Source: an uncultured Prevotellaceae bacterium
GTDB taxonomy: Bacteria > Bacteroidota > Bacteroidia > Bacteroidales > Muribaculaceae
NCBI GenBank assembly: GCA_945921235.1
Contig: CAMEKH010000002.1
Coordinates: 1-62,122 of the forward strand
Direction: 5' to 3'
Length of the DNA stretch: 62,122 nt
Positions 1 to 62,122 of this stretch are shown here, in pieces. The notes beneath the pieces are model-generated. The model was not told the origin of the DNA. It saw nothing but the letters and a program-made list of their open reading frames with translations, and did no database searches. How positions within the stretch are numbered: the stretch's first letter is position 1; the number at the start of each line of letters is the position of its first letter. Position numbers and translations under genes: made by a program.

Positions 1-88
1 GACGGCTATCGAAGGCACCGTTGCCGCACCCCGCCACACCGACAAGGCACAAGCAACTCAAGGCTATATGCAACCAAAATTTCCGCAT
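1..88 (-). CDS. Lipoprotein, N-terminal fragment (runs off left edge)
   Basis: An ATG at 88 reading leftward opens a frame with no stop up to the window edge and gives 29 residues. They form a textbook lipoprotein signal: a basic start (MRKFW), a hydrophobic core, and the lipobox VAGC with Cys21 as the probable lipidation site, followed by Gly-Asn. A Bacteroidota -7 box lies just upstream at 97-104 on the same strand, which would leave only a few untranslated bases. The rest of the protein is outside the window, so no function can be given. Confidence 0.6.
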   Translation of the reverse strand, partial: MRKFWLHIALSCLCLVGVAGCGNGAFDSR

Positions 89-96
89 CTCACAGG

Positions 97-104
97 CAAA
101 GTTA
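97..104 (-). promoter_or_regulatory. Bacteroidota -7 box (TAACTTTG) for the left-edge lipoprotein
   Basis: TAACTTTG matches TAnnTTTG. It reads toward the ATG at 88, so the transcript would have a very short leader. I see no clear TTG element at the usual spacing, so this is a motif match supported only by its position. Confidence 0.45.
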
Positions 105-347
105 CATAATTTAATGGAAACCGTCAACTGCCGTGAGAGTGAATAGTGGTAGATTCGCTTTTTTCTATGAAAGGAATTATTGGTTCTTAAATTCTACTAA
201 AAGTAAAGTCGGACTATTAATTTAGCTTAAATGATAGCGATTTATGATACAACATATCGAATAAAATTCTACTTTTACAGCGGAAATCAAAAGTTAATAT
301 TTAACTTATTAAAATTTAAAAACGGAATTAATTTAACATTAAGGTTT

Positions 348-1880
348 ATGAAGCAGAACAGTAAATTAGCACTGATGATTTTCGGTGCATCAGTTTTAGG
401 GTCGGCAGCAACGATTTTTGCGACTTCAGCTTTAAAGCAATCCAATGGTTTTTCCGACACATATTTTTCCTCGACAGAACAGGAACAAAATAGCGGTTTC
501 ATACGCACGGCGGCGAGAGTAGCGTCGGTGGAAACGGATTTCACTGTAGCAGCTGAGAAGTCGATAAATGCGGTGGTGAGTGTGAAACCCTTTGCAACGC
601 CGAAGGCACAGCCTCAAACGGGCGGTTTTTTCATGGACCCGTTTGAGTTTTTCTTCGGGCCCAATAATGGCGGTTCGCAGCGCAGGCAGCAACAAAGCAC
701 GGAGGATATGAAGCCCCAGCAGCTTGGACTTGGGTCGGGAGTAATAATCAGTGACAATGGATATATAGTTACAAATAATCATGTTATTAATGGTGCGGAG
801 AAGGTGGAAATCACGCTCAATGACAATAGAACATTCAATGCAAAGATTATAGGAAGCGATGCCACATCAGACCTTGCATTATTGAAGATAGAGGCGGAAA
901 ATCTGCCGGTTATCACTTTTGGCGATTCCGATGCAATAAAGGTGGGCGAGTGGGTGCTTGCTGTGGGAAATCCATTCGGCTTCACATCGACGGTAACGGC
1001 AGGAATAGTAAGTGCAAAAGCGCGTAGCATCAGCCAAGCTACACATGGGCGCAGCATGGGCATTGAATCGTTCATACAGACCGATGCAGCGGTGAATCCC
1101 GGCAATAGTGGCGGTGCTCTTGTGAACACTCAAGGAGAGCTTGTGGGCATAAACACAGCCATTTATTCGCAGACGGGGAATTATGCAGGATATTCCTTTG
1201 CCATACCATCGGTTTTGGTGAAGAAGATAATAGAGGATATAAAGCAGTATGGAACAGTGCAGCGTGCAGTACTCGGTATTTCGTTTACGGAATTGACAGC
1301 AGAGATGGCTGAGGAGAAGAAAATCACTGCAACTAATGAGGGCATATATGTGGCAAAAGTGACCGACCGCAGTGCGGCCATGGAAGCCGGACTGAAAGAG
1401 GGTGACGTAATCATAAAGATAAATGGCAATGATGTGAAGAACAATGGCCAAATGATGGAGCAGATGAACAAGTTGCGTCCGGGCGATGTGGCAGTGTTTA
1501 CATATATACGCGACAATAAGACACTTAATACGAAGGTTACATTGAAGAATAATCAAGGTAACACATCAATTACCAAGGCCAGTGATGTAATAGACCTGGG
1601 GTGCTCGTTCAAGAAATTGTCGGCAGCCAAGAAGAAAGAACTTCAAATCAGCAATGGTGTGGAAGTAGTGGGGCTTAAGTCAGGCAAATTCAAGAGTAAT
1701 GGAATAAAAGAGGGCTTCGTAATTACTGAAATCAACAATGTGCCTGTAGGCTCGCAGGAAGATGTGGAGAATATCTACAATTCTATTATGAAGTCGACTG
1801 AAAGTGATAAAGTGATGTTCATTGTAGGTCTTTATCCCACAGGAGCCAAGAAATACTATGCGGTTGACTTGAGCGATTGA
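348..1880 (+). CDS. htrA: HtrA/DegP-family periplasmic serine protease with two PDZ domains
   Basis: Periplasmic protease/chaperone that degrades or refolds misfolded envelope proteins. From the ATG at 348 it has 510 residues; an in-frame ATG at 231 would add 39 residues ahead of the obvious signal anchor (MKQNSKLALMIFGASVLG), so 348 is preferred. The triad is visible: His145 in NNHVING, Asp175 in SDLALLKI and Ser254 in GNSGGAL. Two PDZ domains follow at about 325-415 and 430-505. A poorly conserved Gln/Phe/Gly-rich linker lies before the protease domain (about 75-115). It is transcribed alone toward a strong hairpin terminator and faces the phosphate permease gene. I see no canonical -7 box upstream, so another sigma factor may be used (inference). 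Confidence 0.95.
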   Translation: MKQNSKLALMIFGASVLGSAATIFATSALKQSNGFSDTYFSSTEQEQNSGFIRTAARVASVETDFTVAAEKSINAVVSVKPFATPKAQPQTGGFFMDPFEFFFGPNNGGSQRRQQQSTEDMKPQQLGLGSGVIISDNGYIVTNNHVINGAEKVEITLNDNRTFNAKIIGSDATSDLALLKIEAENLPVITFGDSDAIKVGEWVLAVGNPFGFTSTVTAGIVSAKARSISQATHGRSMGIESFIQTDAAVNPGNSGGALVNTQGELVGINTAIYSQTGNYAGYSFAIPSVLVKKIIEDIKQYGTVQRAVLGISFTELTAEMAEEKKITATNEGIYVAKVTDRSAAMEAGLKEGDVIIKINGNDVKNNGQMMEQMNKLRPGDVAVFTYIRDNKTLNTKVTLKNNQGNTSITKASDVIDLGCSFKKLSAAKKKELQISNGVEVVGLKSGKFKSNGIKEGFVITEINNVPVGSQEDVENIYNSIMKSTESDKVMFIVGLYPTGAKKYYAVDLSD

Positions 1881-1917
1881 CCCGGTGAAGAGTTGAAACA
1901 ATGATAAAATAGAACTA

Positions 1918-1951
1918 AAAAGGGGCGTCCACATTGGTGAGCGCCCCTTTT
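1918..1951. terminator. Bidirectional intrinsic terminator between htrA and the PiT gene
   Basis: AAAAGGGGCG (1918-1927) pairs with CGCCCCTTTT (1942-1951), and CAC/GTG can extend the stem inside the loop. The A-tract on one side and T-tract on the other let it serve both convergent genes. Confidence 0.85.
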
Positions 1952-2007
1952 TAGTTATAAGCAATAAATCGAGAGGGAGAGAGAATATTATTAATTGCAG
2001 TGCCTTA

Positions 2008-4245
2008 TTATTCGTCGTAATTGTGTTCGTTGACCATTTTGTTTAGGAAATAAGCCTCCGATTTCAGCAAGTTGCGCGATTGCAAGACTATTATTTTAGT
2101 TTCGCTAAGGATATTCATGTAGAGGGCACTTGCCTTTGTGCTGCCATCTTGAGTCTTCAATCGGCGAATTTGGTTTTTAATACATTCGGCAATGGTGTCG
2201 AAAAGGCGGTCGCGCATCTCAAGCACTTCGTCGAGTTGAGAGAAATCTTTGGCGCGAAGCATATCGTTCACTTTGTTGAAAATATTGTCGACTTCGTCGT
2301 TGATGATTTTCAAGTCATTAATTTGCTCTTCCGACAAGCCCTTGTGGTTGTTGTTGATATGTTCGTAGGCAGGGCGGGTGATGTGGAGCAATGCTTTAGC
2401 CGTTTCATTGAGGTAATCGACCACTTGCACATAGTAGTGTCCGGTTTCGATGTTCTGTTCCTGCAATTTTTTCAGTGTGTCGAAAATACCATATTTGTGT
2501 TTGGTCGTTTCCTTGTAGATAGCCTCCGATTGGAGCACTGTTTCTTTGAGCACCTTTCGGTTTTCGGTGAAAAGAGCAACGAGCACGTGATTATAGATTG
2601 CTGAAAGCTCTTCCATAAGAGTGCAAACCGATTTAGTGCAAGAGTAGAGCACATCTTTGGCATCGGAATTGTCGGCGATAATAGGGGCTATATTTTCATC
2701 TTTCTTCTTTGATTTGAAAATCAAGTTATAGCAGAGAGCATAACCGCAGATAATCACTACAATAATCAAAGCCGGCCAGCCGCCCCACACTAAAGAAGAA
2801 GCGATGATGAAAGCTATAACGAAACCGGCAATCGCCGTCATAAACCAGCCTGAAATCACTACCATAACGCCTGTGATGCGATAAACTGCGCTGTCGCGTC
2901 CCCAAGCTCTGTCGGCAAGCGAAGAACCCATAGCCACCATAAATACCACGTAGGTAGTTGAAAGCGGCAATTTAAATGAAGTACCGATGCAAATCAGAAT
3001 TGCGGCAGCAGCAAGGTTCACCACGGCGCGCACATTATCGTAAGCCACATTTCCGCGCTCGTTTTCGGGGAGTTGCGTGAATCGGCGGTCGATACTTGAT
3101 GCAACGGAAGCCGGCATCAATTTCTTGTAGACGCTATTGGCGGCTATAGCAAATCTCACGAGAGTGCGAGAGAATAGCGAAGAGCCGAATTTTTCGTCTT
3201 GTGTGTGCTGCGATGACAAGTCGAGTTGAGTCTGTGCCACGCGCATTGCGCTACGAGAGAAAAACAGAGTGAGAATCATTATTATACCCGCTAAAATCAA
3301 TATCAGAGGGTTGACTTGGGCAGGCTTGCTGAGTTCAGCCATCATCATCGACTCATTGCCACTGTTAAGAGCGATATTGTAGGAATCGATTCCGGCAATA
3401 GGAACACCAATAAAGTTCACGAGGTCATTTCCTGCAAAAGCCAAGGCAAGAGCAAACGTACCCGAGAGGATAGTGATTTTCAGAATGTTCACTTTTAATT
3501 TTTGCAGCAGAAGAAGTATTGCCGAAGATGCAATCCAAGCTACAAGCAACACCGTGAAGATGTTATTGTTGATGTCGTGGAGAAATTCCTCGGTGAATAG
3601 CCCTGAGCTTTTCATTCCCTTAAAAATTGCGAAATAGAGGATTCCAACGATAGAAATTCCGCACCAGAATGCGCCATAGCGACTGAATGCTTTAGCGTAT
3701 TTGAAAGAGAATAGCATTCGAGAGAAATACATCAGCACGGAACCTACAACGAAAGATATAGCCACCGACACTAAAATACCCGAAATCATGACGAGAGCTT
3801 TTCCGCTATTGATGAACTGACCCACATCAGCAATAGTCAAGCCGCTGTCTTGAGAAATCTTGTAGACTGCGACAGCCACGGCACTTCCCAAAAGTTCGAA
3901 GATTAGTGACACGGTAGTGGAAGTGGGGAGCCCGAGAGAGTTAAAAGTGTTAAGCAAAATCACGTCGGCAAGCATAACACCCGCAAAAAGGAACATGATT
4001 TCGTTGAACGAGAACATTTCCGGGTAGAACACGCCTTTACGTGCCACTTCCATCATTCCGTTAGATGTGACAACGCCCACGAGAATACCCAGTGCGGCTA
4101 CGCCGAGAATCACTTTCATCGGGGCAACTTTGGCTCCGAGAGCCGAATTAAGGAAATTTACAGCATCATTAGCCACACCGACTATCAAATCGAGCACGGC
4201 AAGCAGTGCTAAGATGATGATAATCACCGTAAAAATAGGACTCAT
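2008..4245 (-). CDS. pit: PiT-family inorganic phosphate permease fused to a PhoU-like/DUF47 cytoplasmic domain
   Basis: Low-affinity phosphate:cation symporter of the inner membrane, 745 residues. The N-terminal half (about 1-510) holds many membrane helices. Both internal-repeat signatures of the PiT family are present: GVANDAVNFLNSALG near residue 24 and AGNDLVNFIGVPIAG in the second repeat. Residues about 514-745 are soluble, helical and charged, and resemble the PhoU/DUF47 domain that regulates phosphate uptake. The longer length compared with about 500-residue PiT proteins comes from this tail. The gene starts 30 bases after the histidine kinase on the same strand with no terminator between, so it is probably the third gene of a regulator-kinase-transporter operon. 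Confidence 0.92.
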   Translation of the reverse strand: MSPIFTVIIIILALLAVLDLIVGVANDAVNFLNSALGAKVAPMKVILGVAALGILVGVVTSNGMMEVARKGVFYPEMFSFNEIMFLFAGVMLADVILLNTFNSLGLPTSTTVSLIFELLGSAVAVAVYKISQDSGLTIADVGQFINSGKALVMISGILVSVAISFVVGSVLMYFSRMLFSFKYAKAFSRYGAFWCGISIVGILYFAIFKGMKSSGLFTEEFLHDINNNIFTVLLVAWIASSAILLLLQKLKVNILKITILSGTFALALAFAGNDLVNFIGVPIAGIDSYNIALNSGNESMMMAELSKPAQVNPLILILAGIIMILTLFFSRSAMRVAQTQLDLSSQHTQDEKFGSSLFSRTLVRFAIAANSVYKKLMPASVASSIDRRFTQLPENERGNVAYDNVRAVVNLAAAAILICIGTSFKLPLSTTYVVFMVAMGSSLADRAWGRDSAVYRITGVMVVISGWFMTAIAGFVIAFIIASSLVWGGWPALIIVVIICGYALCYNLIFKSKKKDENIAPIIADNSDAKDVLYSCTKSVCTLMEELSAIYNHVLVALFTENRKVLKETVLQSEAIYKETTKHKYGIFDTLKKLQEQNIETGHYYVQVVDYLNETAKALLHITRPAYEHINNNHKGLSEEQINDLKIINDEVDNIFNKVNDMLRAKDFSQLDEVLEMRDRLFDTIAECIKNQIRRLKTQDGSTKASALYMNILSETKIIVLQSRNLLKSEAYFLNKMVNEHNYDE

Positions 4246-4275
4246 AATAAATTGAAATTTATATTAGTAAATATG

Positions 4276-5715
4276 TTATTTGTGCAGAGTAAATACAAAT
4301 TCAAGACCGCCGGCAAAGCGGTTGGACACACTAATGGTGCCCTGATGGAATAATACTGCGTTTTTCACAATAGCCAATCCGAGTCCGGTGCCGCCCATTT
4401 TGCGTGAGCGACCTTCATCGACACGATAGAACCGCTCGAACAGCCGATGTAAATGCTCGGTCGATACGCCAACGCCATTATCGAAGAAACAGAATTTATA
4501 GAAATCGGCATCTTCGCCAATAAGTTGGATAAAGATATCACGTCCGCCCGAATAAGCAATTGAATTTGATGTGAGATTGTAGAATATAGATTCAATAAGG
4601 CTTGAATTCCCGTTGACAATTACATTGTCGGGGACATCAATATTCACCCTCATTCGTTTTTCGGGAGGATACAAGCTCACCGCTTCTTTAACATCGGCAA
4701 TGATATTGCTGATGTTGACAGGAGTTTTTTCAATTTTATCTCCGGCTTCCGAAATACGAGTAATCACCGAAATGTCGCGCAAAAGAGAGCAGAGCCGGTT
4801 AGCGTTGTCGTAGGCTTTATGGAGCAGGTCGTTGACTGCATTGTCGGTAAGTTTATCGTGATTGTTCACAATAGTTTCGAGGCAAGCCTGAATGGCGTGA
4901 ACCGGAGTTTTCAGCTCGTGATTAATATTATTGGTTAATTGGTGCTTAATTCTCACCTTTTCTTGTTCTTCAAAAATAGCGTTTTTGAGATTTTCGTCGC
5001 GCTCTTGAGCTGTTTTTTTGAGATTTTTATATAGGTTAACGATGTTTCGGGATATTTCGCCCAATTCATCTTGAGGAAAACTTTCGGTATTGTAAGTGAG
5101 AACATTTCCATTTTCAGCCTGTTCGGCAAAGTCGCGCAGGTTTTTCACATTCTGGCCGATTCTTCTCGATGCGAAATAAGCCACCACGCTCACCACTATA
5201 GCCATAGCGAGAATCAGCCAAATGTAGATAGAATCAATTTTCAGGTTGGCATAAAGAGAAGAGTTGTAGGGGAGAGCCGAGCGGATAATAATGCCATTTC
5301 CTTTAGTAGCCGAATAGAAATAGTTAATAGAAGTGCTTTGTGATTGGCGGCGAATGGTGTAGCCATCGCCATGTTTCAAAGCCTCTTGGATTTCATAGCG
5401 GGAGCTATGGTTGGCGAGGAAAGGTTCGCCGGTGGAGTCGTAGAGAACATTACCGTTGTAGTCAACAATTGTTATGCGCATAGAGTCGGCTTTCACAATG
5501 CGGTCGATGTCACTGAAGTCACCGACAGAGTCGGCTTGAATCATACGCAATAAGCCCTTGTTGTACACTTGCAGCTGAGCGTTGAGTGATTGGACTTTGT
5601 ACTCTTTTTCGCGAGTGTACTGCAATATGAAAAAAGCAAAAGTTAAAATCCAGGTAAAAACTACAATCAGGAAGAATAGTCGCGTCTGGTAGTTGTAATT
5701 ATTCTTTGAAGCCAT
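4276..5715 (-). CDS. Membrane sensor histidine kinase (PhoR/RprX-like)
   Basis: Two-component sensor of 479 residues. Membrane helix 1 is at about 12-33, an extracytoplasmic sensor region at about 34-161, helix 2 at about 162-183, then a HAMP-like linker. The dimerisation box has His266 in NNINHELKTPVHA. The ATPase domain shows the N box (NLTSNSIAYS), G1 (DNGVGV) and G2 (GTGLGLAIV). It overlaps the response regulator by 17 bases and is followed by the phosphate permease, which makes phosphate limitation a plausible stimulus. The family assignment is firm; the signal is inferred only from context. An RprX-type role known in Bacteroides is an alternative. Confidence 0.93.
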   Translation of the reverse strand: MASKNNYNYQTRLFFLIVVFTWILTFAFFILQYTREKEYKVQSLNAQLQVYNKGLLRMIQADSVGDFSDIDRIVKADSMRITIVDYNGNVLYDSTGEPFLANHSSRYEIQEALKHGDGYTIRRQSQSTSINYFYSATKGNGIIIRSALPYNSSLYANLKIDSIYIWLILAMAIVVSVVAYFASRRIGQNVKNLRDFAEQAENGNVLTYNTESFPQDELGEISRNIVNLYKNLKKTAQERDENLKNAIFEEQEKVRIKHQLTNNINHELKTPVHAIQACLETIVNNHDKLTDNAVNDLLHKAYDNANRLCSLLRDISVITRISEAGDKIEKTPVNISNIIADVKEAVSLYPPEKRMRVNIDVPDNVIVNGNSSLIESIFYNLTSNSIAYSGGRDIFIQLIGEDADFYKFCFFDNGVGVSTEHLHRLFERFYRVDEGRSRKMGGTGLGLAIVKNAVLFHQGTISVSNRFAGGLEFVFTLHK

Positions 5716-6382
5716 ACCCGTAGCCCAATTTAGTTATAATATTATTCCCGTAGTCACCAATTTTTTTGCGCAGGCGGTTGATGTTAACATCAATTGTGCG
5801 GTCAATCACCACCACATCATCTTCCCATACGCGGTCAAGAATCTCCTCACGAGAGAAGATGCGACCACGATTGAGTAAAAGAAGTTTAAGAATTTCAAAT
5901 TCCTTTTTAGTCAAAGCGACTTCAGTATCTCCGATATGGCATTGTTTTTTAGCGATATTCAATGATAGATTCCCGAAAACAACAATATCATCGGATTTAT
6001 CTCCTTTTTCGGCTCTACGAAGCACGCTTTTTACTCTCAATATAAGCTCTTTCATTGAAAAAGGCTTTTTGATATAGTCGTCGATTCCGCGGCTAAAGCC
6101 TTCCACCAAATCATCTTCTTGGTCCTTGGCAGTACAGATGATTATAGGCACATCTTTCACCTCCGGGGTATTACGAATTGTAGTAGCCAATTCAAATCCG
6201 CTCATTTCGCCCATCATCACATCGAGAATAAATAATCGGTAATCGGATAGATTGCGTTGGAGAACTTCTTCGGCAGAATTTGCAGTGTCGACAGCATAAC
6301 CTTCAAGTTCGAGATTCAGCTTAATAACGTCGCAAATTGTTTCTTCGTCGTCAACAACAATGATTTTATTGCCATGAGCCAT
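5699..6382 (-). CDS. OmpR/PhoB-family response regulator
   Basis: DNA-binding partner of the adjacent kinase, 227 residues from the ATG at 6382. An earlier in-frame start at 6475 would lie upstream of the -7 box and add a non-homologous leader, so I reject it. Receiver residues: acidic pocket Asp11/Asp12, phospho-acceptor Asp54 in FILDVMMGE, Thr84 and Lys106 in KKPF. The winged helix (about 130-227) ends with the typical NRLRKKIG...TKLGYGYGF segment. It is first in an operon with the kinase and the PiT permease. The layout resembles PhoB-PhoR; an RprY-like role is also possible. Confidence 0.93.
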   Translation of the reverse strand: MAHGNKIIVVDDEETICDVIKLNLELEGYAVDTANSAEEVLQRNLSDYRLFILDVMMGEMSGFELATTIRNTPEVKDVPIIICTAKDQEDDLVEGFSRGIDDYIKKPFSMKELILRVKSVLRRAEKGDKSDDIVVFGNLSLNIAKKQCHIGDTEVALTKKEFEILKLLLLNRGRIFSREEILDRVWEDDVVVIDRTIDVNINRLRKKIGDYGNNIITKLGYGYGFKE

Positions 6383-6414
6383 AATAAATATCGTTTTTTT
6401 CGTTTTTTCTGTTG

Positions 6415-6422
6415 CAAAAATA
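6415..6422 (-). promoter_or_regulatory. -7 box (TATTTTTG) for the regulator-kinase-permease operon
   Basis: TATTTTTG fits TAnnTTTG and lies about 33 bases upstream of the chosen start at 6382. No well-placed TTG element is seen. Confidence 0.45.
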
Positions 6423-6571
6423 AGATATGATTTTTCAATATATATAACAAATTTATAACATTTTGAGGAGAACAATAAATAAAGAATATAGAAAGCCGTC
6501 AGGATAGCGTAAAATGTGGCACAATGTCAATATTTTAGTGTTGAAATAGCAGTTGGTATTAATATTTTTGC

Positions 6572-6579
6572 TACATTTG
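6572..6579 (+). promoter_or_regulatory. -7 box (TACATTTG) for mutA-mutB
   Basis: TACATTTG fits TAnnTTTG and lies 86 bases before the mutA start. A TTG at 6553 is only 16 bases upstream, shorter than usual. The predicted leader of about 80 bases is too short for a full cobalamin riboswitch, and I see no B12-box-like sequence. Confidence 0.5.
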
Positions 6580-6665
6580 TACTTGATTTTAAGAAAATGC
6601 AATATTTATAAGATAACGAAAAAACTGATACTTTAAAAACTTAAGTTACATATAATAAATAAGCT

Positions 6666-8528
6666 ATGGCAGATAACAAAGAAAAACTGTTCGACCAGTT
6701 TCCTCCTATCAGCACTGAAGAATGGAGGGCAAAAGTCGAAGTAGACCTTAAGGGCGCTGACTTCAATAAAAAGTTGGTTTGGCGCACAAATGAGGGTTTC
6801 AATGTTCAGCCAATGTATCGTGCTGAAGATATTAAGGACCTGAAAACAACCGATTCATTACCCGGAGAATATCCGTTTGTTCGTGGAACTAAGACCGACA
6901 ACGATTGGTATGTACGTCAGGAAATTGAAGTTAGTTGTCCGAAAGAAGCCAATGAAAAGGCACTGGAAATTCTCGGAAAAGGAGTTACGTCATTGGGCTT
7001 TACCCTCAAAGAGGACCTCGACGCCGAAGGAATAAAGACCTTGCTTTCAGGCATTGATGTAGCCAAGGTTGAAATTAACTTCAATTGCTGTCCGAACAAG
7101 GCATTACAGCTCGCTACCGACCTTGTGGCATACATTAAGGCAGCAAACGCTACCGACACATTCAAGGGCGCGATAGGATTCGACCCCTTCCGTCGATTGC
7201 TGAAGCATGGCAAGGATTTCCCTAAGGATATCAAAGAAATAGCCGTGGCACTTGTTGAGGTGGCAGCCGACGTTAAGGGACTGAGAGTATTGGCAGTTAA
7301 TTCCGACAAATTGTGTAATGCCGGAGCATATATTTATCAAGAGTTGGGATATGCATTATCGTGGGGTAATGAATGGATGAGTATGCTCACCGATGCAGGA
7401 GTTGACTCTACAGAAGTAGCCAAGAACATCAAGTTCAATATGGGTATATCGTCCAATTACTTTATGGAGATAGCCAAATTCCGTGCTGCACGTATGCTAT
7501 GGGCGCAAATTGTGAAGCAATATGAGCCAAAGTGCGATTGTGCGTGCAAGATGAATGTTCATGCCACTACATCGGAGTTTAACCAGACAATATTCGATGC
7601 ACATGTTAACCTACTTCGTTCGCAGACCGAATCAATGTCGGCAGCACTTGCGGGAGTGGATTCAATCACGGTAACACCATTTGACAAGCAATTCAAGACA
7701 CCTGATGATTTCTCGGAGCGCATAGCTCGCAACCAGCAGTTATTGCTGAAAGAGGAGAGTCATCTCGACAAGATAGTAGACCCGGCAGGAGGCTCATATT
7801 ATGTAGAAACGCTTACTATGTCGATTGCCAATGAAGCATGGAAGTTGTTCCTTGAAGTTGAGGAAAAGGGCGGATTCTATGCTGCATTGAAAGCCGGACA
7901 AGTGCAAGCCGCAGTGAACGAGTCGTCGGATAAGCGTCACACTGATGTGGCACGTCGCAAAGAGTCGTTGCTTGGAACCAATCAGTTCCCGAATTTCAAT
8001 GAAATAGCTAAAGACAAGATAGAGTGTGAAGGAGGTAAATGCTGTTGCGGACACAATAGCGGAGCAGAAGAGTCTGATGCTGTGGAGGCATTGAAGAACA
8101 CTCGTGCGGCAAGCGAATTTGAAGCATTGCGTCTTGAAACAGAGCGTTCGGGCAAGCGTCCGAAAGTGTTTATGCTCACGATAGGAAATTTGGCTATGCG
8201 ATTGGCACGTTCTCAATTCTCAGCTAATTTCTTTGCATGTGCAGGTTATCAGATTATTGATAATCTTGGGTTTGAGACCGTTCAGCAGGGTATAGATGCC
8301 GCAGTAGAGAAACAAGCCGATGTAGTGGTTCTTTGCTCAAGCGACGATGAATATGCCACATTTGCGCCTGAGGCATATAAGGCACTTGCCAGACGTGCAG
8401 AGTTTGTGGTAGCAGGAGCACCTGCATGCAGCGACGACTTGAAGGCAATAGGCATTACCGAGTTTGTAAATGTTCGTAGCAATGTGTTAGAAACATTAAA
8501 GGCTTTCAACGCTAAATTATTAAAATAA
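6666..8528 (+). CDS. mutA: Methylmalonyl-CoA mutase small (beta) subunit
   Basis: Non-catalytic partner of the B12-dependent mutase that interconverts succinyl-CoA and (R)-methylmalonyl-CoA in the succinate-propionate pathway. It has 620 residues with a TIM-barrel N-terminal part and a C-terminal Rossmann-like domain. The DxHxxG cobalamin motif is missing at the expected place ([16 protein letters not shown]), as expected for the small subunit. Odd features are two cysteine groups, C290/C292/C294 (CDCAC) and C454, C459-C461 followed by His463. The second group lies in the linker before the B12-like domain. The gene is followed 7 bases later by mutB. Confidence 0.96.
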
Positions 8529-8535
8529 ATCGACA

Positions 8536-10671
8536 ATGAGACCAAATTTTAAAAATATAGATATTGCAACCGATGCTTTTAATGTTAAGCATAATGAGAT
8601 TGCTGAAGGCGAAAAATGGATAACTCCCGAGCTTATTCCTGTAAAGCCTATTTACACAAAAAAGGATTTGGAGGGACTTGAGCACCTCGAATATGTGGCA
8701 GGAATACCTCCGTATTTGCGTGGTCCGTATAGTGGTATGTATGCAATGCGTCCGTGGACAATACGTCAATATGCCGGATTCTCTACAGCCGCCGAATCCA
8801 ATGCGTTCTATCGTCGTAATCTGGCATCAGGACAGAAAGGACTGTCGGTGGCATTTGACCTTGCCACTCACCGCGGTTATGATGCCGACCATCCCCGTGT
8901 AGTGGGTGATGTGGGCAAAGCCGGTGTGTCGATATGCTCTATTGAGGATATGAAAGTGCTTTTCGATGGAATACCATTGAACAAGATGTCGGTTTCGATG
9001 ACAATGAATGGAGCCGTACTACCGGTATTGGCATTCTATATCAATGCCGGATTAGAGCAGGGCGCAAAACTCGATGAGATGGCAGGAACCATTCAGAATG
9101 ATATTCTGAAGGAATTTATGGTGCGTAACACATATATTTATCCACCGAAATTCTCAATGAAGATTATTGCTGATATTTTTGAGTACACTTCTCAAAATAT
9201 GCCTAAGTTCAATTCTATTTCTATTTCGGGATACCACATGCAGGAAGCCGGTGCAACATGTGATATTGAGCTTGCCTACACACTATCCGATGGACTTGAA
9301 TACCTCCGTGCAGGAGTCAATGCAGGCATGAATATCGATGCATTCGCTCCGCGTCTGTCATTCTTCTGGGCAATAGGTATGAACTTCTTTATGGAGATTG
9401 CCAAGATGCGTGCTGCACGTATGCTATGGGCAAAGATTGTAAAGCAGTTCAATCCACAGAATCCCAAATCGCTTGCATTGCGTACACACTGCCAGACTTC
9501 AGGCTGGTCGTTGACCGAGCAAGACCCGTTCAACAACGTAGGACGTACTTGTATTGAGGCCATGGGAGCCGCACTCGGACATACACAGTCGCTTCACACG
9601 AATGCACTTGATGAGGCTATTGCATTGCCAACTGACTTCTCGGCGCGCATAGCACGAAACACTCAGATATATATTCAAGAAGAAACTTACATCACTAAGG
9701 AGATTGACCCATGGGCAGGTTCATACTATGTGGAGGCTCTTACTAATGAGATTGCACATAAGGCATGGGAACACTTGCAGGAAATAGAGAAACTTGGCGG
9801 TATGGCTAAGGCTATCGAAACCGGAATTCCCAAGATGCGCATCGAAGAGGCTGCTGCTCGCACACAAGCAAGAATTGACTCGGGTAAGCAGACAATAGTT
9901 GGTGTGAATAAATATCGTCTTGCCAAGGAAGCTCCTATTGATATTCTTGAAATTGATAACACTGAGGTCCGCAAGGAGCAAATAGAGCGTCTTGAGGTGC
10001 TTCGTGCCAATCGTGATGAGGCTGCCGTGAAGAGCGCTCTTGCAGCTATAACCGAGTGTGTGAAGACCGGCGAAGGCAACTTGCTTGACCTCGCAGTGAA
10101 GGCTGCAGCCGTGAGAGCTTCATTAGGAGAAATTTCAGATGCCTGCGAGGAAGTCGTAGGACGTTATAAAGCAGTAATTAAAACTATTTCAGGCGTGTAT
10201 TCATCAGAAACTAAAAACGACCCCGATTTTGAGAAGGCTAAGCAGATGTGTGCCGACTTTGCAAAGAAAGAAGGACGTCAGCCACGTATTATGATAGCCA
10301 AAATGGGACAAGATGGACATGACCGTGGAGCAAAGGTTGTAGCTACCGGTTATGCTGATTGTGGATTCGATGTGGATATGGGACCATTGTTCCAGACTCC
10401 AGCAGAGGCTGCGCGTCAGGCTGTCGAGAACGATGTGCATATTCTTGGTGTGTCGTCGCTTGCCGCCGGACACAAGACTCTTATTCCACAAGTTATCGAT
10501 GAGCTGAAGAAACTCGGACGTGAAGATATTGTTGTGATTGCCGGTGGTGTAATTCCTGTTCAAGACTATGACTTCTTGTACAAAGCCGGTGTTGCCGCTA
10601 TTTTCGGTCCCGGTACTCCGATTACTAAATCGGCAATAAAGATGATAGAGATTCTTAACGGTGAGGAGTAA
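8536..10671 (+). CDS. mutB: Methylmalonyl-CoA mutase large (alpha) subunit
   Basis: Catalytic subunit, 711 residues. The TIM barrel binds methylmalonyl-CoA (for example [18 protein letters not shown]), and the C-terminal cobalamin domain (about 580-711) carries DGHDRG, the lower-ligand DxHxxG histidine motif, then the SxL loop (VSSLAAGH) and GGVIP. It is co-transcribed with mutA and closed by a strong hairpin. Together the two subunits point to propionate formation from succinate or its reverse. No epimerase, MeaB-like chaperone or carboxylase gene is adjacent. Confidence 0.98.
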
Positions 10672-10695
10672 TACTCCGCTCTGTTAATTCGAGAT

Positions 10696-10739
10696 AAAAG
10701 ATGTCGCACCACAGAAAAAACGGGGGTGCGGCATCTTTT
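10696..10739 (+). terminator. Intrinsic terminator after mutB
   Basis: AAAAGATGTCGCACC (10696-10710) pairs with GGTGCGGCATCTTTT (10725-10739) with a single G-T wobble and a 14-base A-rich loop, ending in TTTTG. Confidence 0.85.
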
Positions 10740-10864
10740 GTATTATGATGTGTTGCGAAGTACTCTGTGAGATGTTAATTCAAGTGTATTGATTGTGCGG
10801 CGATAAAGCATAACATTTATTTAATTTTTTATCAGTTTCTTCTCGTTATTTCGAAATAATTCCG

Positions 10865-10872
10865 TAAATTTG
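10865..10872 (+). promoter_or_regulatory. -7 box (TAAATTTG) for the PD40 protein-amidase operon
   Basis: TAAATTTG fits TAnnTTTG and lies 51 bases before the ATG at 10923. The upstream TTG element is not clear. Confidence 0.45.
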
Positions 10873-10922
10873 AAAAAAACTATTAAACAACTAGTTATTA
10901 ACCCTATAATATTAACCTAAAA

Positions 10923-11852
10923 ATGAAAAAGAAATCGTTTATCGCACTCACTTTGTGTGCAGTGTGTGGAGTTTCTTCTATTGCTCAACCTATAGGTGCA
11001 AGCAAGCCTGAATTACTCCTAAAGTATGAACACGGATTAATGGCACCCGTGTGGTCGCCAACAGGCGATAGAATAGCAGTAACAACCGACAACTACACCG
11101 GCATCTTAGTTGCCGACGCCAATGGCTCTAACCTTATGCCATTAACTCAAGAGGCAGGTGCGGGCTACAAAATGTGCTGGAGCAACGATGGCTCAATGAT
11201 TCTCGGCAGAACAAATGTAGAGGAAAACCGACTTATGCTTCACGAAGTGAAAGTGTGGAATGTGAACAATGGCAGCTCTCGCACGATTATCGAAAAAACA
11301 AGAGAAATCACAGGCACTCCTCTTTGGGAAAATGCAGGCAACGTTGCAGTGGCTTATCGCTCGGGTATTAAATCTTTCAACCTTAAAACTTCTAAAGAAA
11401 GAATTTTATCGCAGAGCAACGTTTATTCCATTATGGTGAATGACCCAGCCAATGCTGCTTGTAAAATCTCTTCATTAAAGGAATTTGAGGGCAAAATAAT
11501 CATAAATCCGTCAATTTCAGCCGATAATAGCACTATAGCATTTCAAATTCCCGGCAAAGGAATCTACACTTGTACCGCCGATGGCTCTCAAGTGAAATTC
11601 ATCTGTAAAGGCTCTCACCCTACATGGTTGCCCGATGGAAAAACAATTGTCTACACCGTAGTATCAGACGATGGAAGTCGTTTCACCGAATCACATTTAT
11701 TTGCAATAAATACCACTACTATGAAATCGGTGGAACTGGTGGGCGGTTCCGATATCATTCCTCTCACTCCGGCAGTTTCACCCGACGGGAAAAAGGTGGC
11801 TTTCGAGAATGCCGCCGATGCAGCGATTTATGTAATATCTCTTAAATACTAA
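10923..11852 (+). CDS. Secreted TolB-like PD40 beta-propeller protein
   Basis: 309 residues with a signal peptide (MKKKSFIALTLCAVCGVSSIA, cleavage near Ala21-Gln22). At least five WD40-like PD40 blades are recognisable by S-x-D/T-G-x-x-I-A-type repeats: SPTGDRIAVTTD, SNDGSMILGR, SADNSTIAF, LPDGKTIVYT and SPDGKKVAFE. The fold is that of TolB-type propellers, but it lacks the N-terminal TolB domain and no pal/tol genes are near, so it should not be called TolB. It precedes the amidase gene by 13 bases, so the two are likely co-expressed in the envelope. Its partner is unknown. Confidence 0.85.
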   Translation: MKKKSFIALTLCAVCGVSSIAQPIGASKPELLLKYEHGLMAPVWSPTGDRIAVTTDNYTGILVADANGSNLMPLTQEAGAGYKMCWSNDGSMILGRTNVEENRLMLHEVKVWNVNNGSSRTIIEKTREITGTPLWENAGNVAVAYRSGIKSFNLKTSKERILSQSNVYSIMVNDPANAACKISSLKEFEGKIIINPSISADNSTIAFQIPGKGIYTCTADGSQVKFICKGSHPTWLPDGKTIVYTVVSDDGSRFTESHLFAINTTTMKSVELVGGSDIIPLTPAVSPDGKKVAFENAADAAIYVISLKY

Positions 11853-11865
11853 AAACTTTTGGAGC

Positions 11866-14427
11866 ATGAAAAATATTAAATCTATCATAGGAAAAAGCAT
11901 ATTAGCTATTGCCGCTATTGCTATTACGTCTCCTTGCATTATGTCGATTGAAAAATCGACCGGTTGGGGCGATTTCAAGTTATTCCTTGACCCGGGACAC
12001 TCCGGGCGCGAGAATAGAGGTCTTTGGGGATATTCTGAAGCCCAAAAAGTGCTTAGCATAGCACTCACTACCAAAGAATATTTGCTGAATTACACCGATA
12101 TGCCGGCTGAAAACATCAAACTTTGTCGCAAAACCGAGGCAGAAAGCGTTTCTCTCGAGGAGCGCTCTGACATGGCTAATGCGTGGGGTGCTGATTTCTA
12201 TTATTCGATTCACTCGGATGCTTCGGCCACAGTGAACACCACGGTTACTCTTTTTGGTGGTTGGCGCAACAATGGTGTGGAAGTGGAAAAAACACCTAAC
12301 GGCGGAAAGGCTTTTGGAGAGTTTCTTAACCCTAATCTCACTGGGGTAATGCGAATCACCACTCGAGGAAATTGGTACGACCGTTGCTACTACGACCGCT
12401 CGCCGCAAACCCATGCAAACCAATATCCGTATCTCTCGGTAAATCGACGTTCGAATATGGCATCTCTCCTTAGCGAAGGTGGATACCACACTATTGCTTC
12501 TCAGCAACAGCTCAACATTAATAAGGATTACAAGCGCCTTGAGGCTTTTGCTGCGTTCCAATCAATTCTCAGTTACCGCAATATGACAAAACCGGCACAG
12601 ACTTTTCTTGCAGGTATAATCACTAATTCTGAGAATGAAGTACCTATCGATGGCGTAAAAGTGGAAGTGGACGGACTATCCTACACAACCGATACTTGGG
12701 AAAGTGTTTTCAAGGATTATACCAGTAACCGCGACTTAATCCACAATGGGTTCTATCTTTTTGAAAATCTTGAAGCAGGAAAAACCGTTGAGGTGAAATT
12801 CTCAGCGCCGGGGTTCGACACAGTGACAAAAACCACTACTATAAAGTCTAACCCCGAAGGACAATCAAATGATAACATTACTTGGCTTGACATCGCCATG
12901 ACCTCAAACGCTCCGGCTAAAATCGCTACTACATCTATTGAGAATCCTGAATCTGTCACACCGGTTTACCCAATTATCCTCACTTTCTCGCGTAAAATGG
13001 ATAAACAATCGGTGGAGAAGGCGTTCTCTATCAGCAATAACGGCGAAGTGGCTCTAACGTGGACTAACGATTACACACTGAGCATTGATGTCTCAAAATT
13101 GGTCCCACTCAGCTCTTACACTATCACAATTGACGGCTCTATTGCAAAAAACTCCCAGACAGGTCAACTATTTGACGGTAATGGAGATGGAATAGGTGGT
13201 GATAATTATTCCGTTACTATTACTATGGCTGAGCCCGATGTTACTCCCGCTAATGTAGTTTCTACCGACCCGGCTATCAATGGCGAGGTCAAATTCACTC
13301 TTCGTCCTGTAGTGCGCATAGAATATGACGAAATTCTTGATTGGAACGATGATAAATATGGCAATTCCCTCACTGTTACCGACAAGGATAATAACGAATA
13401 CGAAGGCGTGCTGACTCACACCATAATAAATGAAGCGTCTGTGCTTCACTTCTTCTTCAAGAACGACTTGCCTCTCGATAAATGTTTCATCGTGAAAGTG
13501 AAAGGTGGAATTGCCGACTTATCAGGCAACTTGACCGATGATTTCAGTTTTAAATTCTTATCGGAGTATCGCGACATAGTATCTACCGAGGTGTTGCACC
13601 AACTTAATGACGTTTCAGGATTCTGGGCTCCCGATGGCTCCGGTTCTTCTTCGGGACTCACTCAAGAGGCTAATTATTGGACTTCGACCAACATTGGCGT
13701 GCGTCTCGACGACCAAAAGAGTGTGAAACTAAAATATGATTTCGACAAATCTTTCAGCGGTGGCTTATGGCAGATTCGTGAATACCATTCAATGCAAAAC
13801 ATCACACGTGCAACCAATGATGGTGTGCTTACATTCTGGCTCTACGGCGACGGCTCAAATAACTCTGTGAGCACGGCTCTACGCGTTCGCACCGGTAATA
13901 AAAACGGCGGTATTAAGTATAATCTCAAGCCGATTGACTTCCGCGGCTGGCATTTGATTTCTTGGGACTTAAAGAACGATAGTTATGAGGACTTTACAGG
14001 TGTTGATGCTCTTGCCGCCGATTGGCGTCTCGACAGCTTCTTCTTCAAGCACATCAATACCGACAACACTCCCGATGCACCGCAACAGGCATGGAAAGGC
14101 GAAGTGTGCTTTGATTTGCTGGAATTCACAAAATTCAACGAATCGGCTGTACGCACGGCTTCTTTCAGCGATATTACAGGAGTTGAAGAAATTAATTCAG
14201 CAAATGATGCTATAAAAGTCATTACTGACATCGACAATATCACTGTGTTTGCCGACACGGATATTGCCACAATTGATATCTACAGCATTGCAGGTGCTAA
14301 AGTCATTACAGCAAATCCCCTTACAATGCGCACATCTCTTCCGCTCTCTAATCTTGAGTCGGGACTTTACATTGTGAGCATAACTACTGTAGATGGCTCT
14401 TCTTTGACAAAGAAATTCATCAAATAA
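11866..14427 (+). CDS. Secreted N-acetylmuramoyl-L-alanine amidase with Ig-like domains and a T9SS C-terminal signal
   Basis: 853 residues. The start is supported by GGAG just upstream of the ATG. After a signal peptide, an Amidase_3 zinc hydrolase occupies about 36-240: His45 in LDPGHSG, Glu58, His116 in YSIHSDAS and the catalytic-type Glu204 in LLSEGGYH. Next come a carboxypeptidase-like region (about 245-345), two SbsA-type Ig-like domains (about 350-570) and a lectin-like beta domain (about 575-760). The last 70 or so residues (DIYSIAGAKV...SGLYIVSI...KKFIK) match the type A T9SS sorting domain. It is therefore predicted to be exported through the outer membrane and cell-surface attached or released. 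Whether it cuts peptidoglycan or another polymer is not shown; relatives are often misnamed xanthan lyase. Confidence 0.88.
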   Translation: MKNIKSIIGKSILAIAAIAITSPCIMSIEKSTGWGDFKLFLDPGHSGRENRGLWGYSEAQKVLSIALTTKEYLLNYTDMPAENIKLCRKTEAESVSLEERSDMANAWGADFYYSIHSDASATVNTTVTLFGGWRNNGVEVEKTPNGGKAFGEFLNPNLTGVMRITTRGNWYDRCYYDRSPQTHANQYPYLSVNRRSNMASLLSEGGYHTIASQQQLNINKDYKRLEAFAAFQSILSYRNMTKPAQTFLAGIITNSENEVPIDGVKVEVDGLSYTTDTWESVFKDYTSNRDLIHNGFYLFENLEAGKTVEVKFSAPGFDTVTKTTTIKSNPEGQSNDNITWLDIAMTSNAPAKIATTSIENPESVTPVYPIILTFSRKMDKQSVEKAFSISNNGEVALTWTNDYTLSIDVSKLVPLSSYTITIDGSIAKNSQTGQLFDGNGDGIGGDNYSVTITMAEPDVTPANVVSTDPAINGEVKFTLRPVVRIEYDEILDWNDDKYGNSLTVTDKDNNEYEGVLTHTIINEASVLHFFFKNDLPLDKCFIVKVKGGIADLSGNLTDDFSFKFLSEYRDIVSTEVLHQLNDVSGFWAPDGSGSSSGLTQEANYWTSTNIGVRLDDQKSVKLKYDFDKSFSGGLWQIREYHSMQNITRATNDGVLTFWLYGDGSNNSVSTALRVRTGNKNGGIKYNLKPIDFRGWHLISWDLKNDSYEDFTGVDALAADWRLDSFFFKHINTDNTPDAPQQAWKGEVCFDLLEFTKFNESAVRTASFSDITGVEEINSANDAIKVITDIDNITVFADTDIATIDIYSIAGAKVITANPLTMRTSLPLSNLESGLYIVSITTVDGSSLTKKFIK

Positions 14428-14449
14428 ACTGAAATTTCCCTACAACAAA

Positions 14450-14483
14450 ATCAGGGTGAGCTTCAATTGAAGTTCACCCTGAT
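14450..14483. terminator. Bidirectional terminator between the amidase gene and groL
   Basis: ATCAGGGTGA (14450-14459) pairs with TCACCCTGAT (14474-14483), and inside it CTTC-AATT-GAAG continues the stem after one mismatch. It is a nearly perfect long hairpin shared by convergent genes. Confidence 0.8.
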
Positions 14484-14512
14484 TGTTATAATTAGTTATC
14501 TTCGGCTTTTTT

Positions 14513-16150
14513 TTACATCATGCCGCCCATGCCACCCATACCGGGATTTGGCATTGCCGGTGCCGGATTCTCCTCTTTCTTTTCAGCAATTACGCATTCA
14601 GTGGTAAGGAACATTCCAGCTATTGATGCAGCATTCTCAAGTGCCACACGCGTAACTTTTGCAGGGTCAATTACTCCCGACTTAAGCAAGTGCTCAAACT
14701 TGTCGGTACGCGCATTGTAACCAAAGTCGCCTTCGCCTTCTTTTACTTTTTGAACGATTACAGCACCCTCCAAACCGGCATTTGCCACAATCTGGCGAAG
14801 AGGCTCCTCAATTGCACGACGTATGATTTCAATACCTGTAGTTTCATCGTCGTTATCGCCCTTAAAGTCATCAAGGCTCTTGATTGCACGGATATAAGCT
14901 ACACCTCCACCCGGTACAATGCCTTCAGCTACAGCTGCACGAGTTGCACTCAAAGCATCATCTACACGGTCTTTCTTCTCTTTCATCTCCACTTCAGATG
15001 GCGCACCAATATAAAGCACGGCTACTCCACCTGCAAGTTTTGCAAGACGCTCTTGGAGTTTTTCCTTGTCGTACGATGACTTGGTGATTTCAATCTGAGC
15101 TTTAATCTGAGCAACACGCTCTGCAATGCAATCTTTCTCACCATCACCGTTCACGATTGTAGTATTTTCCTTATTCACTGTAACTTTCTCGGCACTACCA
15201 AGCAAGTCGATTGTAGCGGCCTCAAGTGTCAAGCCTTTCTCTTCAGAAATTACCACACCTTTGGTAAGGATAGCGATATCTTGAAGCATCTCCTTGCGAC
15301 GGTCGCCGAAGCCAGGGGCCTTCACGGCGCACACTTTCAATGAGCCGCGCAAGCGGTTGACAACTAATGTAGCCAAAGCCTCACTATCTACATCTTCTGC
15401 AATAATAAGCAACGGACGTCCGCTCTGTGCAGTCGATTCAAGGATTGGGAGCATATCCTTCAAAGAAGAAATCTTCTTATCATAGAGAAGAATATAAGGA
15501 TGGTCCATTTCACACTCCATTTTCTCCGAGTTAGTTACGAAATAGGGTGAGATATATCCGCGGTCGAATTGCATACCCTCCACTACATCTACGCTCGTAT
15601 CGGTTCCTTTTGCCTCTTCTACCGTAATCACTCCCTCTTTTTTCACTTTCTTCATTGCCTCAGCAATAAGTTTGCCAATTTCAGCGTCGTTATTAGCTGA
15701 TACTCGTGCAACATTTTCTATCTTCTCAAAATCGTCGCCCACTTCTTCAGCCTGAGCCTTGATAGCCTCTACAACTTTAGCCACAGCTTTGTCAATACCA
15801 CGCTTGATATCGATAGGATTTGCTCCTGCGGCAACATTCTTCAATCCGGTGTTGACAATTGACTGTGCAAGGACTGTAGCAGTTGTTGTTCCATCGCCGG
15901 CATCATCACCCGTCTTCGATGCCACTTCTTTCACCAATTGTGCACCCATGTTCTGGAACTGGTCATCAAGTTCCACTTCTTTTGCCACAGTTACACCATC
16001 TTTAGTAATGTGAGGAGCACCGAATTTCTTCTCAATAATAACGTTGCGTCCTTTAGGACCAAGTGTTACTTTCACGGCATTGCTCAATGCATCAACGCCT
16101 TTTTTAAGCTCTTCACGGGCTTTAATATCGAATTTAATTTCTTTTGCCAT
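14513..16150 (-). CDS. groL: Chaperonin GroEL (60 kDa)
   Basis: ATP-driven folding chamber subunit, 545 residues, the normal family length. The N-terminal [35 protein letters not shown]-type segment, the ATP-binding [10 protein letters not shown] and the C-terminal Gly-Met tail (GGMGGMM) are all present. It lies 34 bases after groS on the same strand and forms the usual groSL operon. No CIRCE element is present in the upstream region, so heat control must work another way. Confidence 0.99.
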
Positions 16151-16184
16151 AATAAATATCCTTTCCTATTTTTCGAGATTGTAA

Positions 16185-16460
16185 TTATTTTTCAATAATC
16201 GCCAATATATCCGATTGACGCATCATCAAATATTTTACTCCATCAAATTCCAATTCTGTTCCGGAATACTTGCCATAAAGCACGGTATCGCCCACTTTCA
16301 CTACCATAGCTTCATCTTTTGTGCCATTGCCGATAGCTTTTACAGTACCTTTTAATGGTTTTTCCTTTGCTGAATCAGGAATAATAATACCTCCGCTTGT
16401 TACTTCCTCAGCGGCTGCCGGTTCAATAAGAACTCTGTCTGATAATGGTTTAACGTTCAT
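16185..16460 (-). CDS. groS: Co-chaperonin GroES (10 kDa)
   Basis: Lid of the GroEL chamber, 91 residues. It starts [19 protein letters not shown], carries the mobile loop ([15 protein letters not shown]) and the roof/C-terminal part ([30 protein letters not shown]). It is first in the groS-groL operon. I find no TAnnTTTG box upstream, unlike most genes here, but the upstream region holds inverted repeats at 16541-16573 and 16585-16610. Confidence 0.99.
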
Positions 16461-16540
16461 AATTATAAAAATTTAGATAATTCAACTTTAATTTATCGCT
16501 CAAGGTGTTGATAACCGCAAGCTTCGAATTGTTATATAGC

Positions 16541-16573
16541 ATATAGCGTGCCAATTCTTTCGGCACGCTATAT
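16541..16573. terminator. 12-bp perfect hairpin between the eptA-like gene and groS
   Basis: ATATAGCGTGCC (16541-16552) pairs perfectly with GGCACGCTATAT (16562-16573) around a 9-base loop. Neither side has a strong T-tract, so it may be a weak terminator of the upstream transferase gene or a leader structure of groS. Confidence 0.5.
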
Positions 16574-16584
16574 ATCTTGTCATT

Positions 16585-16610
16585 TTGTCATATCATCACA
16601 ACTATGACAA
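16585..16610. promoter_or_regulatory. Operator-like inverted repeat upstream of groS
   Basis: TTGTCATA (16585-16592) and TATGACAA (16603-16610) are perfect 8-bp arms with a 10-base spacer. Further TTGTCA-like half sites flank them (around 16578 and GACAATTTGTC at 16606-16616). The pattern suggests a protein-binding site, but the protein is unknown. Confidence 0.35.
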
Positions 16611-16651
16611 TTTGTCGTTATTGTTATATAATGTAGCAAGCGATATTTGCC

Positions 16652-18358
16652 CTAAGGATAGACCATACCGCTTTCTTTGAATTTAGCCACATCAAGTGCT
16701 CCCATTCCGGTTTCTTCTATGCCTATCGGCTCATTGTGGTCATTCAGATAATAACGCTTCATATTCTTAAATCCGTGGCTCGCAAGCGACAAGGAGTCAT
16801 CTCTATATGGGCTGGAAATACCACCAATTTGCATCATCGTGTGAAACATTTCTTTATTCACCGACACAGCTTTATCTACATTCTCCATCATAGCTGTCCA
16901 CTCTTCGGCATGACGCTCTATATAATCATTTGAGGCCCAGAAGATAAGCGGCACGCACAATTGATAATAAGATGGAATAGGCGAAGCATGCAGAAACAGT
17001 TTTCGTGAATCATCGAAGATATCCTCTCCATGGTCCGACGTATAGGCTATAGCAGCCGAACCTCCCCACATTTTCAATGCTCCGATAAGGTGCGACAAGA
17101 ACCTATCGGTGTATCTTATAGTGTTGTCGTAGGCATTCAAAAGCATATCACGATTCTTGAATTTCGCTTCCATAGCAGTGTCGGGCTTGAAATATGAATC
17201 TTCAGCCCTATAGCGCTCTCTGTAATTAAAGTGCGACCCATAAGTATGTAAAACGACAAATACCTTCTGCTTTTTACATTCGGAAAGATGCTTAGCCATT
17301 ATTTTTAATAGTTCTTCATCATACACATTGGCTGTGGCGGGTAAATCCTCTTTTATGAAAGTGGAAAAATCAGCCTCTTCGCCAAAAAAATCTATAAATG
17401 AATGGTTTGGACGCTGATTGGATATAAACATTGTGTAAAATCCCGCCTCCTTAAATGCTGTGATAATACTCTTTTGCGAATATATATCATCGAACCGCTC
17501 GGCTGATACTGCCGAAAGTATCATAGGAACACTCTTGTGAGTGGTATTAGATTCGGTGAGTACATCTTTAAACACTGCAAGATTTTTTTCTGCAGCCAAT
17601 TCCGGTGTCGTGTTACGCTTATAACCATATAACCCGAAATTGCACGCCCGAGCAGTTTCGCCCACTACAAGCACATATATTTCACGCTCATCGGCTGAAT
17701 GCTCCGATTTAGCTTTGAACGTAAAATCTCGCGATGTTTCAAAATAGAATTTATTGCTCATCTGTCTGCCAATGGCAAGGCTCATATTATATGCTACATT
17801 CACCGGATATATATCATGGTGCAACGAAAACCTATCATTAAATATGTAGCAACATACTATCAGCACTGCACCTGCCATAATCCCTATAGCCGAGAGCCTG
17901 CGCTGTATTATCAAAAAGCGCTCCGAGAGTGTCGACTTATTCAGCCATGAACGAATCGATAGCACAATCATTGCTCCATAAATGGTAAAGACTATCACCA
18001 ATGCAGGAATCAAATTGCCAAGCAGTTCTTCTATCTCAACAGAATTAGTAGTTACAACGTTGAGAAACATATCCACAGCAATAACCGATTCGCCGAAGAG
18101 ATAGAGTAGCACTATCTGAAAAGCATCGTAGAAGATGAATAGAAATAATATCCAAAACATCTTTCCCGGCTTCTTGGCAAATGTGAAAAGATACCAAAAC
18201 ACCGAAAATGGCAACACGATATTGCATACTCTCGTTAATAATGGTAACCGCTCTGTGAAAAACAACACATAGTTAGGCAATGAAATCAGCACTACAAACA
18301 AAAAGAAAACAATGTGCTGATTATCTATCCACGATAATATTTTATTAAAATGCTTCAT
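16652..18358 (-). CDS. eptA: EptA-type phosphoethanolamine transferase (sulfatase fold)
   Basis: Inner-membrane enzyme of the alkaline-phosphatase/sulfatase superfamily that transfers phosphoethanolamine to lipid A or another envelope glycan. It has 568 residues from the ATG at 18358 (an alternative at 18418 would add 20 residues inside the upstream gene). About five membrane helices occupy residues 1-190, followed by a periplasmic catalytic domain with the nucleophile region VGETARACNFGLYGY and the metal motif YTSDHGEDI. The start overlaps the end of the Omp85-like gene by 14 bases, suggesting coupled translation. In related bacteria such enzymes reduce the net negative charge of lipid A; the exact acceptor here is inferred. 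Confidence 0.85.
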   Translation of the reverse strand: MKHFNKILSWIDNQHIVFFLFVVLISLPNYVLFFTERLPLLTRVCNIVLPFSVFWYLFTFAKKPGKMFWILFLFIFYDAFQIVLLYLFGESVIAVDMFLNVVTTNSVEIEELLGNLIPALVIVFTIYGAMIVLSIRSWLNKSTLSERFLIIQRRLSAIGIMAGAVLIVCCYIFNDRFSLHHDIYPVNVAYNMSLAIGRQMSNKFYFETSRDFTFKAKSEHSADEREIYVLVVGETARACNFGLYGYKRNTTPELAAEKNLAVFKDVLTESNTTHKSVPMILSAVSAERFDDIYSQKSIITAFKEAGFYTMFISNQRPNHSFIDFFGEEADFSTFIKEDLPATANVYDEELLKIMAKHLSECKKQKVFVVLHTYGSHFNYRERYRAEDSYFKPDTAMEAKFKNRDMLLNAYDNTIRYTDRFLSHLIGALKMWGGSAAIAYTSDHGEDIFDDSRKLFLHASPIPSYYQLCVPLIFWASNDYIERHAEEWTAMMENVDKAVSVNKEMFHTMMQIGGISSPYRDDSLSLASHGFKNMKRYYLNDHNEPIGIEETGMGALDVAKFKESGMVYP

Positions 18359-19562
18359 TAATATTAAATGTAAAACCACTTTGTCCCGACTTGCCCATTC
18401 CGAAATCAAGACGTACATTCACCCTTTTCTTAAATTCCCAACGATAGCCTATACCATAATTGGGAAGTATATGATTGAACGTACTGCTATCGTGAAAAAC
18501 ATTCCCGGCACCTATCCACACCACTATGCCATTGCGTCGCCACACGTGCTGGCGTAGTTCTACTTGTGCTGCAAGACAATGCTTGTCGCGATAACGACCT
18601 TCATAGTATCCACGCATACTGCCACCCATTCCGAGCTTTGCCATATTAGCCCAAGTGGGCGAGCCGAAATTGAATTCTCCCGAAATGTCACCGGCGATTA
18701 TGCCTCCTTTCCACACCTGTTTGTAGGCACACATTCTCACATTAGTGGTGCTGAAGGCATTATCATTACCAATCCATTTCGGTCGAAACATTTGCGATAA
18801 ATAAACATAGCAACCTCTACTTGCATTGGTTATCATATCGCGCGAATCATATTGAATGGTAAAGCCCAATCCATAATTATTGAATTTCAACGGCATTCCT
18901 TCAAATAGGTGTTGATTCTTGTCGATATTTGAACCTTTTATATAATCCCATGCCAGCATTGGTCCGGCGTAGAGATTTTTTACTATCTTAAAAAGAAATT
19001 CCGCCGACACATTTGCCTGAAAACGCTTCATCTGCGTTTCATTATCATCATTATCGGCATTGTCATATCCTATTCCCCAATAATATGTGGGAAATGAATA
19101 CAAATATAATTTGTAATTCAATCGATAACGGTCGTGAGGAAACAAATTATTTCCTCTTATTCCTACCATCCAAAATCCCACTGTGGAGAAGCTGCTGTAG
19201 AGCGACACATTCGATGGTTGCATTGTGTAGTCACACCCCGACATACGATACAAACCTGCGCCTACAAGTCCTATCCCGAATTTCGTATCCGATGAATAAT
19301 ACGGACCTCCTATGAAATTTATATCGAATTTTTTATTATTATCTTTATTGGCATCACTGAAATATGAAATAAACCTCTGGATAAGGTTCTTCTTAATAAT
19401 AGCTGTATCGCACGACGGCATTGCTTCTTCATGCCTCATGTTTCCTTTCTCCATATCGCAATTCTCAGTCACAAAGCCCAAGCTATCGCTAACTTCATGC
19501 GATGCTGATATAGTGCATAATGGAAAAAATATAGTAATTATCAAAACCAACAGATTCTTCAT
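18345..19562 (-). CDS. Omp85/BamA-like outer membrane beta-barrel protein (surface antigen D15 family)
   Basis: 405 residues with a signal peptide (MKNLLVLIITIFFPLCTISAS) and a C-terminal barrel ending in an aromatic residue (FTFNINEAF), the outer-membrane insertion signature. Barrel motifs of the bacterial surface antigen family are present: GLGFTIQYDSRDMITNASRGCYV and MGGSMRGYYEGRYRDKHCLAAQVELRQ, the latter containing an RGY loop similar to VRGF/Y of Omp85 proteins. It is too short for BamA and has no POTRA domains, so it is a POTRA-less relative of unknown cargo. It is co-transcribed with the EptA-like gene. Confidence 0.8.
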   Translation of the reverse strand: MKNLLVLIITIFFPLCTISASHEVSDSLGFVTENCDMEKGNMRHEEAMPSCDTAIIKKNLIQRFISYFSDANKDNNKKFDINFIGGPYYSSDTKFGIGLVGAGLYRMSGCDYTMQPSNVSLYSSFSTVGFWMVGIRGNNLFPHDRYRLNYKLYLYSFPTYYWGIGYDNADNDDNETQMKRFQANVSAEFLFKIVKNLYAGPMLAWDYIKGSNIDKNQHLFEGMPLKFNNYGLGFTIQYDSRDMITNASRGCYVYLSQMFRPKWIGNDNAFSTTNVRMCAYKQVWKGGIIAGDISGEFNFGSPTWANMAKLGMGGSMRGYYEGRYRDKHCLAAQVELRQHVWRRNGIVVWIGAGNVFHDSSTFNHILPNYGIGYRWEFKKRVNVRLDFGMGKSGQSGFTFNINEAF

Positions 19563-19658
19563 AATAACAAAATCATCATTTTTTCTAAATGGGTTGTAAA
19601 ATTAGTATTTTTTAATCATATATAGACTATGATTTTCCTACAAAAAACTTAAATCTGA

Positions 19659-19666
19659 CAAAACTA
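19659..19666 (-). promoter_or_regulatory. -7 box (TAGTTTTG) for the Omp85-like gene
   Basis: TAGTTTTG fits TAnnTTTG and lies 97 bases before the start at 19562. The upstream element is unclear. Confidence 0.35.
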
Positions 19667-19740
19667 CCACTTTTGCTTACCTTTATCCCTTTATTCCATA
19701 TTCTTTTGGTACTTCTATTCTCTTTCTCCGCAAAATGATA

Positions 19741-19748
19741 TAACTTTG
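19741..19748 (+). promoter_or_regulatory. -7 box (TAACTTTG) for the chromate transporter-folC operon
   Basis: TAACTTTG fits TAnnTTTG and lies 24 bases before the ATG at 19773. Confidence 0.5.
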
Positions 19749-19772
19749 CATTATTATTTAATATAATCTGTG

Positions 19773-20360
19773 ATGAACAATCTTTATTTCAAACTTTTCC
19801 TTTCTTTTCTTAAAATAGGAGCTTTCACTTTCGGCGGAGGTTGGGCTATGATTTCAATAATCGAGCGTGAGATTGTCGAAAAACATCAATGGATAACGAA
19901 AGCCGATTTTCTCGACTTGCTTGCCGTGGCTCAATCTATGCCGGGAATCCTTGCCGTGAACATATCGGTGGTTATAGGTGATAATCTAAGAGGATTAAAA
20001 GGTAGCATAGTGTCGGCTCTCGGTACGATTCTGCCTTCTTTTATTATAATCCTCTCTATTGCAGTTTTCCTCACCCCCGATGCAATCAAGAATAATGAAC
20101 TTATAAGCAATATTTTCCGTGGTATCCGACCTGCTGTTGTGGCTTTGATTGTTGCTCCGGTACTTACCACTGCAAAAGCTGCCAAAATCAATTGGAAAAC
20201 GGTTGCTATTCCTATTATTGTGGCGCTGTTTATTTATTCGAAAGTTCCATTCATTTCCAATCCTATTACTTTCATAATTGCAGGCGGATTAGGAGGTTAC
20301 GTTTATTACATAAAGCATCAAAACGGCTCTATTGCCAATAAAAAGGAGGCTTCGAAATGA
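19773..20360 (+). CDS. Chromate transporter, first half (CHR family)
   Basis: 195-residue single-domain CHR membrane protein. The start is the ATG at 19773; an upstream GTG adds only one residue. The family signature is at the N terminus (FLKIGAFTFGGGWAMISIIEREIV), followed by SMPGILAVNISVVIGD and several helices. CHR proteins of this short type act as heteromeric pairs; the second half begins inside the stop codon of this gene (ATGA overlap at 20357). The true substrate in gut-type anaerobes is uncertain; chromate or sulfate-like anions are the known family substrates. Confidence 0.9.
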   Translation: MNNLYFKLFLSFLKIGAFTFGGGWAMISIIEREIVEKHQWITKADFLDLLAVAQSMPGILAVNISVVIGDNLRGLKGSIVSALGTILPSFIIILSIAVFLTPDAIKNNELISNIFRGIRPAVVALIVAPVLTTAKAAKINWKTVAIPIIVALFIYSKVPFISNPITFIIAGGLGGYVYYIKHQNGSIANKKEASK

Positions 20361-20896
20361 GTATATATATCAAACTTATCTGGTCTTACTTGAAAATAGG
20401 TCTATTCGGATTTGGCGGTGGATATGCAATGCTTTCACTTATTCAGCGTGAAGTGGTTGATAGTGGTTGGATTTCAAGCACCATGTTCACTGACATTGTT
20501 GCTATATCACAAATGACACCCGGACCGATTGGCATCAATAGTGCCACATATATTGGCTATGTTGTTACAGGAAGCGTTTGGGGTTCACTCCTTGCTACAT
20601 TCACAGTGGTTATGCCTCCATTTATTCTTGTGCTCTATGCAAGCCACTTTATTCGCAAGCACAAAGAAAGTGCAATAATCAAAGGTGTTTTTATGGGATT
20701 GCGACCTGTCGTTGTAGGATTAATAGCTTCAGCAGCCTTACTCCTTATGAACAATGATAACTTCGGTTCTACTCACATCGACTGCATTAAGAGTATTGCT
20801 ATATGCGTAGCATCTTTTTGCATAGTCTACTTCACTAAAATTCACCCTATTTTCGTAATTATAGCCGCCGGAATAATTGGCGCATTAATATATTGA
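20357..20896 (+). CDS. Chromate transporter, second half (CHR family)
   Basis: 179-residue partner of the preceding gene, with the parallel signature YLKIGLFGFGGGYAMLSLIQREVV and SQMTPGPIGINSATYIGY, and five to six membrane helices. Its start codon overlaps the stop of the first half by 4 bases, which fits stoichiometric coupled synthesis. Only three bases separate it from folC downstream. Confidence 0.9.
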   Translation: MSIYIKLIWSYLKIGLFGFGGGYAMLSLIQREVVDSGWISSTMFTDIVAISQMTPGPIGINSATYIGYVVTGSVWGSLLATFTVVMPPFILVLYASHFIRKHKESAIIKGVFMGLRPVVVGLIASAALLLMNNDNFGSTHIDCIKSIAICVASFCIVYFTKIHPIFVIIAAGIIGALIY

Positions 20897-20899
20897 ATT

Positions 20900-22189
20900 A
20901 TGACCTACCAAGAAACGATTGATTATTTATATACGCAAGTGCCGATGTTCCAACGCATCGGCAGCAAAGCCTATAAACCCGGACTTGAAACAAGCCGACA
21001 ACTCGATGATATGTTTGGAAACCCACACAAGCAATTCCCTTGCATTCATGTGGCTGGAACAAATGGAAAAGGTTCGGTTTCACACACATTAGCTTCTATT
21101 CTTCAAGAGTCGGGATATAAAGTCGGACTATACACATCTCCGCATCTTATCGACTTTAGAGAACGCATAAGGGTTAACGGCGAGATGATTCCCGAGCAAT
21201 GCGTAGTGGAATTTGTGGAAAATTTCTTAAAAAGCAATTTCAACGGAAATCCATCTTTCTTTGAGCTGACCACCACCATGGCATTTGACTATTTCCGCCG
21301 TGAGAAAGTTGATATAGCCGTGATTGAAGTAGGATTGGGTGGACGTCTTGATTGCACTAACATTATCACTCCTATTCTTAGCATAATCACCAATATATCA
21401 TTCGACCACACTCAATTCCTCGGAAACACTCTCGCAGCTATTGCCGGCGAAAAAGCCGGAATTATTAAGCATGGCATTCCGGTGGTAATTGGCGAGGCTG
21501 ATGGCGAGGTCCGACGTGTTTTTGAATCAAAAGCTCTGTCGGAGCATTCACCTATAGTTTTTGCAAGTGAAAACTGCTTGATTAAAGAGTGGAATAAGAA
21601 CAATGAGAATCTCGTTTTAAGCACTATAGGCTATGGCATAATAATTGATGAGCTTTCGGGCGATTGTCAGCTGAAAAATGCTAATACCGTGCTTAACTCC
21701 ATTCCTCTTCTACGCTCTGCCGGATTGAAGATAACAGATAGTGCAATACATTCAGGTTTCAGCAATGTGTGCAAAATATCGGGATTGATGGGGCGTTGGA
21801 CGGCAATCCGAAAAAGCCCTGATGTAGTGTGCGACACCGGTCATAATATCGGTGGTTTTCAATATATTACTCATCAATTGCGCGAAATTGATTGCAGCCG
21901 TCTGCGCATTGTCATAGGATTCGTGAGCGATAAAGATGTGAGCCACATTCTCGAACTTTTACCCTCCGATGCCGAATACTACTTTACACAAGCGTCAGTA
22001 CCTCGCGCTATGGACTGCCACACTTTGGCATCACTCGCATCAGAACGCCATTTGCGCGGGCGTTGCTTCGCATCAGTGGCTGAAGCATACAATATGGCAC
22101 TAAAAGAAAGTGCCGCCACCGACTTTATTTACGTAGGAGGCAGCACTTTTGTAGTAGCTGATTTGCTTTCTTTGGTGAAAAACGGTTAG
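20900..22189 (+). CDS. folC: Folylpolyglutamate synthase / dihydrofolate synthase
   Basis: Cytosolic Mur-ligase-family enzyme that adds glutamate to dihydropteroate and/or folates. 429 residues, with the P-loop GTNGKGS at 53-59, then TSPHL, the central DHTQFLGNTLAAIAGEKAGI segment and the C-terminal CDTGHNIGG motif. It is the last gene of the operon with the two chromate-transporter halves, an arrangement with no obvious functional link. It ends 14 bases from the convergent ridA gene, with no clear terminator between. Confidence 0.97.
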   Translation: MTYQETIDYLYTQVPMFQRIGSKAYKPGLETSRQLDDMFGNPHKQFPCIHVAGTNGKGSVSHTLASILQESGYKVGLYTSPHLIDFRERIRVNGEMIPEQCVVEFVENFLKSNFNGNPSFFELTTTMAFDYFRREKVDIAVIEVGLGGRLDCTNIITPILSIITNISFDHTQFLGNTLAAIAGEKAGIIKHGIPVVIGEADGEVRRVFESKALSEHSPIVFASENCLIKEWNKNNENLVLSTIGYGIIIDELSGDCQLKNANTVLNSIPLLRSAGLKITDSAIHSGFSNVCKISGLMGRWTAIRKSPDVVCDTGHNIGGFQYITHQLREIDCSRLRIVIGFVSDKDVSHILELLPSDAEYYFTQASVPRAMDCHTLASLASERHLRGRCFASVAEAYNMALKESAATDFIYVGGSTFVVADLLSLVKNG

Positions 22190-22203
22190 TCAAACCTTTT
22201 TCA

Positions 22204-22578
22204 TTACAACGTAGCAATAACCTCAATCTCCACTAATGCTCTTTTGGGTAACTCTTTGACGGCTATTGCCGACCGTGCCGGGAATGGTTCACTGAATTCC
22301 TTGGCATAGACTTCATTCATCTCACCGAATAACGACATCTCGGCAAGATACACCGTTGTTTTAACCACATTATTCAAATTTGCCCCCTTTGCAGCCAATA
22401 TTGCCTTAATATTAGCTATTGCTTGAGCAGTCTGCTCCTTTATTCCATCGGGCATCTCTCCCGTAGCAGGATTTATGGCAATCTGTCCGGATAGAAACAT
22501 AAGATTTCCTGTGAGCACGGCATGGCTATAAGGCCCAATTGCCGCAGGAGCATTCGTTGCTTTAATTGTTTCTTTCAT
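22204..22578 (-). CDS. ridA: RidA-family enamine/imine deaminase
   Basis: 124-residue trimeric cytosolic enzyme that hydrolyses reactive 2-aminoacrylate-type enamines from PLP enzymes. It carries the family signature PARSAIAVKELPKRALVEIEVIA, with Arg102 and Glu118 matching the E. coli RidA active-site Arg and Glu. It starts 12 bases after the yihY stop on the same strand and is likely co-transcribed. Confidence 0.97.
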   Translation of the reverse strand: MKETIKATNAPAAIGPYSHAVLTGNLMFLSGQIAINPATGEMPDGIKEQTAQAIANIKAILAAKGANLNNVVKTTVYLAEMSLFGEMNEVYAKEFSEPFPARSAIAVKELPKRALVEIEVIATL

Positions 22579-22590
22579 AATATATTTGTT

Positions 22591-23928
22591 TTATTTTGAA
22601 TTAGTTATCAATATATCTTTTATAAGCATCTCGGTGTTCAATTTTACTTTAAGTTTATCATTGAGAAATCTCAAAGGCAACTCATATTTTTTATCGAACT
22701 CCTCAATAAATGATGAACACCCCGATGACCGCAGAGTCTCTACTACAGAACCAATTGTCAGAAGTTCTATATCAAATGCAGGTTGATAAGCATATTCGCG
22801 CTCATTTTTTCCCACAACCACCGAGAGCAACTTCACTTTCACCAATTCATCGATTACTTTGCCCACAAGCCTCACCGGAATTGAACATTCATCAGCAAAT
22901 TCAGCTTTCGTGAGGGCAGGGAGTGCAATTCCAAAGCGTCTGACTGCCACGGCAAGCACTATAATAGTGACATTCTCCTTGTATCTCTGTGATATGCTTC
23001 TTATTTCGTCGCGGAAACTAAAGCGGAATATATTCTGCGATGAGTAAGTAATTACTACACCCGACAGGCATATAAGCCACGACAATTGAATCCATATTAA
23101 AAGTAAAGGTAGAAACGCAAAACTACCATATATTGCATTGTATTTCGACACATATATTTGCCCGGTCACAAATAGCCATTGAACTATTTGGAATACACTT
23201 CCACACAGAATTCCCGGTATTAACGCACTAATAAACTTAACCCTGGTATTTGGTATTAAAATAAATGCTCCCGTAAAGAACATCCATATCAGCACCACAG
23301 GTGCAATATCAAGCAGTACGCCAACCATTGGCGATAGAAATGTTCCTGATGTAGCTACCGACATAAATATTGTGATTCCATTCGAACATATCATCAATAT
23401 GGGAAGTATCATGAATATCGCCGTGTAATCGGTTACTTTGCGATAAAACGTCCGTCCTCGCTTTTCGCCCCATATATGATTAAACGCATCTTCTACATTG
23501 CCGAGCAGACTTATAAGCGACCATAAAAGAAATACTATTCCTATGCCCAGAAATACGCCCTCCGATGACTGCGCCAAATAGGAATCGACAAACGACATTA
23601 CACTGGCCAACACGTCGCTTTGTAGCGGAAAAAACTTGAATATTTCCGACTCTACAATATTTTGAAATCCGAATCCTCGTCCTATCGCAAATATCATGGC
23701 AAGCACCGGAACCATAGCCAATATTGTGCTATAAGTGAGTGCACAGGCCTTCTGCTGAAGATTTTTGTCTAAAAAAGAATTTACTGATAAATTCACGGTC
23801 TTAATGAGATTTATCCACCACGTACTTCGGGTTTCATTCCACACATCTTTTATGCAATATCTGCAACATCTCACAAAATATCGCCGTAGCATATAAAGCA
23901 TTACTCTTATGCGTGTAAACAACCTCAT
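22591..23928 (-). CDS. yihY: YihY/BrkB-family inner membrane protein with cytoplasmic C-terminal domain
   Basis: 445 residues. About six membrane helices lie in residues 70-320 and include the family hallmarks KACALTYSTILAMVPVLAM and LIPNTRVKFISALIPG. The old name RNase BN is wrong for this family, and its function remains unsettled. After the membrane part, residues about 325-430 form a soluble tail that looks like a winged helix followed by a helical segment, which the short YihY proteins lack. It is upstream of and probably co-transcribed with ridA, and downstream of rnpB on the same strand. Confidence 0.88.
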   Translation of the reverse strand: MRLFTRIRVMLYMLRRYFVRCCRYCIKDVWNETRSTWWINLIKTVNLSVNSFLDKNLQQKACALTYSTILAMVPVLAMIFAIGRGFGFQNIVESEIFKFFPLQSDVLASVMSFVDSYLAQSSEGVFLGIGIVFLLWSLISLLGNVEDAFNHIWGEKRGRTFYRKVTDYTAIFMILPILMICSNGITIFMSVATSGTFLSPMVGVLLDIAPVVLIWMFFTGAFILIPNTRVKFISALIPGILCGSVFQIVQWLFVTGQIYVSKYNAIYGSFAFLPLLLIWIQLSWLICLSGVVITYSSQNIFRFSFRDEIRSISQRYKENVTIIVLAVAVRRFGIALPALTKAEFADECSIPVRLVGKVIDELVKVKLLSVVVGKNEREYAYQPAFDIELLTIGSVVETLRSSGCSSFIEEFDKKYELPLRFLNDKLKVKLNTEMLIKDILITNSK

Positions 23929-23977
23929 AACCTAAGCATTTTTTATATTACGTTATTTACTCGTTTATTCAAAAAAA

Positions 23978-24363
23978 GGCAGCACGGCTATAAGCCGGGT
24001 TATGTCGTAGCTCAGAACCTTTCGGCTCTTATGCCACGGTCTGTCATTTATCTGAACATGATGTTGCCACCATGCTTTAGCAGTCTACCCCTCGGCAATG
24101 GACGAGTAACCCTTAAATGCCGATATACTTGACCTTGCAACTCATAAGATGTGCGGCATGCAATGTCACCATCGCACCCGGTGGGCTCTTACCCCGCCTT
24201 TTCACCCTTACCTCCACTGCACGCATGCCATAGAGGCGGTTGTTTTCTGTCACATTACTCCACCCTCACAGATGGCTTCTCGTTAAGAAATATGATACTC
24301 TATGTTGCCCGGACTTTCCTCTCACCGCTCTTACGTCAGTGAGCGACAGACCGCCATACTGCC
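23978..24363 (-). ncRNA. rnpB: RNase P RNA, bacterial class A
   Basis: Catalytic RNA that removes tRNA 5' leaders. On the minus strand the 5' part has the conserved GAGAGGAAAGTCCGGGC block (around 24304-24325) and the 3' part the matching ACATAACCCGGCTTATAG block (around 23988-24006). The ends GGCAG...CTGCC pair as helix P1, giving about 386 nt, and a run of seven T residues follows directly as terminator. The upstream promoter fixes the 5' end to within a few bases. Confidence 0.95.
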
Positions 24364-24375
24364 TACATACAAGTG

Positions 24376-24406
24376 CAAATTTACACCCTTTTCTTCAATT
24401 ATCCAA
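24376..24406 (-). promoter_or_regulatory. Promoter of rnpB (TTG-N20-TAAATTTG)
   Basis: TTG at 24404-24406 and TAAATTTG at 24376-24383 are exactly 20 bases apart. The box ends 12 bases before the predicted RNA start, the expected geometry for the housekeeping sigma factor of this phylum. Confidence 0.8.
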
Positions 24407-24445
24407 CTCGATGCTTTATTTCTTTTTATTTAATACATGTTGAAC

Positions 24446-25777
24446 TTACGATGAATGTGTACTTTGCAAGGACATAATTTGTTTCGTCGGGCGAGGAAAT
24501 CTAAATATTATGGAAAGAGCTACCATTAGCACGAGGAACATTGTGTAGAACATATAGCGAGTGAATGAAACAGGTGATAATTGAGATAAACCGGCAGCAA
24601 GAAGAGCCTGTGCACCATAGGGAATAATACTTTGTACTATGCATGAGCAGGTGTCGAGAATACTTGCCACTTTGCGAGGCTGTAGCTTAAACTGATTGGA
24701 AATGCGTTTTGATAATTCACCCACTGTGATAATTGCAATAGTATTATTTGCTGTGCACAGATTCACAATGCTCACAAGCAAGGCAATACACGATTGTGCT
24801 CCGCGAGCTCCATTGATGTGGCGGGTAAGCCATTGAATAATGAAAGTAATGCCTCCATTGTGTTTTATTAATCCGAGCAGACCTGAGGCAAGAAGTGTAA
24901 CCACAATAAGGTCGCCCATACTCGTTATGCCTTCGCCCATAAAGAGCATCATATCCAATAAACCGTGTTTTGTGCATAATAATGCTATAATAGCCGAAAC
25001 TATTATTCCCATAATTAGTACAACAAGCACATTTATACCTATAGCCGCCATTACAATGACAACAAGGTAGGGAATGATAAGCAAAGAGTTGGTTGTAGAA
25101 GAAATAGGAATTGACGTTGCCGTTTGTCCTATTATGATATACACAATCAAGGTCAGCAATGCAGCCGGGGCGGCAATCCAGATATTAGCTTTGAATTTAT
25201 CGCTCATTGGGCAATCTTGACTTCGGGTTGCCGCTATTGTGGTGTCGGAAATAAACGATAGATTGTCGCCGAAAAACGAGCCACCTATTACGGCAGCGAC
25301 AAAAAACGAAGCATCGGCACCCAAATCGGCTGCAATGCCGGTGGCAAAGGGAGTGAGTGCAACAACCGTGCCCACTGAAGTGCCAATAGAAACAGAAATA
25401 AAACATGCAGACAGGAATATTCCGGGGATAATTAATTGCTGTGGCAGTGTGTTCAGAGTAAGTGACACCGTGGCATCGATAGCTCCGATTCCTTTAGCGA
25501 GTGAAGCAAATGCCCCTGCAAGAATAAAAATCCATATCATATAGAGAATATTCGTATTGGCTGCTCCTTTAGAAAAGATTTCAATCTTGTAGGTTAATGT
25601 GTTACTTCTTGTGGTTATTATCGCCCAAATTACAGCAACGATGAAAGCCACGGAAATCGGCACTTTGTAAAAATCTCCTATTGCTATTGAAGGCCATAAA
25701 TAAAAAAGGAGGAAAATCAATATTGGAGAAATAGCCAAAAAACCACGAGCCTTGGTCATTTTTGTTTCATTATCCAT
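24446..25777 (-). CDS. nhaC: Na+/H+ antiporter, NhaC family
   Basis: Inner-membrane antiporter of 443 residues with about eleven helices. The segment GGSFFGDNLSFISDTTIAATRSQDC is the family hallmark, with acidic and hydroxyl residues in the ion path, and FMGEGITSMGDLIVVTLLASG and LCTANNTIAIITVGEL are also typical. The start may be the first Met or Met7 (MTKARG). It is monocistronic and divergent from the PAP2 gene. A second, unrelated antiporter (NhaA) lies at 53673-55028. Confidence 0.93.
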   Translation of the reverse strand: MDNETKMTKARGFLAISPILIFLLFYLWPSIAIGDFYKVPISVAFIVAVIWAIITTRSNTLTYKIEIFSKGAANTNILYMIWIFILAGAFASLAKGIGAIDATVSLTLNTLPQQLIIPGIFLSACFISVSIGTSVGTVVALTPFATGIAADLGADASFFVAAVIGGSFFGDNLSFISDTTIAATRSQDCPMSDKFKANIWIAAPAALLTLIVYIIIGQTATSIPISSTTNSLLIIPYLVVIVMAAIGINVLVVLIMGIIVSAIIALLCTKHGLLDMMLFMGEGITSMGDLIVVTLLASGLLGLIKHNGGITFIIQWLTRHINGARGAQSCIALLVSIVNLCTANNTIAIITVGELSKRISNQFKLQPRKVASILDTCSCIVQSIIPYGAQALLAAGLSQLSPVSFTRYMFYTMFLVLMVALSIIFRFPRPTKQIMSLQSTHSS

Positions 25778-25797
25778 AGTTACTATTAATTTTAAGA

Positions 25798-25805
25798 CAA
25801 AAGTA
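25798..25805 (-). promoter_or_regulatory. -7 box (TACTTTTG) for nhaC
   Basis: TACTTTTG fits TAnnTTTG, 21 bases before the nhaC start. It lies back to back with the box for the PAP2 gene at 25829. Confidence 0.5.
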
Positions 25806-25828
25806 ATAAAAAATCGATTATTATTATA

Positions 25829-25836
25829 TACCTTTG
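25829..25836 (+). promoter_or_regulatory. -7 box (TACCTTTG) for the PAP2 gene
   Basis: TACCTTTG fits TAnnTTTG and reads toward the PAP2 gene, giving a predicted leader of roughly 90 bases. Confidence 0.45.
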
Positions 25837-25930
25837 TTATATCAAAACTATATCTAATGAAGTTTACATGGTTTTTCGACCAAGGGTATGTGAAATCAAT
25901 AGGTAGAATTGGGTAAATATAGGATTAAAA

Positions 25931-27160
25931 ATGAAAGATAAAATAATATTTTTCGGCATAATATTAGTGCTAATATGCGGAGGTGGGATATCGGCTTATG
26001 GTAATGAAGTAGACGTCGATACCACAAAGCATTCCTATTCGTATCTTGTAGCAAAGCACGATTTCTACAAAATGCTGTATGCAGGAGTCCCATTAATAGG
26101 TGCAGGACTTTCAGTGCATAGCTCTAACGATAATTTCAGGAGTTTTCGCAACGAATATGCTAAGCAATATCACACACACTATGACGATTATTTGCAATAC
26201 TCACCTGCGGCGGTTATGCTTGCAATGAAAGCGTGTGGAGTGAAAGGTCGCAGTTCGTGGGGGAGAATGTTAGTGTCAGATGCTTTTTCGGTAGCATTAA
26301 TGGCAAGTGTGGTAAATACGTTGAAACACACTGTGAATGAGAAACGTCCTGATGGTTCAAACTTGCGCTCATTTCCTTCAGGGCACACAGCTACGGCATT
26401 TATGTGCGCCACAATGTTGCATAAGGAATATGGACATATCAGTCCGTGGATAAGTGTTGGAGGCTATACGATAGCAACAGTGACAGGTGTTAGCCGAATA
26501 TTGAATAACAAGCACTGGATTTGTGATGTGATGGTAGGTGCGGGAATCGGTATAATAACCACGGAAATAGGATATTTTCTTTCCGACTTGATTTTCAGGG
26601 ATAAAGGATTGAATAAGTTTGAATTACCACATCGCTATGGGCGTTGGCACAAGCCATCGTTCATGGGCTTGTATGTAGGCTATAATATGTCGGGTTCAGA
26701 ATTTACTACACCTTATGGACGTATAAGCACAAATCTTGGAGTGAATATGGGATTGGAGGGTGCATATTATTTCAATCCGTATATCGGAATAGGAGCGAGG
26801 GCGAATTTTGTCGACATGCCGCTGAAAATGAATAATGAGGTGCTTCCGCATGATATTGAGCTGAATTCGGCATGTGCCGGTTTGTATCTTTCATATCCTT
26901 TCTCATCATTAGTACAAGTGAATGCAAAAGTTCTTGGCGGATTCAATCATTATTCGCAGTTCACATTAGCTGATGACTATATGCTTGGAGGAAACAATAG
27001 CGGAGTGTTCAGTGCAGGATTATCACTTGTGTTAATGTCGAGCCGAGCATTTAATTTGCGTTTTTTCTGTGATTACAATAATATGAAATCATTCGTTAGA
27101 GAGTCATCGAGCAATCTGCACACATTTACGGCAGGGAGTACACTTGGTGTGAATTTCTAA
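25931..27160 (+). CDS. PAP2-family phosphatase with C-terminal outer-membrane-barrel-like domain
   Basis: 409 residues: signal sequence or anchor (1-25), PAP2 acid-phosphatase domain (about 40-220), then a beta-rich domain (about 235-409). All three PAP2 signatures are present: KHTVNEKRP, FPSGHTA and SRILNNKHWICDVMVGAGIG (KxxxxxxRP / PSGH / SRxxxxxHxxxD). The C-terminal part alternates hydrophobic and polar residues (GLYVGYNMSG, GVNMGLEGAYYFNPYIGIGARANF, LGVNF end), as in small outer-membrane barrels. A lipid A or undecaprenyl-pyrophosphate substrate is typical of the family; which one applies here is not known. Placement in the outer membrane is inferred from the barrel-like tail. Confidence 0.85.
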   Translation: MKDKIIFFGIILVLICGGGISAYGNEVDVDTTKHSYSYLVAKHDFYKMLYAGVPLIGAGLSVHSSNDNFRSFRNEYAKQYHTHYDDYLQYSPAAVMLAMKACGVKGRSSWGRMLVSDAFSVALMASVVNTLKHTVNEKRPDGSNLRSFPSGHTATAFMCATMLHKEYGHISPWISVGGYTIATVTGVSRILNNKHWICDVMVGAGIGIITTEIGYFLSDLIFRDKGLNKFELPHRYGRWHKPSFMGLYVGYNMSGSEFTTPYGRISTNLGVNMGLEGAYYFNPYIGIGARANFVDMPLKMNNEVLPHDIELNSACAGLYLSYPFSSLVQVNAKVLGGFNHYSQFTLADDYMLGGNNSGVFSAGLSLVLMSSRAFNLRFFCDYNNMKSFVRESSSNLHTFTAGSTLGVNF

Positions 27161-27237
27161 TATTATAGAGTGCTTGTGAGTGTCAAATAGCACGATAAGC
27201 AATAGTAGCATTGTCGTATTATCCTATGAAGTTTTTA

Positions 27238-27269
27238 TTGGGAAGTGTGGTTGAGTTTTTGTATCTTTG
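27238..27269 (+). promoter_or_regulatory. Promoter of the DPP IV-like gene (TTG-N21-TATCTTTG)
   Basis: TTG at 27238-27240 and TATCTTTG at 27262-27269. The expected transcript start near 27277 lies downstream of a possible TTG start codon at 27267, so translation must begin at 27288 or 27291. Confidence 0.6.
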
Positions 27270-27287
27270 CATAAAATTAGGAAAGTG

Positions 27288-29474
27288 ATGATGACAACAA
27301 AATTCAGTAAGTTTCTATTATCAGCGATATTATTGCTGGCAGCAACAATAGATGTATCGGCACTTACGCTCCAAGAAGCAGTATTGGGGCAGAGTGCTCC
27401 AAGCCGTATTGGAGAGATGATTCCTGCAAATGATGGCGAAACGTATTATGCGTTGAGCGATGACCATAGCAAGATAGTTAAGCGCAGTTATAAGACCGGA
27501 GAAGATGTGGTAGTAGTGTTTAATTCGAGCACGGCTCGTGATTGCAACATTGACTATTGGAATGGTTTTGAAGTGTCGGAAGATGAAAAGACGATTTTGT
27601 TATATACTAATAAGCGGTTGATTTACCGACATTCATTTTATGCTGATTATTATACCTACGACGTTAGGCACAACAAATTGACCAAATTAAGCGAGAAAGG
27701 GGGAGAGGAGATAGCTACATTGTCGCCCGATGCCCGAATGGTTGCTTTCGTGAAGGATAATAATCTATATGTGCGGAAACTTGATTATGGCACAGTGCTA
27801 CCTGTGACAACCGATGGCAAGCGCAATGAGATAATCAATGGAGTGCCCGATTGGGTGTATCAAGAGGAATTCGGTTTGCTAAATGGCATAGCTTGGTCGC
27901 CTGATAATCTTACGCTTTCTTTCTTGCGCTGGGACGAACGTGAAGTGCCGATGTATGGCATAAATTTCTACGAAGGAGCATGTAATCCTAAGTCGCAATA
28001 TGAGCTATATCCCGGTAGATTTGAATATAAATATCCTGTAGCCGGAGAGCATAATTCCGTTGTTAGTTTGGTGAGCTATGACGTAGAGAATCGCACGTTG
28101 AAAACTATAAAGTTACCGATTACCGCTGATGATTATATTCCGAGAATCAAATATGCCAAGACTTCTGACCGCTTGATGGTTACGACGCTTAACCGCAACC
28201 AGAATCTATTGCAGATTTTTGCCGTCAACCCGCGTTCCACGGTGTCGAAGTTGATTTATAAGGAGGAGTCTGCATCGTGGATAAACTTAAGCAATGCCGA
28301 TGCGGCACAGTATGGAGAAAACAGTTTCACAATTTTAAGCGATAAGAGCGGATACACTCATTTATATCAATATAGTAACAGTGGTGCTCTAATCAAGCAA
28401 ATTACGAAGGGCGATTGGAATGTTACTGATTATTATGGATATGATGATGTGCTGAAGGTTCATTATATTCAGACTACACTCAATGGACCACTTAATCGAG
28501 TGCTCGCAAAAGTTGATGCTCGCGGTAATGTTGTGAAAATCAGTGGCGAAAGCGGAACGTATTCGGCATCGTTCAGCAAGAATTTCGGATATTATGTGCA
28601 ATCGTTCAGTGATGTTAAGACTCCGCCGCAGTATGTAGTGATAAACAATCGAGGCAAGAAAGTACGAACCATAGAATCAAATGCCGAATATGCCGAGAAA
28701 TATACGGCGGGAAATATCCCGGTAAAGGAGTTCTTCACTTTTCAGAGCGATGGATATGAACTTAATGGATATATGATTAAGCCTGTAAAATTTGATGCAT
28801 CGAAAAAGTATCCTGTGATTTTGTCGCAATATAGTGGCCCCGGCTCGCAGAAGGTGCTTAATTCATGGAAAATGGAGTGGGAGCAATATTTTGCCACACA
28901 AGGCTACATAATAGTCAGCGTTGATGGTCGAGGAACAGGTGGCAGAGGAAAGAAATTTGAATCGACGGTGTATATGAAACTTGGTAAATATGAATCGATT
29001 GATCAATGCGCTGCTGCTGATTATATGGCAAAGTTACCTTATGTAGATTCCAAGCACATAGGAATATGGGGATGGAGCTATGGTGGATATGAAACGCTTA
29101 TGGCAATGTCGCAGAAGGGAAATCGTTTTGTAGCCGGAGTGGCAATAGCTCCGGTTACCGATTGGAGATTCTACGACACGATATATGCCGAGCGTTTCAT
29201 GCGTACGCCACAAGAGAATTCCGATGGCTATTATGCGTCAGCTCCAATCAACAAGGTTGCCGACGTGAAAGGTCGCTTGCTATTGATATCGGGAACGGCC
29301 GATGATAATGTTCACATAGCCAATACTCTGCAATATCAAGCTGAGATGACTGAGCAAAACAAGGTTATTGATATGATGATATATACTAATATGAATCATT
29401 CAATCAATTATTGCAACACTCGATATGCCCTTTATTTGAAGGTGCTTGATTTCTTCGATACATATTTGAAATGA
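27288..29474 (+). CDS. Dipeptidyl peptidase IV-type serine peptidase (family S9B)
   Basis: Periplasmic or secreted peptidase that removes N-terminal dipeptides, mainly Xaa-Pro. 728 residues from ATG 27288 (27291 is equally possible). It has a signal peptide (to about ALA/LT), an N-terminal beta-propeller (DPPIV_N, about 80-440) and an alpha/beta hydrolase domain (about 480-728). The triad is Ser597 in GWSYGGYE, Asp672 in GTADDNVH and His704 in NMNHSI. The propeller Glu-Glu motif that anchors the substrate amino group is visible as VYQEEFG. miaA starts within its stop codon. Confidence 0.93.
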   Translation: MMTTKFSKFLLSAILLLAATIDVSALTLQEAVLGQSAPSRIGEMIPANDGETYYALSDDHSKIVKRSYKTGEDVVVVFNSSTARDCNIDYWNGFEVSEDEKTILLYTNKRLIYRHSFYADYYTYDVRHNKLTKLSEKGGEEIATLSPDARMVAFVKDNNLYVRKLDYGTVLPVTTDGKRNEIINGVPDWVYQEEFGLLNGIAWSPDNLTLSFLRWDEREVPMYGINFYEGACNPKSQYELYPGRFEYKYPVAGEHNSVVSLVSYDVENRTLKTIKLPITADDYIPRIKYAKTSDRLMVTTLNRNQNLLQIFAVNPRSTVSKLIYKEESASWINLSNADAAQYGENSFTILSDKSGYTHLYQYSNSGALIKQITKGDWNVTDYYGYDDVLKVHYIQTTLNGPLNRVLAKVDARGNVVKISGESGTYSASFSKNFGYYVQSFSDVKTPPQYVVINNRGKKVRTIESNAEYAEKYTAGNIPVKEFFTFQSDGYELNGYMIKPVKFDASKKYPVILSQYSGPGSQKVLNSWKMEWEQYFATQGYIIVSVDGRGTGGRGKKFESTVYMKLGKYESIDQCAAADYMAKLPYVDSKHIGIWGWSYGGYETLMAMSQKGNRFVAGVAIAPVTDWRFYDTIYAERFMRTPQENSDGYYASAPINKVADVKGRLLLISGTADDNVHIANTLQYQAEMTEQNKVIDMMIYTNMNHSINYCNTRYALYLKVLDFFDTYLK

Positions 29475-30379
29475 ATACAGGCACCTCGCTATATGTTATA
29501 ACCGGTCCGACTGCATCGGGGAAAACATCGAAAGCTGTGGCATTGGCTAAAGCTATTGATGCTGAGATAATAAGTGCCGACAGCCGCCAGATTTATCGGG
29601 GTATGAATCTCGGCACCGGAAAGGATTTGGAGGAATATGCCGGCGTGCCATATCATCTGATAGACATCTGTGATGCCGGGTATAAGTACAACTTGTTTGA
29701 ATTTCTTCGCGACTACAATGTGGCATATAGCGATATTACAAGACGAGGAAAAAATGTTATTCTATGCGGTGGTACAGGTCTCTATGTGGAAAGTGTACTT
29801 AAAGGTATAGAATTGCCGCAGGTGCCCGAGGACAAAATGCTTCGCAAAGAATTGGAGGGGAAGACGCTTGATGAACTTACTGAAATATTAAGTCGATATA
29901 AGCGTTTGCACAATACTACTGATGTGGATAGCTGCAAGCGTGCAATTCGTGCCATAGAGATTCAAAAGTATTATCACGAGCACCCCGATATGGAAGTAAA
30001 GACCACTCCACACCCGGTGAAAAATGCAGTAGTTGTGGGTGTGGATATCGACCGGGAAAACAGGCGTCGGCGAATTACGGAGCGACTTAAAGCACGCCTT
30101 GATGCAGGCATGATTGATGAAATTCGCACATTGCTTGCTGGCGGTATTTCAGCCGAAGATTTAATGTACTATGGGCTTGAATATAAATTTCTCACACAAT
30201 ATGTTATTGGAGAACTGACCTACAATGAGATGTTTGTGAGGCTTGAAACCGCCATTCATCAATTTGCCAAAAGGCAGATGACATGGTTTCGTGGCATGGA
30301 GCGTAGAGGTTATCCTATAAATTGGCTTGATTGGCGATTGAGTAGTGAAGAATTCGTGACGGCAGTAAAGGGACTTTAG
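29471..30379 (+). CDS. miaA: tRNA dimethylallyltransferase
   Basis: Adds the isopentenyl group to A37 of tRNAs that read U-starting codons. 302 residues, P-loop TGPTASGKT (11-19), then DSRQIYRGMNLGTGK and the C-terminal QFAKRQMTWFRGMERRGYPINWLDW. Its ATG overlaps the stop of the peptidase gene by 4 bases (ATGA), so it is co-transcribed. Its stop overlaps the stop of the convergent rodA gene. Bacteroidota often carry two MiaA paralogues; which one this is cannot be decided here. Confidence 0.95.
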   Translation: MNTGTSLYVITGPTASGKTSKAVALAKAIDAEIISADSRQIYRGMNLGTGKDLEEYAGVPYHLIDICDAGYKYNLFEFLRDYNVAYSDITRRGKNVILCGGTGLYVESVLKGIELPQVPEDKMLRKELEGKTLDELTEILSRYKRLHNTTDVDSCKRAIRAIEIQKYYHEHPDMEVKTTPHPVKNAVVVGVDIDRENRRRRITERLKARLDAGMIDEIRTLLAGGISAEDLMYYGLEYKFLTQYVIGELTYNEMFVRLETAIHQFAKRQMTWFRGMERRGYPINWLDWRLSSEEFVTAVKGL

Positions 30380-31845
30380 TTCACATATTCTCGTCGTGAT
30401 GCATCGATTCTGAGCAATAGAGCAAGGAGAATAGTGAATCCGAGAATAGAAGAGCCTCCGTAACTGAAAAATGGAAGAGGAATGCCGATAACAGGACACA
30501 GACCTATCACCATACCAATATTAATAGCCAAGTGAAAAATAAAAAAAGATATCACACAATAGGCATAGACGCGTCCGAATATGGTGCGTTGTCGCTCGGC
30601 TATGTGTATAAGCCTAAGTATAAGAGTTAAGAAAACCAATAGAACAAAAGTGGAGCCTATAAAGCCTTCCTCCTCACCAATTGTGCAGAAGATAAAGTCA
30701 GTGTGTTGCTCGGGCACATATTTCAGCTTGGTTTGAGTGCCGTTGAGCAATCCTTTGCCAAGCAGACCTCCGGAACCAATCGCTATTTTCGATTGGTTCA
30801 CGTTGTATCCCACTCCGCGAATATCGTCTTCAATGCCAAGTGTCACTTTTATTCGCAATTGCTGATAAGATTCAAGTTTACCGAAAGCATAGTTTACTGA
30901 AAAGAGGAAAATAACCGATGTTACAGCAAAAATTATAGTCACTAATGCTTTATTGATGTTTTCCCTGAACATTGCAATGAGCAGATAAATTATTGAAGCC
31001 GCAATAACTGAAATAAAGAAAATAGTTCCATTGATGTCGATACCGAAGTAGGACATTGTTGCGGCTATTATTCCGCAAGCAATATATCCGATAGCCGTGT
31101 TTCTGCCAAGTTCAAACGAGCGGCAGTAAATGAATAGCATAGCGACAATAAGCAGCATTATAGTGATAAACACTATAGCTTCGCCGAGAGTAATAGACCA
31201 GAAAGCAATTTCTGTGAACTTTATTGCTACAATGAAAAACAACACTGCGCAAAATCCGGCAAAAAGGACAAAGCCACTCATGCCTTCGCGATATAGGACA
31301 AAAATGAGCGATGTATAGACGAGAGCCGAACCTGTTTCACGTTGCAGAATAATCAGAATAATTGGCAAAACAATAATAATTCCGGCTTTTAGATAATTGG
31401 AGAAGCTCTTGTTAAGAGAGAAGTTATATCCGCTGAATAGCTTTGCAAGAGCTAATGCGGTGGCAAATTTGCCAAATTCAGCAGGTTGAATACTTATAGG
31501 TCCTAATACAATCCACGAGTGAGAGCCTTTGATGTTAGGGGCTATAAAGATAGTTAGAATTAAAATAAGAATTACGAAGGCATAAACAGGATAGGCATAG
31601 GCATCGTATATTCTACGGTCGAGTAATAGAATACAGAATCCAATGATAACAGAAATGCCAATCCACATAAATTGTTTTCCTGAAAAAAGAGAGAATTCAA
31701 AAATATTGGCGTTGTCAAACTGATAACTTGCTGCATAAATGCTAATAGCTCCGGCAATTACCAAAAATGCGTAGATAACTACAGTGAACCAATCAATGTA
31801 GTGCAGAGGTGAAACATTATTATTGTATGCTGTCCTTAGTTGCAT
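30376..31845 (-). CDS. rodA: Rod-shape SEDS glycan polymerase RodA
   Basis: Peptidoglycan glycosyltransferase of the elongasome, working with PBP2. At 489 residues it is longer than the roughly 370 of E. coli RodA; the surplus is a block of extra hydrophobic helices at about 190-310 between conserved SEDS segments. Family motifs are GSHSWIVLGPISIQPAEFGK, QRETGSALVY and the C-terminal GIGLPL-like IPLPFFSYGGSS. It is last in the mre-mrd operon and overlaps mrdA by 26 bases. Its stop codon also overlaps that of miaA on the other strand. Confidence 0.95.
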   Translation of the reverse strand: MQLRTAYNNNVSPLHYIDWFTVVIYAFLVIAGAISIYAASYQFDNANIFEFSLFSGKQFMWIGISVIIGFCILLLDRRIYDAYAYPVYAFVILILILTIFIAPNIKGSHSWIVLGPISIQPAEFGKFATALALAKLFSGYNFSLNKSFSNYLKAGIIIVLPIILIILQRETGSALVYTSLIFVLYREGMSGFVLFAGFCAVLFFIVAIKFTEIAFWSITLGEAIVFITIMLLIVAMLFIYCRSFELGRNTAIGYIACGIIAATMSYFGIDINGTIFFISVIAASIIYLLIAMFRENINKALVTIIFAVTSVIFLFSVNYAFGKLESYQQLRIKVTLGIEDDIRGVGYNVNQSKIAIGSGGLLGKGLLNGTQTKLKYVPEQHTDFIFCTIGEEEGFIGSTFVLLVFLTLILRLIHIAERQRTIFGRVYAYCVISFFIFHLAINIGMVIGLCPVIGIPLPFFSYGGSSILGFTILLALLLRIDASRREYVN

Positions 31846-33736
31846 TGGAATTAGTATTTACTTTAGAGTAATCATTGCGTTTTGTGAAGTTATATCCGGT
31901 GGTGCTTGCTTCGAGCATTTGGGTCTCTATATGTTTCCTTGATTCGGAAATCTTGCCATTGAGGTACATTTCCATCATCAAGCTACCAATAGGAACACCA
32001 TAGGTGGCACCAAAGCCGGCATTCTCAACATAAACACAAATAGCTATTTTAGGATTATCCATAGGGGCAAATCCCATAAAAGCCGAGTGGTCTTTTCCAT
32101 GAGGGTTTTGTGCGGTTCCGGTTTTTCCGCACACGGCAACATCACCGAATGCCGCGCGTCGGCATGTTCCACCTGTAACAGCCATTCTCATGCCGTCCAC
32201 TATGTCGTTGTAATATGTTTTGTCGATAGTAGGGTAGTGCTTTTCGTGAAGACGATGAGGAAGACCGACACCCACAATCTCTTTGACAACATGAGGGGTG
32301 ATAAAGTAGCCACGATTGGCAATAGTGGCACAAAGGTTAGCTATTTGTAGAGGAGTTGCCAGCACTTCACCTTGTCCGATGGCTACTGAAATAATGGTAT
32401 TAGCCGACCAGTGCCCTTCACCGTATGCTCGATTATAGTATGCGCTATTTGGGATAAATCCACGGCTTTCACCGGGAAGGTCCACACCAAGTTTGTAGCC
32501 GTAGCCCATTGAAACAAGATGCTTTTTCCAAATTTCAAAGGCATCGGCAGTGGTTCCGTATTTTGAGTGCTTATCGAGCATATGCTTGAACCCCCAGCAG
32601 AAGTATGCGTTGCACGACGTCTGTAGGGCCGGTTTTAAAGGAATAGGAGAGCCGTGGCTGTGGCAACCCACCTTTAGTCGTCCGCAGACGAATCCGTGCG
32701 AACAAGGATAAACAGTGGAAAGTGACACGATACCCTCTTGACGCAGTATCAAACCTTGTGTGGGCTTAAACGTTGACCCAGGAGGATATGCTGCCATGAT
32801 TGCGCGGTCATAAAGCGGTTTACGCTTAGTATCGTTGAAAAGCATTTTGTAGTTTTTGCCACGAATACGCCCTACGAGCATATTTGGGTCGTATGTGGGA
32901 CTTGACACGAGTGCAAGAATCTCACCGGTTGCCGGCTCTATGGCAACAATAGCCCCGATTTTGTTACGCATCAGCCTTTCGCCATATTCTTGTAACTTGA
33001 TGTCGATACTCAACTTGAGGTCTTTACCCGAAATAGGTGCAATATCCTGACGACCTTCATCGTATTTTCCTTTAATTTTGCCGAAAGCATCGCGAATGAG
33101 TATTTCTTCGCCTTTCTGCCCTCGGAGATACGTTTCGTAACTTTTTTCTACACCGAGGTCGCCTGTATAATCGCCGGGACGATAGTAATCATCTCTTTCA
33201 ATTTCTCGCGCATTCACTTCACGAATATTGCCAAGGACATTGGCGGCAGCTGCATAGTTGTATTGTCGGAGAATGCGCTTTTGAATAAAGAATCCGGGGA
33301 AGCGGTAGAGCTTTTCTTGTAATCTCCCATAATCTTGAGCAGTGAGATGCGTCATAAACGTCTGCTGCGTGTAAGATGAGTAGTTGGGGTTCTTCCGCGG
33401 ATTTTTCAAGTCGGCCATACGATTGTCGAAGACCTCGCGAGAAATTTGCAACGTGTTGCAGAAGTCGGCAGTATCGAAAGGTTGAACATCGCGAGGAATC
33501 ATCACGACATCGTAGGCGGGCTGATTGAAAACCACAAGTTCGCCATTACGGTCGTACATTAATCCTCTTGAGGGGTATAGCGTTTTTCTCAAAAAGGCAT
33601 TTGTGTCGGCATTTTCTTTGTATTTGCCGTCACAAACTTGTAATTCAAATAGCTTTATGATGTAAATGAATACAATCGCAATTATGAAGCCACCAATTAC
33701 ATATTTTCTCTTTTCAAGATTATAATCTTTTCTCAC
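31820..33736 (-). CDS. mrdA: Penicillin-binding protein 2 (elongasome transpeptidase)
   Basis: Cross-links peptidoglycan during elongation together with RodA. 638 residues, with one N-terminal membrane helix (about 12-32), a pedestal/dimerisation domain with RGLMYDRNGELV and a C-terminal transpeptidase domain. Active-site motifs: Ser321 in PPGSTFKP, SCN at 374-376 and KTG at 538-540. Residues 333-370 contain four cysteines near the active site (C345, C351, C358, C375) of unknown meaning. The start overlaps the end of mreD by 17 bases, and rodA overlaps its end. Confidence 0.96.
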   Translation of the reverse strand: MRKDYNLEKRKYVIGGFIIAIVFIYIIKLFELQVCDGKYKENADTNAFLRKTLYPSRGLMYDRNGELVVFNQPAYDVVMIPRDVQPFDTADFCNTLQISREVFDNRMADLKNPRKNPNYSSYTQQTFMTHLTAQDYGRLQEKLYRFPGFFIQKRILRQYNYAAAANVLGNIREVNAREIERDDYYRPGDYTGDLGVEKSYETYLRGQKGEEILIRDAFGKIKGKYDEGRQDIAPISGKDLKLSIDIKLQEYGERLMRNKIGAIVAIEPATGEILALVSSPTYDPNMLVGRIRGKNYKMLFNDTKRKPLYDRAIMAAYPPGSTFKPTQGLILRQEGIVSLSTVYPCSHGFVCGRLKVGCHSHGSPIPLKPALQTSCNAYFCWGFKHMLDKHSKYGTTADAFEIWKKHLVSMGYGYKLGVDLPGESRGFIPNSAYYNRAYGEGHWSANTIISVAIGQGEVLATPLQIANLCATIANRGYFITPHVVKEIVGVGLPHRLHEKHYPTIDKTYYNDIVDGMRMAVTGGTCRRAAFGDVAVCGKTGTAQNPHGKDHSAFMGFAPMDNPKIAICVYVENAGFGATYGVPIGSLMMEMYLNGKISESRKHIETQMLEASTTGYNFTKRNDYSKVNTNSNATKDSIQ

Positions 33737-34238
33737 GTTTTGTATTGTCTAAGCTATCGATGCCAAAAATTAATAAAGTGGACAGAATAGTGCTTGCCAC
33801 AATTCTCAATAATGTCAATACTATGTTAGACAAAGTGAATGACTGAATAAAGAATAGTATTATGTTGAAAACCAATACAATCGACAGTAGATATTTTATG
33901 TATATTCCTGTACCGAGAGTTCTTATTGATGGAATGGGATTTGCCAAGTCATCTTCTCTTGCAAAATAGAGTGAGAATATCGGACGGCGCAAAACAGTCG
34001 TTATAGTGCAAGCCAAAGCATTCATACCTTGAGTGTTGCTGAAAATGTCAATTGTCAATCCAAGGAAAAATGCTAAAGTCATAACCCAATTTACCGATAA
34101 GTTGATGGGTAACCTGACAATGAAGTAAATGTAGACGAGGGGAATTGCTATTCCAAAGATGCATATATGATTGCATATCGTTTGCACGATAATCATCATA
34201 ATGAATAGCAATGCGAATTGTAGCATTGTCTTAATCAT
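33720..34238 (-). CDS. mreD: Rod-shape-determining membrane protein MreD
   Basis: Small integral membrane protein of the elongasome, 172 residues with about five helices. Sequence similarity in this family is low; the call rests on size, topology, the GLTIDIFSNTQGMNALACTI segment and on its position between mreC and mrdA. It overlaps mreC by 4 bases and mrdA by 17, so the cluster is translationally coupled. Confidence 0.88.
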   Translation of the reverse strand: MIKTMLQFALLFIMMIIVQTICNHICIFGIAIPLVYIYFIVRLPINLSVNWVMTLAFFLGLTIDIFSNTQGMNALACTITTVLRRPIFSLYFAREDDLANPIPSIRTLGTGIYIKYLLSIVLVFNIILFFIQSFTLSNIVLTLLRIVASTILSTLLIFGIDSLDNTKREKRL

Positions 34239-35095
34239 TTTCGCGCCTCCTTTCTGTCCGATGCTTGCTCTTGGCTCAATTTTACAATTTCATCATGACG
34301 TTTGTTCTTTATAGCTCTTACGGTGCTGAGTTGAGTAAAGTCGGAACTCAACGCTATTCTCAAAGAGAAGAAGTTATCATTCTTGTCTTTAACTTGCTCT
34401 TCGATTGTGCCTACAATAAGCCCTTCGGGGAATACCGAGGAATAACCGCTGGTAACAATAGTGTCGCCTTTTGCGAATTTCACATGCTTGGGCAATTCTT
34501 CGAGTACTGCATGGTAAGGGTCTTTGCCGTCCCACACCATACTGCCGAAGTAGTCGTGCCCTTTCACCTTGCAGGAGAGCCTGAATTGAGGATTAAGTAA
34601 TGAGATAATCCTTGCCGAATGAGACCCAACAACATTCACTATGCCTACCACGCCATTGTGGTCGATTACGCCCATTTCCGGTGTTATGCCATCATCGCTT
34701 CCGCGATTAATAGTGATATAATTCTGAGGTTGCGATATGCTATTGTTTATCACATGAGCCAAGATGAAATCATAATCGTGGACCGCAGGTGATGAGAATG
34801 TGGAATCGGGAAGCATAAGTTTTATATCGGCAAGTTCATTGCGCAAATTTATTACTTCCATTTCAAGCATAGCATTTCGGTGGTGCAAATCCTCGTTTAT
34901 TTCATGAAGGTGGAAATAAGATGTTACGTTATTGAACACACTGAATATCGACGAGCAGATGCGGTTTGCTGATGTGAGATATACATGATGCTGATAAGGG
35001 TTGTTATCGAACAGCAACATGCAGCTTATTGTCACATAAAAAATGAAAACAAACCACGAGAAATATTTAATGATGAAATTAATTAAATTTTTCAA
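34235..35095 (-). CDS. mreC: Rod-shape-determining protein MreC
   Basis: Periplasmic scaffold that links MreB to PBP2/RodA. 286 residues: one N-terminal membrane helix (about 8-28), a short coiled coil (about 65-95, NEDLHHRNAMLEMEVINLRNELADI) and a beta-rich domain with NRGSDDGITPEMGVIDHNGVVGIV and SGYSSVFPEGLIVG. It starts 122 bases after mreB; the gap contains a 7-bp hairpin. Confidence 0.95.
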   Translation of the reverse strand: MKNLINFIIKYFSWFVFIFYVTISCMLLFDNNPYQHHVYLTSANRICSSIFSVFNNVTSYFHLHEINEDLHHRNAMLEMEVINLRNELADIKLMLPDSTFSSPAVHDYDFILAHVINNSISQPQNYITINRGSDDGITPEMGVIDHNGVVGIVNVVGSHSARIISLLNPQFRLSCKVKGHDYFGSMVWDGKDPYHAVLEELPKHVKFAKGDTIVTSGYSSVFPEGLIVGTIEEQVKDKNDNFFSLRIALSSDFTQLSTVRAIKNKRHDEIVKLSQEQASDRKEARK

Positions 35096-35157
35096 TTATG
35101 TCGATAAGTTATTTGCGTTTGAATAAAAAATAGTTAGCCACTCTAATAAAACCGAAT

Positions 35158-35186
35158 AGAAGGCAATGAATGAATCAAAGCCTTCT
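35158..35186 (-). terminator. Hairpin between mreB and mreC, possible attenuator
   Basis: AGAAGGC and GCCTTCT form perfect 7-bp arms around a 15-base loop. On the minus strand it is followed by ATTCGGTTTTATTAG, only weakly T-rich. It could reduce read-through from mreB into mreCD-mrdA-rodA. Confidence 0.4.
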
Positions 35187-35217
35187 GTCGGTGAGTAATG
35201 TAGTACGTAACTCGCTG

Positions 35218-36237
35218 TTATCTAATTAAGAACGAGAAACGATTAATGTTCTTTAGAGCTACTCCGGTGCCTTTGGCTACAGCGAGTAGCGGGTCTTCTG
35301 CAATGCGGAACTGGATACCGATTTTGTCGGTAAGGCGTTTGTCGAGTCCTCGAAGCAATGCTCCTCCACCGGTCAGATAAATGCCATTTTTCACTATATC
35401 GGCATAAAGCTCAGGAGGCGTTTGTTCAAGAGCACTAAGCACGGCAGCTTCAATTTTAGAGATAGATTTCTCAATGCAGTGGCTGATTTCCTGATAAGAT
35501 ACCGGGATTTCCATAGGGAGAGCTGTCATTTGATTCGGTCCGTGCACTATGAAATCCTCAGGCGGGTTTTCAAGCTCTGTAAGAGCCGAACCAACATTAA
35601 TCTTAATCAATTCAGCCATACGTTCGCCAACTTTTACGTTGTGTGCACGGCGCATGTGCTCTTGGATATCTTCGGTGAAGTCGTCGCCGGCAATTTGAAT
35701 ACTTTTGTTGCACACAATGCCACCCAACGAAATAACGGCAATTTCCGAAGTACCACCACCTATATCGACCACCATATTGCCTTGTGGAGCTTCAACATCG
35801 AGTCCGATGCCGAGAGCTGCAGCCATAGGCTCATAAATCATATACACGTCGCGACCTTGAGCATGCTCAGAGGAGTCACGAACAGCACGGATTTCTACCT
35901 CAGTGGAACCCGAAGGGATTCCCACAACCATGCGGAGAGAAGGGGAGAACCAATTGCTCTTTGAACTTAGCTTCTTCACAAATCCGCGAATCATTAGCTC
36001 AGCGGCATTGAAGTCGGCAATAACGCCTTTGCGGAGCGGGCGTACAGTGCGTATTCCTTCAGGCTCTTTGCCTTGCATCTGTCGAGCGCGCTCACCCACA
36101 GCCAGCAATTTGTTTGTCTTAGTATCAAGAGCTACAATCGATGGCTCGTTGATGACAATCTTATCATTGTGAATGATAAGCGTGTTGGCAGTGCCAAGGT
36201 CAATAGATATTTCTTTTGTTAATGAGAATAGTCCCAT
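35218..36237 (-). CDS. mreB: Rod-shape-determining actin homologue MreB
   Basis: Cytoskeletal ATPase that guides lateral wall synthesis. 339 residues, standard length, with actin-fold motifs IDLGTANTLI (phosphate 1), VDIGGGTSEIAVISLGG (phosphate 2) and YLTGGGALLRGL (adenosine). It lies only 38 bases after purH on the same strand, so transcription probably enters from the purine genes as well as from any own promoter. Confidence 0.98.
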   Translation of the reverse strand: MGLFSLTKEISIDLGTANTLIIHNDKIVINEPSIVALDTKTNKLLAVGERARQMQGKEPEGIRTVRPLRKGVIADFNAAELMIRGFVKKLSSKSNWFSPSLRMVVGIPSGSTEVEIRAVRDSSEHAQGRDVYMIYEPMAAALGIGLDVEAPQGNMVVDIGGGTSEIAVISLGGIVCNKSIQIAGDDFTEDIQEHMRRAHNVKVGERMAELIKINVGSALTELENPPEDFIVHGPNQMTALPMEIPVSYQEISHCIEKSISKIEAAVLSALEQTPPELYADIVKNGIYLTGGGALLRGLDKRLTDKIGIQFRIAEDPLLAVAKGTGVALKNINRFSFLIR

Positions 36238-36275
36238 ATCACGTATAGTATTAGCAAATTGTTATTTATATTCGA

Positions 36276-37802
36276 TTAATGCTTGAAGTGGCGGACTCCG
36301 GTGGTGACCATTGCCACACCGTTTTTGTCGCAATATTCAACCGATTCGTTGTCGCGAATTGAGCCACCTGGTTGAATGACAGCTGTAATACCGGCTTTGT
36401 GGGCAATTTCCACGCAGTCGGCAAACGGGAAGAACGCATCAGATGCCATTACTGCTCCGTTAAGGTCGAAATTAAAACTGTGAGCTTTCTCTACAGCCTG
36501 TTTTAATGCATCGACACGTGAAGTCTGTCCGATTCCGCTTGCGCAGAGTTGTTTGTTCTTTGCAAGAACAATGGCATTACTCTTGCTGTGCTTTACAATT
36601 TTATTGGCAAAGAGTAAATCCTCTATTTGAGCCTTGTCGACGGACTTCACTGTGACTTGTTTAAGTTCCTCGGGCGTTTCGGTGTGCGTGTCGCGCTCTT
36701 GAACAAGAGCACCATTCAGCGTGGTACGGCATTGGAGGGCAGGACGCTTAAATGGCTTAATGATGAGAATTATGCGGTTTTTCTTCTGTTCCAGAATGCT
36801 AATAGCCTCATCGGTGTAGGAAGGAGCTATGCACACTTCAAAGAAAATCTTGTTCATTTCTTCGGCTGTTGCCGCATCAATCTCTCGGTTTGTGATGAGG
36901 ACTCCGCCGAAAGCCGATACAGGGTCGCCTTCCAAAGCGGCTTTCCAAGCATCGAGCACAGATTCGCGCGAGGCAATACCGCATGCATTGTTGTGCTTTA
37001 GTATTGCAAAAGTTGTTTCTTCAAAATCGGAGATTAAGTTCACTGCGGCATCTATGTCGAGTAGATTATTGTAGGAAATTTCCTTGCCATGAAGTTGAGT
37101 GAACATTTCATCGAAATTGCCGAAGAAGAATCCTTTCTGGTGTGGATTCTCGCCATAACGCATTGCTTTTGCACCATCTACTGCAAAACGAAGTGCAGAA
37201 TGTTCATCGCCATCAAAATAATTGAAAATGTGAGAATCGTAGGCACTTGAAACGGCAAAAGCCTCTTTGGCAAACCACCTGCGGTCGTCGAGTGTGGTCG
37301 ATGCATTGCCATTAGCCTGAAGGCGTTGGTAGAGTGGCTCATATTGAGCTTTAGAGGCAACGATTACCACATCTTTAAAGTTTTTGGCGGCTGCTCTAAT
37401 GAGTGATATTCCACCTATATCGATTTTTTCGATTATATCGGCTTCGGAAGCTCCAGAAGCAACTGTAGCCTCAAATGGATAAAGGTCTACAATAACCAAA
37501 TCAATTTCGGGAATTTCATATTTGGCAATTTGCTCAACGTCACCTTCATTGTCGCGACGATTTAAGATTCCACCGAAAACTTTAGGGTGCAAAGTCTTTA
37601 CGCGTCCACCCAATATCGACGGGTATCCTGTGAGGTCTTCCACAGCGTCGCATTCATAGCCTTGTTCTTTGATGAATGCTTGTGTTCCACCGGTGGAAAG
37701 GAAGCGTACTCCGTTGTCGTTAAGTAATTTAAGTATTTTATCTAATCCATCTTTATGATAGACTGAAATCAGAGCTGTCTTAATTTGCTTATTCTGGTTC
37801 AT
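36276..37802 (-). CDS. purH: Bifunctional AICAR transformylase / IMP cyclohydrolase
   Basis: Last two steps of de novo IMP synthesis. 508 residues: N-terminal IMP cyclohydrolase MGS-like domain (KTALISVYHKDGLDKIL, GGRVKTLHPKVFGGIL) and C-terminal AICAR transformylase domain, with the catalytic Lys-His-Asn segment (ILKHNNACG) and SDAFFPFAD...IQPGGSIRD. It lies 75 bases after purL and has its own -7 box at 37834. Confidence 0.98.
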   Translation of the reverse strand: MNQNKQIKTALISVYHKDGLDKILKLLNDNGVRFLSTGGTQAFIKEQGYECDAVEDLTGYPSILGGRVKTLHPKVFGGILNRRDNEGDVEQIAKYEIPEIDLVIVDLYPFEATVASGASEADIIEKIDIGGISLIRAAAKNFKDVVIVASKAQYEPLYQRLQANGNASTTLDDRRWFAKEAFAVSSAYDSHIFNYFDGDEHSALRFAVDGAKAMRYGENPHQKGFFFGNFDEMFTQLHGKEISYNNLLDIDAAVNLISDFEETTFAILKHNNACGIASRESVLDAWKAALEGDPVSAFGGVLITNREIDAATAEEMNKIFFEVCIAPSYTDEAISILEQKKNRIILIIKPFKRPALQCRTTLNGALVQERDTHTETPEELKQVTVKSVDKAQIEDLLFANKIVKHSKSNAIVLAKNKQLCASGIGQTSRVDALKQAVEKAHSFNFDLNGAVMASDAFFPFADCVEIAHKAGITAVIQPGGSIRDNESVEYCDKNGVAMVTTGVRHFKH

Positions 37803-37833
37803 AAAAAGTAATAATCAGTTAAAAATCGCTGTG

Positions 37834-37841
37834 CAAAAGTA
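37834..37841 (-). promoter_or_regulatory. -7 box (TACTTTTG) between purL and purH
   Basis: TACTTTTG fits TAnnTTTG and lies 31 bases before the purH start. It may drive purH and the downstream mre-mrd genes independently of purL. Confidence 0.5.
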
Positions 37842-37877
37842 TTAAAAAATAGGGAATTTAATGCTATAAAACATAAA

Positions 37878-40800
37878 TTATTTTTTTGTTTTCTCAATCC
37901 ATTTTCTTGCATTCACGAATGCTTCAATCCAAGGGGTAACTTCATCGTTTCTGTGCGACTCGGGATAGTATGCACATTGCCATGGGAAAATGGCACGTTC
38001 CAAGTGAGGCATCATTGCAAGATGACGACCATCAGCCGATGCAAGTCCGGCGATAGCTCTCGGGCTTCCATTGGGGTTGGCCGGATAAGATTTATAAGAA
38101 TATTGAGCCACAACATTATATTTATCGGCAGATTCGGGTAGATAGAATTTACCCTCACCATGCGCAACCCAAATGCCAAGACGTGAGCCGGAGAGTGAGC
38201 CGAACATCACGGAATTGTTTTTGGGAATAGTCAATCCTATGAATTCCGATTCAAACTTGTGAGAATCGTTGTGAAGCATCTTTGTGCGTTTGTTGTGCTC
38301 AGGGTTAATAAGATTAAGTTCAATCATTACCTGACAACCATTGCAAATACCGAGGCTTAATGTGTCGGGACGCTTGTAGAAGTTCTCGAGAGCTGTTTTA
38401 GCTTTATCGTTCCACAAGAAGCCACCTGCCCAACCTTTAGCAGAGCCTAAAACGTCGGAGTTGGAGAATCCGCCACAGAACACAATCATATTTACGTCTT
38501 CGAGAGTCTCACGTCCGGAGATAAGGTCGGTCATGTGAACATCTTTCACATCGAATCCGGCATAATAGAGAGAATAAGCCATTTCGCGGTCGCCGTTAAC
38601 ACCTTTTTCTCTTATGATTGCAGCTTTAATACCCGAGGGTTTATGGCTAAATCCCGAAATGCCGAGGTCGGCGGCTTTGCCTGTGAAACCCTTTGGCAAT
38701 ATGTAGCGCAGAGGTTGTTTTTTATAATTAGTGAAACGCGATAGAGCACCGGCTTCGCCACTTTGTTTCTTGTCGAGGAGATAAGATGATTCAAACCATA
38801 CGTCGCGCAAATGGTCGATGAACATCATGTATTCATCACCGTTATGGTTTATAGTCAGACAGCGTTCAGCAGCTGTTGTTCCTAATTCGATAGCCGAAAC
38901 ACATTCTTTGTTGAGCAAAGACAGCACTTTTTTCACATTTTTCTCTGCTACTTGTATTACAAGAGCCGGGTTTTCGGCAAAAAGAATCTTTATCAGGTCG
39001 GCTTCCTTGAATCCATCGGTGGAAATATCAATACCACCTTTGGTGTTGGCAAATGTCATTTCGAGCAATGTTGTGACAAGACCTCCGGCTGAAACGTCGT
39101 GTGCGGCAAGAAGCAAAGATTTATCAACAAGCGATTGCACGGCATTGAATGTTTTTGCAAAGTATTCAGCCGATTTTACAGTGGGGGCTGAAGTCCCGAG
39201 TGCATTAAGAGCTTGTGCGAAAGCCGACCCTCCAAGATTCAAAGCATCGGAAGAAAAGTCGATGTAAAACAATCGGCTGTTGCGGTTTTGAAGAACCGGA
39301 GAAACAGTCTTCTTTACATTGCAAACCTCACCGGCAGCAGAGATAATTACTGTGCCCGGAGCCAAGACTTTCTTGTCGCCATATTTTTGAGTCATTGACA
39401 AGCTGTCTTTTCCTGTAGGAATATTGATGCCGAGGGCACAAGCAAAATCGCTACATGCTTTTACTGCGGCATAAAGAGCAGCGTCTTCTCCGGTATTGCG
39501 GCAGGGCCACATCCAGTTTGCGCTGAGTGATACGCTTTTGAGTCGGTCTTTGAGATTAGCCCCTACAATGTTGGTTAACGATTCGGCTATTGAAAGCACC
39601 GAGCCTGCTTCGGGATTTATCAGAGCAGCTTGCGGAGCATGACCAATTGATGTGGCAATACCTTTAGTGCCTGTGAAGTCGAGCGCAACGACACCACAAT
39701 CGCTAAGTGGTAATTGAATCTCGCCTTGGCACTGCTGGCGAGCAATTTTTCCGGTAATTGAGCGGTCTACTTTATTAGTTAACCAATCTTTACATGCTAC
39801 ACCTTCAAGCTGAAGAACGGTTTCTACATAGTCGTTCAATTGGCTTGTAGTATATTTAACATCGGCAAAACTATGCGGTTTAGTAGTGTCGGTCATTACC
39901 GTAACGGGTGAACTGCCGAACATATCTTTCATGCCTAAATCAATAGGACGAACACCGTCTTTGTCTTCGAATACAAATCGGTCGTCGCCTGTGGTTTCAC
40001 CCACTACATAGAATGGTGCACGTTCGCGCTCAGCTATTTGACGTATATGCTCAATGTCTTTCTTCTCTACCACCATTCCCATTCGCTCTTGCGATTCATT
40101 GCCTATGATTTCTTTAAGAGACAGAGTCGGGTCGCCAACTGGGAGTGCAGAGATATTGATTTTACCTCCGGTTTCCTCTACCAACTCGGAAAGTGCATTC
40201 AAGTGACCTCCGGCGCCATGGTCGTGGATAGAGATAATGGGATTTTCGGGTGATTCGGAGAGAGCGCGAATAACATTCGACACACGTTTCTGCATCTCGG
40301 GATTTGCACGTTGCACTGCGTTAAGCTCAATAGAATTGTCGTATTGACCGGTATTCACTGATGAAACGGCTCCACCACCCATTCCAATACGATAGTTGTC
40401 GCCACCCATAAGCACAACTTCTTGGTGAGGCTTGGGAGTGCCTTTAATTGCATCGCGTTTGTTGGCAAATCCAACACCTCCGGCAAGCATAATTACTTTA
40501 TCGTAGGCAAATTGGTCGCCATTCTCTTCGTGCTCAAAAGTAAGCAAAGAGCCGCAGATAAGAGGTTGTCCGAATTTATTGCCGAAATCGGAAGCACCAT
40601 TTGATGCCTTTATTAAAATTTCCTCAGGAGTTTGGTATAGCCATGGACGCGGTGGCATAGTGCACATTTCCCATGCACGTTCGGCTGCAGTGCGCGGATA
40701 AGATGTCATGTATACAGCTGTACCCGCAAGAGGCAGACTTGCTTTGCCTCCTCCAAGTCGGTCGCGAATTTCACCTCCAGAGCCAGTAGCAGCTCCATTG

Positions 40801-41573
40801 AAAGGTTCTACAGTGGTAGGGAAGTTGTGCGTTTCAGCTTTTAATGAAATTACAGTATCGATATTCTTTACTTCAAAGAAATCGGGCTTTTCGGGATTTT
40901 TTGGGGCGAACTGCTCAATCTGCGGACCTTCAACGAAAGCTACATTATCTTTATATGCCGATACCAATGAATTAGGATTCTCTTGCGATGTTCTCTTAAT
41001 CATCTTGAAGAGTGAAGATGGCATTTCTTTGCCATCGATTATGAATTTTCCGTTGAAGATTTTGTGACGACAGTGCTCGGAATTGACCTGAGAAAAACCG
41101 AATACTTCGCTATCGGTTAACGGACGACCGAGCTTTGTCGATAGTTGCTTGAGATATTCAATTTCTTCAGGACTTAATGCCAATCCTTCTTTTATATTGT
41201 ATTCCTCAATATTGTCGATATGAACGATTTCTTCAGGAGCTTTGGTTATTTTAAATGTATTGGCATCAAGAGTGTGATAAATTCGTTGAAGCATTTTGTC
41301 GTATTCGGGATTTTCGCATTTTGAAGAAGTAAATTCCTCAATACGAAGAATGCCCGAGATACCCATATTTTGGGTGATTTCAACGGCATTCGTGCTCCAA
41401 GGTGTTATCATTTCGCGACGAGGACCAATGAAAGTGCCTTTAAGTATCTTTTTTTTGATTGCTTTAGCTCCATCAAAAAGCCAAGTTAGTTTCTCGATTT
41501 CTGAATCAGAAAGGATATGGTCGGTGTCGACCGCATAGATTGTGCTTGCTCCTTTTTTGAAGAATGCTATCAT
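37878..41573 (-). CDS. purL: Phosphoribosylformylglycinamidine synthase, large single-chain type
   Basis: Fourth step of purine synthesis, making FGAM from FGAR, ATP and glutamine. 1231 residues, the length of the fused proteobacterial/eukaryotic-type enzyme. The N-terminal domain and two AIRS-like halves carry EVFGFSQVNSEHCRHKIFNG, LKAETHNFPTTVEPFNGAATGSGGEIRD and PTGKDSLSM. The C-terminal class I glutaminase has the nucleophile in LGICNGCQVM, and the PHLERAIFPWQ segment closes the domain. It is the first gene of the purL-purH-mre cluster. Confidence 0.98.
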   Translation of the reverse strand: MIAFFKKGASTIYAVDTDHILSDSEIEKLTWLFDGAKAIKKKILKGTFIGPRREMITPWSTNAVEITQNMGISGILRIEEFTSSKCENPEYDKMLQRIYHTLDANTFKITKAPEEIVHIDNIEEYNIKEGLALSPEEIEYLKQLSTKLGRPLTDSEVFGFSQVNSEHCRHKIFNGKFIIDGKEMPSSLFKMIKRTSQENPNSLVSAYKDNVAFVEGPQIEQFAPKNPEKPDFFEVKNIDTVISLKAETHNFPTTVEPFNGAATGSGGEIRDRLGGGKASLPLAGTAVYMTSYPRTAAERAWEMCTMPPRPWLYQTPEEILIKASNGASDFGNKFGQPLICGSLLTFEHEENGDQFAYDKVIMLAGGVGFANKRDAIKGTPKPHQEVVLMGGDNYRIGMGGGAVSSVNTGQYDNSIELNAVQRANPEMQKRVSNVIRALSESPENPIISIHDHGAGGHLNALSELVEETGGKINISALPVGDPTLSLKEIIGNESQERMGMVVEKKDIEHIRQIAERERAPFYVVGETTGDDRFVFEDKDGVRPIDLGMKDMFGSSPVTVMTDTTKPHSFADVKYTTSQLNDYVETVLQLEGVACKDWLTNKVDRSITGKIARQQCQGEIQLPLSDCGVVALDFTGTKGIATSIGHAPQAALINPEAGSVLSIAESLTNIVGANLKDRLKSVSLSANWMWPCRNTGEDAALYAAVKACSDFACALGINIPTGKDSLSMTQKYGDKKVLAPGTVIISAAGEVCNVKKTVSPVLQNRNSRLFYIDFSSDALNLGGSAFAQALNALGTSAPTVKSAEYFAKTFNAVQSLVDKSLLLAAHDVSAGGLVTTLLEMTFANTKGGIDISTDGFKEADLIKILFAENPALVIQVAEKNVKKVLSLLNKECVSAIELGTTAAERCLTINHNGDEYMMFIDHLRDVWFESSYLLDKKQSGEAGALSRFTNYKKQPLRYILPKGFTGKAADLGISGFSHKPSGIKAAIIREKGVNGDREMAYSLYYAGFDVKDVHMTDLISGRETLEDVNMIVFCGGFSNSDVLGSAKGWAGGFLWNDKAKTALENFYKRPDTLSLGICNGCQVMIELNLINPEHNKRTKMLHNDSHKFESEFIGLTIPKNNSVMFGSLSGSRLGIWVAHGEGKFYLPESADKYNVVAQYSYKSYPANPNGSPRAIAGLASADGRHLAMMPHLERAIFPWQCAYYPESHRNDEVTPWIEAFVNARKWIEKTKK

Positions 41574-41616
41574 AATAATTGAGTGAATATGTTAAAATCG
41601 TTTGTATATTTCTTTG

Positions 41617-41624
41617 CAAAATTA
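41617..41624 (-). promoter_or_regulatory. -7 box (TAATTTTG) for purL
   Basis: TAATTTTG fits TAnnTTTG, 44 bases upstream of the purL start and divergent from the box at 41698. No PurR-like palindrome or riboswitch was recognised between them. Confidence 0.4.
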
Positions 41625-41697
41625 CATAAAAACATTCACACAAGAAAACTTTTACAAAAAGATATGGTAAAATGCTCACTAACTCAGCGAAAAAATG

Positions 41698-41705
41698 TAA
41701 CTTTG
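41698..41705 (+). promoter_or_regulatory. -7 box (TAACTTTG) for the 41728 gene cluster
   Basis: TAACTTTG fits TAnnTTTG and lies 23 bases before the ATG at 41728. Confidence 0.55.
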
Positions 41706-41727
41706 TCATTTAAGAATAAAGAATTTT

Positions 41728-43092
41728 ATGCGAAAGTTGAATTATTATGCTTTGTCAATTTGCCTTATTGCGGCATTGTGCGTAGTTGGCAATGATGTTT
41801 CCGCTCAAGTGTCATTTATAGGCAATAGTCTCCCGGTTTACTCGGAAAAGCCTGCGGCAAGTACGGGGCTTGATGCGATATATGTGCTTAATAGCATAGA
41901 TGGAGTGTCTATTAACTACACAGCCACAGATACTCAAGCGAATGTGGTGTGGTACGGCTATGGTGCCCAAGGTGGCGGTTATGCCCAAATAATCGATGGA
42001 GTGGTGCGAGATGGTGCTGTGACTACGTTGAGCAGTGTGATTCCAAATCAAGGATATATAATAGAGGAGGGTACAAAGCGTACTTATTTCTGGATAATAA
42101 ATTATCGTGATTATTATCTTGATTTGGAAAATCTCAGTTTTGCTGCTGAGCAGGATTGCGGCACGGTGTTACTTGATGTGTCGGGGTCGGGAGCTGATAT
42201 GAACTATTACACGATAAATGGTGTGCCAAAGAAGTTTGACAGGCAGATGAAATTATCGTATAAGACTCTCACGTGGGATACTGGGCGCAAGCAGTGGGTG
42301 GAAGAACAGGTTGAGGAAAGCTATGATGTTTTTAAGCAGTCGATTGCTGTGCCGGCGCCATATTATAACACATCGTTTACACTAAGTGGTGATAAATTGC
42401 TGCGTTTTTGGAATCAAGAAACAAGTGTGCAAAGCGAAAACTATGTGACTAAGGCTGTTGCAGTAGAAACAGAAGCTGTGCAAACGGAACGCGAAAACTC
42501 GAATGAGAAAAAAATCGAAAATGGAGATGCTATGGGAGGTTCGGCTCCCGTTACGATAAGATTCACTTCCTATAGCACTGATGCAGTGGTTCACAAAGAG
42601 TGGCAGATGGCTCGTGACGTGGAGTTTAACAATATAGAGCGTCGCTTGAATGAAGATGAGGTGACAGAAATATTTGAAGATGCAGGAACATATTATTGGC
42701 GCTTTATTGGAACTGATGAATCGGGCGAATGCTCGGCTGAAAGTGCTGTGTATACGGTGAATATAGGGACATCGAGTCTTGAATGCCCTAATGTGTTTTC
42801 GCCTCAATCGACTGAAGGCGTGAACGATGAATGGAAAGTGTCGTATAAATCCATTGTGGAATTCAAATGTTGGATTTTTAATAGGTGGGGAGTCCAAGTG
42901 TGTGAGCTTACCGACCCTTCGCAGGGCTGGGACGGAAAATACAAGGGGAAGTATGTGAAGTCGGGCACTTATTATTATGTAATCCAAGCTCGTGGTGCTG
43001 ACGGACAGGAGTATAAATTAAAAGGTGATATAAATATAATTAATTATAGTAATAAAGGAAACGGCAATAACGGAGGAACGTTTACCGAATAA
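41728..43092 (+). CDS. Secreted protein with gliding-motility-type (T9SS type B) C-terminal domain
   Basis: 454 residues with a signal peptide ending near VSAQ (residue 27-28). The N-terminal two thirds are beta-rich, with no domain I can name. Residues about 352-440 match the gliding-motility-associated C-terminal domain: CPNVFSPQSTEGVNDEWKV, IFNRWGVQVCEL, GWDGKYKG and SGTYYYVIQARGADG. This is a type B T9SS sorting signal, so the protein is predicted to be surface-exposed or released. The chain ends in a short Asn/Gly-rich tail. It lies 10 bases before a lytic transglycosylase gene, so it may take part in wall or envelope remodelling (inference). Confidence 0.83.
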   Translation: MRKLNYYALSICLIAALCVVGNDVSAQVSFIGNSLPVYSEKPAASTGLDAIYVLNSIDGVSINYTATDTQANVVWYGYGAQGGGYAQIIDGVVRDGAVTTLSSVIPNQGYIIEEGTKRTYFWIINYRDYYLDLENLSFAAEQDCGTVLLDVSGSGADMNYYTINGVPKKFDRQMKLSYKTLTWDTGRKQWVEEQVEESYDVFKQSIAVPAPYYNTSFTLSGDKLLRFWNQETSVQSENYVTKAVAVETEAVQTERENSNEKKIENGDAMGGSAPVTIRFTSYSTDAVVHKEWQMARDVEFNNIERRLNEDEVTEIFEDAGTYYWRFIGTDESGECSAESAVYTVNIGTSSLECPNVFSPQSTEGVNDEWKVSYKSIVEFKCWIFNRWGVQVCELTDPSQGWDGKYKGKYVKSGTYYYVIQARGADGQEYKLKGDINIINYSNKGNGNNGGTFTE

Positions 43093-43101
43093 TCTTGATT
43101 T

Positions 43102-44049
43102 ATGAAAAAGAAGAATATTTTAAGCATAATGTTGCTTATAATGTCGGTTTTCTGCACAGATGAATGTGTGGCATCTGAAGTGACCGATGGCGGTTTCCAG
43201 GATACATATAATCCTGATATACCCTTGGTTGTGTCGCTTGCAGGTGAGAAGGTAAATCTTGATAGAATCGATATGTATGAGCGTATTGACCGTGAGCTTA
43301 CGAATATCGTTTACGGTCATAGTAGCACAATGCTTATTCTGAAGCGAGCGAATCGCTATTTCCCAATAATAGAACCTATCTTGAAAAAGAATGGAGTGCC
43401 TGAAGACTTTATGTATCTTGCTGTGATAGAAAGCAGCTTAAATGTTCGAGCTTATTCGAGAGCTAATGCCGCAGGGTTGTGGCAATTTCTTGCTGCAACA
43501 GCCAAGCAGTATGGTCTTGAGGTGAATGAAGAAGTCGATGAGCGCTATGACCCCGAAAAATCAACTGAAGCGGCATGCAGATATTTGCTTGCCGGTTTCA
43601 AGAAGTATAAGCACTGGGCGACGGTTGCAGCATCGTATAATGCCGGAATGGGACGTATATCGGGAGAACTTGCGAAACAATTGGCTGATAACTCTTATGA
43701 TTTGTATCTTAATGAGGAAACATCAAGGTATGTGTTTAGAATGATTGCAATGAAGATGGTTATGGAGAATCCGCATGATTATGGATTTTACTTGACGGCA
43801 AAGCAATTATATCAGCCTATTCGTTACACTGAAGAAATCGTAGATGGTGCAGTGCCTAATTGGAGCGAATGGGCAAAGAAAAAAGGAATAAGTTATGCAC
43901 AGTTGAGGGATATGAATCCGTGGATACGTTCGCAAGCTCTTACCAACAAAGCTAAGCGAATATATAAAGTGAAAGTGCCGATAATCGACGATTTATATAG
44001 AAGCAAGCACAAGATTAAGGTATTTAATCCTAAGTGGGTTAGAAAATAA
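43102..44049 (+). CDS. Periplasmic lytic transglycosylase (SLT/MltD-like, GH23)
   Basis: Cleaves glycan strands of peptidoglycan to 1,6-anhydromuramyl ends. 315 residues with a signal peptide (about 1-25). The SLT domain (about 85-215) has catalytic Glu110 in AVIESSLN, then RANAAGLWQFLAATAKQYGL and ASYNAGMGRI. The region after 220 is unlike the LysM repeats of classic MltD; only one LysM-like end (RIYKVKVP) may remain. It is co-transcribed with the T9SS cargo gene upstream, and uvrA follows after 24 bases. Confidence 0.92.
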   Translation: MKKKNILSIMLLIMSVFCTDECVASEVTDGGFQDTYNPDIPLVVSLAGEKVNLDRIDMYERIDRELTNIVYGHSSTMLILKRANRYFPIIEPILKKNGVPEDFMYLAVIESSLNVRAYSRANAAGLWQFLAATAKQYGLEVNEEVDERYDPEKSTEAACRYLLAGFKKYKHWATVAASYNAGMGRISGELAKQLADNSYDLYLNEETSRYVFRMIAMKMVMENPHDYGFYLTAKQLYQPIRYTEEIVDGAVPNWSEWAKKKGISYAQLRDMNPWIRSQALTNKAKRIYKVKVPIIDDLYRSKHKIKVFNPKWVRK

Positions 44050-44073
44050 TACGGTAGAATAATTTTTTTAACG

Positions 44074-46905
44074 ATGCGTTTAGACGGGAAAGAAGTGGAT
44101 TGTGTGTCGGTCTATGGTGCACGAGTACATAATTTGAAAAATATAGATGTTGAAATACCGCATGGCAAGTTGACGGTGGTTACCGGGTTGAGTGGTAGTG
44201 GGAAGTCATCGCTCGCCTTCGATACTATTTTCGCAGAAGGACAACGTCGGTACATCGAAACATTTTCGGCTTATGCCAGAAATATGCTTGGAGTACTTGA
44301 GCGTCCTGATGTGGATAAAATAACCGGATTGTGCCCTGTGATTTCTATAGACCAAAAAACGGTAAACAAGAACCCTCGCAGCACGGTTGGTACTACGACT
44401 GAGGTGTATGATTATTTGCGCCTTTTGTATGCTCGAACAGCCGATGCCTACTCATATATTTCGGGGGAGAAGATGGTGAGATTCACAAGTGAGAAAATAG
44501 TGAATTTGATTCTACAGAAGTATTTCGGTCGACGTATTTACATAATGTCGCCTTTGGTGAAGAACCGAAAAGGACATTATAAGGAATTATTTGAGCAACT
44601 TAGGAAAAAAGGATATTTGACGGTTAGAGTCGATGGCGACTTCAAGGAAATCGCTTATGGCATGAAACTCGACAGATACAAGATGCACAGCATTGAACTT
44701 GTGGTCGATAAACTAAGGGTTGATGATAAATTCAAGGAACGGCTCTCAGATACGGTGGAACTTGCATTCAAGCAAGGAGACGGTGAGCTAATGGTGCTTG
44801 ATAAAGATGATGCCGATAAAGTGGGGCATTACAGCAGGAAATTAATGGACCCTCTGACAGGATTGTCTTATGCCGAGCCTGCTCCACATAATTTCTCGTT
44901 TAATTCCCCGCAAGGAGCCTGCCGGAAGTGCAAAGGGCTTGGATATGTAAATCTTATCGATAGGGATAAGGTTATGCCTAATATGGATTTATCGATACGC
45001 GATGGGGGAATTGCACCTATTGGTAGATATAAGAATTCATTGCTGTTCTGGCAAATATCGGCAATATGTGAAAAATATGATGTCACGCTTGATACTCCGC
45101 TAAGAGATGTTCCTGAAGAAGCAATTGATGAGATAATGAACGGAACTGACGAGCGACTTGATATAAAAAACGCTACTATGAGCACCACCAATTATTTCAT
45201 GACCTATGATGGCTTGGTGAAATATATTGAACTTCAGCAGAACGATGATGCATCGGCTCAAGCTCAGAAGTGGGCGGGGCAGTTCTTCTCCCGAGCAATT
45301 TGCCCTGAATGTGGAGGGGCAAGACTTAACAAGGAGGCTCTGTGTTATCGTATAGGGGGAAAGAATATTGCCGACCTTGCGCAAATGGACATAGTGGAGC
45401 TGAGAAATTGGATTCGCAACATTCGCAACGTAATGAACGATAAGCAATGGACTATTGCTCAAGAGATAGTGAAGGAGATTAGTGGACGTCTTGATTTTCT
45501 TATAAATGTAGGACTCGACTATATGTCACTTAATAGAAGTTCGGCATCGCTGTCGGGAGGTGAAAGCCAAAGAATACGTCTTGCAACGCAAATCGGTTCG
45601 CAACTGGTGAATGTGCTGTATATACTCGATGAACCGAGCATCGGACTTCACCAGCGAGATAATGTGCGACTGATTTCATCATTGAAGAATCTTAGGGATT
45701 CGGGGAATACTATAATAGTAGTAGAGCATGATAGGGATATGATGCTCGAATCGGATTATATAATCGATATAGGTCCAAAGGCAGGACGTAAGGGAGGAAA
45801 TGTGGTCTTCTCGGGAACACCGGCTGAAATGCTGAAAAGTGACACTATTACGGCTCGCTATTTAAATGGAACACAAAGTATTGATGTGCCTGAAGTGCGA
45901 AGAAGTGGAAATGGAAAATCTATAATTCTTAAGGGGTGCAGTGGAAACAATCTGAAATCGGTAGATGTGGAATTCCCGCTTGGAATGTTCGTCTGCGTTA
46001 CCGGTGTTTCGGGAAGTGGTAAGTCTTCACTCGTGAATGGTACATTGCAACCTATCCTAAGCCGTAGATTCTATAAATCGAATCAAGAGCCTTTACCATA
46101 TAAAGAGATAATAGGTATTGAAAATGTTGATAAGGTGGTTCTTGTAGACCAAACGCCATTAGGTCGTTCGCCTCGGTCGAATCCTGCTACATACACGGGC
46201 ATTTTTACTGATATAAGAAACTTATTTGTGGATATGCCTGAATCTAAGATAAGAGGATATAAAGCCGGAAGATTTTCATTTAATTTGTCGGGCGGAAGGT
46301 GTGAAGCATGCAAGGGAAATGGATATAAGACGGTTGAGATGAATTTCCTGCCCGATGTGCTTGTGCCATGTGAAACTTGTGGCGGAAAACGTTATAACAG
46401 GGAAACGCTTGAGGTGAGATTTAAAGGAAAATCGATTGCCGATGTCCTTGATATGACCATAAATCAAGCCGTGGAGTTTTTTGATTCCATTCCTTCGATT
46501 CTCGCTAAGATAAAAGTGCTGCAAGATGTGGGATTGGGATACATAAAACTCGGACAACCTTCAAGCACGCTATCGGGAGGTGAAAGCCAACGTGTGAAAC
46601 TTGCTGCCGAATTGGCGAAGAAAAGTACCGGTAAAACATTGTTTATTCTTGATGAACCTACCACCGGATTACATTTTGAAGATATTAATGTGTTGCTCGA
46701 TGTGCTTAATCGTCTTGTTGAAAAAGGAAATACTATGATTGTCATTGAGCATAATATGGATATCATTAAGTGCGCAGATTATATAATTGATATGGGACCT
46801 GAAGGTGGTAAGAATGGGGGAGAGATACTTGCTACGGGAACCCCCGAGGAGGTTGCTTCAAATAATAAGTCGATAACGGGACAATTCCTGAAGCATGAAT
46901 TTTGA
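44074..46905 (+). CDS. uvrA: Excinuclease ABC subunit A
   Basis: Damage-recognition ATPase of nucleotide excision repair. 943 residues, full length. Two ABC modules each have Walker A ([20 protein letters not shown]), an ABC signature ([10 protein letters not shown]) and Walker B ([18 protein letters not shown]). Zinc-finger cysteines are present in both (CRKCKG...CPECGG; CEACKG...CETCGG). It appears to be last in the cluster beginning at 41728, an unusual neighbourhood of cell-wall genes. A structured but T-poor hairpin lies 39 bases downstream. Confidence 0.98.
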
Positions 46906-46943
46906 AATAAATTCGTATCAAATTTTATATAATACTATTTTAT

Positions 46944-46997
46944 AATTCGCATGGCTTTTTGAGTAAGCGGTTGCTTTAACTAAAAGTTGTGCGAATT
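46944..46997 (+). repeat. Long imperfect stem-loop downstream of uvrA
   Basis: AATTCGCA (46944-46951) pairs with TGCGAATT (46990-46997). Inside it CTTTT/AAAAG, AGT/ACT and AAGC-GGTT-GCTT continue the stem with small bulges. No T-run follows, so it does not look like an ordinary terminator. Confidence 0.5.
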
Positions 46998-47656
46998 TAT
47001 TTATTGCTATTTGATAGAATTATTTTGATATTTTTATAGTGCTTATTTGTGCGCGTGCTGTATCACGCGTAAGAGGTTTTAAATCAATTTATTATATAGT
47101 GAATTGCGCCGATTTAAGTCTTTAAGAGTGTAATGCTATGCATAATTGGGTAGGAGTAGTAAGAAATTTTGAATTTTCAGTCGGTTGAGCATATAAATAG
47201 CAGAATAATTGTCGTTTTGGTAATTATACCACGCATAGTTTGCGTGTGTGAATGTGAATTGCTAAATATGATTGAGCAATTCAAATCGATTGTATGTTCA
47301 TGAGTTCGCATTTGGATAATGTAGAGTAGGGTAGTTGCATTTATTATTAATTGATTGGTGTCGTAAATATAAAAATAGAATTATTTACAAAACATACTTA
47401 TGAGCTATATACAATATTTTTAAATTGACATAAAATATTGATTTACAATTATTTATAATCATTATTTAAAGATTTTATGTAAATATATTGAAGTGTTGTG
47501 CGACCGGGTGGTAGTGTGAATGAATTCATCGATGAAATATTATGTAAATTGCATAAATACAATAAAATAGATGTAAAAACATAAATAATTTATTTAGGTT
47601 TGGAGTTGTGTGATGAAAACGGGAAATAAATGCGAATTACAATCGCAAACTTTACT

Positions 47657-47672
47657 ATATTTGCAAATATAA
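47657..47672 (+). promoter_or_regulatory. Upstream promoter/operator of the XRE gene: perfect 16-bp palindrome
   Basis: TATATTTGCAAATATA is its own reverse complement, and its first eight bases are a TAnnTTTG box. It lies 50 bases upstream of a nearly identical second site. No good TTG element precedes it. Confidence 0.5.
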
Positions 47673-47683
47673 ATATTAAAAAT

Positions 47684-47723
47684 TTTGATGTTTCAAAACA
47701 AAATAGTATATTTGCAAAATATA
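47684..47723 (+). promoter_or_regulatory. Main promoter/operator of the XRE gene: TTTG-N19-TATATTTG inside a palindrome
   Basis: TTTG at 47684-47687 and TATATTTG at 47707-47714 are 19 bases apart, the normal spacing. The box is part of TATATTT-GCA-AAATATA (47707-47723), arms of 7 bp. The start codon follows 19 bases after the palindrome. Confidence 0.6.
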
Positions 47724-47742
47724 ATTTCAAAACGTAAATAAT

Positions 47743-48288
47743 ATGGATATCGTTTCTCGCATCAAATTCTTCTTAAATTATAGGGGTATTGCGAGTTCCC
47801 AATTTGCTGATACTTGCGAAATACCTCGACCTACTGTTTCTCAGTTGCTAAATGGCAGAAATAAGAAGGTTAGTGACGAAGTAATATCTAAAATTCATAA
47901 TGCATATCCTGAATTATCAATTATGTGGTTGATGTTTGGTGAAGAACCAATGATAGTAAATTCAGAGCACAAATTGATACAGCCAAAAGTTGCTGAGAAT
48001 TTAAAAATTGAATCGAATTCCGAATCTATGTCAATCGATGAGAATCTCAAGCATCAAGATGAAAAGCGAATTTTGTTTTTTAACGATACTGAAGTGCCGC
48101 AAGATATCTCAAACGATTCAGAGAATAAATCTTCACAAATTCCAATATCGAGAGTAATTGAGAATTTTGCGAGAAGTGTTGAGCATAACGATGTAAATAC
48201 AGAAAAGAGTGGCGAAAAGCACATTGTGAATGTTATGGTATTCTATTCCGATAATAGTTTCGTATCATTTGTTCCCGAAAAACGTTAG
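47743..48288 (+). CDS. XRE/Cro-CI-type helix-turn-helix regulator
   Basis: 181 residues. The N-terminal 70 residues form a Cro/CI-type DNA-binding domain (SRIKFFLNYRGIASSQFADTCEIPRPTVSQLLNGRNKKVSDEVISKI), followed by the WLMFGEEPMI segment common in Bacteroidota XRE proteins. Residues about 80-150 are acidic, polar and low in complexity; the end (HIVNVMVFYSDNSFVSFVPEKR) is beta-like. The gene stands alone, AT-rich, between an unusual gap and tRNA-Arg. Palindromes overlapping both upstream boxes suggest self-control. No toxin, phage or partner gene is adjacent, so targets are unknown. Confidence 0.82.
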   Translation: MDIVSRIKFFLNYRGIASSQFADTCEIPRPTVSQLLNGRNKKVSDEVISKIHNAYPELSIMWLMFGEEPMIVNSEHKLIQPKVAENLKIESNSESMSIDENLKHQDEKRILFFNDTEVPQDISNDSENKSSQIPISRVIENFARSVEHNDVNTEKSGEKHIVNVMVFYSDNSFVSFVPEKR

Positions 48289-48304
48289 GTTTTCCGTACA
48301 TTTG

Positions 48305-48335
48305 TTGGATATTTGTGTTAAAAGCATTATCTTTG
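48305..48335 (+). promoter_or_regulatory. Promoter of tRNA-Arg (TTG-N20-TATCTTTG)
   Basis: TTG at 48305-48307 and TATCTTTG at 48328-48335 with exactly 20 bases between. The tRNA begins 21 bases after the box. Confidence 0.75.
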
Positions 48336-48356
48336 CAGAGCTTTTGCGAAAAGGTA

Positions 48357-48430
48357 GGTCCGGTAGCTCAGCTGGATAGAGCAACAGCCTTCTAAGCTGT
48401 GGGTCTTGGGTTCGAATCCCAACCGGATCA
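48357..48430 (+). tRNA. tRNA-Arg (anticodon TCT)
   Basis: 74 bases fold into a standard cloverleaf: acceptor GGTCCGG/CCGGATC with one G-T pair, D stem GCTC/GAGC, anticodon stem ACAGC/GCTGT with loop CTTCTAA (anticodon TCT, reads AGA), and T arm TTGGG-TTCGAAT-CCCAA. The discriminator is A and CCA is not encoded. It has its own promoter and terminator. Confidence 0.97.
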
Positions 48431-48432
48431 CG

Positions 48433-48459
48433 AAAGGAGTTCAAACGAACTCCTTTTTT
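48433..48459 (+). terminator. Intrinsic terminator after tRNA-Arg
   Basis: AAAGGAGTTC (48433-48442) pairs perfectly with GAACTCCTTT (48447-48456) around a four-base loop, followed by more T residues. It starts two bases after the tRNA. Confidence 0.9.
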
Positions 48460-48558
48460 CGGCTCCAAACGAAATAGAACTAACGATTATTACATTGATA
48501 CATAGATAGTACCTTTCTTTAATACAGCATCTTTGCTGTTGATAATGATTTTCATAGT

Positions 48559-48592
48559 AAAAAAAATTAGAGTACCCGCGAAGATACTCTAA
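48559..48592 (-). terminator. Intrinsic terminator of the 48619 lipoprotein gene
   Basis: On the minus strand TTAGAGTA (48592-48585) pairs with TACTCTAA (48574-48567), followed by a run of eight T residues. Confidence 0.9.
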
Positions 48593-48618
48593 CTTTCTAT
48601 ACTATTAAAAGACGGAAT

Positions 48619-49290
48619 TTAAAACAAATATTGTACGCCATCCAAATTCTCTAATAATTCCCTGTCAGAATCAGAATCTGCAAATAATTTAATAATTTTA
48701 GAAATAAACTCATATTGTTTAGTTGTCCAACCTTGACAATGCTCAAATTCAAAGTCGCAGAAGAATATCATTTCTTCAGGGGCTACTTGCTCTCCATTTT
48801 CTCCCTTTGAACGGAATCTATGAATCACAGCCCAACCATTAACTTCATCATCGTAGATGTCTTCTGTGGCATTTCTTAAATCAGCAATTTTATCGTTTAA
48901 TTTAGGATTTAATCTACCTAAATCAGATCTATATTCCTCAACTTCTTGTTTCGCTCTATTATACTCTCCACGAGAGAGTTCCGAATCGTAGTATTGAGTT
49001 GGAGCATATATTTCCATAGTAGATTGAGCTAAATCCATTTTTCGCTCAATAGATTCAATTTTAGAATATAATTCAGCAACCTCTTTAGTTGTTTCTAAAA
49101 CTTTTTCTATCTTAGAAATATTTATACGAGAACTATCAACTCTTGTTGATATTGCTTCATAACTTTCAGGATATGTCAGATAATCCTTAATACAATCCGA
49201 AACCAGTTTTTCGGCTTTGTCCTCATTAGAGAGTGTGCAGGAAGTAAAAATCAAAGCAACTGCACAGAACAATAGTTGTAGCTTTTTCAT
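48619..49290 (-). CDS. Predicted lipoprotein with coiled-coil region, function unknown
   Basis: 223 residues. The lipoprotein signal is clear: MKKLQLLFCAVALIFTSC with Cys18 as lipidation site. Residues about 22-50 resemble a small helical repeat (KAEKLVSDCIKDYLTYPESYEAI), a pattern seen in several unnamed Bacteroidota lipoproteins. Residues about 55-140 are charged and heptad-like (coiled coil). A compact end (about 145-223) contains WAVIHRFRSKGENG and FFCDFEFEHC with two nearby cysteines. It is monocistronic, with its own -7 box and a strong terminator, next to tRNA-Arg. I do not recognise a named family. Confidence 0.8.
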   Translation of the reverse strand: MKKLQLLFCAVALIFTSCTLSNEDKAEKLVSDCIKDYLTYPESYEAISTRVDSSRINISKIEKVLETTKEVAELYSKIESIERKMDLAQSTMEIYAPTQYYDSELSRGEYNRAKQEVEEYRSDLGRLNPKLNDKIADLRNATEDIYDDEVNGWAVIHRFRSKGENGEQVAPEEMIFFCDFEFEHCQGWTTKQYEFISKIIKLFADSDSDRELLENLDGVQYLF

Positions 49291-49312
49291 AATAGTAGTA
49301 ATTTAATTTACG

Positions 49313-49320
49313 CAAAGATA
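49313..49320 (-). promoter_or_regulatory. -7 box (TATCTTTG) for the 48619 lipoprotein gene
   Basis: TATCTTTG fits TAnnTTTG and lies 22 bases before the ATG at 49290. No TTG at the usual distance. Confidence 0.5.
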
Positions 49321-49909
49321 CTAACAATAATTAACATAGACCTCATTTTTGTTTAGATTTAGGAGATTTGTTTCTAAAAGGATATATTATTTAACATAAT
49401 ATTAATTATGTAACAAATGGGCGTGGAAATTATTTGTGTCCGGAGCTGCGGTAATCGTGTATTGTTATTTTGTATTGCTATTTACTTTTATGTTTATTCG
49501 TTTTTTCAGATAATCTTTTACACATAGTGCTGAAATTGATGCAAATATAGTATTTGCTGAAGTTGTAGAATATATATAAAATTATACTTATATATTTTAC
49601 AGAGTTACCTAACATAATTCCGCCAGTGAGAAGTCACAATAATTATCACAACTAATGATTTATCCGCAATATCGGGGCGCTATTTTGGCATTTTTATTGT
49701 TTTGATAATCTTAAAGAGCTAATAATGAATATGAGATAAACACAGGTATATATAGTCTTCAAATATCGATTCCTTATAATAAGTGAAAGCTTATGTTTTA
49801 TTCTACTGCATTATGTGCCACTCAATCATGCATAGGTGTAGCGCATATTATTCATTTAATGATAAGTTAAATTATTTATTGAATAATGGATTTGACCGGT
49901 TTTATTGGT
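49321..49909. other. Roughly 590-base gene-free region
   Basis: AT-rich DNA with no credible coding frame. I note a minus-strand TATATTTG box at 49542-49549 that leads only to a 15-codon basic frame, an AT palindrome (ACATAAT-ATTA-ATTATGT near 49398-49415) and a Fur-box-like imperfect palindrome near 49848-49868. None is convincing as a gene. Confidence 0.5.
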
Positions 49910-49940
49910 TTGGATATATTAAACATTATGATTAATTTTG
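49910..49940 (+). promoter_or_regulatory. Promoter of the THUMP-like methyltransferase gene (TTG-N20-TAATTTTG)
   Basis: TTG at 49910-49912 and TAATTTTG at 49933-49940 are exactly 20 bases apart; the ATG follows 23 bases later. Confidence 0.65.
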
Positions 49941-49963
49941 ACAATGACAATTGATATATAAAT

Positions 49964-51232
49964 ATGGTATCAGATAATTATAAAGTGTTGTTGAATAATA
50001 ATTTAACTTGTATTAATGATAATTTCTTCACATTCATAGAAGAGCACGAAGATGATGATGTGGAAAAATTAAGGCTGAAGCGATTTAGTAATCACGATTT
50101 TGATACGTCATTTGCTATTACCCAGATTGAGTGCAGGAAGAAGATTCGCAAGAAGTTGCCTGAGATTTATGGAAATAAGCGATTCCTTTTTCCTTCGGTA
50201 TTATCTACCGAGCAGTGTACGAGTGAGGTTGTTGCAAAATATCATGCTACAATAATAGGAGAAGTAGATAGCTTTCTCGACATGACCGGAGGGTTGTGTA
50301 TCGATGATTATTATATAGCTGATAATGTGAAAGAATTGCTATCAATTGAGAAAAATGAACATACGGCTGATATCAGTCGCTATAATATGTCGGAAATGCG
50401 AAAGAATATTAGTGTTATATCAGGTGATTCTGCTGAATATTTGCGTGGAGACGTGCGCCGATATGATGCAATATATATCGACCCTGCTCGCAGAGGTGTA
50501 AACCAGAGTAGAATGTTCGGGTTGCCCGATTGTGAACCTAATATCATTCCCCTACTCTCTCTTATCAAGAGTCATACTGATGTTCTTTACGTCAAAGCAT
50601 CTCCAATGCTTGACATTACTCAAATGCTAAGAGAAGTGAGTGATGTGACTGATATATGGGTCATTTCGCTAAGGAATGAATGTAAAGAGTTGTTTTTTAA
50701 GCTAGATTTTGCATTGAATAAAAGATTCACTATAGAAGAAAGTGCTGACAATATTTACGAAAGTCCTAAGGTTCACTGCATTAATTTTGTTGATGAAAAT
50801 ACTATGCAAGAGCTTAATTATAGCTATCTTCGAGATAAGACAACGAGCGATATTATAATATCCGATTGTGTGAAGCAATATATATATGAGCCAAATGCTT
50901 CAATTATGAAAGCAAATGCTTTCGGAGAAGTGTGTAGTCGATATAAGGTTGATAAAGTTGCTGTGAATTCACATTTGTTCACGAGTGGAGAATTGGTGCA
51001 TGATTTTCCGGGGAGGATATTTCAAGTAGAAGATGTGATACCATTCAAAGATAATTTGCTGAAAAAAGCTCTCAAAGGAATTAAGCGGATTAATGTGAGT
51101 GTGCGTAATTTTAAGTTGACAGCCGAACAATTGAAAAAACGTCTAAAAGTGTGCGATGGCGGTTCTAAATATTTATTTGGAACTACTGATGCCGGTGGAG
51201 AGATGAAAGTGCTGTTGTGTAGTAAGATTTGA
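49964..51232 (+). CDS. Class I SAM-dependent methyltransferase with THUMP-like domain
   Basis: 422 residues. An N-terminal helical part (about 1-90) precedes a Rossmann methyltransferase domain: motif I as SFLDMTGGLCIDDYYIA, acidic loop LLSIEKNEHTADISRYNM, then ISGDSAEYL and the family hallmark YIDPARRG. The C-terminal part (about 300-422) contains the THUMP-like end (FPGRIFQVEDVIPF, KRINVSVRNFKLTAEQLKKRLKV). Family members are thought to be RNA methyltransferases, but substrate and modified base are unknown. Motif I differs from the more usual LTCGLGVD form. It is monocistronic and convergent with smpB. Confidence 0.85.
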   Translation: MVSDNYKVLLNNNLTCINDNFFTFIEEHEDDDVEKLRLKRFSNHDFDTSFAITQIECRKKIRKKLPEIYGNKRFLFPSVLSTEQCTSEVVAKYHATIIGEVDSFLDMTGGLCIDDYYIADNVKELLSIEKNEHTADISRYNMSEMRKNISVISGDSAEYLRGDVRRYDAIYIDPARRGVNQSRMFGLPDCEPNIIPLLSLIKSHTDVLYVKASPMLDITQMLREVSDVTDIWVISLRNECKELFFKLDFALNKRFTIEESADNIYESPKVHCINFVDENTMQELNYSYLRDKTTSDIIISDCVKQYIYEPNASIMKANAFGEVCSRYKVDKVAVNSHLFTSGELVHDFPGRIFQVEDVIPFKDNLLKKALKGIKRINVSVRNFKLTAEQLKKRLKVCDGGSKYLFGTTDAGGEMKVLLCSKI

Positions 51233-51279
51233 TGCATTCAGTTCATGAGCGGCAAAAGCCAAATAGTAGCCTTAGATGC

Positions 51280-51732
51280 TTATTTCTTCATCATTCGGTC
51301 CATAATGCGCTTATCTTCGCGTTCCTTTATCGATTGACGTTTATCGTATACTTTCTTGCCTTTACCAATACCAATAACCATTTTCGCCAAGCCGCGCTCG
51401 TTGATAAATACACGAAGCGGCACTATTGAGAAGCCGCTCAGTTGGCTAAACTTCATCAGAGTGCTTATTTCCTTCTTATTTAGTAGTAGCTTTCGGTCGC
51501 GTCGCGCAGCATGATTATTGTATGAGCCATATTCATATTCAGCAATATACATATTTTTTACCCATACCTCGTTGTTATTGATAAAGCAGAAAGTGTCGGT
51601 CAGTCCGGCTTTACCTTTTCTTATCGACTTAATTTCTGTGCCGGTCAATACTATGCCTGCGGTGAATGTGTCGGAAATTTCAAAATCGAAAGTAGCCCGA
51701 CGATTTTTTATGTTGATTTGGTTGTTTGCCAT
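51280..51732 (-). CDS. smpB: tmRNA-binding protein SmpB
   Basis: Delivers tmRNA to stalled ribosomes in trans-translation. 150 residues: [35 protein letters not shown], then [35 protein letters not shown] and a basic C-terminal tail ([25 protein letters not shown]). It is downstream of the YIP1-like gene by 12 bases. The tmRNA gene itself is not in the window. Confidence 0.98.
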
Positions 51733-51744
51733 ATATTCTACTAT

Positions 51745-52296
51745 TTATACATTTGTGAATGATAAAGATAAATTAAGGATATATCCGATAAAAAAAGGAA
51801 TTATTATAGAGAATGCAGCAAGTATATAGAGAAACATATTGCCGGGATTGATACCAATATAATCGGCCGCTTTGTGCGAAGTGACAAATACATATAGATA
51901 GAAAATGTTTATAAAGAGCCATGGTGTAGGCAGCAGGTTGTTTGTGATGTTCAAAATTATTAGAATTACAAGGTTGTAAATAATGGCGGTATTAACGCGG
52001 TTGGCAACTTCTTTGCTGCTCACAATTGATGTGAAGAAACCTGTTAATATATAGCTACATATATGGTAAGCAAAATAATACTTGGTGAAATCAATTATAG
52101 CTTTTTGTATGCAATAGGATATTGTAGCTTTGTCGTGATAGAACATCTCAGCAAATGCTGTTATTGATAGTACTGCCAGCATAGGATAAAGAACCTTCGA
52201 TAACATTATTGCCGAAGGAACATTATATTTCTTTATGTTTGCCCATGCATCGGCAGGAGAAACAATCATCATCAATATGTTTTTTGTAAAACTCAT
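51745..52296 (-). CDS. YIP1-family integral membrane protein
   Basis: 183 residues with about five membrane helices. The N-terminal segment (NILMMIVSPADAWANIKKYNVPSAIMLSKVLYPMLA) is typical of bacterial Yip1/DUF1282-type proteins. Function is unknown. It shares a promoter region with the divergent FtsX-like gene and is probably co-transcribed with smpB. Confidence 0.7.
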   Translation of the reverse strand: MSFTKNILMMIVSPADAWANIKKYNVPSAIMLSKVLYPMLAVLSITAFAEMFYHDKATISYCIQKAIIDFTKYYFAYHICSYILTGFFTSIVSSKEVANRVNTAIIYNLVILIILNITNNLLPTPWLFINIFYLYVFVTSHKAADYIGINPGNMFLYILAAFSIIIPFFIGYILNLSLSFTNV

Positions 52297-52343
52297 TGCT
52301 ATTAATATATGCGTAGATTTATAAATATATATGCTATTTTCCG

Positions 52344-52351
52344 CAAAAGTA
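52344..52351 (-). promoter_or_regulatory. -7 box (TACTTTTG) for the YIP1-like gene and smpB
   Basis: TACTTTTG fits TAnnTTTG, 48 bases before the start at 52296. An identical box for the opposite gene begins 32 bases away. Confidence 0.5.
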
Positions 52352-52375
52352 CATAAAAATCGGCAGATTTTTGTG

Positions 52376-52383
52376 TACTTTTG
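52376..52383 (+). promoter_or_regulatory. -7 box (TACTTTTG) for the FtsX/LolC-like gene
   Basis: TACTTTTG fits TAnnTTTG and lies 22 bases before the ATG at 52405. Confidence 0.5.
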
Positions 52384-52404
52384 TATTGTTTTTAAGAATA
52401 AACT

Positions 52405-53661
52405 ATGAGATTTGAACTATTCATTGCCCACCGATTGAAACTTGGAGGTTCGGGAAGCCAAACCGTGGCTCCAAATCTCACAATAGCAATGGTGGGGATT
52501 GTCTTGGCGATTATTGTGATGATATTGTCAATCACAATAGTGTGTGGCTTTAAGAAAGAGATTTCAAACAAGATATATAATCTTGATTCTCACATAAAGG
52601 TGACAAATTCGGCTGTATTAGTTAACGGTAATAATTATTCTACGGTGAACGCCGATGATATTATGCCATTGCTTAAGCAACATTCAATAGCCGATTCTTT
52701 ATCAGTAATCAGCCTTATTGCCGAAAAACCTGCCATATTAAAGACCGATGATAATTTTAAGGGAATTGTTTTTAGAGGTGTTGATGATAACTTCGATTGG
52801 GAATATTATCGTGAGAATCTGGTGGAAGGTCGTGTGCCTGCTACCGGAGATTCGGCTGATGTAAACGAAGTAATAATTTCTCGAAAGATGGCTTCTCAGC
52901 TAATGCTCGGTGTAGATGACCGGATACTCACTTATTTCATTGACGACAAGGTGCGTGTGCGAAAATCGCATATTGTAGGTATTTATTCCACCGATTTCGA
53001 TGAATACGATGATATATATATTCTCGGAAGCATAAAGATTGTGCAGGGTGTGAATGGCTGGGACGAGCGCACAGGTACGTATATTGGCATTAATACTCGT
53101 TATATAAATGACGTAGCCAATCAGGCTTATTCTATCTATAATATTATTATGCGGTCAGTGATTGACAAGGACTCCCCTATTATGTATAGCGTGACCGACA
53201 CTACATATAACAATATGGCGTATTTTTCGTGGCTTGAATTGCTTGATATGAATGTAGTAATTATCATTATTCTGATGACTGTGGTATCGGCATTTACTTT
53301 GATTGCCGGGCTTTTGATGATAGTACTTGAGCGCATTAATATGATAGGAATATTGAAAACGCTCGGTGCTACAAATAGCACAGTGCGAAGAATATTCATC
53401 TATCTCACACAGAAACTGATAATCAAATCACTGTTTCTCGGCAACGTATTCGGACTGGCATTCGCAGTTCTTCAGCAGAATTTTCACTTCCTGAAACTCG
53501 ATGCCGAGTCCTATTACATTGCTTATGTTCCTGTGGAAATAAATTTTTCGTATATAATGCTGCTCAATATTGGAGTGGTTGTAGTGTCTTATATAACGCT
53601 TCTTGCCCCATCAATGATAATATCATATATTAAGCCTTCAAAGTCGATTAAATTCGAGTAA
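52405..53661 (+). CDS. FtsX-like ABC permease, LolC/LolE type
   Basis: Inner-membrane permease subunit, 418 residues. One N-terminal helix (about 28-50) is followed by a large periplasmic MacB-PCD-like domain (about 55-265) and three C-terminal helices (about 275-410), with the FtsX signature MVVSAFTLIAGLLMIVLERINMIGILKTLGATNSTVRRIF. This architecture fits the lipoprotein-releasing LolC/E family; the matching ATPase (LolD) is not next to it. It is convergent with nhaA with only 11 bases between stops. Confidence 0.88.
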   Translation: MRFELFIAHRLKLGGSGSQTVAPNLTIAMVGIVLAIIVMILSITIVCGFKKEISNKIYNLDSHIKVTNSAVLVNGNNYSTVNADDIMPLLKQHSIADSLSVISLIAEKPAILKTDDNFKGIVFRGVDDNFDWEYYRENLVEGRVPATGDSADVNEVIISRKMASQLMLGVDDRILTYFIDDKVRVRKSHIVGIYSTDFDEYDDIYILGSIKIVQGVNGWDERTGTYIGINTRYINDVANQAYSIYNIIMRSVIDKDSPIMYSVTDTTYNNMAYFSWLELLDMNVVIIIILMTVVSAFTLIAGLLMIVLERINMIGILKTLGATNSTVRRIFIYLTQKLIIKSLFLGNVFGLAFAVLQQNFHFLKLDAESYYIAYVPVEINFSYIMLLNIGVVVVSYITLLAPSMIISYIKPSKSIKFE

Positions 53662-53672
53662 TTGTAGCAAAA

Positions 53673-55028
53673 TTACTCTTCTTCAAGTGGCTTTTTGGGT
53701 AGGCAGAATGACAAGAATATATAGCCTAATAATCCTGAAAGGATTGAGCCTGTAATGATACCGATTTTGGAATCATTAAGAAGCTCTACCCCCTCAGCCC
53801 CCATAGAGCCGAATGACAGATTTGCAATAAATAATGATACTGTGAATCCTATACCTCCGAGCATTGATACTGCGGCAAGCATTTTCCAATTGCTGAATTC
53901 AGGCATTGGGGCTAATCGAAGTTTTATGGTGGCAAATGAGAAAAGGAAGATTCCTGCAAATTTGCCTAACACAAGTCCGCAAATAATGGCGAGACTAACA
54001 CCGCTATAAACATCGGAGAATTCCATTCCGCTGAAGCATATTCCGGCATTAGCAAATGCAAACAGGGGCACTATTATATAGTCGACAATCGGGTGTAGAG
54101 TATCTTCAAGGTCTTGAAGTGGTGAAATAGCTTTATCCGACGCTGATTCTATCTGCTTAAACCAGTTCATTTGCTCTTTGCTTAGAATATATTTTGAATT
54201 GTCTACTTGCTCCTCTTCGGGAATAGGAAATTTCACTATGCAATTGCGAATGTCGCCGATGAACTTCTTGATATTTGTGACCGGAGAAGCCGGAATACAG
54301 AATGCTACAAGCACTCCTGCAATTGTGGGGTGAATACCTGAGTTAAGAAACAAGAACCACACTGCTATTCCGAGTGAGATGTAGTACATCTTGCTTTTTA
54401 TGTGCATAACCGCTCCTAAGAACAATAGAATGAGAAGTGCAAATGCATAAACGAGCAACATATATTCAATGGTTGACGTGTAGAAAACGGCTATCACGAT
54501 TATTCCTCCTATATCATCTACTACTGCAAGTGTAGTTAGAAAAACTTTAAGAGAAATGGGGACTCTCTTGCCGAGCATTCCAAGGACTCCGAGAGAGAAG
54601 GCAATGTCGGTGGCCATAGGTATGGCCGAGCCTCCTATGAAATCTGTCCCTTCTGCTTGATGACTGAAAATAAGTACCGGAACAAGCATACCACCGCAAG
54701 CGGCAATTATTGGCAACATAGCCTGCTTGAACGATGCCAATTCACCTACAAGTACCTCACGCTTTATTTCAAGCCCAATTGTGAAGAAGAATATTGCCAT
54801 TAAGGCATCGTTGATGAATTGCATAAAAGTCATAGGTTGACCATGGTGACTGAAAAGATTGAAGTCGCCGATTTGTAGCGATACATGATAATCCCAAAGT
54901 GCAGAATAATAATGGCTTATAGATGGAATATTTGCTACTATCATAGCGAGCACTGTTGCCACTATCAGCACGTTTCCGCTACTTGCATGATTGCGGATTG
55001 TTTTTCTTGTAGTGAATAAAATAGACAT
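53673..55028 (-). CDS. nhaA: Na+/H+ antiporter NhaA
   Basis: Inner-membrane sodium/proton antiporter, 451 residues. The ion-binding pair lies in AVVDDIGGIIVIAVF, and FFFTIGLEIKREVLVGEL and AIPMATDIAFSLGVL are further signatures. It is longer than the 388-residue E. coli protein because of a hydrophilic insert at about 250-310 (IPEEEQVDNSKYILSKEQMN), which also occurs in NhaA of other phyla. Its leader has a 6-bp inverted repeat at 55047-55063 and a possible -7 box at 55095. Confidence 0.97.
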   Translation of the reverse strand: MSILFTTRKTIRNHASSGNVLIVATVLAMIVANIPSISHYYSALWDYHVSLQIGDFNLFSHHGQPMTFMQFINDALMAIFFFTIGLEIKREVLVGELASFKQAMLPIIAACGGMLVPVLIFSHQAEGTDFIGGSAIPMATDIAFSLGVLGMLGKRVPISLKVFLTTLAVVDDIGGIIVIAVFYTSTIEYMLLVYAFALLILLFLGAVMHIKSKMYYISLGIAVWFLFLNSGIHPTIAGVLVAFCIPASPVTNIKKFIGDIRNCIVKFPIPEEEQVDNSKYILSKEQMNWFKQIESASDKAISPLQDLEDTLHPIVDYIIVPLFAFANAGICFSGMEFSDVYSGVSLAIICGLVLGKFAGIFLFSFATIKLRLAPMPEFSNWKMLAAVSMLGGIGFTVSLFIANLSFGSMGAEGVELLNDSKIGIITGSILSGLLGYIFLSFCLPKKPLEEE

Positions 55029-55046
55029 AATCGATTGATTTAATTG

Positions 55047-55063
55047 TAACCTTACACAGGTTA
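55047..55063 (-). repeat. Inverted repeat in the nhaA leader
   Basis: TAACCT and AGGTTA are perfect 6-bp arms with a 5-base centre, 19 bases before the nhaA start. It lies downstream of a TAATTTTG box at 55095-55102, so it would be in the transcript or serve as an operator. It does not resemble the known Na+-I riboswitch. Confidence 0.35.
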
Positions 55064-55135
55064 AAATATAATAAACTGATTAATTGTTCGTTTCCAAAAT
55101 TAATTGGATAATTATAGTAGAATATTTGAAATAAT

Positions 55136-55171
55136 CAAGCTCAATGCAAACTGGATTTAGCATTGAGCTTG
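55136..55171. terminator. 12-bp perfect hairpin between lepA and nhaA
   Basis: CAAGCTCAATGC (55136-55147) pairs with GCATTGAGCTTG (55160-55171). It lies 16 bases after the lepA stop and is the likely lepA terminator. The better T-tract is actually on the plus strand, so efficiency in the lepA direction is uncertain. Confidence 0.7.
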
Positions 55172-55186
55172 TTTTGATTTTTAGTG

Positions 55187-56974
55187 CTAATCTAATTTAA
55201 GTACGGCAAGGAATGCTTTCTGAGGCACTTCCACTGAGCCGATTTGTTTCATTCGCTTTTTTCCCGCTTTTTGTTTTTCAAGCAGTTTGCGTTTACGGCT
55301 GACATCGCCTCCGTAGCATTTTGCTGTCACATCTTTTCTAACAGCCTTAATGGTTTCTCTTGCTATGATTTTTGCTCCAATAGCTGCTTGTATTGCAATG
55401 TCAAACTGTTGCCGTGGAATCAATTCTTTAAGTTTCTCACACATTCTACGTCCGAAAGGCACTGCATTATCGAAGTGTGTGAGCGTACTTAGTGCATCTA
55501 CCGGGTCACCATTCAGCAATATGTCGAGTTTCACCAATTTCGACTCTCGGAAGTCATGAATATGATAATCAAATGAAGCATATCCCTTGGAGATGCTCTT
55601 TAATTTGTCGTAGAAGTCGATAACAATTTCTCCGAGAGGTAAATCGAATATTATTTCAATGCGGTTACCGGAAATGTATTCTTGTTTTACAAGCTCGCCT
55701 CGCTTGCTTAGACACAAAGTCATTATCGGACCGATATAGTCTGTCACAGTGATAATAGATGAACGAATAAACGGCTCTTCAATGTGGTCAATCAAGGTTA
55801 GGTCGGGCAATCCTGCCGGATTGTGAACCTCAGTCATACCACCCTTTTTGTCGTAGATACGATAGGATACGTTAGGTACTGTGGTTATAACCTCCATATT
55901 GAATTCTCTGCTTAGTCGTTCCTGCACAATCTCCATGTGTAAAAGCCCGAGAAAGCCACATCGAAATCCAAATCCTAATGCCACTGATGATTCGGGTTGG
56001 AATGTAAGTGAAGCATCATTCAGTTGGAGTTTCTCCAATGACGAGCGAAGATTCTCGAAATCTTCAGTTTCAATGGGATATACACCCGCAAACACCATAG
56101 GCTTTACCTCTTGAAAACCATCGATGGCGGCATCACAGGGATTTTGAACGTGAGTAATAGTGTCACCTACCCTCACTTCCTTTGATGTCTTTATTCCTGA
56201 TATTATATACCCTACATTGCCTGCCGACAGCTCATTCCTTGGCGACATTTGCAACTTCAGCACACCTATTTCATCGGCATGGTACTCTTTGTCGGTGTTG
56301 ACAAATTTCACAAAGTCATCTTTCCTTATAGTGCCGTTAATTATCTTGAAATAGGCAATAATTCCACGGAATGGATTAAACACTGAGTCGAAAATAAGGG
56401 CTTGCAATGGAGCTTTTGGGTCACCTTTGGGCGCAGGTATGCGCTCTACTATGGCTTCAAGAATTTCACTTACTCCAATACCTGTTTTGCCACTTGCTCT
56501 AATTATCTCTTCGCGTTTGCAACCAAGCAAATCAATAATTTGGTCTTCTACTTCATCGGGCTTTGCGCTATCAAGGTCAACCTTATTGATTACAGGAATA
56601 ATCTCCAAATCATTGTCTATTGCCATATATAGATTGGAAATTGTTTGAGCTTGTATGCCCTGCGAAGCATCAACAATAAGTAGTGCCCCCTCGCAAGCTG
56701 CTATCGAGCGCGAAACTTCATAGGAGAAGTCGACGTGTCCCGGAGTGTCAATAAGATTGAGAGTATAAGTTTCGTTATTATGAAGATACTGCATCTGTAT
56801 GGCATGGCTCTTAATGGTTATGCCACGCTCTCGCTCAAGGTCCATATCATCGAGCACTTGGGCTTGCAGGTCCTTACCTACTACAGTGCTTGTGGTCTCG
56901 AGCAGACGGTCGGCAAGTGTGCTTTTGCCGTGGTCAATATGGGCAATAATGCAGAAATTCCTGATTTTGTTCAT
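55187..56974 (-). CDS. lepA: Elongation factor 4 (LepA) translational GTPase
   Basis: Ribosome-associated GTPase, 595 residues from the ATG at 56974. The in-frame start at 57010 lies upstream of the -7 box and is therefore rejected. GTPase motifs are HIDHGKSTL (G1), the RGITIKSHA switch region, DTPGHVDF (G3), NKVDLD (G4), then EF-G-like domains and the LepA-specific C-terminal domain ([41 protein letters not shown]). Monocistronic, with a complete promoter. Confidence 0.97.
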
Positions 56975-56996
56975 GTACAATTCTTTAATTTTTTTG

Positions 56997-57027
56997 CAAA
57001 GATAGTGCAAATCGAGCGCAAAAACAA
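56997..57027 (-). promoter_or_regulatory. Promoter of lepA (TTG-N20-TATCTTTG)
   Basis: TATCTTTG at 56997-57004 and TTG at 57025-57027, exactly 20 bases apart. Most of it lies within a 31-bp direct repeat whose second copy is at 57077-57107. Confidence 0.7.
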
Positions 57028-57107
57028 TAAGCTTGCTTAATTGGTTTTGCCGAGATGCCGCCTATCTTATCCAAAGTAGTGCAAATCGAGCGCAAAAACA
57101 ATAAGCT
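57003..57107. repeat. Pair of exact 31-bp direct repeats upstream of lepA
   Basis: Copy 1 at 57003-57033 and copy 2 at 57077-57107 are identical and begin TAGTGCAAATCGAGCGC. Copy 1 contains the lepA promoter spacer and TTG element. In copy 2 the -7 box is broken because one base is missing (CAAAGTAG instead of CAAAGATAG), and the copy ends within the stop codon of the PhnP-like gene. Confidence 0.85.
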
Positions 57108-57864
57108 ATATTGTAATTGTTAATCCATCGTAGGCAAGGCATACGCCGGCAGGTAATATTTGCGACACATTGGCATGCAACCCCATATCATGACTTATAT
57201 GTATAAGAAATGTACGCGTTGGTGATATCTGCTTCACTATAGCAAGCGATTCAGCTAGCGACATGTGCGACATGTGCGGCTTTATTCTTAAAGCGTTGAT
57301 AATTAGAGTGTCGATGCCTTTTAGGCTCTCAATGACAGAATCGTCGATAGTTTTGGCATCAGTTATATATGCCATTTTGCCAATTCTGTAACCATTTATT
57401 AGAAGACGATAGTGCCACACCGGAAGAGGCTGAATCTCAATGTCGCCAATATTAAATTTATAGTCGGATATCTCATGCAACTCAAATGAGGGCACGCCCG
57501 GATACGGGTGTTCTTTAAAGCAATATGGAATGCGGTCTTTCAAGTCAGTAAGCACATCTTTGCGTGCGAACACGGCGAGAGGATTTTGTGCACAGAAAGG
57601 GCGTAAATCATCAAAACCTCCAACATGGTCATAGTGACTATGGGTTACAAGCACGGCGTCAATCTGCATTTTTTCACCTGCGTTGAGCGCTTGAGTGCGA
57701 AAATCAGGTCCGCAGTCGATAAGAAGATTCTTCCCACCTGTCTTTACAAGCACTGAAGTGCGCAGACGTTTATCGCGAGCATCGGTCGATGTGCATGTGG
57801 CGCAGTTACACCCTATTTGTGGTACTCCTGTTGATGTGCCTGTGCCTAAGAATATTACTTCCAT
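57106..57864 (-). CDS. Metallo-beta-lactamase-fold hydrolase, PhnP-like
   Basis: 252 residues. Metal motif THSHYDHVGG (His75, His77, Asp79, His80) and an N-terminal CNCATC group (C19, C21, C24) followed by RDKRLRTS, the pattern of PhnP-like phosphodiesterases that bind an extra structural zinc. Later metal ligands lie in WHYR, YITDAKT and ISHDMG. PhnP acts on cyclic ribose phosphates in phosphonate use, but no phosphonate genes are near, so the substrate here is open. Annotated homologues are often simply MBL-fold hydrolases. It lies 19 bases downstream of the 57884 lipoprotein gene. Confidence 0.88.
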   Translation of the reverse strand: MEVIFLGTGTSTGVPQIGCNCATCTSTDARDKRLRTSVLVKTGGKNLLIDCGPDFRTQALNAGEKMQIDAVLVTHSHYDHVGGFDDLRPFCAQNPLAVFARKDVLTDLKDRIPYCFKEHPYPGVPSFELHEISDYKFNIGDIEIQPLPVWHYRLLINGYRIGKMAYITDAKTIDDSVIESLKGIDTLIINALRIKPHMSHMSLAESLAIVKQISPTRTFLIHISHDMGLHANVSQILPAGVCLAYDGLTITI

Positions 57865-57883
57865 AAATTTGATTAGTAATCAT

Positions 57884-58840
57884 TTATTTTCTGAATTTCC
57901 TCAGCTGTCCGTCTTCGAAAATGAGGAAGACTCCATTGTCGTAGGTCCAATACTCTTTCAGCCCATCGTAGGTGGGACGTCGGTCGATGGCTTTTGGTGC
58001 CCCAAGTGCTAATCGGCACTCATCTTTAGTCATGTCGAGTACTACATCGCCGTTGATGATATGTTGCCAAATCTCATCGCCAATCTCCGGATAGCGTTCG
58101 TGAATATCGGTGGTGGAGAACAATTCATTGAACGAGCGGTTTTGGACCGATGATAAATCCGACGACATAAATAGATATGCCTCACTATTCCCAGCGGAGA
58201 AACGTATTTTATAGGGGAATACTTTATTACCGGGGAGGATATCTTTTATCGTTATTTTTATGAATTTACGTCCGTTTATCAATCTCTCATCAGCATCATA
58301 CCACAACGATGTTTTTATGTATAATTCCTTATTTTTGAGCATAGAGCGCAATTGCAGTATTTCATCGATGTCGATAAGGAAAGGTATAGTGTAGTAATTC
58401 CCTGCTTGTTTGAACTCATCAAGCGTTTTATTTGTGGCAATCACAAATTCATTACTATCAGTATCAATGAAATGAATGTTGATGCAGTCTTTGCTTTCAA
58501 TTGACTTGTAGGTGGTGTATTTGCTGTATTTAAGCAATTTATGCTTCAACGAGCTACTTGAAGATAGCGTTGTCGACGGAGTAAAGAGCAACTTTATATT
58601 GTCGTTGGTCACGAAAAACAGTTTTCCCGATTCCCAATCAGGAAAACTGTCGTGATTTATGGCATACAGTGTGCGATTGTCGGCGTACTTTGCCCCTTTG
58701 GTGTTGTCGATAGCTTTGTTTACGTCCTTTTGCGTAATGGCTTTAGTGCTTTCCACTCCGGTGAAACACCCTGTTAACGACAACATTGCCAAAAGGCTTG
58801 TGCCAAGCAATGCTAATGCTGTGTGTCGGTTCCCGTTCAA
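57884..58840 (-). CDS. Lipoprotein with BamE/SmpA-like C-terminal segment
   Basis: 318 residues. Signal peptide with lipobox LTGC (Cys25). The central part (about 40-260) is an uncharacterised beta-rich region, with IKITIKDILPGNKVFPYKIRFSAG typical of a small sandwich. The last 55 residues (MTKDECRLALGAPKAIDRR...EYWTYDNGVFLIFEDGQLRKF) look like a SmpA/BamE-type fold: M-T-x-x-E...L-G-x-P...W-x-Y...F...G-L. This suggests an outer-membrane-associated role, but it is not BamE itself. It lies between the DUF1015 gene and the PhnP-like gene on the same strand. Confidence 0.7.
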   Translation of the reverse strand: MNGNRHTALALLGTSLLAMLSLTGCFTGVESTKAITQKDVNKAIDNTKGAKYADNRTLYAINHDSFPDWESGKLFFVTNDNIKLLFTPSTTLSSSSSLKHKLLKYSKYTTYKSIESKDCINIHFIDTDSNEFVIATNKTLDEFKQAGNYYTIPFLIDIDEILQLRSMLKNKELYIKTSLWYDADERLINGRKFIKITIKDILPGNKVFPYKIRFSAGNSEAYLFMSSDLSSVQNRSFNELFSTTDIHERYPEIGDEIWQHIINGDVVLDMTKDECRLALGAPKAIDRRPTYDGLKEYWTYDNGVFLIFEDGQLRKFRK

Positions 58841-58869
58841 TTATTATTAACTTTTATTTGTGATTAATT

Positions 58870-60114
58870 CTACGACAATTTGTGAATAATGAGTCCCGAA
58901 CGCAGTTTTGGCTCAAACCATGTGGTTTTGGGTGGCATTATGTTGCCCGAATCGGCTATGTCGATTATTTGCTGCATTGTCACGGGGTATAAAGCAAGTG
59001 CCAGAGCCATTTCGCCACTATCTACACGATGCTTCAGCTCTCCCAGTCCTCTAATTCCACCCACAAAGTCAATTCGTTTGTCACTACGCAAGTCGGTAAT
59101 GCCGAGAATATCGCACAAAATAAGATTTGAAGATATTGTCACATCGAGCACCCCAATTGGGTCATCGTCATTGTATGTGCCGGCTTTTGCTGTCAGTGAA
59201 TACCATTCGCCATCAATGTAGAGCGAAAAATTGTGTAATTTCTCGGGTTTATAGATATCGCAACCTTTATTTTCCACATCGAAATTATCGGTAAGACGTG
59301 TCAAAAATTCCTCTTTCGATAGCCCGTTAAGGTCTTTCACCACACGATTATAGTCGATAATATTCAAGTGCGATGCCGGGAAACAAACTGCAAGGAAATA
59401 GTTGTATTCCTCTGTCCCGTTGTGATTGGGATTGGCTTTTGCTTTTTCGTTACCTACAAGTGCCGCCGCAGCTGTGCGATGATGCCCATCGGCAATGTAG
59501 AGTGCCGGAATTGAAGCAAATGCCGATGTGATATTATCAATTGTGGTCTTATCATCAATCACCCAGAAATGATGACCGAATCCATCATCGGTTATGAAGT
59601 CGTATTCCGGCTCTTTGACGATAGTGTCTGCTATAACCTTTGCCAAATCGGCATTGTCGGGGAATGATAGAAATACGGGCTCTATGTTAGCATCGTTTAT
59701 GCGCACATGCTTCATGCGGTCTTCCTCCTTGTCGCGGCGAGTGAGCTCATGCTTTTTGATGCGTCCGCTCATATAGTCATCAACGTTTGCCGCTACAACA
59801 ATGCCATATTGTGTGCGGTTATTCATCGTCTGAGCATATATGTAATAATGTTCTTCTGTGTCTTGAACTAACCAACCTTTTTCCTGGAATTTCTTGAAAT
59901 TGGCAACTGCTTTATCATAGACACATGGTGCATGTTCATCAGTCCCGGGTGCAAAATCTATTTCAGGTTTTATGATGTGATATAGCGATTTTTCATTGCC
60001 TTCAGCCTCTTTGCGCGCCTCTTCAGAGTTTAGCACATCGTAGGGACGTGAAGCTACCTGCTCTACAATATCGCAGGGAGGACGTAATCCCTTAAATGGT
60101 TTTATCTTTGCCAT
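58870..60114 (-). CDS. DUF1015-family protein
   Basis: 414 residues covering the whole DUF1015 family: KPFKGLRPPCDIVEQVASRPYDVLN at the start, KKHELTRRDKEEDRMKH in the middle and the conserved LYIADGHHRTAAAA (Asp209, His211, His212, Arg213), a motif resembling the nucleotide/serine-kinase site of ParB-like enzymes. In many genomes of this phylum the family sits beside serine-biosynthesis genes; here it follows purA by 19 bases. Enzymatic activity is not established. Confidence 0.85.
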   Translation of the reverse strand: MAKIKPFKGLRPPCDIVEQVASRPYDVLNSEEARKEAEGNEKSLYHIIKPEIDFAPGTDEHAPCVYDKAVANFKKFQEKGWLVQDTEEHYYIYAQTMNNRTQYGIVVAANVDDYMSGRIKKHELTRRDKEEDRMKHVRINDANIEPVFLSFPDNADLAKVIADTIVKEPEYDFITDDGFGHHFWVIDDKTTIDNITSAFASIPALYIADGHHRTAAAALVGNEKAKANPNHNGTEEYNYFLAVCFPASHLNIIDYNRVVKDLNGLSKEEFLTRLTDNFDVENKGCDIYKPEKLHNFSLYIDGEWYSLTAKAGTYNDDDPIGVLDVTISSNLILCDILGITDLRSDKRIDFVGGIRGLGELKHRVDSGEMALALALYPVTMQQIIDIADSGNIMPPKTTWFEPKLRSGLIIHKLS

Positions 60115-60133
60115 AATCGAATGTTTTATGCTG

Positions 60134-61399
60134 TTACTTCTTGCGAATAATGGTTTGTTCTCTGTCGGGACCTACCGAAACTATTGTTACCGGCACTCCA
60201 AGCACATTTTCTATATATTCGATATAGTTCTTGAATTGTACGGGGAATTCCGATTCGTTTTTAATTTTAGTCATATCGGTTTTCCAACCTTCAAGTTCTG
60301 TATATACAGGGGTGATGTCGGTATCAACGCTGAAAGGGAAATCCTTTGTTGCTACGCCATTAACAATATACTCATTACATACTTTTATGGTGTCGAAATT
60401 ATCAAGAACATCGCTCTTCATCATTATCAGCTGTGTTACACCATTAAGCATTATTGTGTATCTCAAGGCTACAAGGTCGAGCCAGCCACAACGGCGTTCA
60501 CGTCCTGTTACTGCTCCATATTCATGACCTATTGCACGTATCTTTGCTCCTGTTTCATCGAATAATTCTGTCGGGAATGGCCCGCTTCCCACTCGCGTGC
60601 AGTAAGCCTTGAAGATGCCGAATACCTCACCTATTTTATTAGGCGCAACACCAAGTCCCGAGCAAGCTCCGGCACACACCGTATTGGACGATGTAACAAA
60701 CGGATATGAACCGAAATCTACATCAAGCAGGCTACCTTGTGCTCCTTCACAAAGCACACTCTTGCCCTGAGCGAGAAGGCGGTTTACCACAAATTCGCTG
60801 TCGATGATATCGTAGGTCTTGATATATTTTATAGCTTCAAACCATTTTTTCTCAATTTCAGACACATCGCTACTTTCGCCAAGAGCTGTCAGCAAATTCA
60901 CATGGCGCTGCTTGGCAGTGGCGTATTTCTTCTCAAAATCGCTGAATATGTCGCCCACACGCAAGCCGTTGCGACTTATCTTGTCGGTGTAGGTCGGACC
61001 TATCCCCTTTCCTGTAGTGCCTATTTTTGCATCTCCTTTCAATTTCTCGTAGGCTGCATCAAGCAGACGATGCGTAGGCATTATGAGATGAGCCTTTTTT
61101 GATATCTTCAATATATTCTTTATGTTTATGCCACTCGTTTCCAATGACTCTGCTTCTTCGCGAAACAATATAGGGTCGAGAACCACTCCATTGCCTATTA
61201 TGTTCACCTGTCCATGTTGGAAAATGCCAGAAGGAATTGAACGTAACACATATTTGTGCCCTTCAAATTCAAGGGTGTGACCGGCATTCGGCCCGCCTTG
61301 GAATCGTGCAACCACATCATATTTCGGAGTGAGAACATCGACTACTTTGCCTTTGCCTTCATCCCCCCATTGCAATCCTAATAGAACGTCAACTTTCAT
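60134..61399 (-). CDS. purA: Adenylosuccinate synthetase
   Basis: GTP-dependent first step from IMP to AMP. 421 residues with the N-terminal loop VLLGLQWGDEGKGKVVD, FQGGPNAGHTLEF, GTTGKGIGPTYTDK and the C-terminal SVGPDREQTI. It lies 11 bases after the Fur-family gene on the same strand, so the two are co-transcribed; DUF1015 may also belong to the operon. Confidence 0.98.
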   Translation of the reverse strand: MKVDVLLGLQWGDEGKGKVVDVLTPKYDVVARFQGGPNAGHTLEFEGHKYVLRSIPSGIFQHGQVNIIGNGVVLDPILFREEAESLETSGINIKNILKISKKAHLIMPTHRLLDAAYEKLKGDAKIGTTGKGIGPTYTDKISRNGLRVGDIFSDFEKKYATAKQRHVNLLTALGESSDVSEIEKKWFEAIKYIKTYDIIDSEFVVNRLLAQGKSVLCEGAQGSLLDVDFGSYPFVTSSNTVCAGACSGLGVAPNKIGEVFGIFKAYCTRVGSGPFPTELFDETGAKIRAIGHEYGAVTGRERRCGWLDLVALRYTIMLNGVTQLIMMKSDVLDNFDTIKVCNEYIVNGVATKDFPFSVDTDITPVYTELEGWKTDMTKIKNESEFPVQFKNYIEYIENVLGVPVTIVSVGPDREQTIIRKK

Positions 61400-61410
61400 T
61401 TCAAATATTG

Positions 61411-61902
61411 TTATTTAATGTTTAATTTTTTCTTGTTTTCCTGCGACTCTTTTTTCAACTTTCGGGCACAACGATTGCAAATTCCATACACATAAAGCGC
61501 AAAATAAGATGTGCTGAACGATGGATATTTTATGGTATTCATATACTTTATGAACTCAGTGTCTTTCACATCTTTTATTTTTCCACACTCCACGCATATC
61601 AAGTGGTGATGGTTTGATGTGTCGCACACTTTTTCATACTGCGCATGCTGATTCCCGAATTGATGCTTTCGCACCAAGCCACAATCGGCAAGCAAATCCA
61701 TTGTGTTGTAGATTGTTGCACGGCTCACATGATATGAATCTTCTTCCATTTTTTTGTGGAGAGTAATAATGTCGAAATGACTATTGAACGACATAACTTT
61801 ATCGAGAATGGCATAACGTTCCGGAGTCTTTCGCAATTTCTTGCTCTCCAGAAACATTGTCAGCTTGTTTTGTGCCGCTATTTTTGCTTTCTCGTCAATC
61901 AT
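61411..61902 (-). CDS. fur: Fur-family metal/peroxide-responsive repressor
   Basis: 163 residues from the ATG at 61902, chosen because known Fur proteins of this phylum have about 20 residues before the RKTPER helix; a start at 61926 would give 171. The N-terminal winged helix has RKTPERYAIL and HVSRATIYNTMDLLADCGLV. The C-terminal dimer domain has NHHHLICVECGKI and YGICNRCARK, the two CxxC pairs of the structural zinc site. Fur, Zur and PerR roles cannot be told apart from sequence alone. It heads the operon with purA. Confidence 0.93.
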   Translation of the reverse strand: MIDEKAKIAAQNKLTMFLESKKLRKTPERYAILDKVMSFNSHFDIITLHKKMEEDSYHVSRATIYNTMDLLADCGLVRKHQFGNQHAQYEKVCDTSNHHHLICVECGKIKDVKDTEFIKYMNTIKYPSFSTSYFALYVYGICNRCARKLKKESQENKKKLNIK

Positions 61903-61962
61903 ATCAATGTGAAAATAACTACACATCTACATCGCCCATCGTACTCAAAACTTTTTAGCATT

Positions 61963-61975
61963 ATTCATTATGAAT
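61963..61975 (-). promoter_or_regulatory. 6-1-6 palindrome in the fur leader, possible Fur-family box
   Basis: ATTCAT-A-ATGAAT is a perfect 6-1-6 inverted repeat, the half-site geometry used by Fur-family proteins. It lies between the promoter at 62027 and the fur start, a suitable place for autoregulation. Confidence 0.4.
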
Positions 61976-62026
61976 TTAGCTTGCTCTGTGAAAACAATCG
62001 GCGAAGTCGCAATATTTTTTACCTCA

Positions 62027-62057
62027 CAAAGATAAAACAATTACCTAAATTACACAA
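62027..62057 (-). promoter_or_regulatory. Promoter of fur-purA (TTG-N20-TATCTTTG)
   Basis: TATCTTTG at 62027-62034 and TTG at 62055-62057, exactly 20 bases apart. The predicted leader is about 100-120 bases. Confidence 0.7.
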
Positions 62058-62122
62058 CCTTTTCACTCCCCATTTTTCACCGCACTCTCCTCTAAACTGT
62101 AACAGCAAACATAGCACCTATT

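Follow-up and report, generated by a model that had tools for sequence, protein, structure and literature searches.

A long gene-free region upstream of a conserved, dif-linked XRE/HTH regulator gene in Bacteroidales

The interval between uvrA and the regulator gene

The window analysed here, a stretch of 62,122 nucleotides, comes from contig 2 of an assembly that is 93% complete and broken into 226 contigs. The largest gene-free stretch of the window is the 837 bp that separate uvrA from a gene for an XRE/HTH regulator (Table 1). The gap is probably non-coding, its longest ORF being 46 aa at a threshold of 40 aa, and its GC content is 26% vs 41.3% for the whole window. The earlier note had pointed to a gene-free region after uvrA, which is real, but the interval it gave, 46906-47400, stops short: the gene after uvrA begins only at 47743, and both the promoter of that gene and conserved sequence at about 47080-47280 went unnoticed. 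The uvrA gene is one of two UvrA-type genes in this genome; its orthologues in congeners share 85% identity, and the second UvrA 48%. Elsewhere, the window carries an RNase P RNA of bacterial class A (23975-24362, minus strand).

Table 1. Coordinates of genes, signals and conserved sequences around the gap
Feature	Position	Strand	Details
uvrA	44074-46905	+	ORF, 943 aa
Probable uvrA transcription terminator	46944-46997	+	16-bp hairpin, one internal 4-bp stem, then TTTATTTATT
Conserved non-coding element	47082-47280	+	nhmmer, model without the window's genus, E 0.0011
Imperfect dyad TGGTA-ATTA-TACCA	47218-47231		counterpart of conserved TGGYA-N3/4-TRCCA
Weaker AT-rich conserved block, TTTACAA ... 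TTTACAAT-like	47377-47450		4-congener alignment
HTH gene promoter, TTTG-N19-TATATTTG	47684-47714	+	sole -33/-7 match on the forward strand of the gap
XRE/HTH regulator gene	47743-48288	+	181 aa
dif site, 28 bp, TTGTTACATAA-TTAATA-TTATGTTAAAT	49389-49416	-	sole exact pattern match in the assembly

In the regulator, a variable linker joins an N-terminal HTH to a C-terminal motif, IMVFYSDNSFESFxP, that is kept in 24 aligned relatives. Its Pfam scores lie just below the cut-offs (HTH_26, 21.3 bits against 22; HTH_3, 19.7 bits against 23), and a profile of three sequences gave no PDB sequence match. The gene is present in 239 of 297 genomes of the family. A sample of 119 genomes from across the order yields it in 68 at a limit of E 1e-8, a count that includes weak matches and possibly paralogues. 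Eight genomes carry a copy whose matching stretch is interrupted by a single in-frame stop (G188, G146, G210, G068, G244, G169, G159 and G030), and two loci with this Bacteroidales gene, L078 and L080, come from records titled Pseudoflavonifractor and Clostridium, titles that are probably wrong. A tRNA-Arg (anticodon TCT) follows the window's copy at 48357-48431, 69 bp past the HTH gene; the locus DNA examined from the congeners G003 and G004 holds no tRNA.

What sets this gene apart is the length of the DNA before it. A gene-free region of at least 550 bp lies upstream at 85% of 122 HTH loci vs 7% of 270 control ORFs, and the median upstream gap is 859 bp (93 loci measured) vs 42 bp for the controls; genes were defined here simply as ORFs by a 100-aa rule, and unmeasured loci were entered as lower bounds. 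The gap is long beyond the family as well: among 28 loci from other Bacteroidales families, the gap is 338-985 bp in the 17 that could be measured, while the remaining 11 ran off the available sequence.

The promoter match ends 28 bp before the start codon, and the window's gene is without a long leader. Two near-identical boxes, TATATTTGCAAA(A)TATAA, lie 51 bp apart at 47656-47674 and 47707-47725, the second of which (TATATTTGCAAA) is the -7 box of this promoter. A different arrangement is seen in the genus g18, where locus L119 and 12 related loci have a leader within the last 195 bp, and an inverted repeat, TTTTTAAATTTGG ... CCAAAATTAAAAA, flanks the promoter. In group B of that genus the leader reaches up to about 150 nt, with a two-sided change in one of its 34 pairs, and the fold over the promoter, more stable than elsewhere, amounts to -12.8 kcal/mol (z -4.6).

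Inverted repeats and the end of uvrA

The four inverted repeats that had first drawn attention to this DNA are all present at the coordinates claimed for them, but as a set they are not unusual. Perfect stems of at least 6 bp with loops of up to 20 number five in 46906-47400, a count that omits the first repeat (its loop is larger than 20), vs 3.3 ± 1.4 in shuffled sequence; 19% of 300 first-order Markov shuffles reach five, and 34% of such shuffles contain arms of at least 8 bp. The fold of the whole 495 nt has a z of -2.05 and is equalled by two of 100 shuffles. Taken singly, the second repeat (CGCGTG/CACGCG, 47052-47069; z -1.31), the third (CACGCA/TGCGTG, 47230-47246; z -2.96) and the fourth (47256-47282; z -1.54) are equalled by 22, 1 and 16 of 200 shuffles, and in congeners they pair at no more than 2/7, 3/6 and 6/9 positions, in an alignment that is itself uncertain. 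The third is thus moderately unusual, but only the first repeat is truly exceptional (z -4.51, equalled by none of 200 shuffles).

This first hairpin is most likely the terminator of uvrA, since in three congeners (G002, G003 and G004), whose uvrA is followed by a similar gap, the matching position is occupied by a strong hairpin with 6-7 T behind it; their stems are unrelated to it in sequence. It combines a stable hairpin and a T run downstream of a gene, as intrinsic terminators do, although its T-rich tail is interrupted, and a simple terminator scan did not list it.

A conserved element at a near-constant distance from the regulator gene

Further into the gap lies a conserved element that a model built without the window's genus recovers independently. 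In that nhmmer search, which covered 1.6 Mb and shuffled controls, the next match, one seed genome aside, stands at E 1.5; a second model, R1, which had the window as a training sequence, places the core at 47107-47246 (E 2.2e-11). Among the 122 regions upstream of HTH genes, to which the search was restricted and where position is therefore partly by construction, 45 hold the element at E<1e-8, 19 of these outside the seed. All 45 copies fall within the family and on the strand of the HTH gene, with their ends 436-769 bp from its start, and a promoter of the local type lies within 250 bp of the gene at 39 of these 45 loci. In 34 loci, the element's end lies 558 ± 87 bp from the HTH gene, and uvrA lies 443 ± 274 bp from the element, so that the distance to the HTH gene is the steadier of the two. 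These are conserved sites at a constrained distance from one gene, as in a cis-regulatory region, and at four loci (2.5 kb examined) the element and the HTH gene occur without uvrA.

A search of whole genomes with R1 removes the limit of the upstream-only search. It matched 31 of 119 genomes at E up to 0.01, and at E<1e-6 it gave nine matches, one per genome, five of these genomes having supplied training sequences. Among the HTH gene positions listed, which include none for two of the nine (G031 and G104), the other seven matches lie 0.45-0.8 kb upstream of the gene. The element was undetected in 49 of 94 family loci and in all 28 loci from other families, so the long gap is spread more widely than the element. 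It is present at 34 of 43 loci where the gene is linked to uvrA and at 4 of 33 where it is not, with 18 undecided, and it could thus belong to the uvrA-HTH interval as such.

Conservation is dense in g18, where two species groups (13 and 10 congeners) keep blocks of sequence at near-fixed spacing across the greater part of the 750 bp that precede the gene. Blocks like the weaker AT-rich one in the window can be seen by eye in other alignments. At six loci (L050, L053, L056, L059, L060 and L063) a second partial TTTAAC..GTGAGAATT motif, followed by GTGGGGTGGGATAGGGC, occupies roughly -975 to -900 relative to the HTH gene, some 400 bp upstream of the first copy. The dyad, which lies within the element's core, occurs twice as a consensus match in the window, where 0.2 are expected. 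Its halves vary independently, with TGGTA or TGGCA on either side, so an RNA stem would be broken in some loci, as is compatible with a protein site.

We consider it probable, though well short of certain, that uvrA ends at its hairpin and that the rest of the gap is a long control region of the XRE/HTH gene acting at the level of DNA. Transcription of uvrA would stop at the hairpin, and proteins, the HTH protein itself being one candidate, would bind spaced sites such as the dyad, which lie several hundred bp ahead of the promoter; binding there would set the expression of the regulator. We favor DNA over RNA because the blocks keep their sequence and not their pairing. The dyad spacing of 3 or 4 counts against such a control region, as a single dimer is usually intolerant of such variation. 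Of the 'RNA or regulatory hub' proposed at the outset, the second half is the better supported, in that the XRE/HTH gene downstream of the gap is conserved and sequence blocks within the gap keep a nearly fixed distance from it; the first half is not supported.

It is unlikely that the gap is instead mostly unconstrained DNA, left by low gene density near the terminus, with nothing of consequence in it besides the uvrA terminator and the HTH promoter. The gap is indeed poorly conserved in the window's own genus (mean column identity 63%, gene ends included), its inverted repeats are no commoner than chance, and the second-largest gap of the window, 49291-49963, lies close by. Yet unconstrained DNA would hardly yield the element to a model that lacked the window's genus, hold it at a near-fixed distance from the gene in 34 loci, or keep dense blocks in both g18 groups, and the upstream gap is long also where dif is far away.

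A structured RNA in the gap is not supported by these comparisons. A search of 46880-47760 against Rfam 15 gave no match, either by the gathering score or with the E limit relaxed to 5, in line with the earlier note, which had recognised no known family there. Of the two signs whose joint lack the earlier note would take as refutation, transcription and covarying base pairs, the second was not found: for the distal element in 13 congeners of g18, which is not the window's genus, 17 weak pairs include none that is compensatory, and the consensus fold of 27 aligned loci from several genera has no pairs at all. On these two folds, the Rfam search and the genus alignment, we reject a small RNA as the leading reading. 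We hold it to be quite improbable that the gap encodes a trans-acting small RNA, be it a minus-strand one or one poor in conserved structure. The conserved blocks do span several hundred bp, the 495-nt fold is somewhat more stable than shuffled sequence, and one minus-strand promoter-like match at 47664 points into the gap, with a terminator-like minus-strand hairpin directly past it (47647-47631). Consensus folds of g18 also contain short hairpins with very negative z, at -1.9 to -8.9 kcal/mol in group A and at only -1.9 to -6.3 kcal/mol in sliding folds of ten loci, but the scores overstate stability, since alignments once shuffled have fold energies near zero. Likewise, 15 of 40 pairs are changed on both sides in the four-sequence alignment of the window's genus, but the four sequences are badly aligned and the changes come mostly from one sequence each. 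Against a small RNA also stand the lack, on both strands, of any peak of promoter matches close to the element (two forward and no reverse matches between -800 and -400 in the 45 element loci) and the lack of second copies of the element in the whole-genome search. In the window's gap, no forward promoter match was found besides the HTH gene's own.

Linkage to dif and likeness to known systems

The exact dif pattern occurs once in the window's assembly, 1.1 kb after the HTH gene, and the reversed control pattern has no match there. The site has two 11-bp arms and a 6-bp spacer, and XerD scores above its cut-off in the same genome. It is intergenic: the gap that contains it, 49291-49963, is bounded on one side by a minus-strand gene (48619-49290) and on the other by a gene for a THUMP-like methyltransferase, which starts at 49964. 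Across the family the exact pattern is found in 172 of 297 genomes, nearly always once, and the reversed pattern in almost none. Many loci also have dif-like 28-mers in the DNA before the HTH gene; the pattern was derived from those sites, which are thus not independent support for linkage, and the independent support comes from the genome-wide counts and from other families.

The HTH gene is linked to dif across the order. At least 77 family genomes have both listed, on the same contig in 48 and on different contigs in 29; among the matches listed, the 48 same-contig distances are up to 2 kb in 22 genomes, up to 20 kb in 34 and up to 100 kb in 46. In 20 family genomes dif is 805-1255 bp upstream of the gene, and in two of those listed the two are far apart (G196, 532 kb; G176). 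Among 39 genomes from other families, 14 have both on one contig, all 14 within 90 kb and 11 within 25 kb, with HTH matches counted down to E 1e-8, some of which may be paralogues. In four of six other-family genomes (G376, G408, G404 and G057) the GC skew changes sign from + to - no more than about 30 kb away from the gene; the other two, G051 and G359, show no turn there, the latter having dif at a distance of 89 kb. We found no description of this linkage in open-licence PubMed Central papers. Dif has been predicted in 19 of 19 Bacteroidetes (PMC3025954), and PMC3091885 describes it as intergenic and near the skew turn, and chromosome dimer resolution in Bacteroidetes as unstudied as of 2011.

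This linkage does not by itself explain the gap, because the element is best kept in g18, where dif is elsewhere. Nor is the element dif, which in the window lies past the HTH gene and in g18 is far from the element; a weak dif-like 28-mer at about 47524-47551 is an inexact match and absent from the congener alignment. A replication origin can be set aside, as the 45 upstream regions hold no DnaA-box cluster, dnaA lies elsewhere in seven genomes, skew is flat in G196, and the turn from + to - in other families has the polarity of a terminus.

We see little likelihood that the gap is more than a promoter region, namely a nucleoprotein site tied to the terminus that would act together with the HTH protein in chromosome segregation or termination. 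Such a role would fit the closeness of gene and dif in family and order, the genomes with dif about a kilobase upstream, and the skew turn in four of six genomes, and we found no PubMed Central paper that combines MatP, Bacteroidetes, terminus and macrodomain. It fits poorly with an element that is well kept in g18 despite the distance of dif, with the absence of the element (at E<1e-8) from every locus that has dif in its upstream region, with the two genomes lacking a skew turn at the gene, and with the lack of dyad repeats near the terminus: in G196, none of 20 stretches sampled has more than one hit per 20 kb, and the window has two. With no enrichment of the dyad around the terminus in the DNA sampled, we also reject a matS-like array. 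It is similarly doubtful, if conceivable, that the HTH protein and its upstream region together form a Bacteroidales terminus system in which the protein helps to organise, segregate or time the end of replication, with the DNA serving both as control region and as binding platform.

We return to the control region of the XRE/HTH gene as the preferred reading, in which protein binding in the gap would govern that gene. What began as a candidate RNA gives way to a regulator gene that is conserved among gut Bacteroidales and preceded, in many genera, by an unusually long upstream region, and the linkage of this gene to dif across the order offers a handle on terminus biology in Bacteroidetes.

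Several parts of the locus resemble known systems. The HTH promoter shares the TTTG / TAnnTTTG consensus of Bacteroidetes housekeeping promoters (PMC7366714), with no notable differences. The hairpin after uvrA shares with intrinsic (Rho-independent) terminators its place directly past a stop codon; the congeners' hairpins are GC-rich with a T run, whereas the window's is AU-rich with a weak T tract. The dif site agrees with XerCD sites in its 28 bp, its arms and spacer, its one exact copy and the presence of XerD, but it lies outside 46906-47742 and is distinct from the conserved element. MatP/matS of E. coli (PMC3330122) offers a loose likeness, a DNA-binding protein and the terminus, but no array of repeated sites was found around the terminus in the DNA sampled here. 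A further parallel is the csgD gene of E. coli, a regulator gene with a long upstream control region. Control regions of the csgD type share with this one a non-coding stretch of several hundred bp in which many spaced sites serve one regulator gene; here the sites are putative, the arrangement recurs in many genera of a single family, and the long gap is found order-wide.

Follow-up and report, generated by a model that had tools for sequence, protein, structure and literature searches.

A putative operator array on the promoter of an XRE regulator gene in Muribaculaceae, with related motifs across Bacteroidales

The XRE gene, its product and its relatives

The window, i.e. the whole 62,122-nucleotide stretch of DNA that was analysed, contains a gene for an XRE-type regulator which is preceded by a region without a long open reading frame and followed by a tRNA gene and then by an ORF on the opposite strand. 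The two main features are:

46906-47742, no strand assigned: 837-bp region without a long ORF, from a uvrA-like gene to the XRE gene; comparable regions precede most relatives
47743-48288, plus strand: XRE (Cro/CI-type HTH) regulator gene, 181 aa (Pfam, AF2, Foldseek, alignment)

The initial annotation had proposed that a Cro/CI-like protein is encoded directly after two palindromes, and this was confirmed, an N-terminal Cro/CI-type HTH being recognised by Pfam, AF2 and Foldseek. The Pfam match (HTH_26, E=3e-4) is slightly below the curated cut-off, while the HTH was modelled by AF2 with pLDDT above 90, and Foldseek returned the HTH domains of DdrO, SinR and 434 Cro with E values of 6e-3 or worse. 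The predicted five-helix HTH of the lambda-repressor fold places the protein in the XRE / Cro-CI class. The HTH (recognition helix region IPRPTVSQLLNGRN) is followed by a variable linker and a conserved C-terminal hairpin, VMVFYSDNSFVSFVP; residues 80-160 are of low confidence in the AF2 model, and the C-terminal part was modelled as a short hairpin only. The hairpin (residues 164-178, window 48232-48276) is strongly conserved beyond the variable linker, with the motif FYSDNSFxSFxP, and perhaps has a role in dimerisation or signal sensing. A phage CI repressor with S24 was considered and rejected, as there was no Pfam match to a C-terminal S24 peptidase or CI dimerisation domain. An antitoxin of a type II toxin-antitoxin system (HigA, PezA-like) was rejected as well, with no adjacent toxin gene and the HigA model under its cut-off.

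Relatives of the XRE protein were found in 201 of 225 Muribaculaceae genomes, nearly always in single copy, and Heminiphilus faecis has an orthologue. At lower similarity they occur in 154 of the 247 Bacteroidales genomes sampled; relatives outside Muribaculaceae, among which there may be paralogues, match only at E values between about 1e-12 and 1e-41. The regulator is widespread in gut bacteria and apparently unnamed. Regions of about 550-1250 bp without a long ORF precede most of the relatives (including L002-L089) despite differing neighbours, with few exceptions. In many relatives the neighbouring gene resembles pyrK in sequence, which is the sole basis of that name. The tRNA-Arg(tct) directly after the XRE gene in the window (48328-48431, tRNA start 48357) has a TATCTTTG box 29 bp upstream of the tRNA; no tRNA was found near the XRE gene within the fetched flanks of the 29 other family loci scanned.

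Searches of the upstream regions against Rfam gave no match except tRNA in a first set, and in a second set only an RNase P RNA, which seems to be encoded next to the region in one genome, and a match to a miRNA family that stayed under the threshold. A replication origin was rejected, since 90 upstream regions contained almost no DnaA boxes and no TTATCCACA.

Core promoter and the two palindromes

Two palindromes containing -7 boxes had been described upstream of the XRE gene in the initial annotation, and are here called site 1 (TATATTTGCAAATATA) and site 2 (TATATTTGCAAAATATA). Site 1 is a perfect palindrome, as described, and lies at 47656-47671, one base away from the position given for it (47657-47672). 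Site 2 is located at 47707-47723 as claimed; its palindrome is of odd length and imperfect. A TAnnTTTG box is indeed present inside both palindromes, and both start with TATATTTG.

The sigma-ABfr promoters of Bacteroidota consist of TTTG, about 20 bp and TAnnTTTG (PMC7366714). The sequence at 47684-47714 fits this consensus with two elements:

47684-47687, plus strand: -33 box TTTG, 19 bp before the -7 box (sequence, orthologue alignment)
47707-47714, plus strand: -7 box TATATTTG, family consensus TACATTTG, 36 bp before the ATG and within site 2 (orthologue alignment; sigma-ABfr consensus of PMC7366714)

When 82 Muribaculaceae upstream sequences were aligned, anchored on the TAnnTTTG located ~37 bp before the ATG, the -7 box of the family read TTACATTTGCA, the -33 TTTG lay some 20 bp before it within AAATTTG(C/G), the spacer contained TTTCAA, and TTTRCA occurred at -38. 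Judged by its alignment with this conserved promoter, site 2 is the promoter of the XRE gene. The family promoter was also compared with 70 generic promoters, all taken from one genome, that of the window. The third base of the -7 box was C in 66 % of the orthologues and in 13 % of the generic promoters, the fourth base was A in 95 % compared to 26 %, and CAA was present at the spacer position in 42/82 and 3/70, respectively. Of the two sites only site 2 is a promoter; site 1 has no TTTG 19-21 bp upstream and, lacking a -33 box, is probably an auxiliary operator. One subclade of relatives (L042, L044, L086, L087 and L088) has neither the TAnnTTTG promoter at about -37 nor TTTRCAAA sites, with the HTH nearly unchanged, and its regulation has possibly been rewired.

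When the 837-bp intergenic region was shuffled with its dinucleotides preserved, 8 % of the copies contained a perfect palindrome with 8-bp arms, and the palindrome alone is therefore weak evidence for an operator; another one is present at 5778 in the 62-kb window. The exact site 1 16-mer, which had been suggested as a query for predicting a regulon, occurs only once in the 2.46-Mb genome and does not serve that purpose. Conservation upstream of close orthologues had also been named as a check, and it gave a divided result: both full palindromes are lost in the same-genus orthologues L002 and L003, and their cores are kept. At site 1 the remnant in both is ATTTRCAAAT, at a similar distance, and at site 2 the right arm is lost in both (TATATTTGCAAAGTGTAA, TATATTTGCAAAGTAAAA) with TATATTTGCAAA kept. 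As evidence, the 16-bp palindromes as written are weak, and the motif conserved among the orthologues is, at the level of sequence comparison, strong.

A conserved dyad on the promoter and its link to the regulator

The motif comparison covered the upstream sequences of about 160 XRE relatives, 70 of them from other Bacteroidales families. In an unbiased search of 250 bp upstream of these 70, TTACA-N2-TGTAA was by far the top dyad, present in 35/70 upstream sequences compared to 0.2 expected in shuffles (z 49). In the same set, 25 of the 59 TTRCANNTGYAA sites lie exactly on the TAnnTTTG box, which argues that the -7 box forms half of the operator. The idea that the box doubles as a half-site was thus well founded, and the predicted fused element reads TTACA-TT-TGCAA in Muribaculaceae and TTACA-TT-TGTAA in the other families. 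Many genomes of the other families carry two or three TTACA-N2-TGTAA dyads 23-58 bp apart.

The dyad of Muribaculaceae is looser, TTTRCA-NN-TGYAAA with the core TTTRCAAA. Some 37 bp ahead of the ATG, one copy coincides with the -7 box (TTACATTTG(C/T)A), and others lie over the -33 box, the spacer and the start region. Matches to the 14-mer TTTRCANNTGYAAA with at most 3 mismatches in the 82 Muribaculaceae upstream sequences were concentrated at offsets from the -7 box of -38 (46/82), -24 (39/82), -2 (76/82, a count partly forced by TAnnTTTG itself, for which reason the comparison with generic promoters matters) and +18/+19 (24/82), with 0.57 per position in shuffles. The peaks at -24, -2 and +18/+19 overlap the core promoter, where a bound protein would be expected to block the polymerase. 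Outside the core promoter, words around TTTGCAAA and TTTACAAA were the most enriched. The motif density was 4.93/kb in the 250 bp upstream, compared to 0.15/kb in coding DNA and 0.04/kb in the reversed control. A 7-bp heptad periodicity of TTTRCAAA was considered and rejected, as the near-cluster signal is explained by positions shared through descent.

The candidate operator is accordingly not TATATTTGCAAATATA as such; it is the 14-bp dyad TTTRCA-NN-TGYAAA, conserved among the relatives upstream of their own XRE gene. Fusion of an operator to the -7 box in Bacteroidales is well supported by these comparisons and apparently undescribed; a literature text match for five operator strings found none concerning Bacteroidota.

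In the window, six near-matches to the dyad (at most 3 mismatches) lie in 47630-47742, spanning 105 bp, compared to 1.06 in shuffles (p=0.0005), and both reported sites are included. Their starts are 47636, 47654, 47660, 47684, 47705 and 47725. The features of the array are:

47636-47649, plus strand: operator-like dyad ATTACA-AT-CGCAAA, 2 mismatches (motif scan)
47654-47667, plus strand: operator-like dyad ACTATA-TT-TGCAAA, 3 mismatches, in an overlapping register of site 1 (motif scan)
47660-47673, plus strand: best operator match of the window, TTTGCA-AA-TATAAA, 1 mismatch, overlapping site 1 (47656-47671); core ATTTRCAAAT in L002 and L003
47683-47698, plus strand: inverted repeat TTTTG-ATGTTT-CAAAA on the -33 box and spacer, absent from the initial annotation (family dyad AAATTTG-N7-CAAWTTT)
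47705-47718, plus strand: operator-like dyad on the -7 box, AGTATA-TT-TGCAAA, 3 mismatches to TTTRCANNTGYAAA (match with at most 3 mismatches at the same offset in 76/82 orthologues)
47725-47738, plus strand: operator-like dyad TTTCAA-AA-CGTAAA between promoter and ATG, 3 mismatches (family peak +18/+19)

These sites are degenerate, the best having 1 mismatch and the copy on the -7 box 3, and they are weaker than the sites of the other families. A model with two sites is replaced by an array at 47636, 47660, 47684, 47705 and 47725 with the overlapping register at 47654. The near-five-turn spacing of sites 1 and 2 is numerically correct (starts 51 bp apart, 4.9 turns at 10.5 bp); with an array of sites instead of two, the argument for one face of the helix covers just one pair within it.

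A second cluster of the motif, absent from the initial annotation, is found further upstream, at 300-900 bp in the other families and mostly at 300-650 bp in Muribaculaceae, where the density is 6.1/kb in the bin from 400 to 500 bp compared to 0.1-0.3/kb beyond 800 bp. It is weak in the window and strong in other Muribaculaceae:

47384-47448, no strand assigned: far-cluster remnant, TTTACAAA at 47384-47391 and TTTACAA at 47442-47448

The TTTRCAAA spacing in the far cluster has weak peaks at 14, 35 and 57 bp (period about 10.5-11), which we do not claim as a result. The cluster suggests DNA looping or a second transcript. A consistent antisense promoter from the far cluster was not found in Muribaculaceae, and a divergent conserved RNA was rejected. 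G-rich words on the sense strand (TAGGGGAG, GGGGTAAATAGGGGAGATTTTT) are conserved about 400-750 bp upstream in L132, L142, L159, L103 and L104, and TAGGGGAG, mostly at that distance, is common to different families. The upstream regions of L103 and L104 also contain TTTACATCGGTACATAAAAAAT. None of these stretches in the five loci matched a known RNA family.

The motif accompanies the XRE gene although the neighbouring genes change. Exact TTACANNTGTAA sites are few, with 8-15 in each of four genomes, a number which in one of them does not exceed that of the reversed control; the region upstream of the XRE gene holds 4 of the 8 sites of G425 and 5 of the 15 of G317. In a set of 30 genomes, paired sites are, by their coordinates, mostly at the XRE gene, with some elsewhere, and the genome of the window has 7 exact TTTRCANNTGYAAA sites. 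In G411 four TTACANNTGTAA dyads with a spacing of exactly 41 bp (C1:1327148-1327282) lie distant from the XRE gene and are possibly the operator array of another gene, or a repeat.

The motif also varies with the recognition region of the protein. In other families, relatives with an xQR helix have TTTGCAAA in 1/36 and TTACAnnTGTAA in 26/36, and those with an xPR helix in 6/9 and 1/9, respectively; the helix classes were used for these families only, as the helix pattern is misaligned in many Muribaculaceae sequences. In Muribaculaceae the corresponding counts are 48/89 and 4/89. This covariation is suggestive only: phylogeny is a confounder, as each motif type is largely that of one of two sets of families. 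XRE regulators are often autoregulators acting on palindromes upstream of their own gene, and 9 of 10 predictions of autoregulatory palindromes passed gel shift (PMC12565409).

Proposed mechanism, alternatives and known systems

The dyad is conserved, enriched, placed on the promoter and clustered at the XRE gene, and autorepression by occlusion is the best reading of this arrangement. We consider it likely that an XRE repressor which controls its own gene, and which is conserved in Muribaculaceae and in more distant form throughout Bacteroidales, has its promoter and its array of operators in this region. The -33 box (TTTG, 47684) and the -7 box (TATATTTG, 47707) would be used by RNA polymerase carrying the primary sigma factor of Bacteroidota. 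An XRE dimer would bind, possibly cooperatively, to degenerate copies of the 14-bp dyad, one of which coincides with the -7 box, so that the TTTG of the box would be part of the right half-site; further copies would be located on the -33 box and spacer and after the start site, with auxiliary copies (site 1 and 47636) just upstream. As the protein accumulates, the -33 box, the -7 box and the start would become covered and the gene would turn off its own transcription. The initial annotation had sketched a mechanism that holds in its general form; its palindromes as given, its restriction to two sites and its argument from helical phase do not hold.

If the palindromes were products of chance in AT-rich DNA, the -7 consensus TATATTTGC would need only AAATATA after it, and there would be no operator. 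The frequency of such palindromes in shuffled sequence, their loss as full palindromes in L002 and L003 and the restriction of the right arm of site 2 to the window all agree with this, but the cores TTTGCAAA and TTACATTTGCA and the other dyads occur far above shuffles and the reversed control, both family- and order-wide, which makes chance improbable. Even less likely, in our judgement, is that site 1, instead of being an operator, drives divergent transcription as a bidirectional element, its symmetric sequence TAnnTTTGCAAAnnTA providing a -7 box on each strand. The whole genome of the window (G000) has 8 TAnnTTTGCAAAnnTA sites (e.g. C2:47656, C16:13099, C116:1941 and C117:4735) compared to 0 in the reversed control, and upstream operator copies in several other genomes have TACATTTG on the strand facing away from the gene. 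However, on the plus strand site 1 lacks the upstream TTTG, antisense TTTG-N19-21-TAnnTTTG promoters are rare in the upstream regions, and the divergent direction has no coding gene here. Genome-wide, the symmetric TAnnTTTGCAAAnnTA elements are candidates for bidirectional promoters.

The operator could also belong to a different regulator, with the XRE gene as its target and not its own regulator. The helix is near-invariant in the family, which prevents a test of specificity within the family, and binding of the protein to its own array is a prediction; against this, exact sites elsewhere are few and often single, the clusters are mostly at the XRE gene, and the motif changes along with the XRE recognition region across families and travels with the gene. 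We regard this possibility as unlikely, and would give about the same weight to a real operator array through which the XRE protein activates, or switches between activation and repression, with the upstream cluster aiding RNA polymerase. Lambda CI activates RNA polymerase from an upstream-bound position at PRM, and many of the sites here, including the second cluster, lie upstream of the -33 box. The best-conserved copies are nevertheless on the -33 box, the -7 box and the start region, positions which normally block the polymerase.

Beyond the autorepression favoured above, a more tentative proposal, which we hold to be rather less probable than not, is that the protein is a core, so far undescribed master-type regulator of Bacteroidales which controls itself via an operator cluster fused with the -7 box together with a second one, some 300-700 bp further upstream, with looping or a second non-coding transcript, the ORF-poor region being kept beside the gene despite the change of neighbours.

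Bacteroidales are dominant gut bacteria with few known transcription-factor binding motifs. A motif upstream of one regulator in many families offers a handle on DNA-binding specificity, through a series of naturally occurring variants of helix and operator, and an example of an unusual -7 box built into an operator. The role of a widespread, apparently unnamed regulator thereby becomes testable.

The type of circuit is ordinary, an autoregulated XRE gene. From general knowledge, the array resembles the operators of lambda and 434 CI/Cro (OR, OL) in the small Cro/CI-fold HTH, in the several short degenerate dyads over the own promoter, in the two clusters split by a spacer and in the likely autoregulation. 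It differs from them in that a divergent cro-like gene was not found here, the gene is chromosomal and usually single-copy in Bacteroidales, the C-terminal part is a variable linker with a short hairpin, the -7 box TAnnTTTG itself is a dyad half, and the distance to the second cluster is only about 300-700 bp.

The Deinococcus DdrO/RDRM system provides the best Foldseek match for the HTH (6rnz, E 6e-3). The promoter of DdrO itself also bears a palindrome, which was detected with the same approach of searching upstream motifs (PMC12565409). Its operator sequence is different, a DdrO-like second domain is not recognised here, and no DNA-damage signal is known for the present regulator. The XRE autoregulators of Wang et al. 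2025 likewise have palindromes upstream of their own gene; the Results and figure legends of that paper (PMC12565409) name no Bacteroidales regulator with TTACA-NN-TGTAA. The core promoter shares the consensus of the sigma-ABfr promoters of Bacteroidota (PMC7366714) and differs from them in that an extra dyad, not seen in generic promoters, constrains both the spacer and the nn positions of the -7 box.
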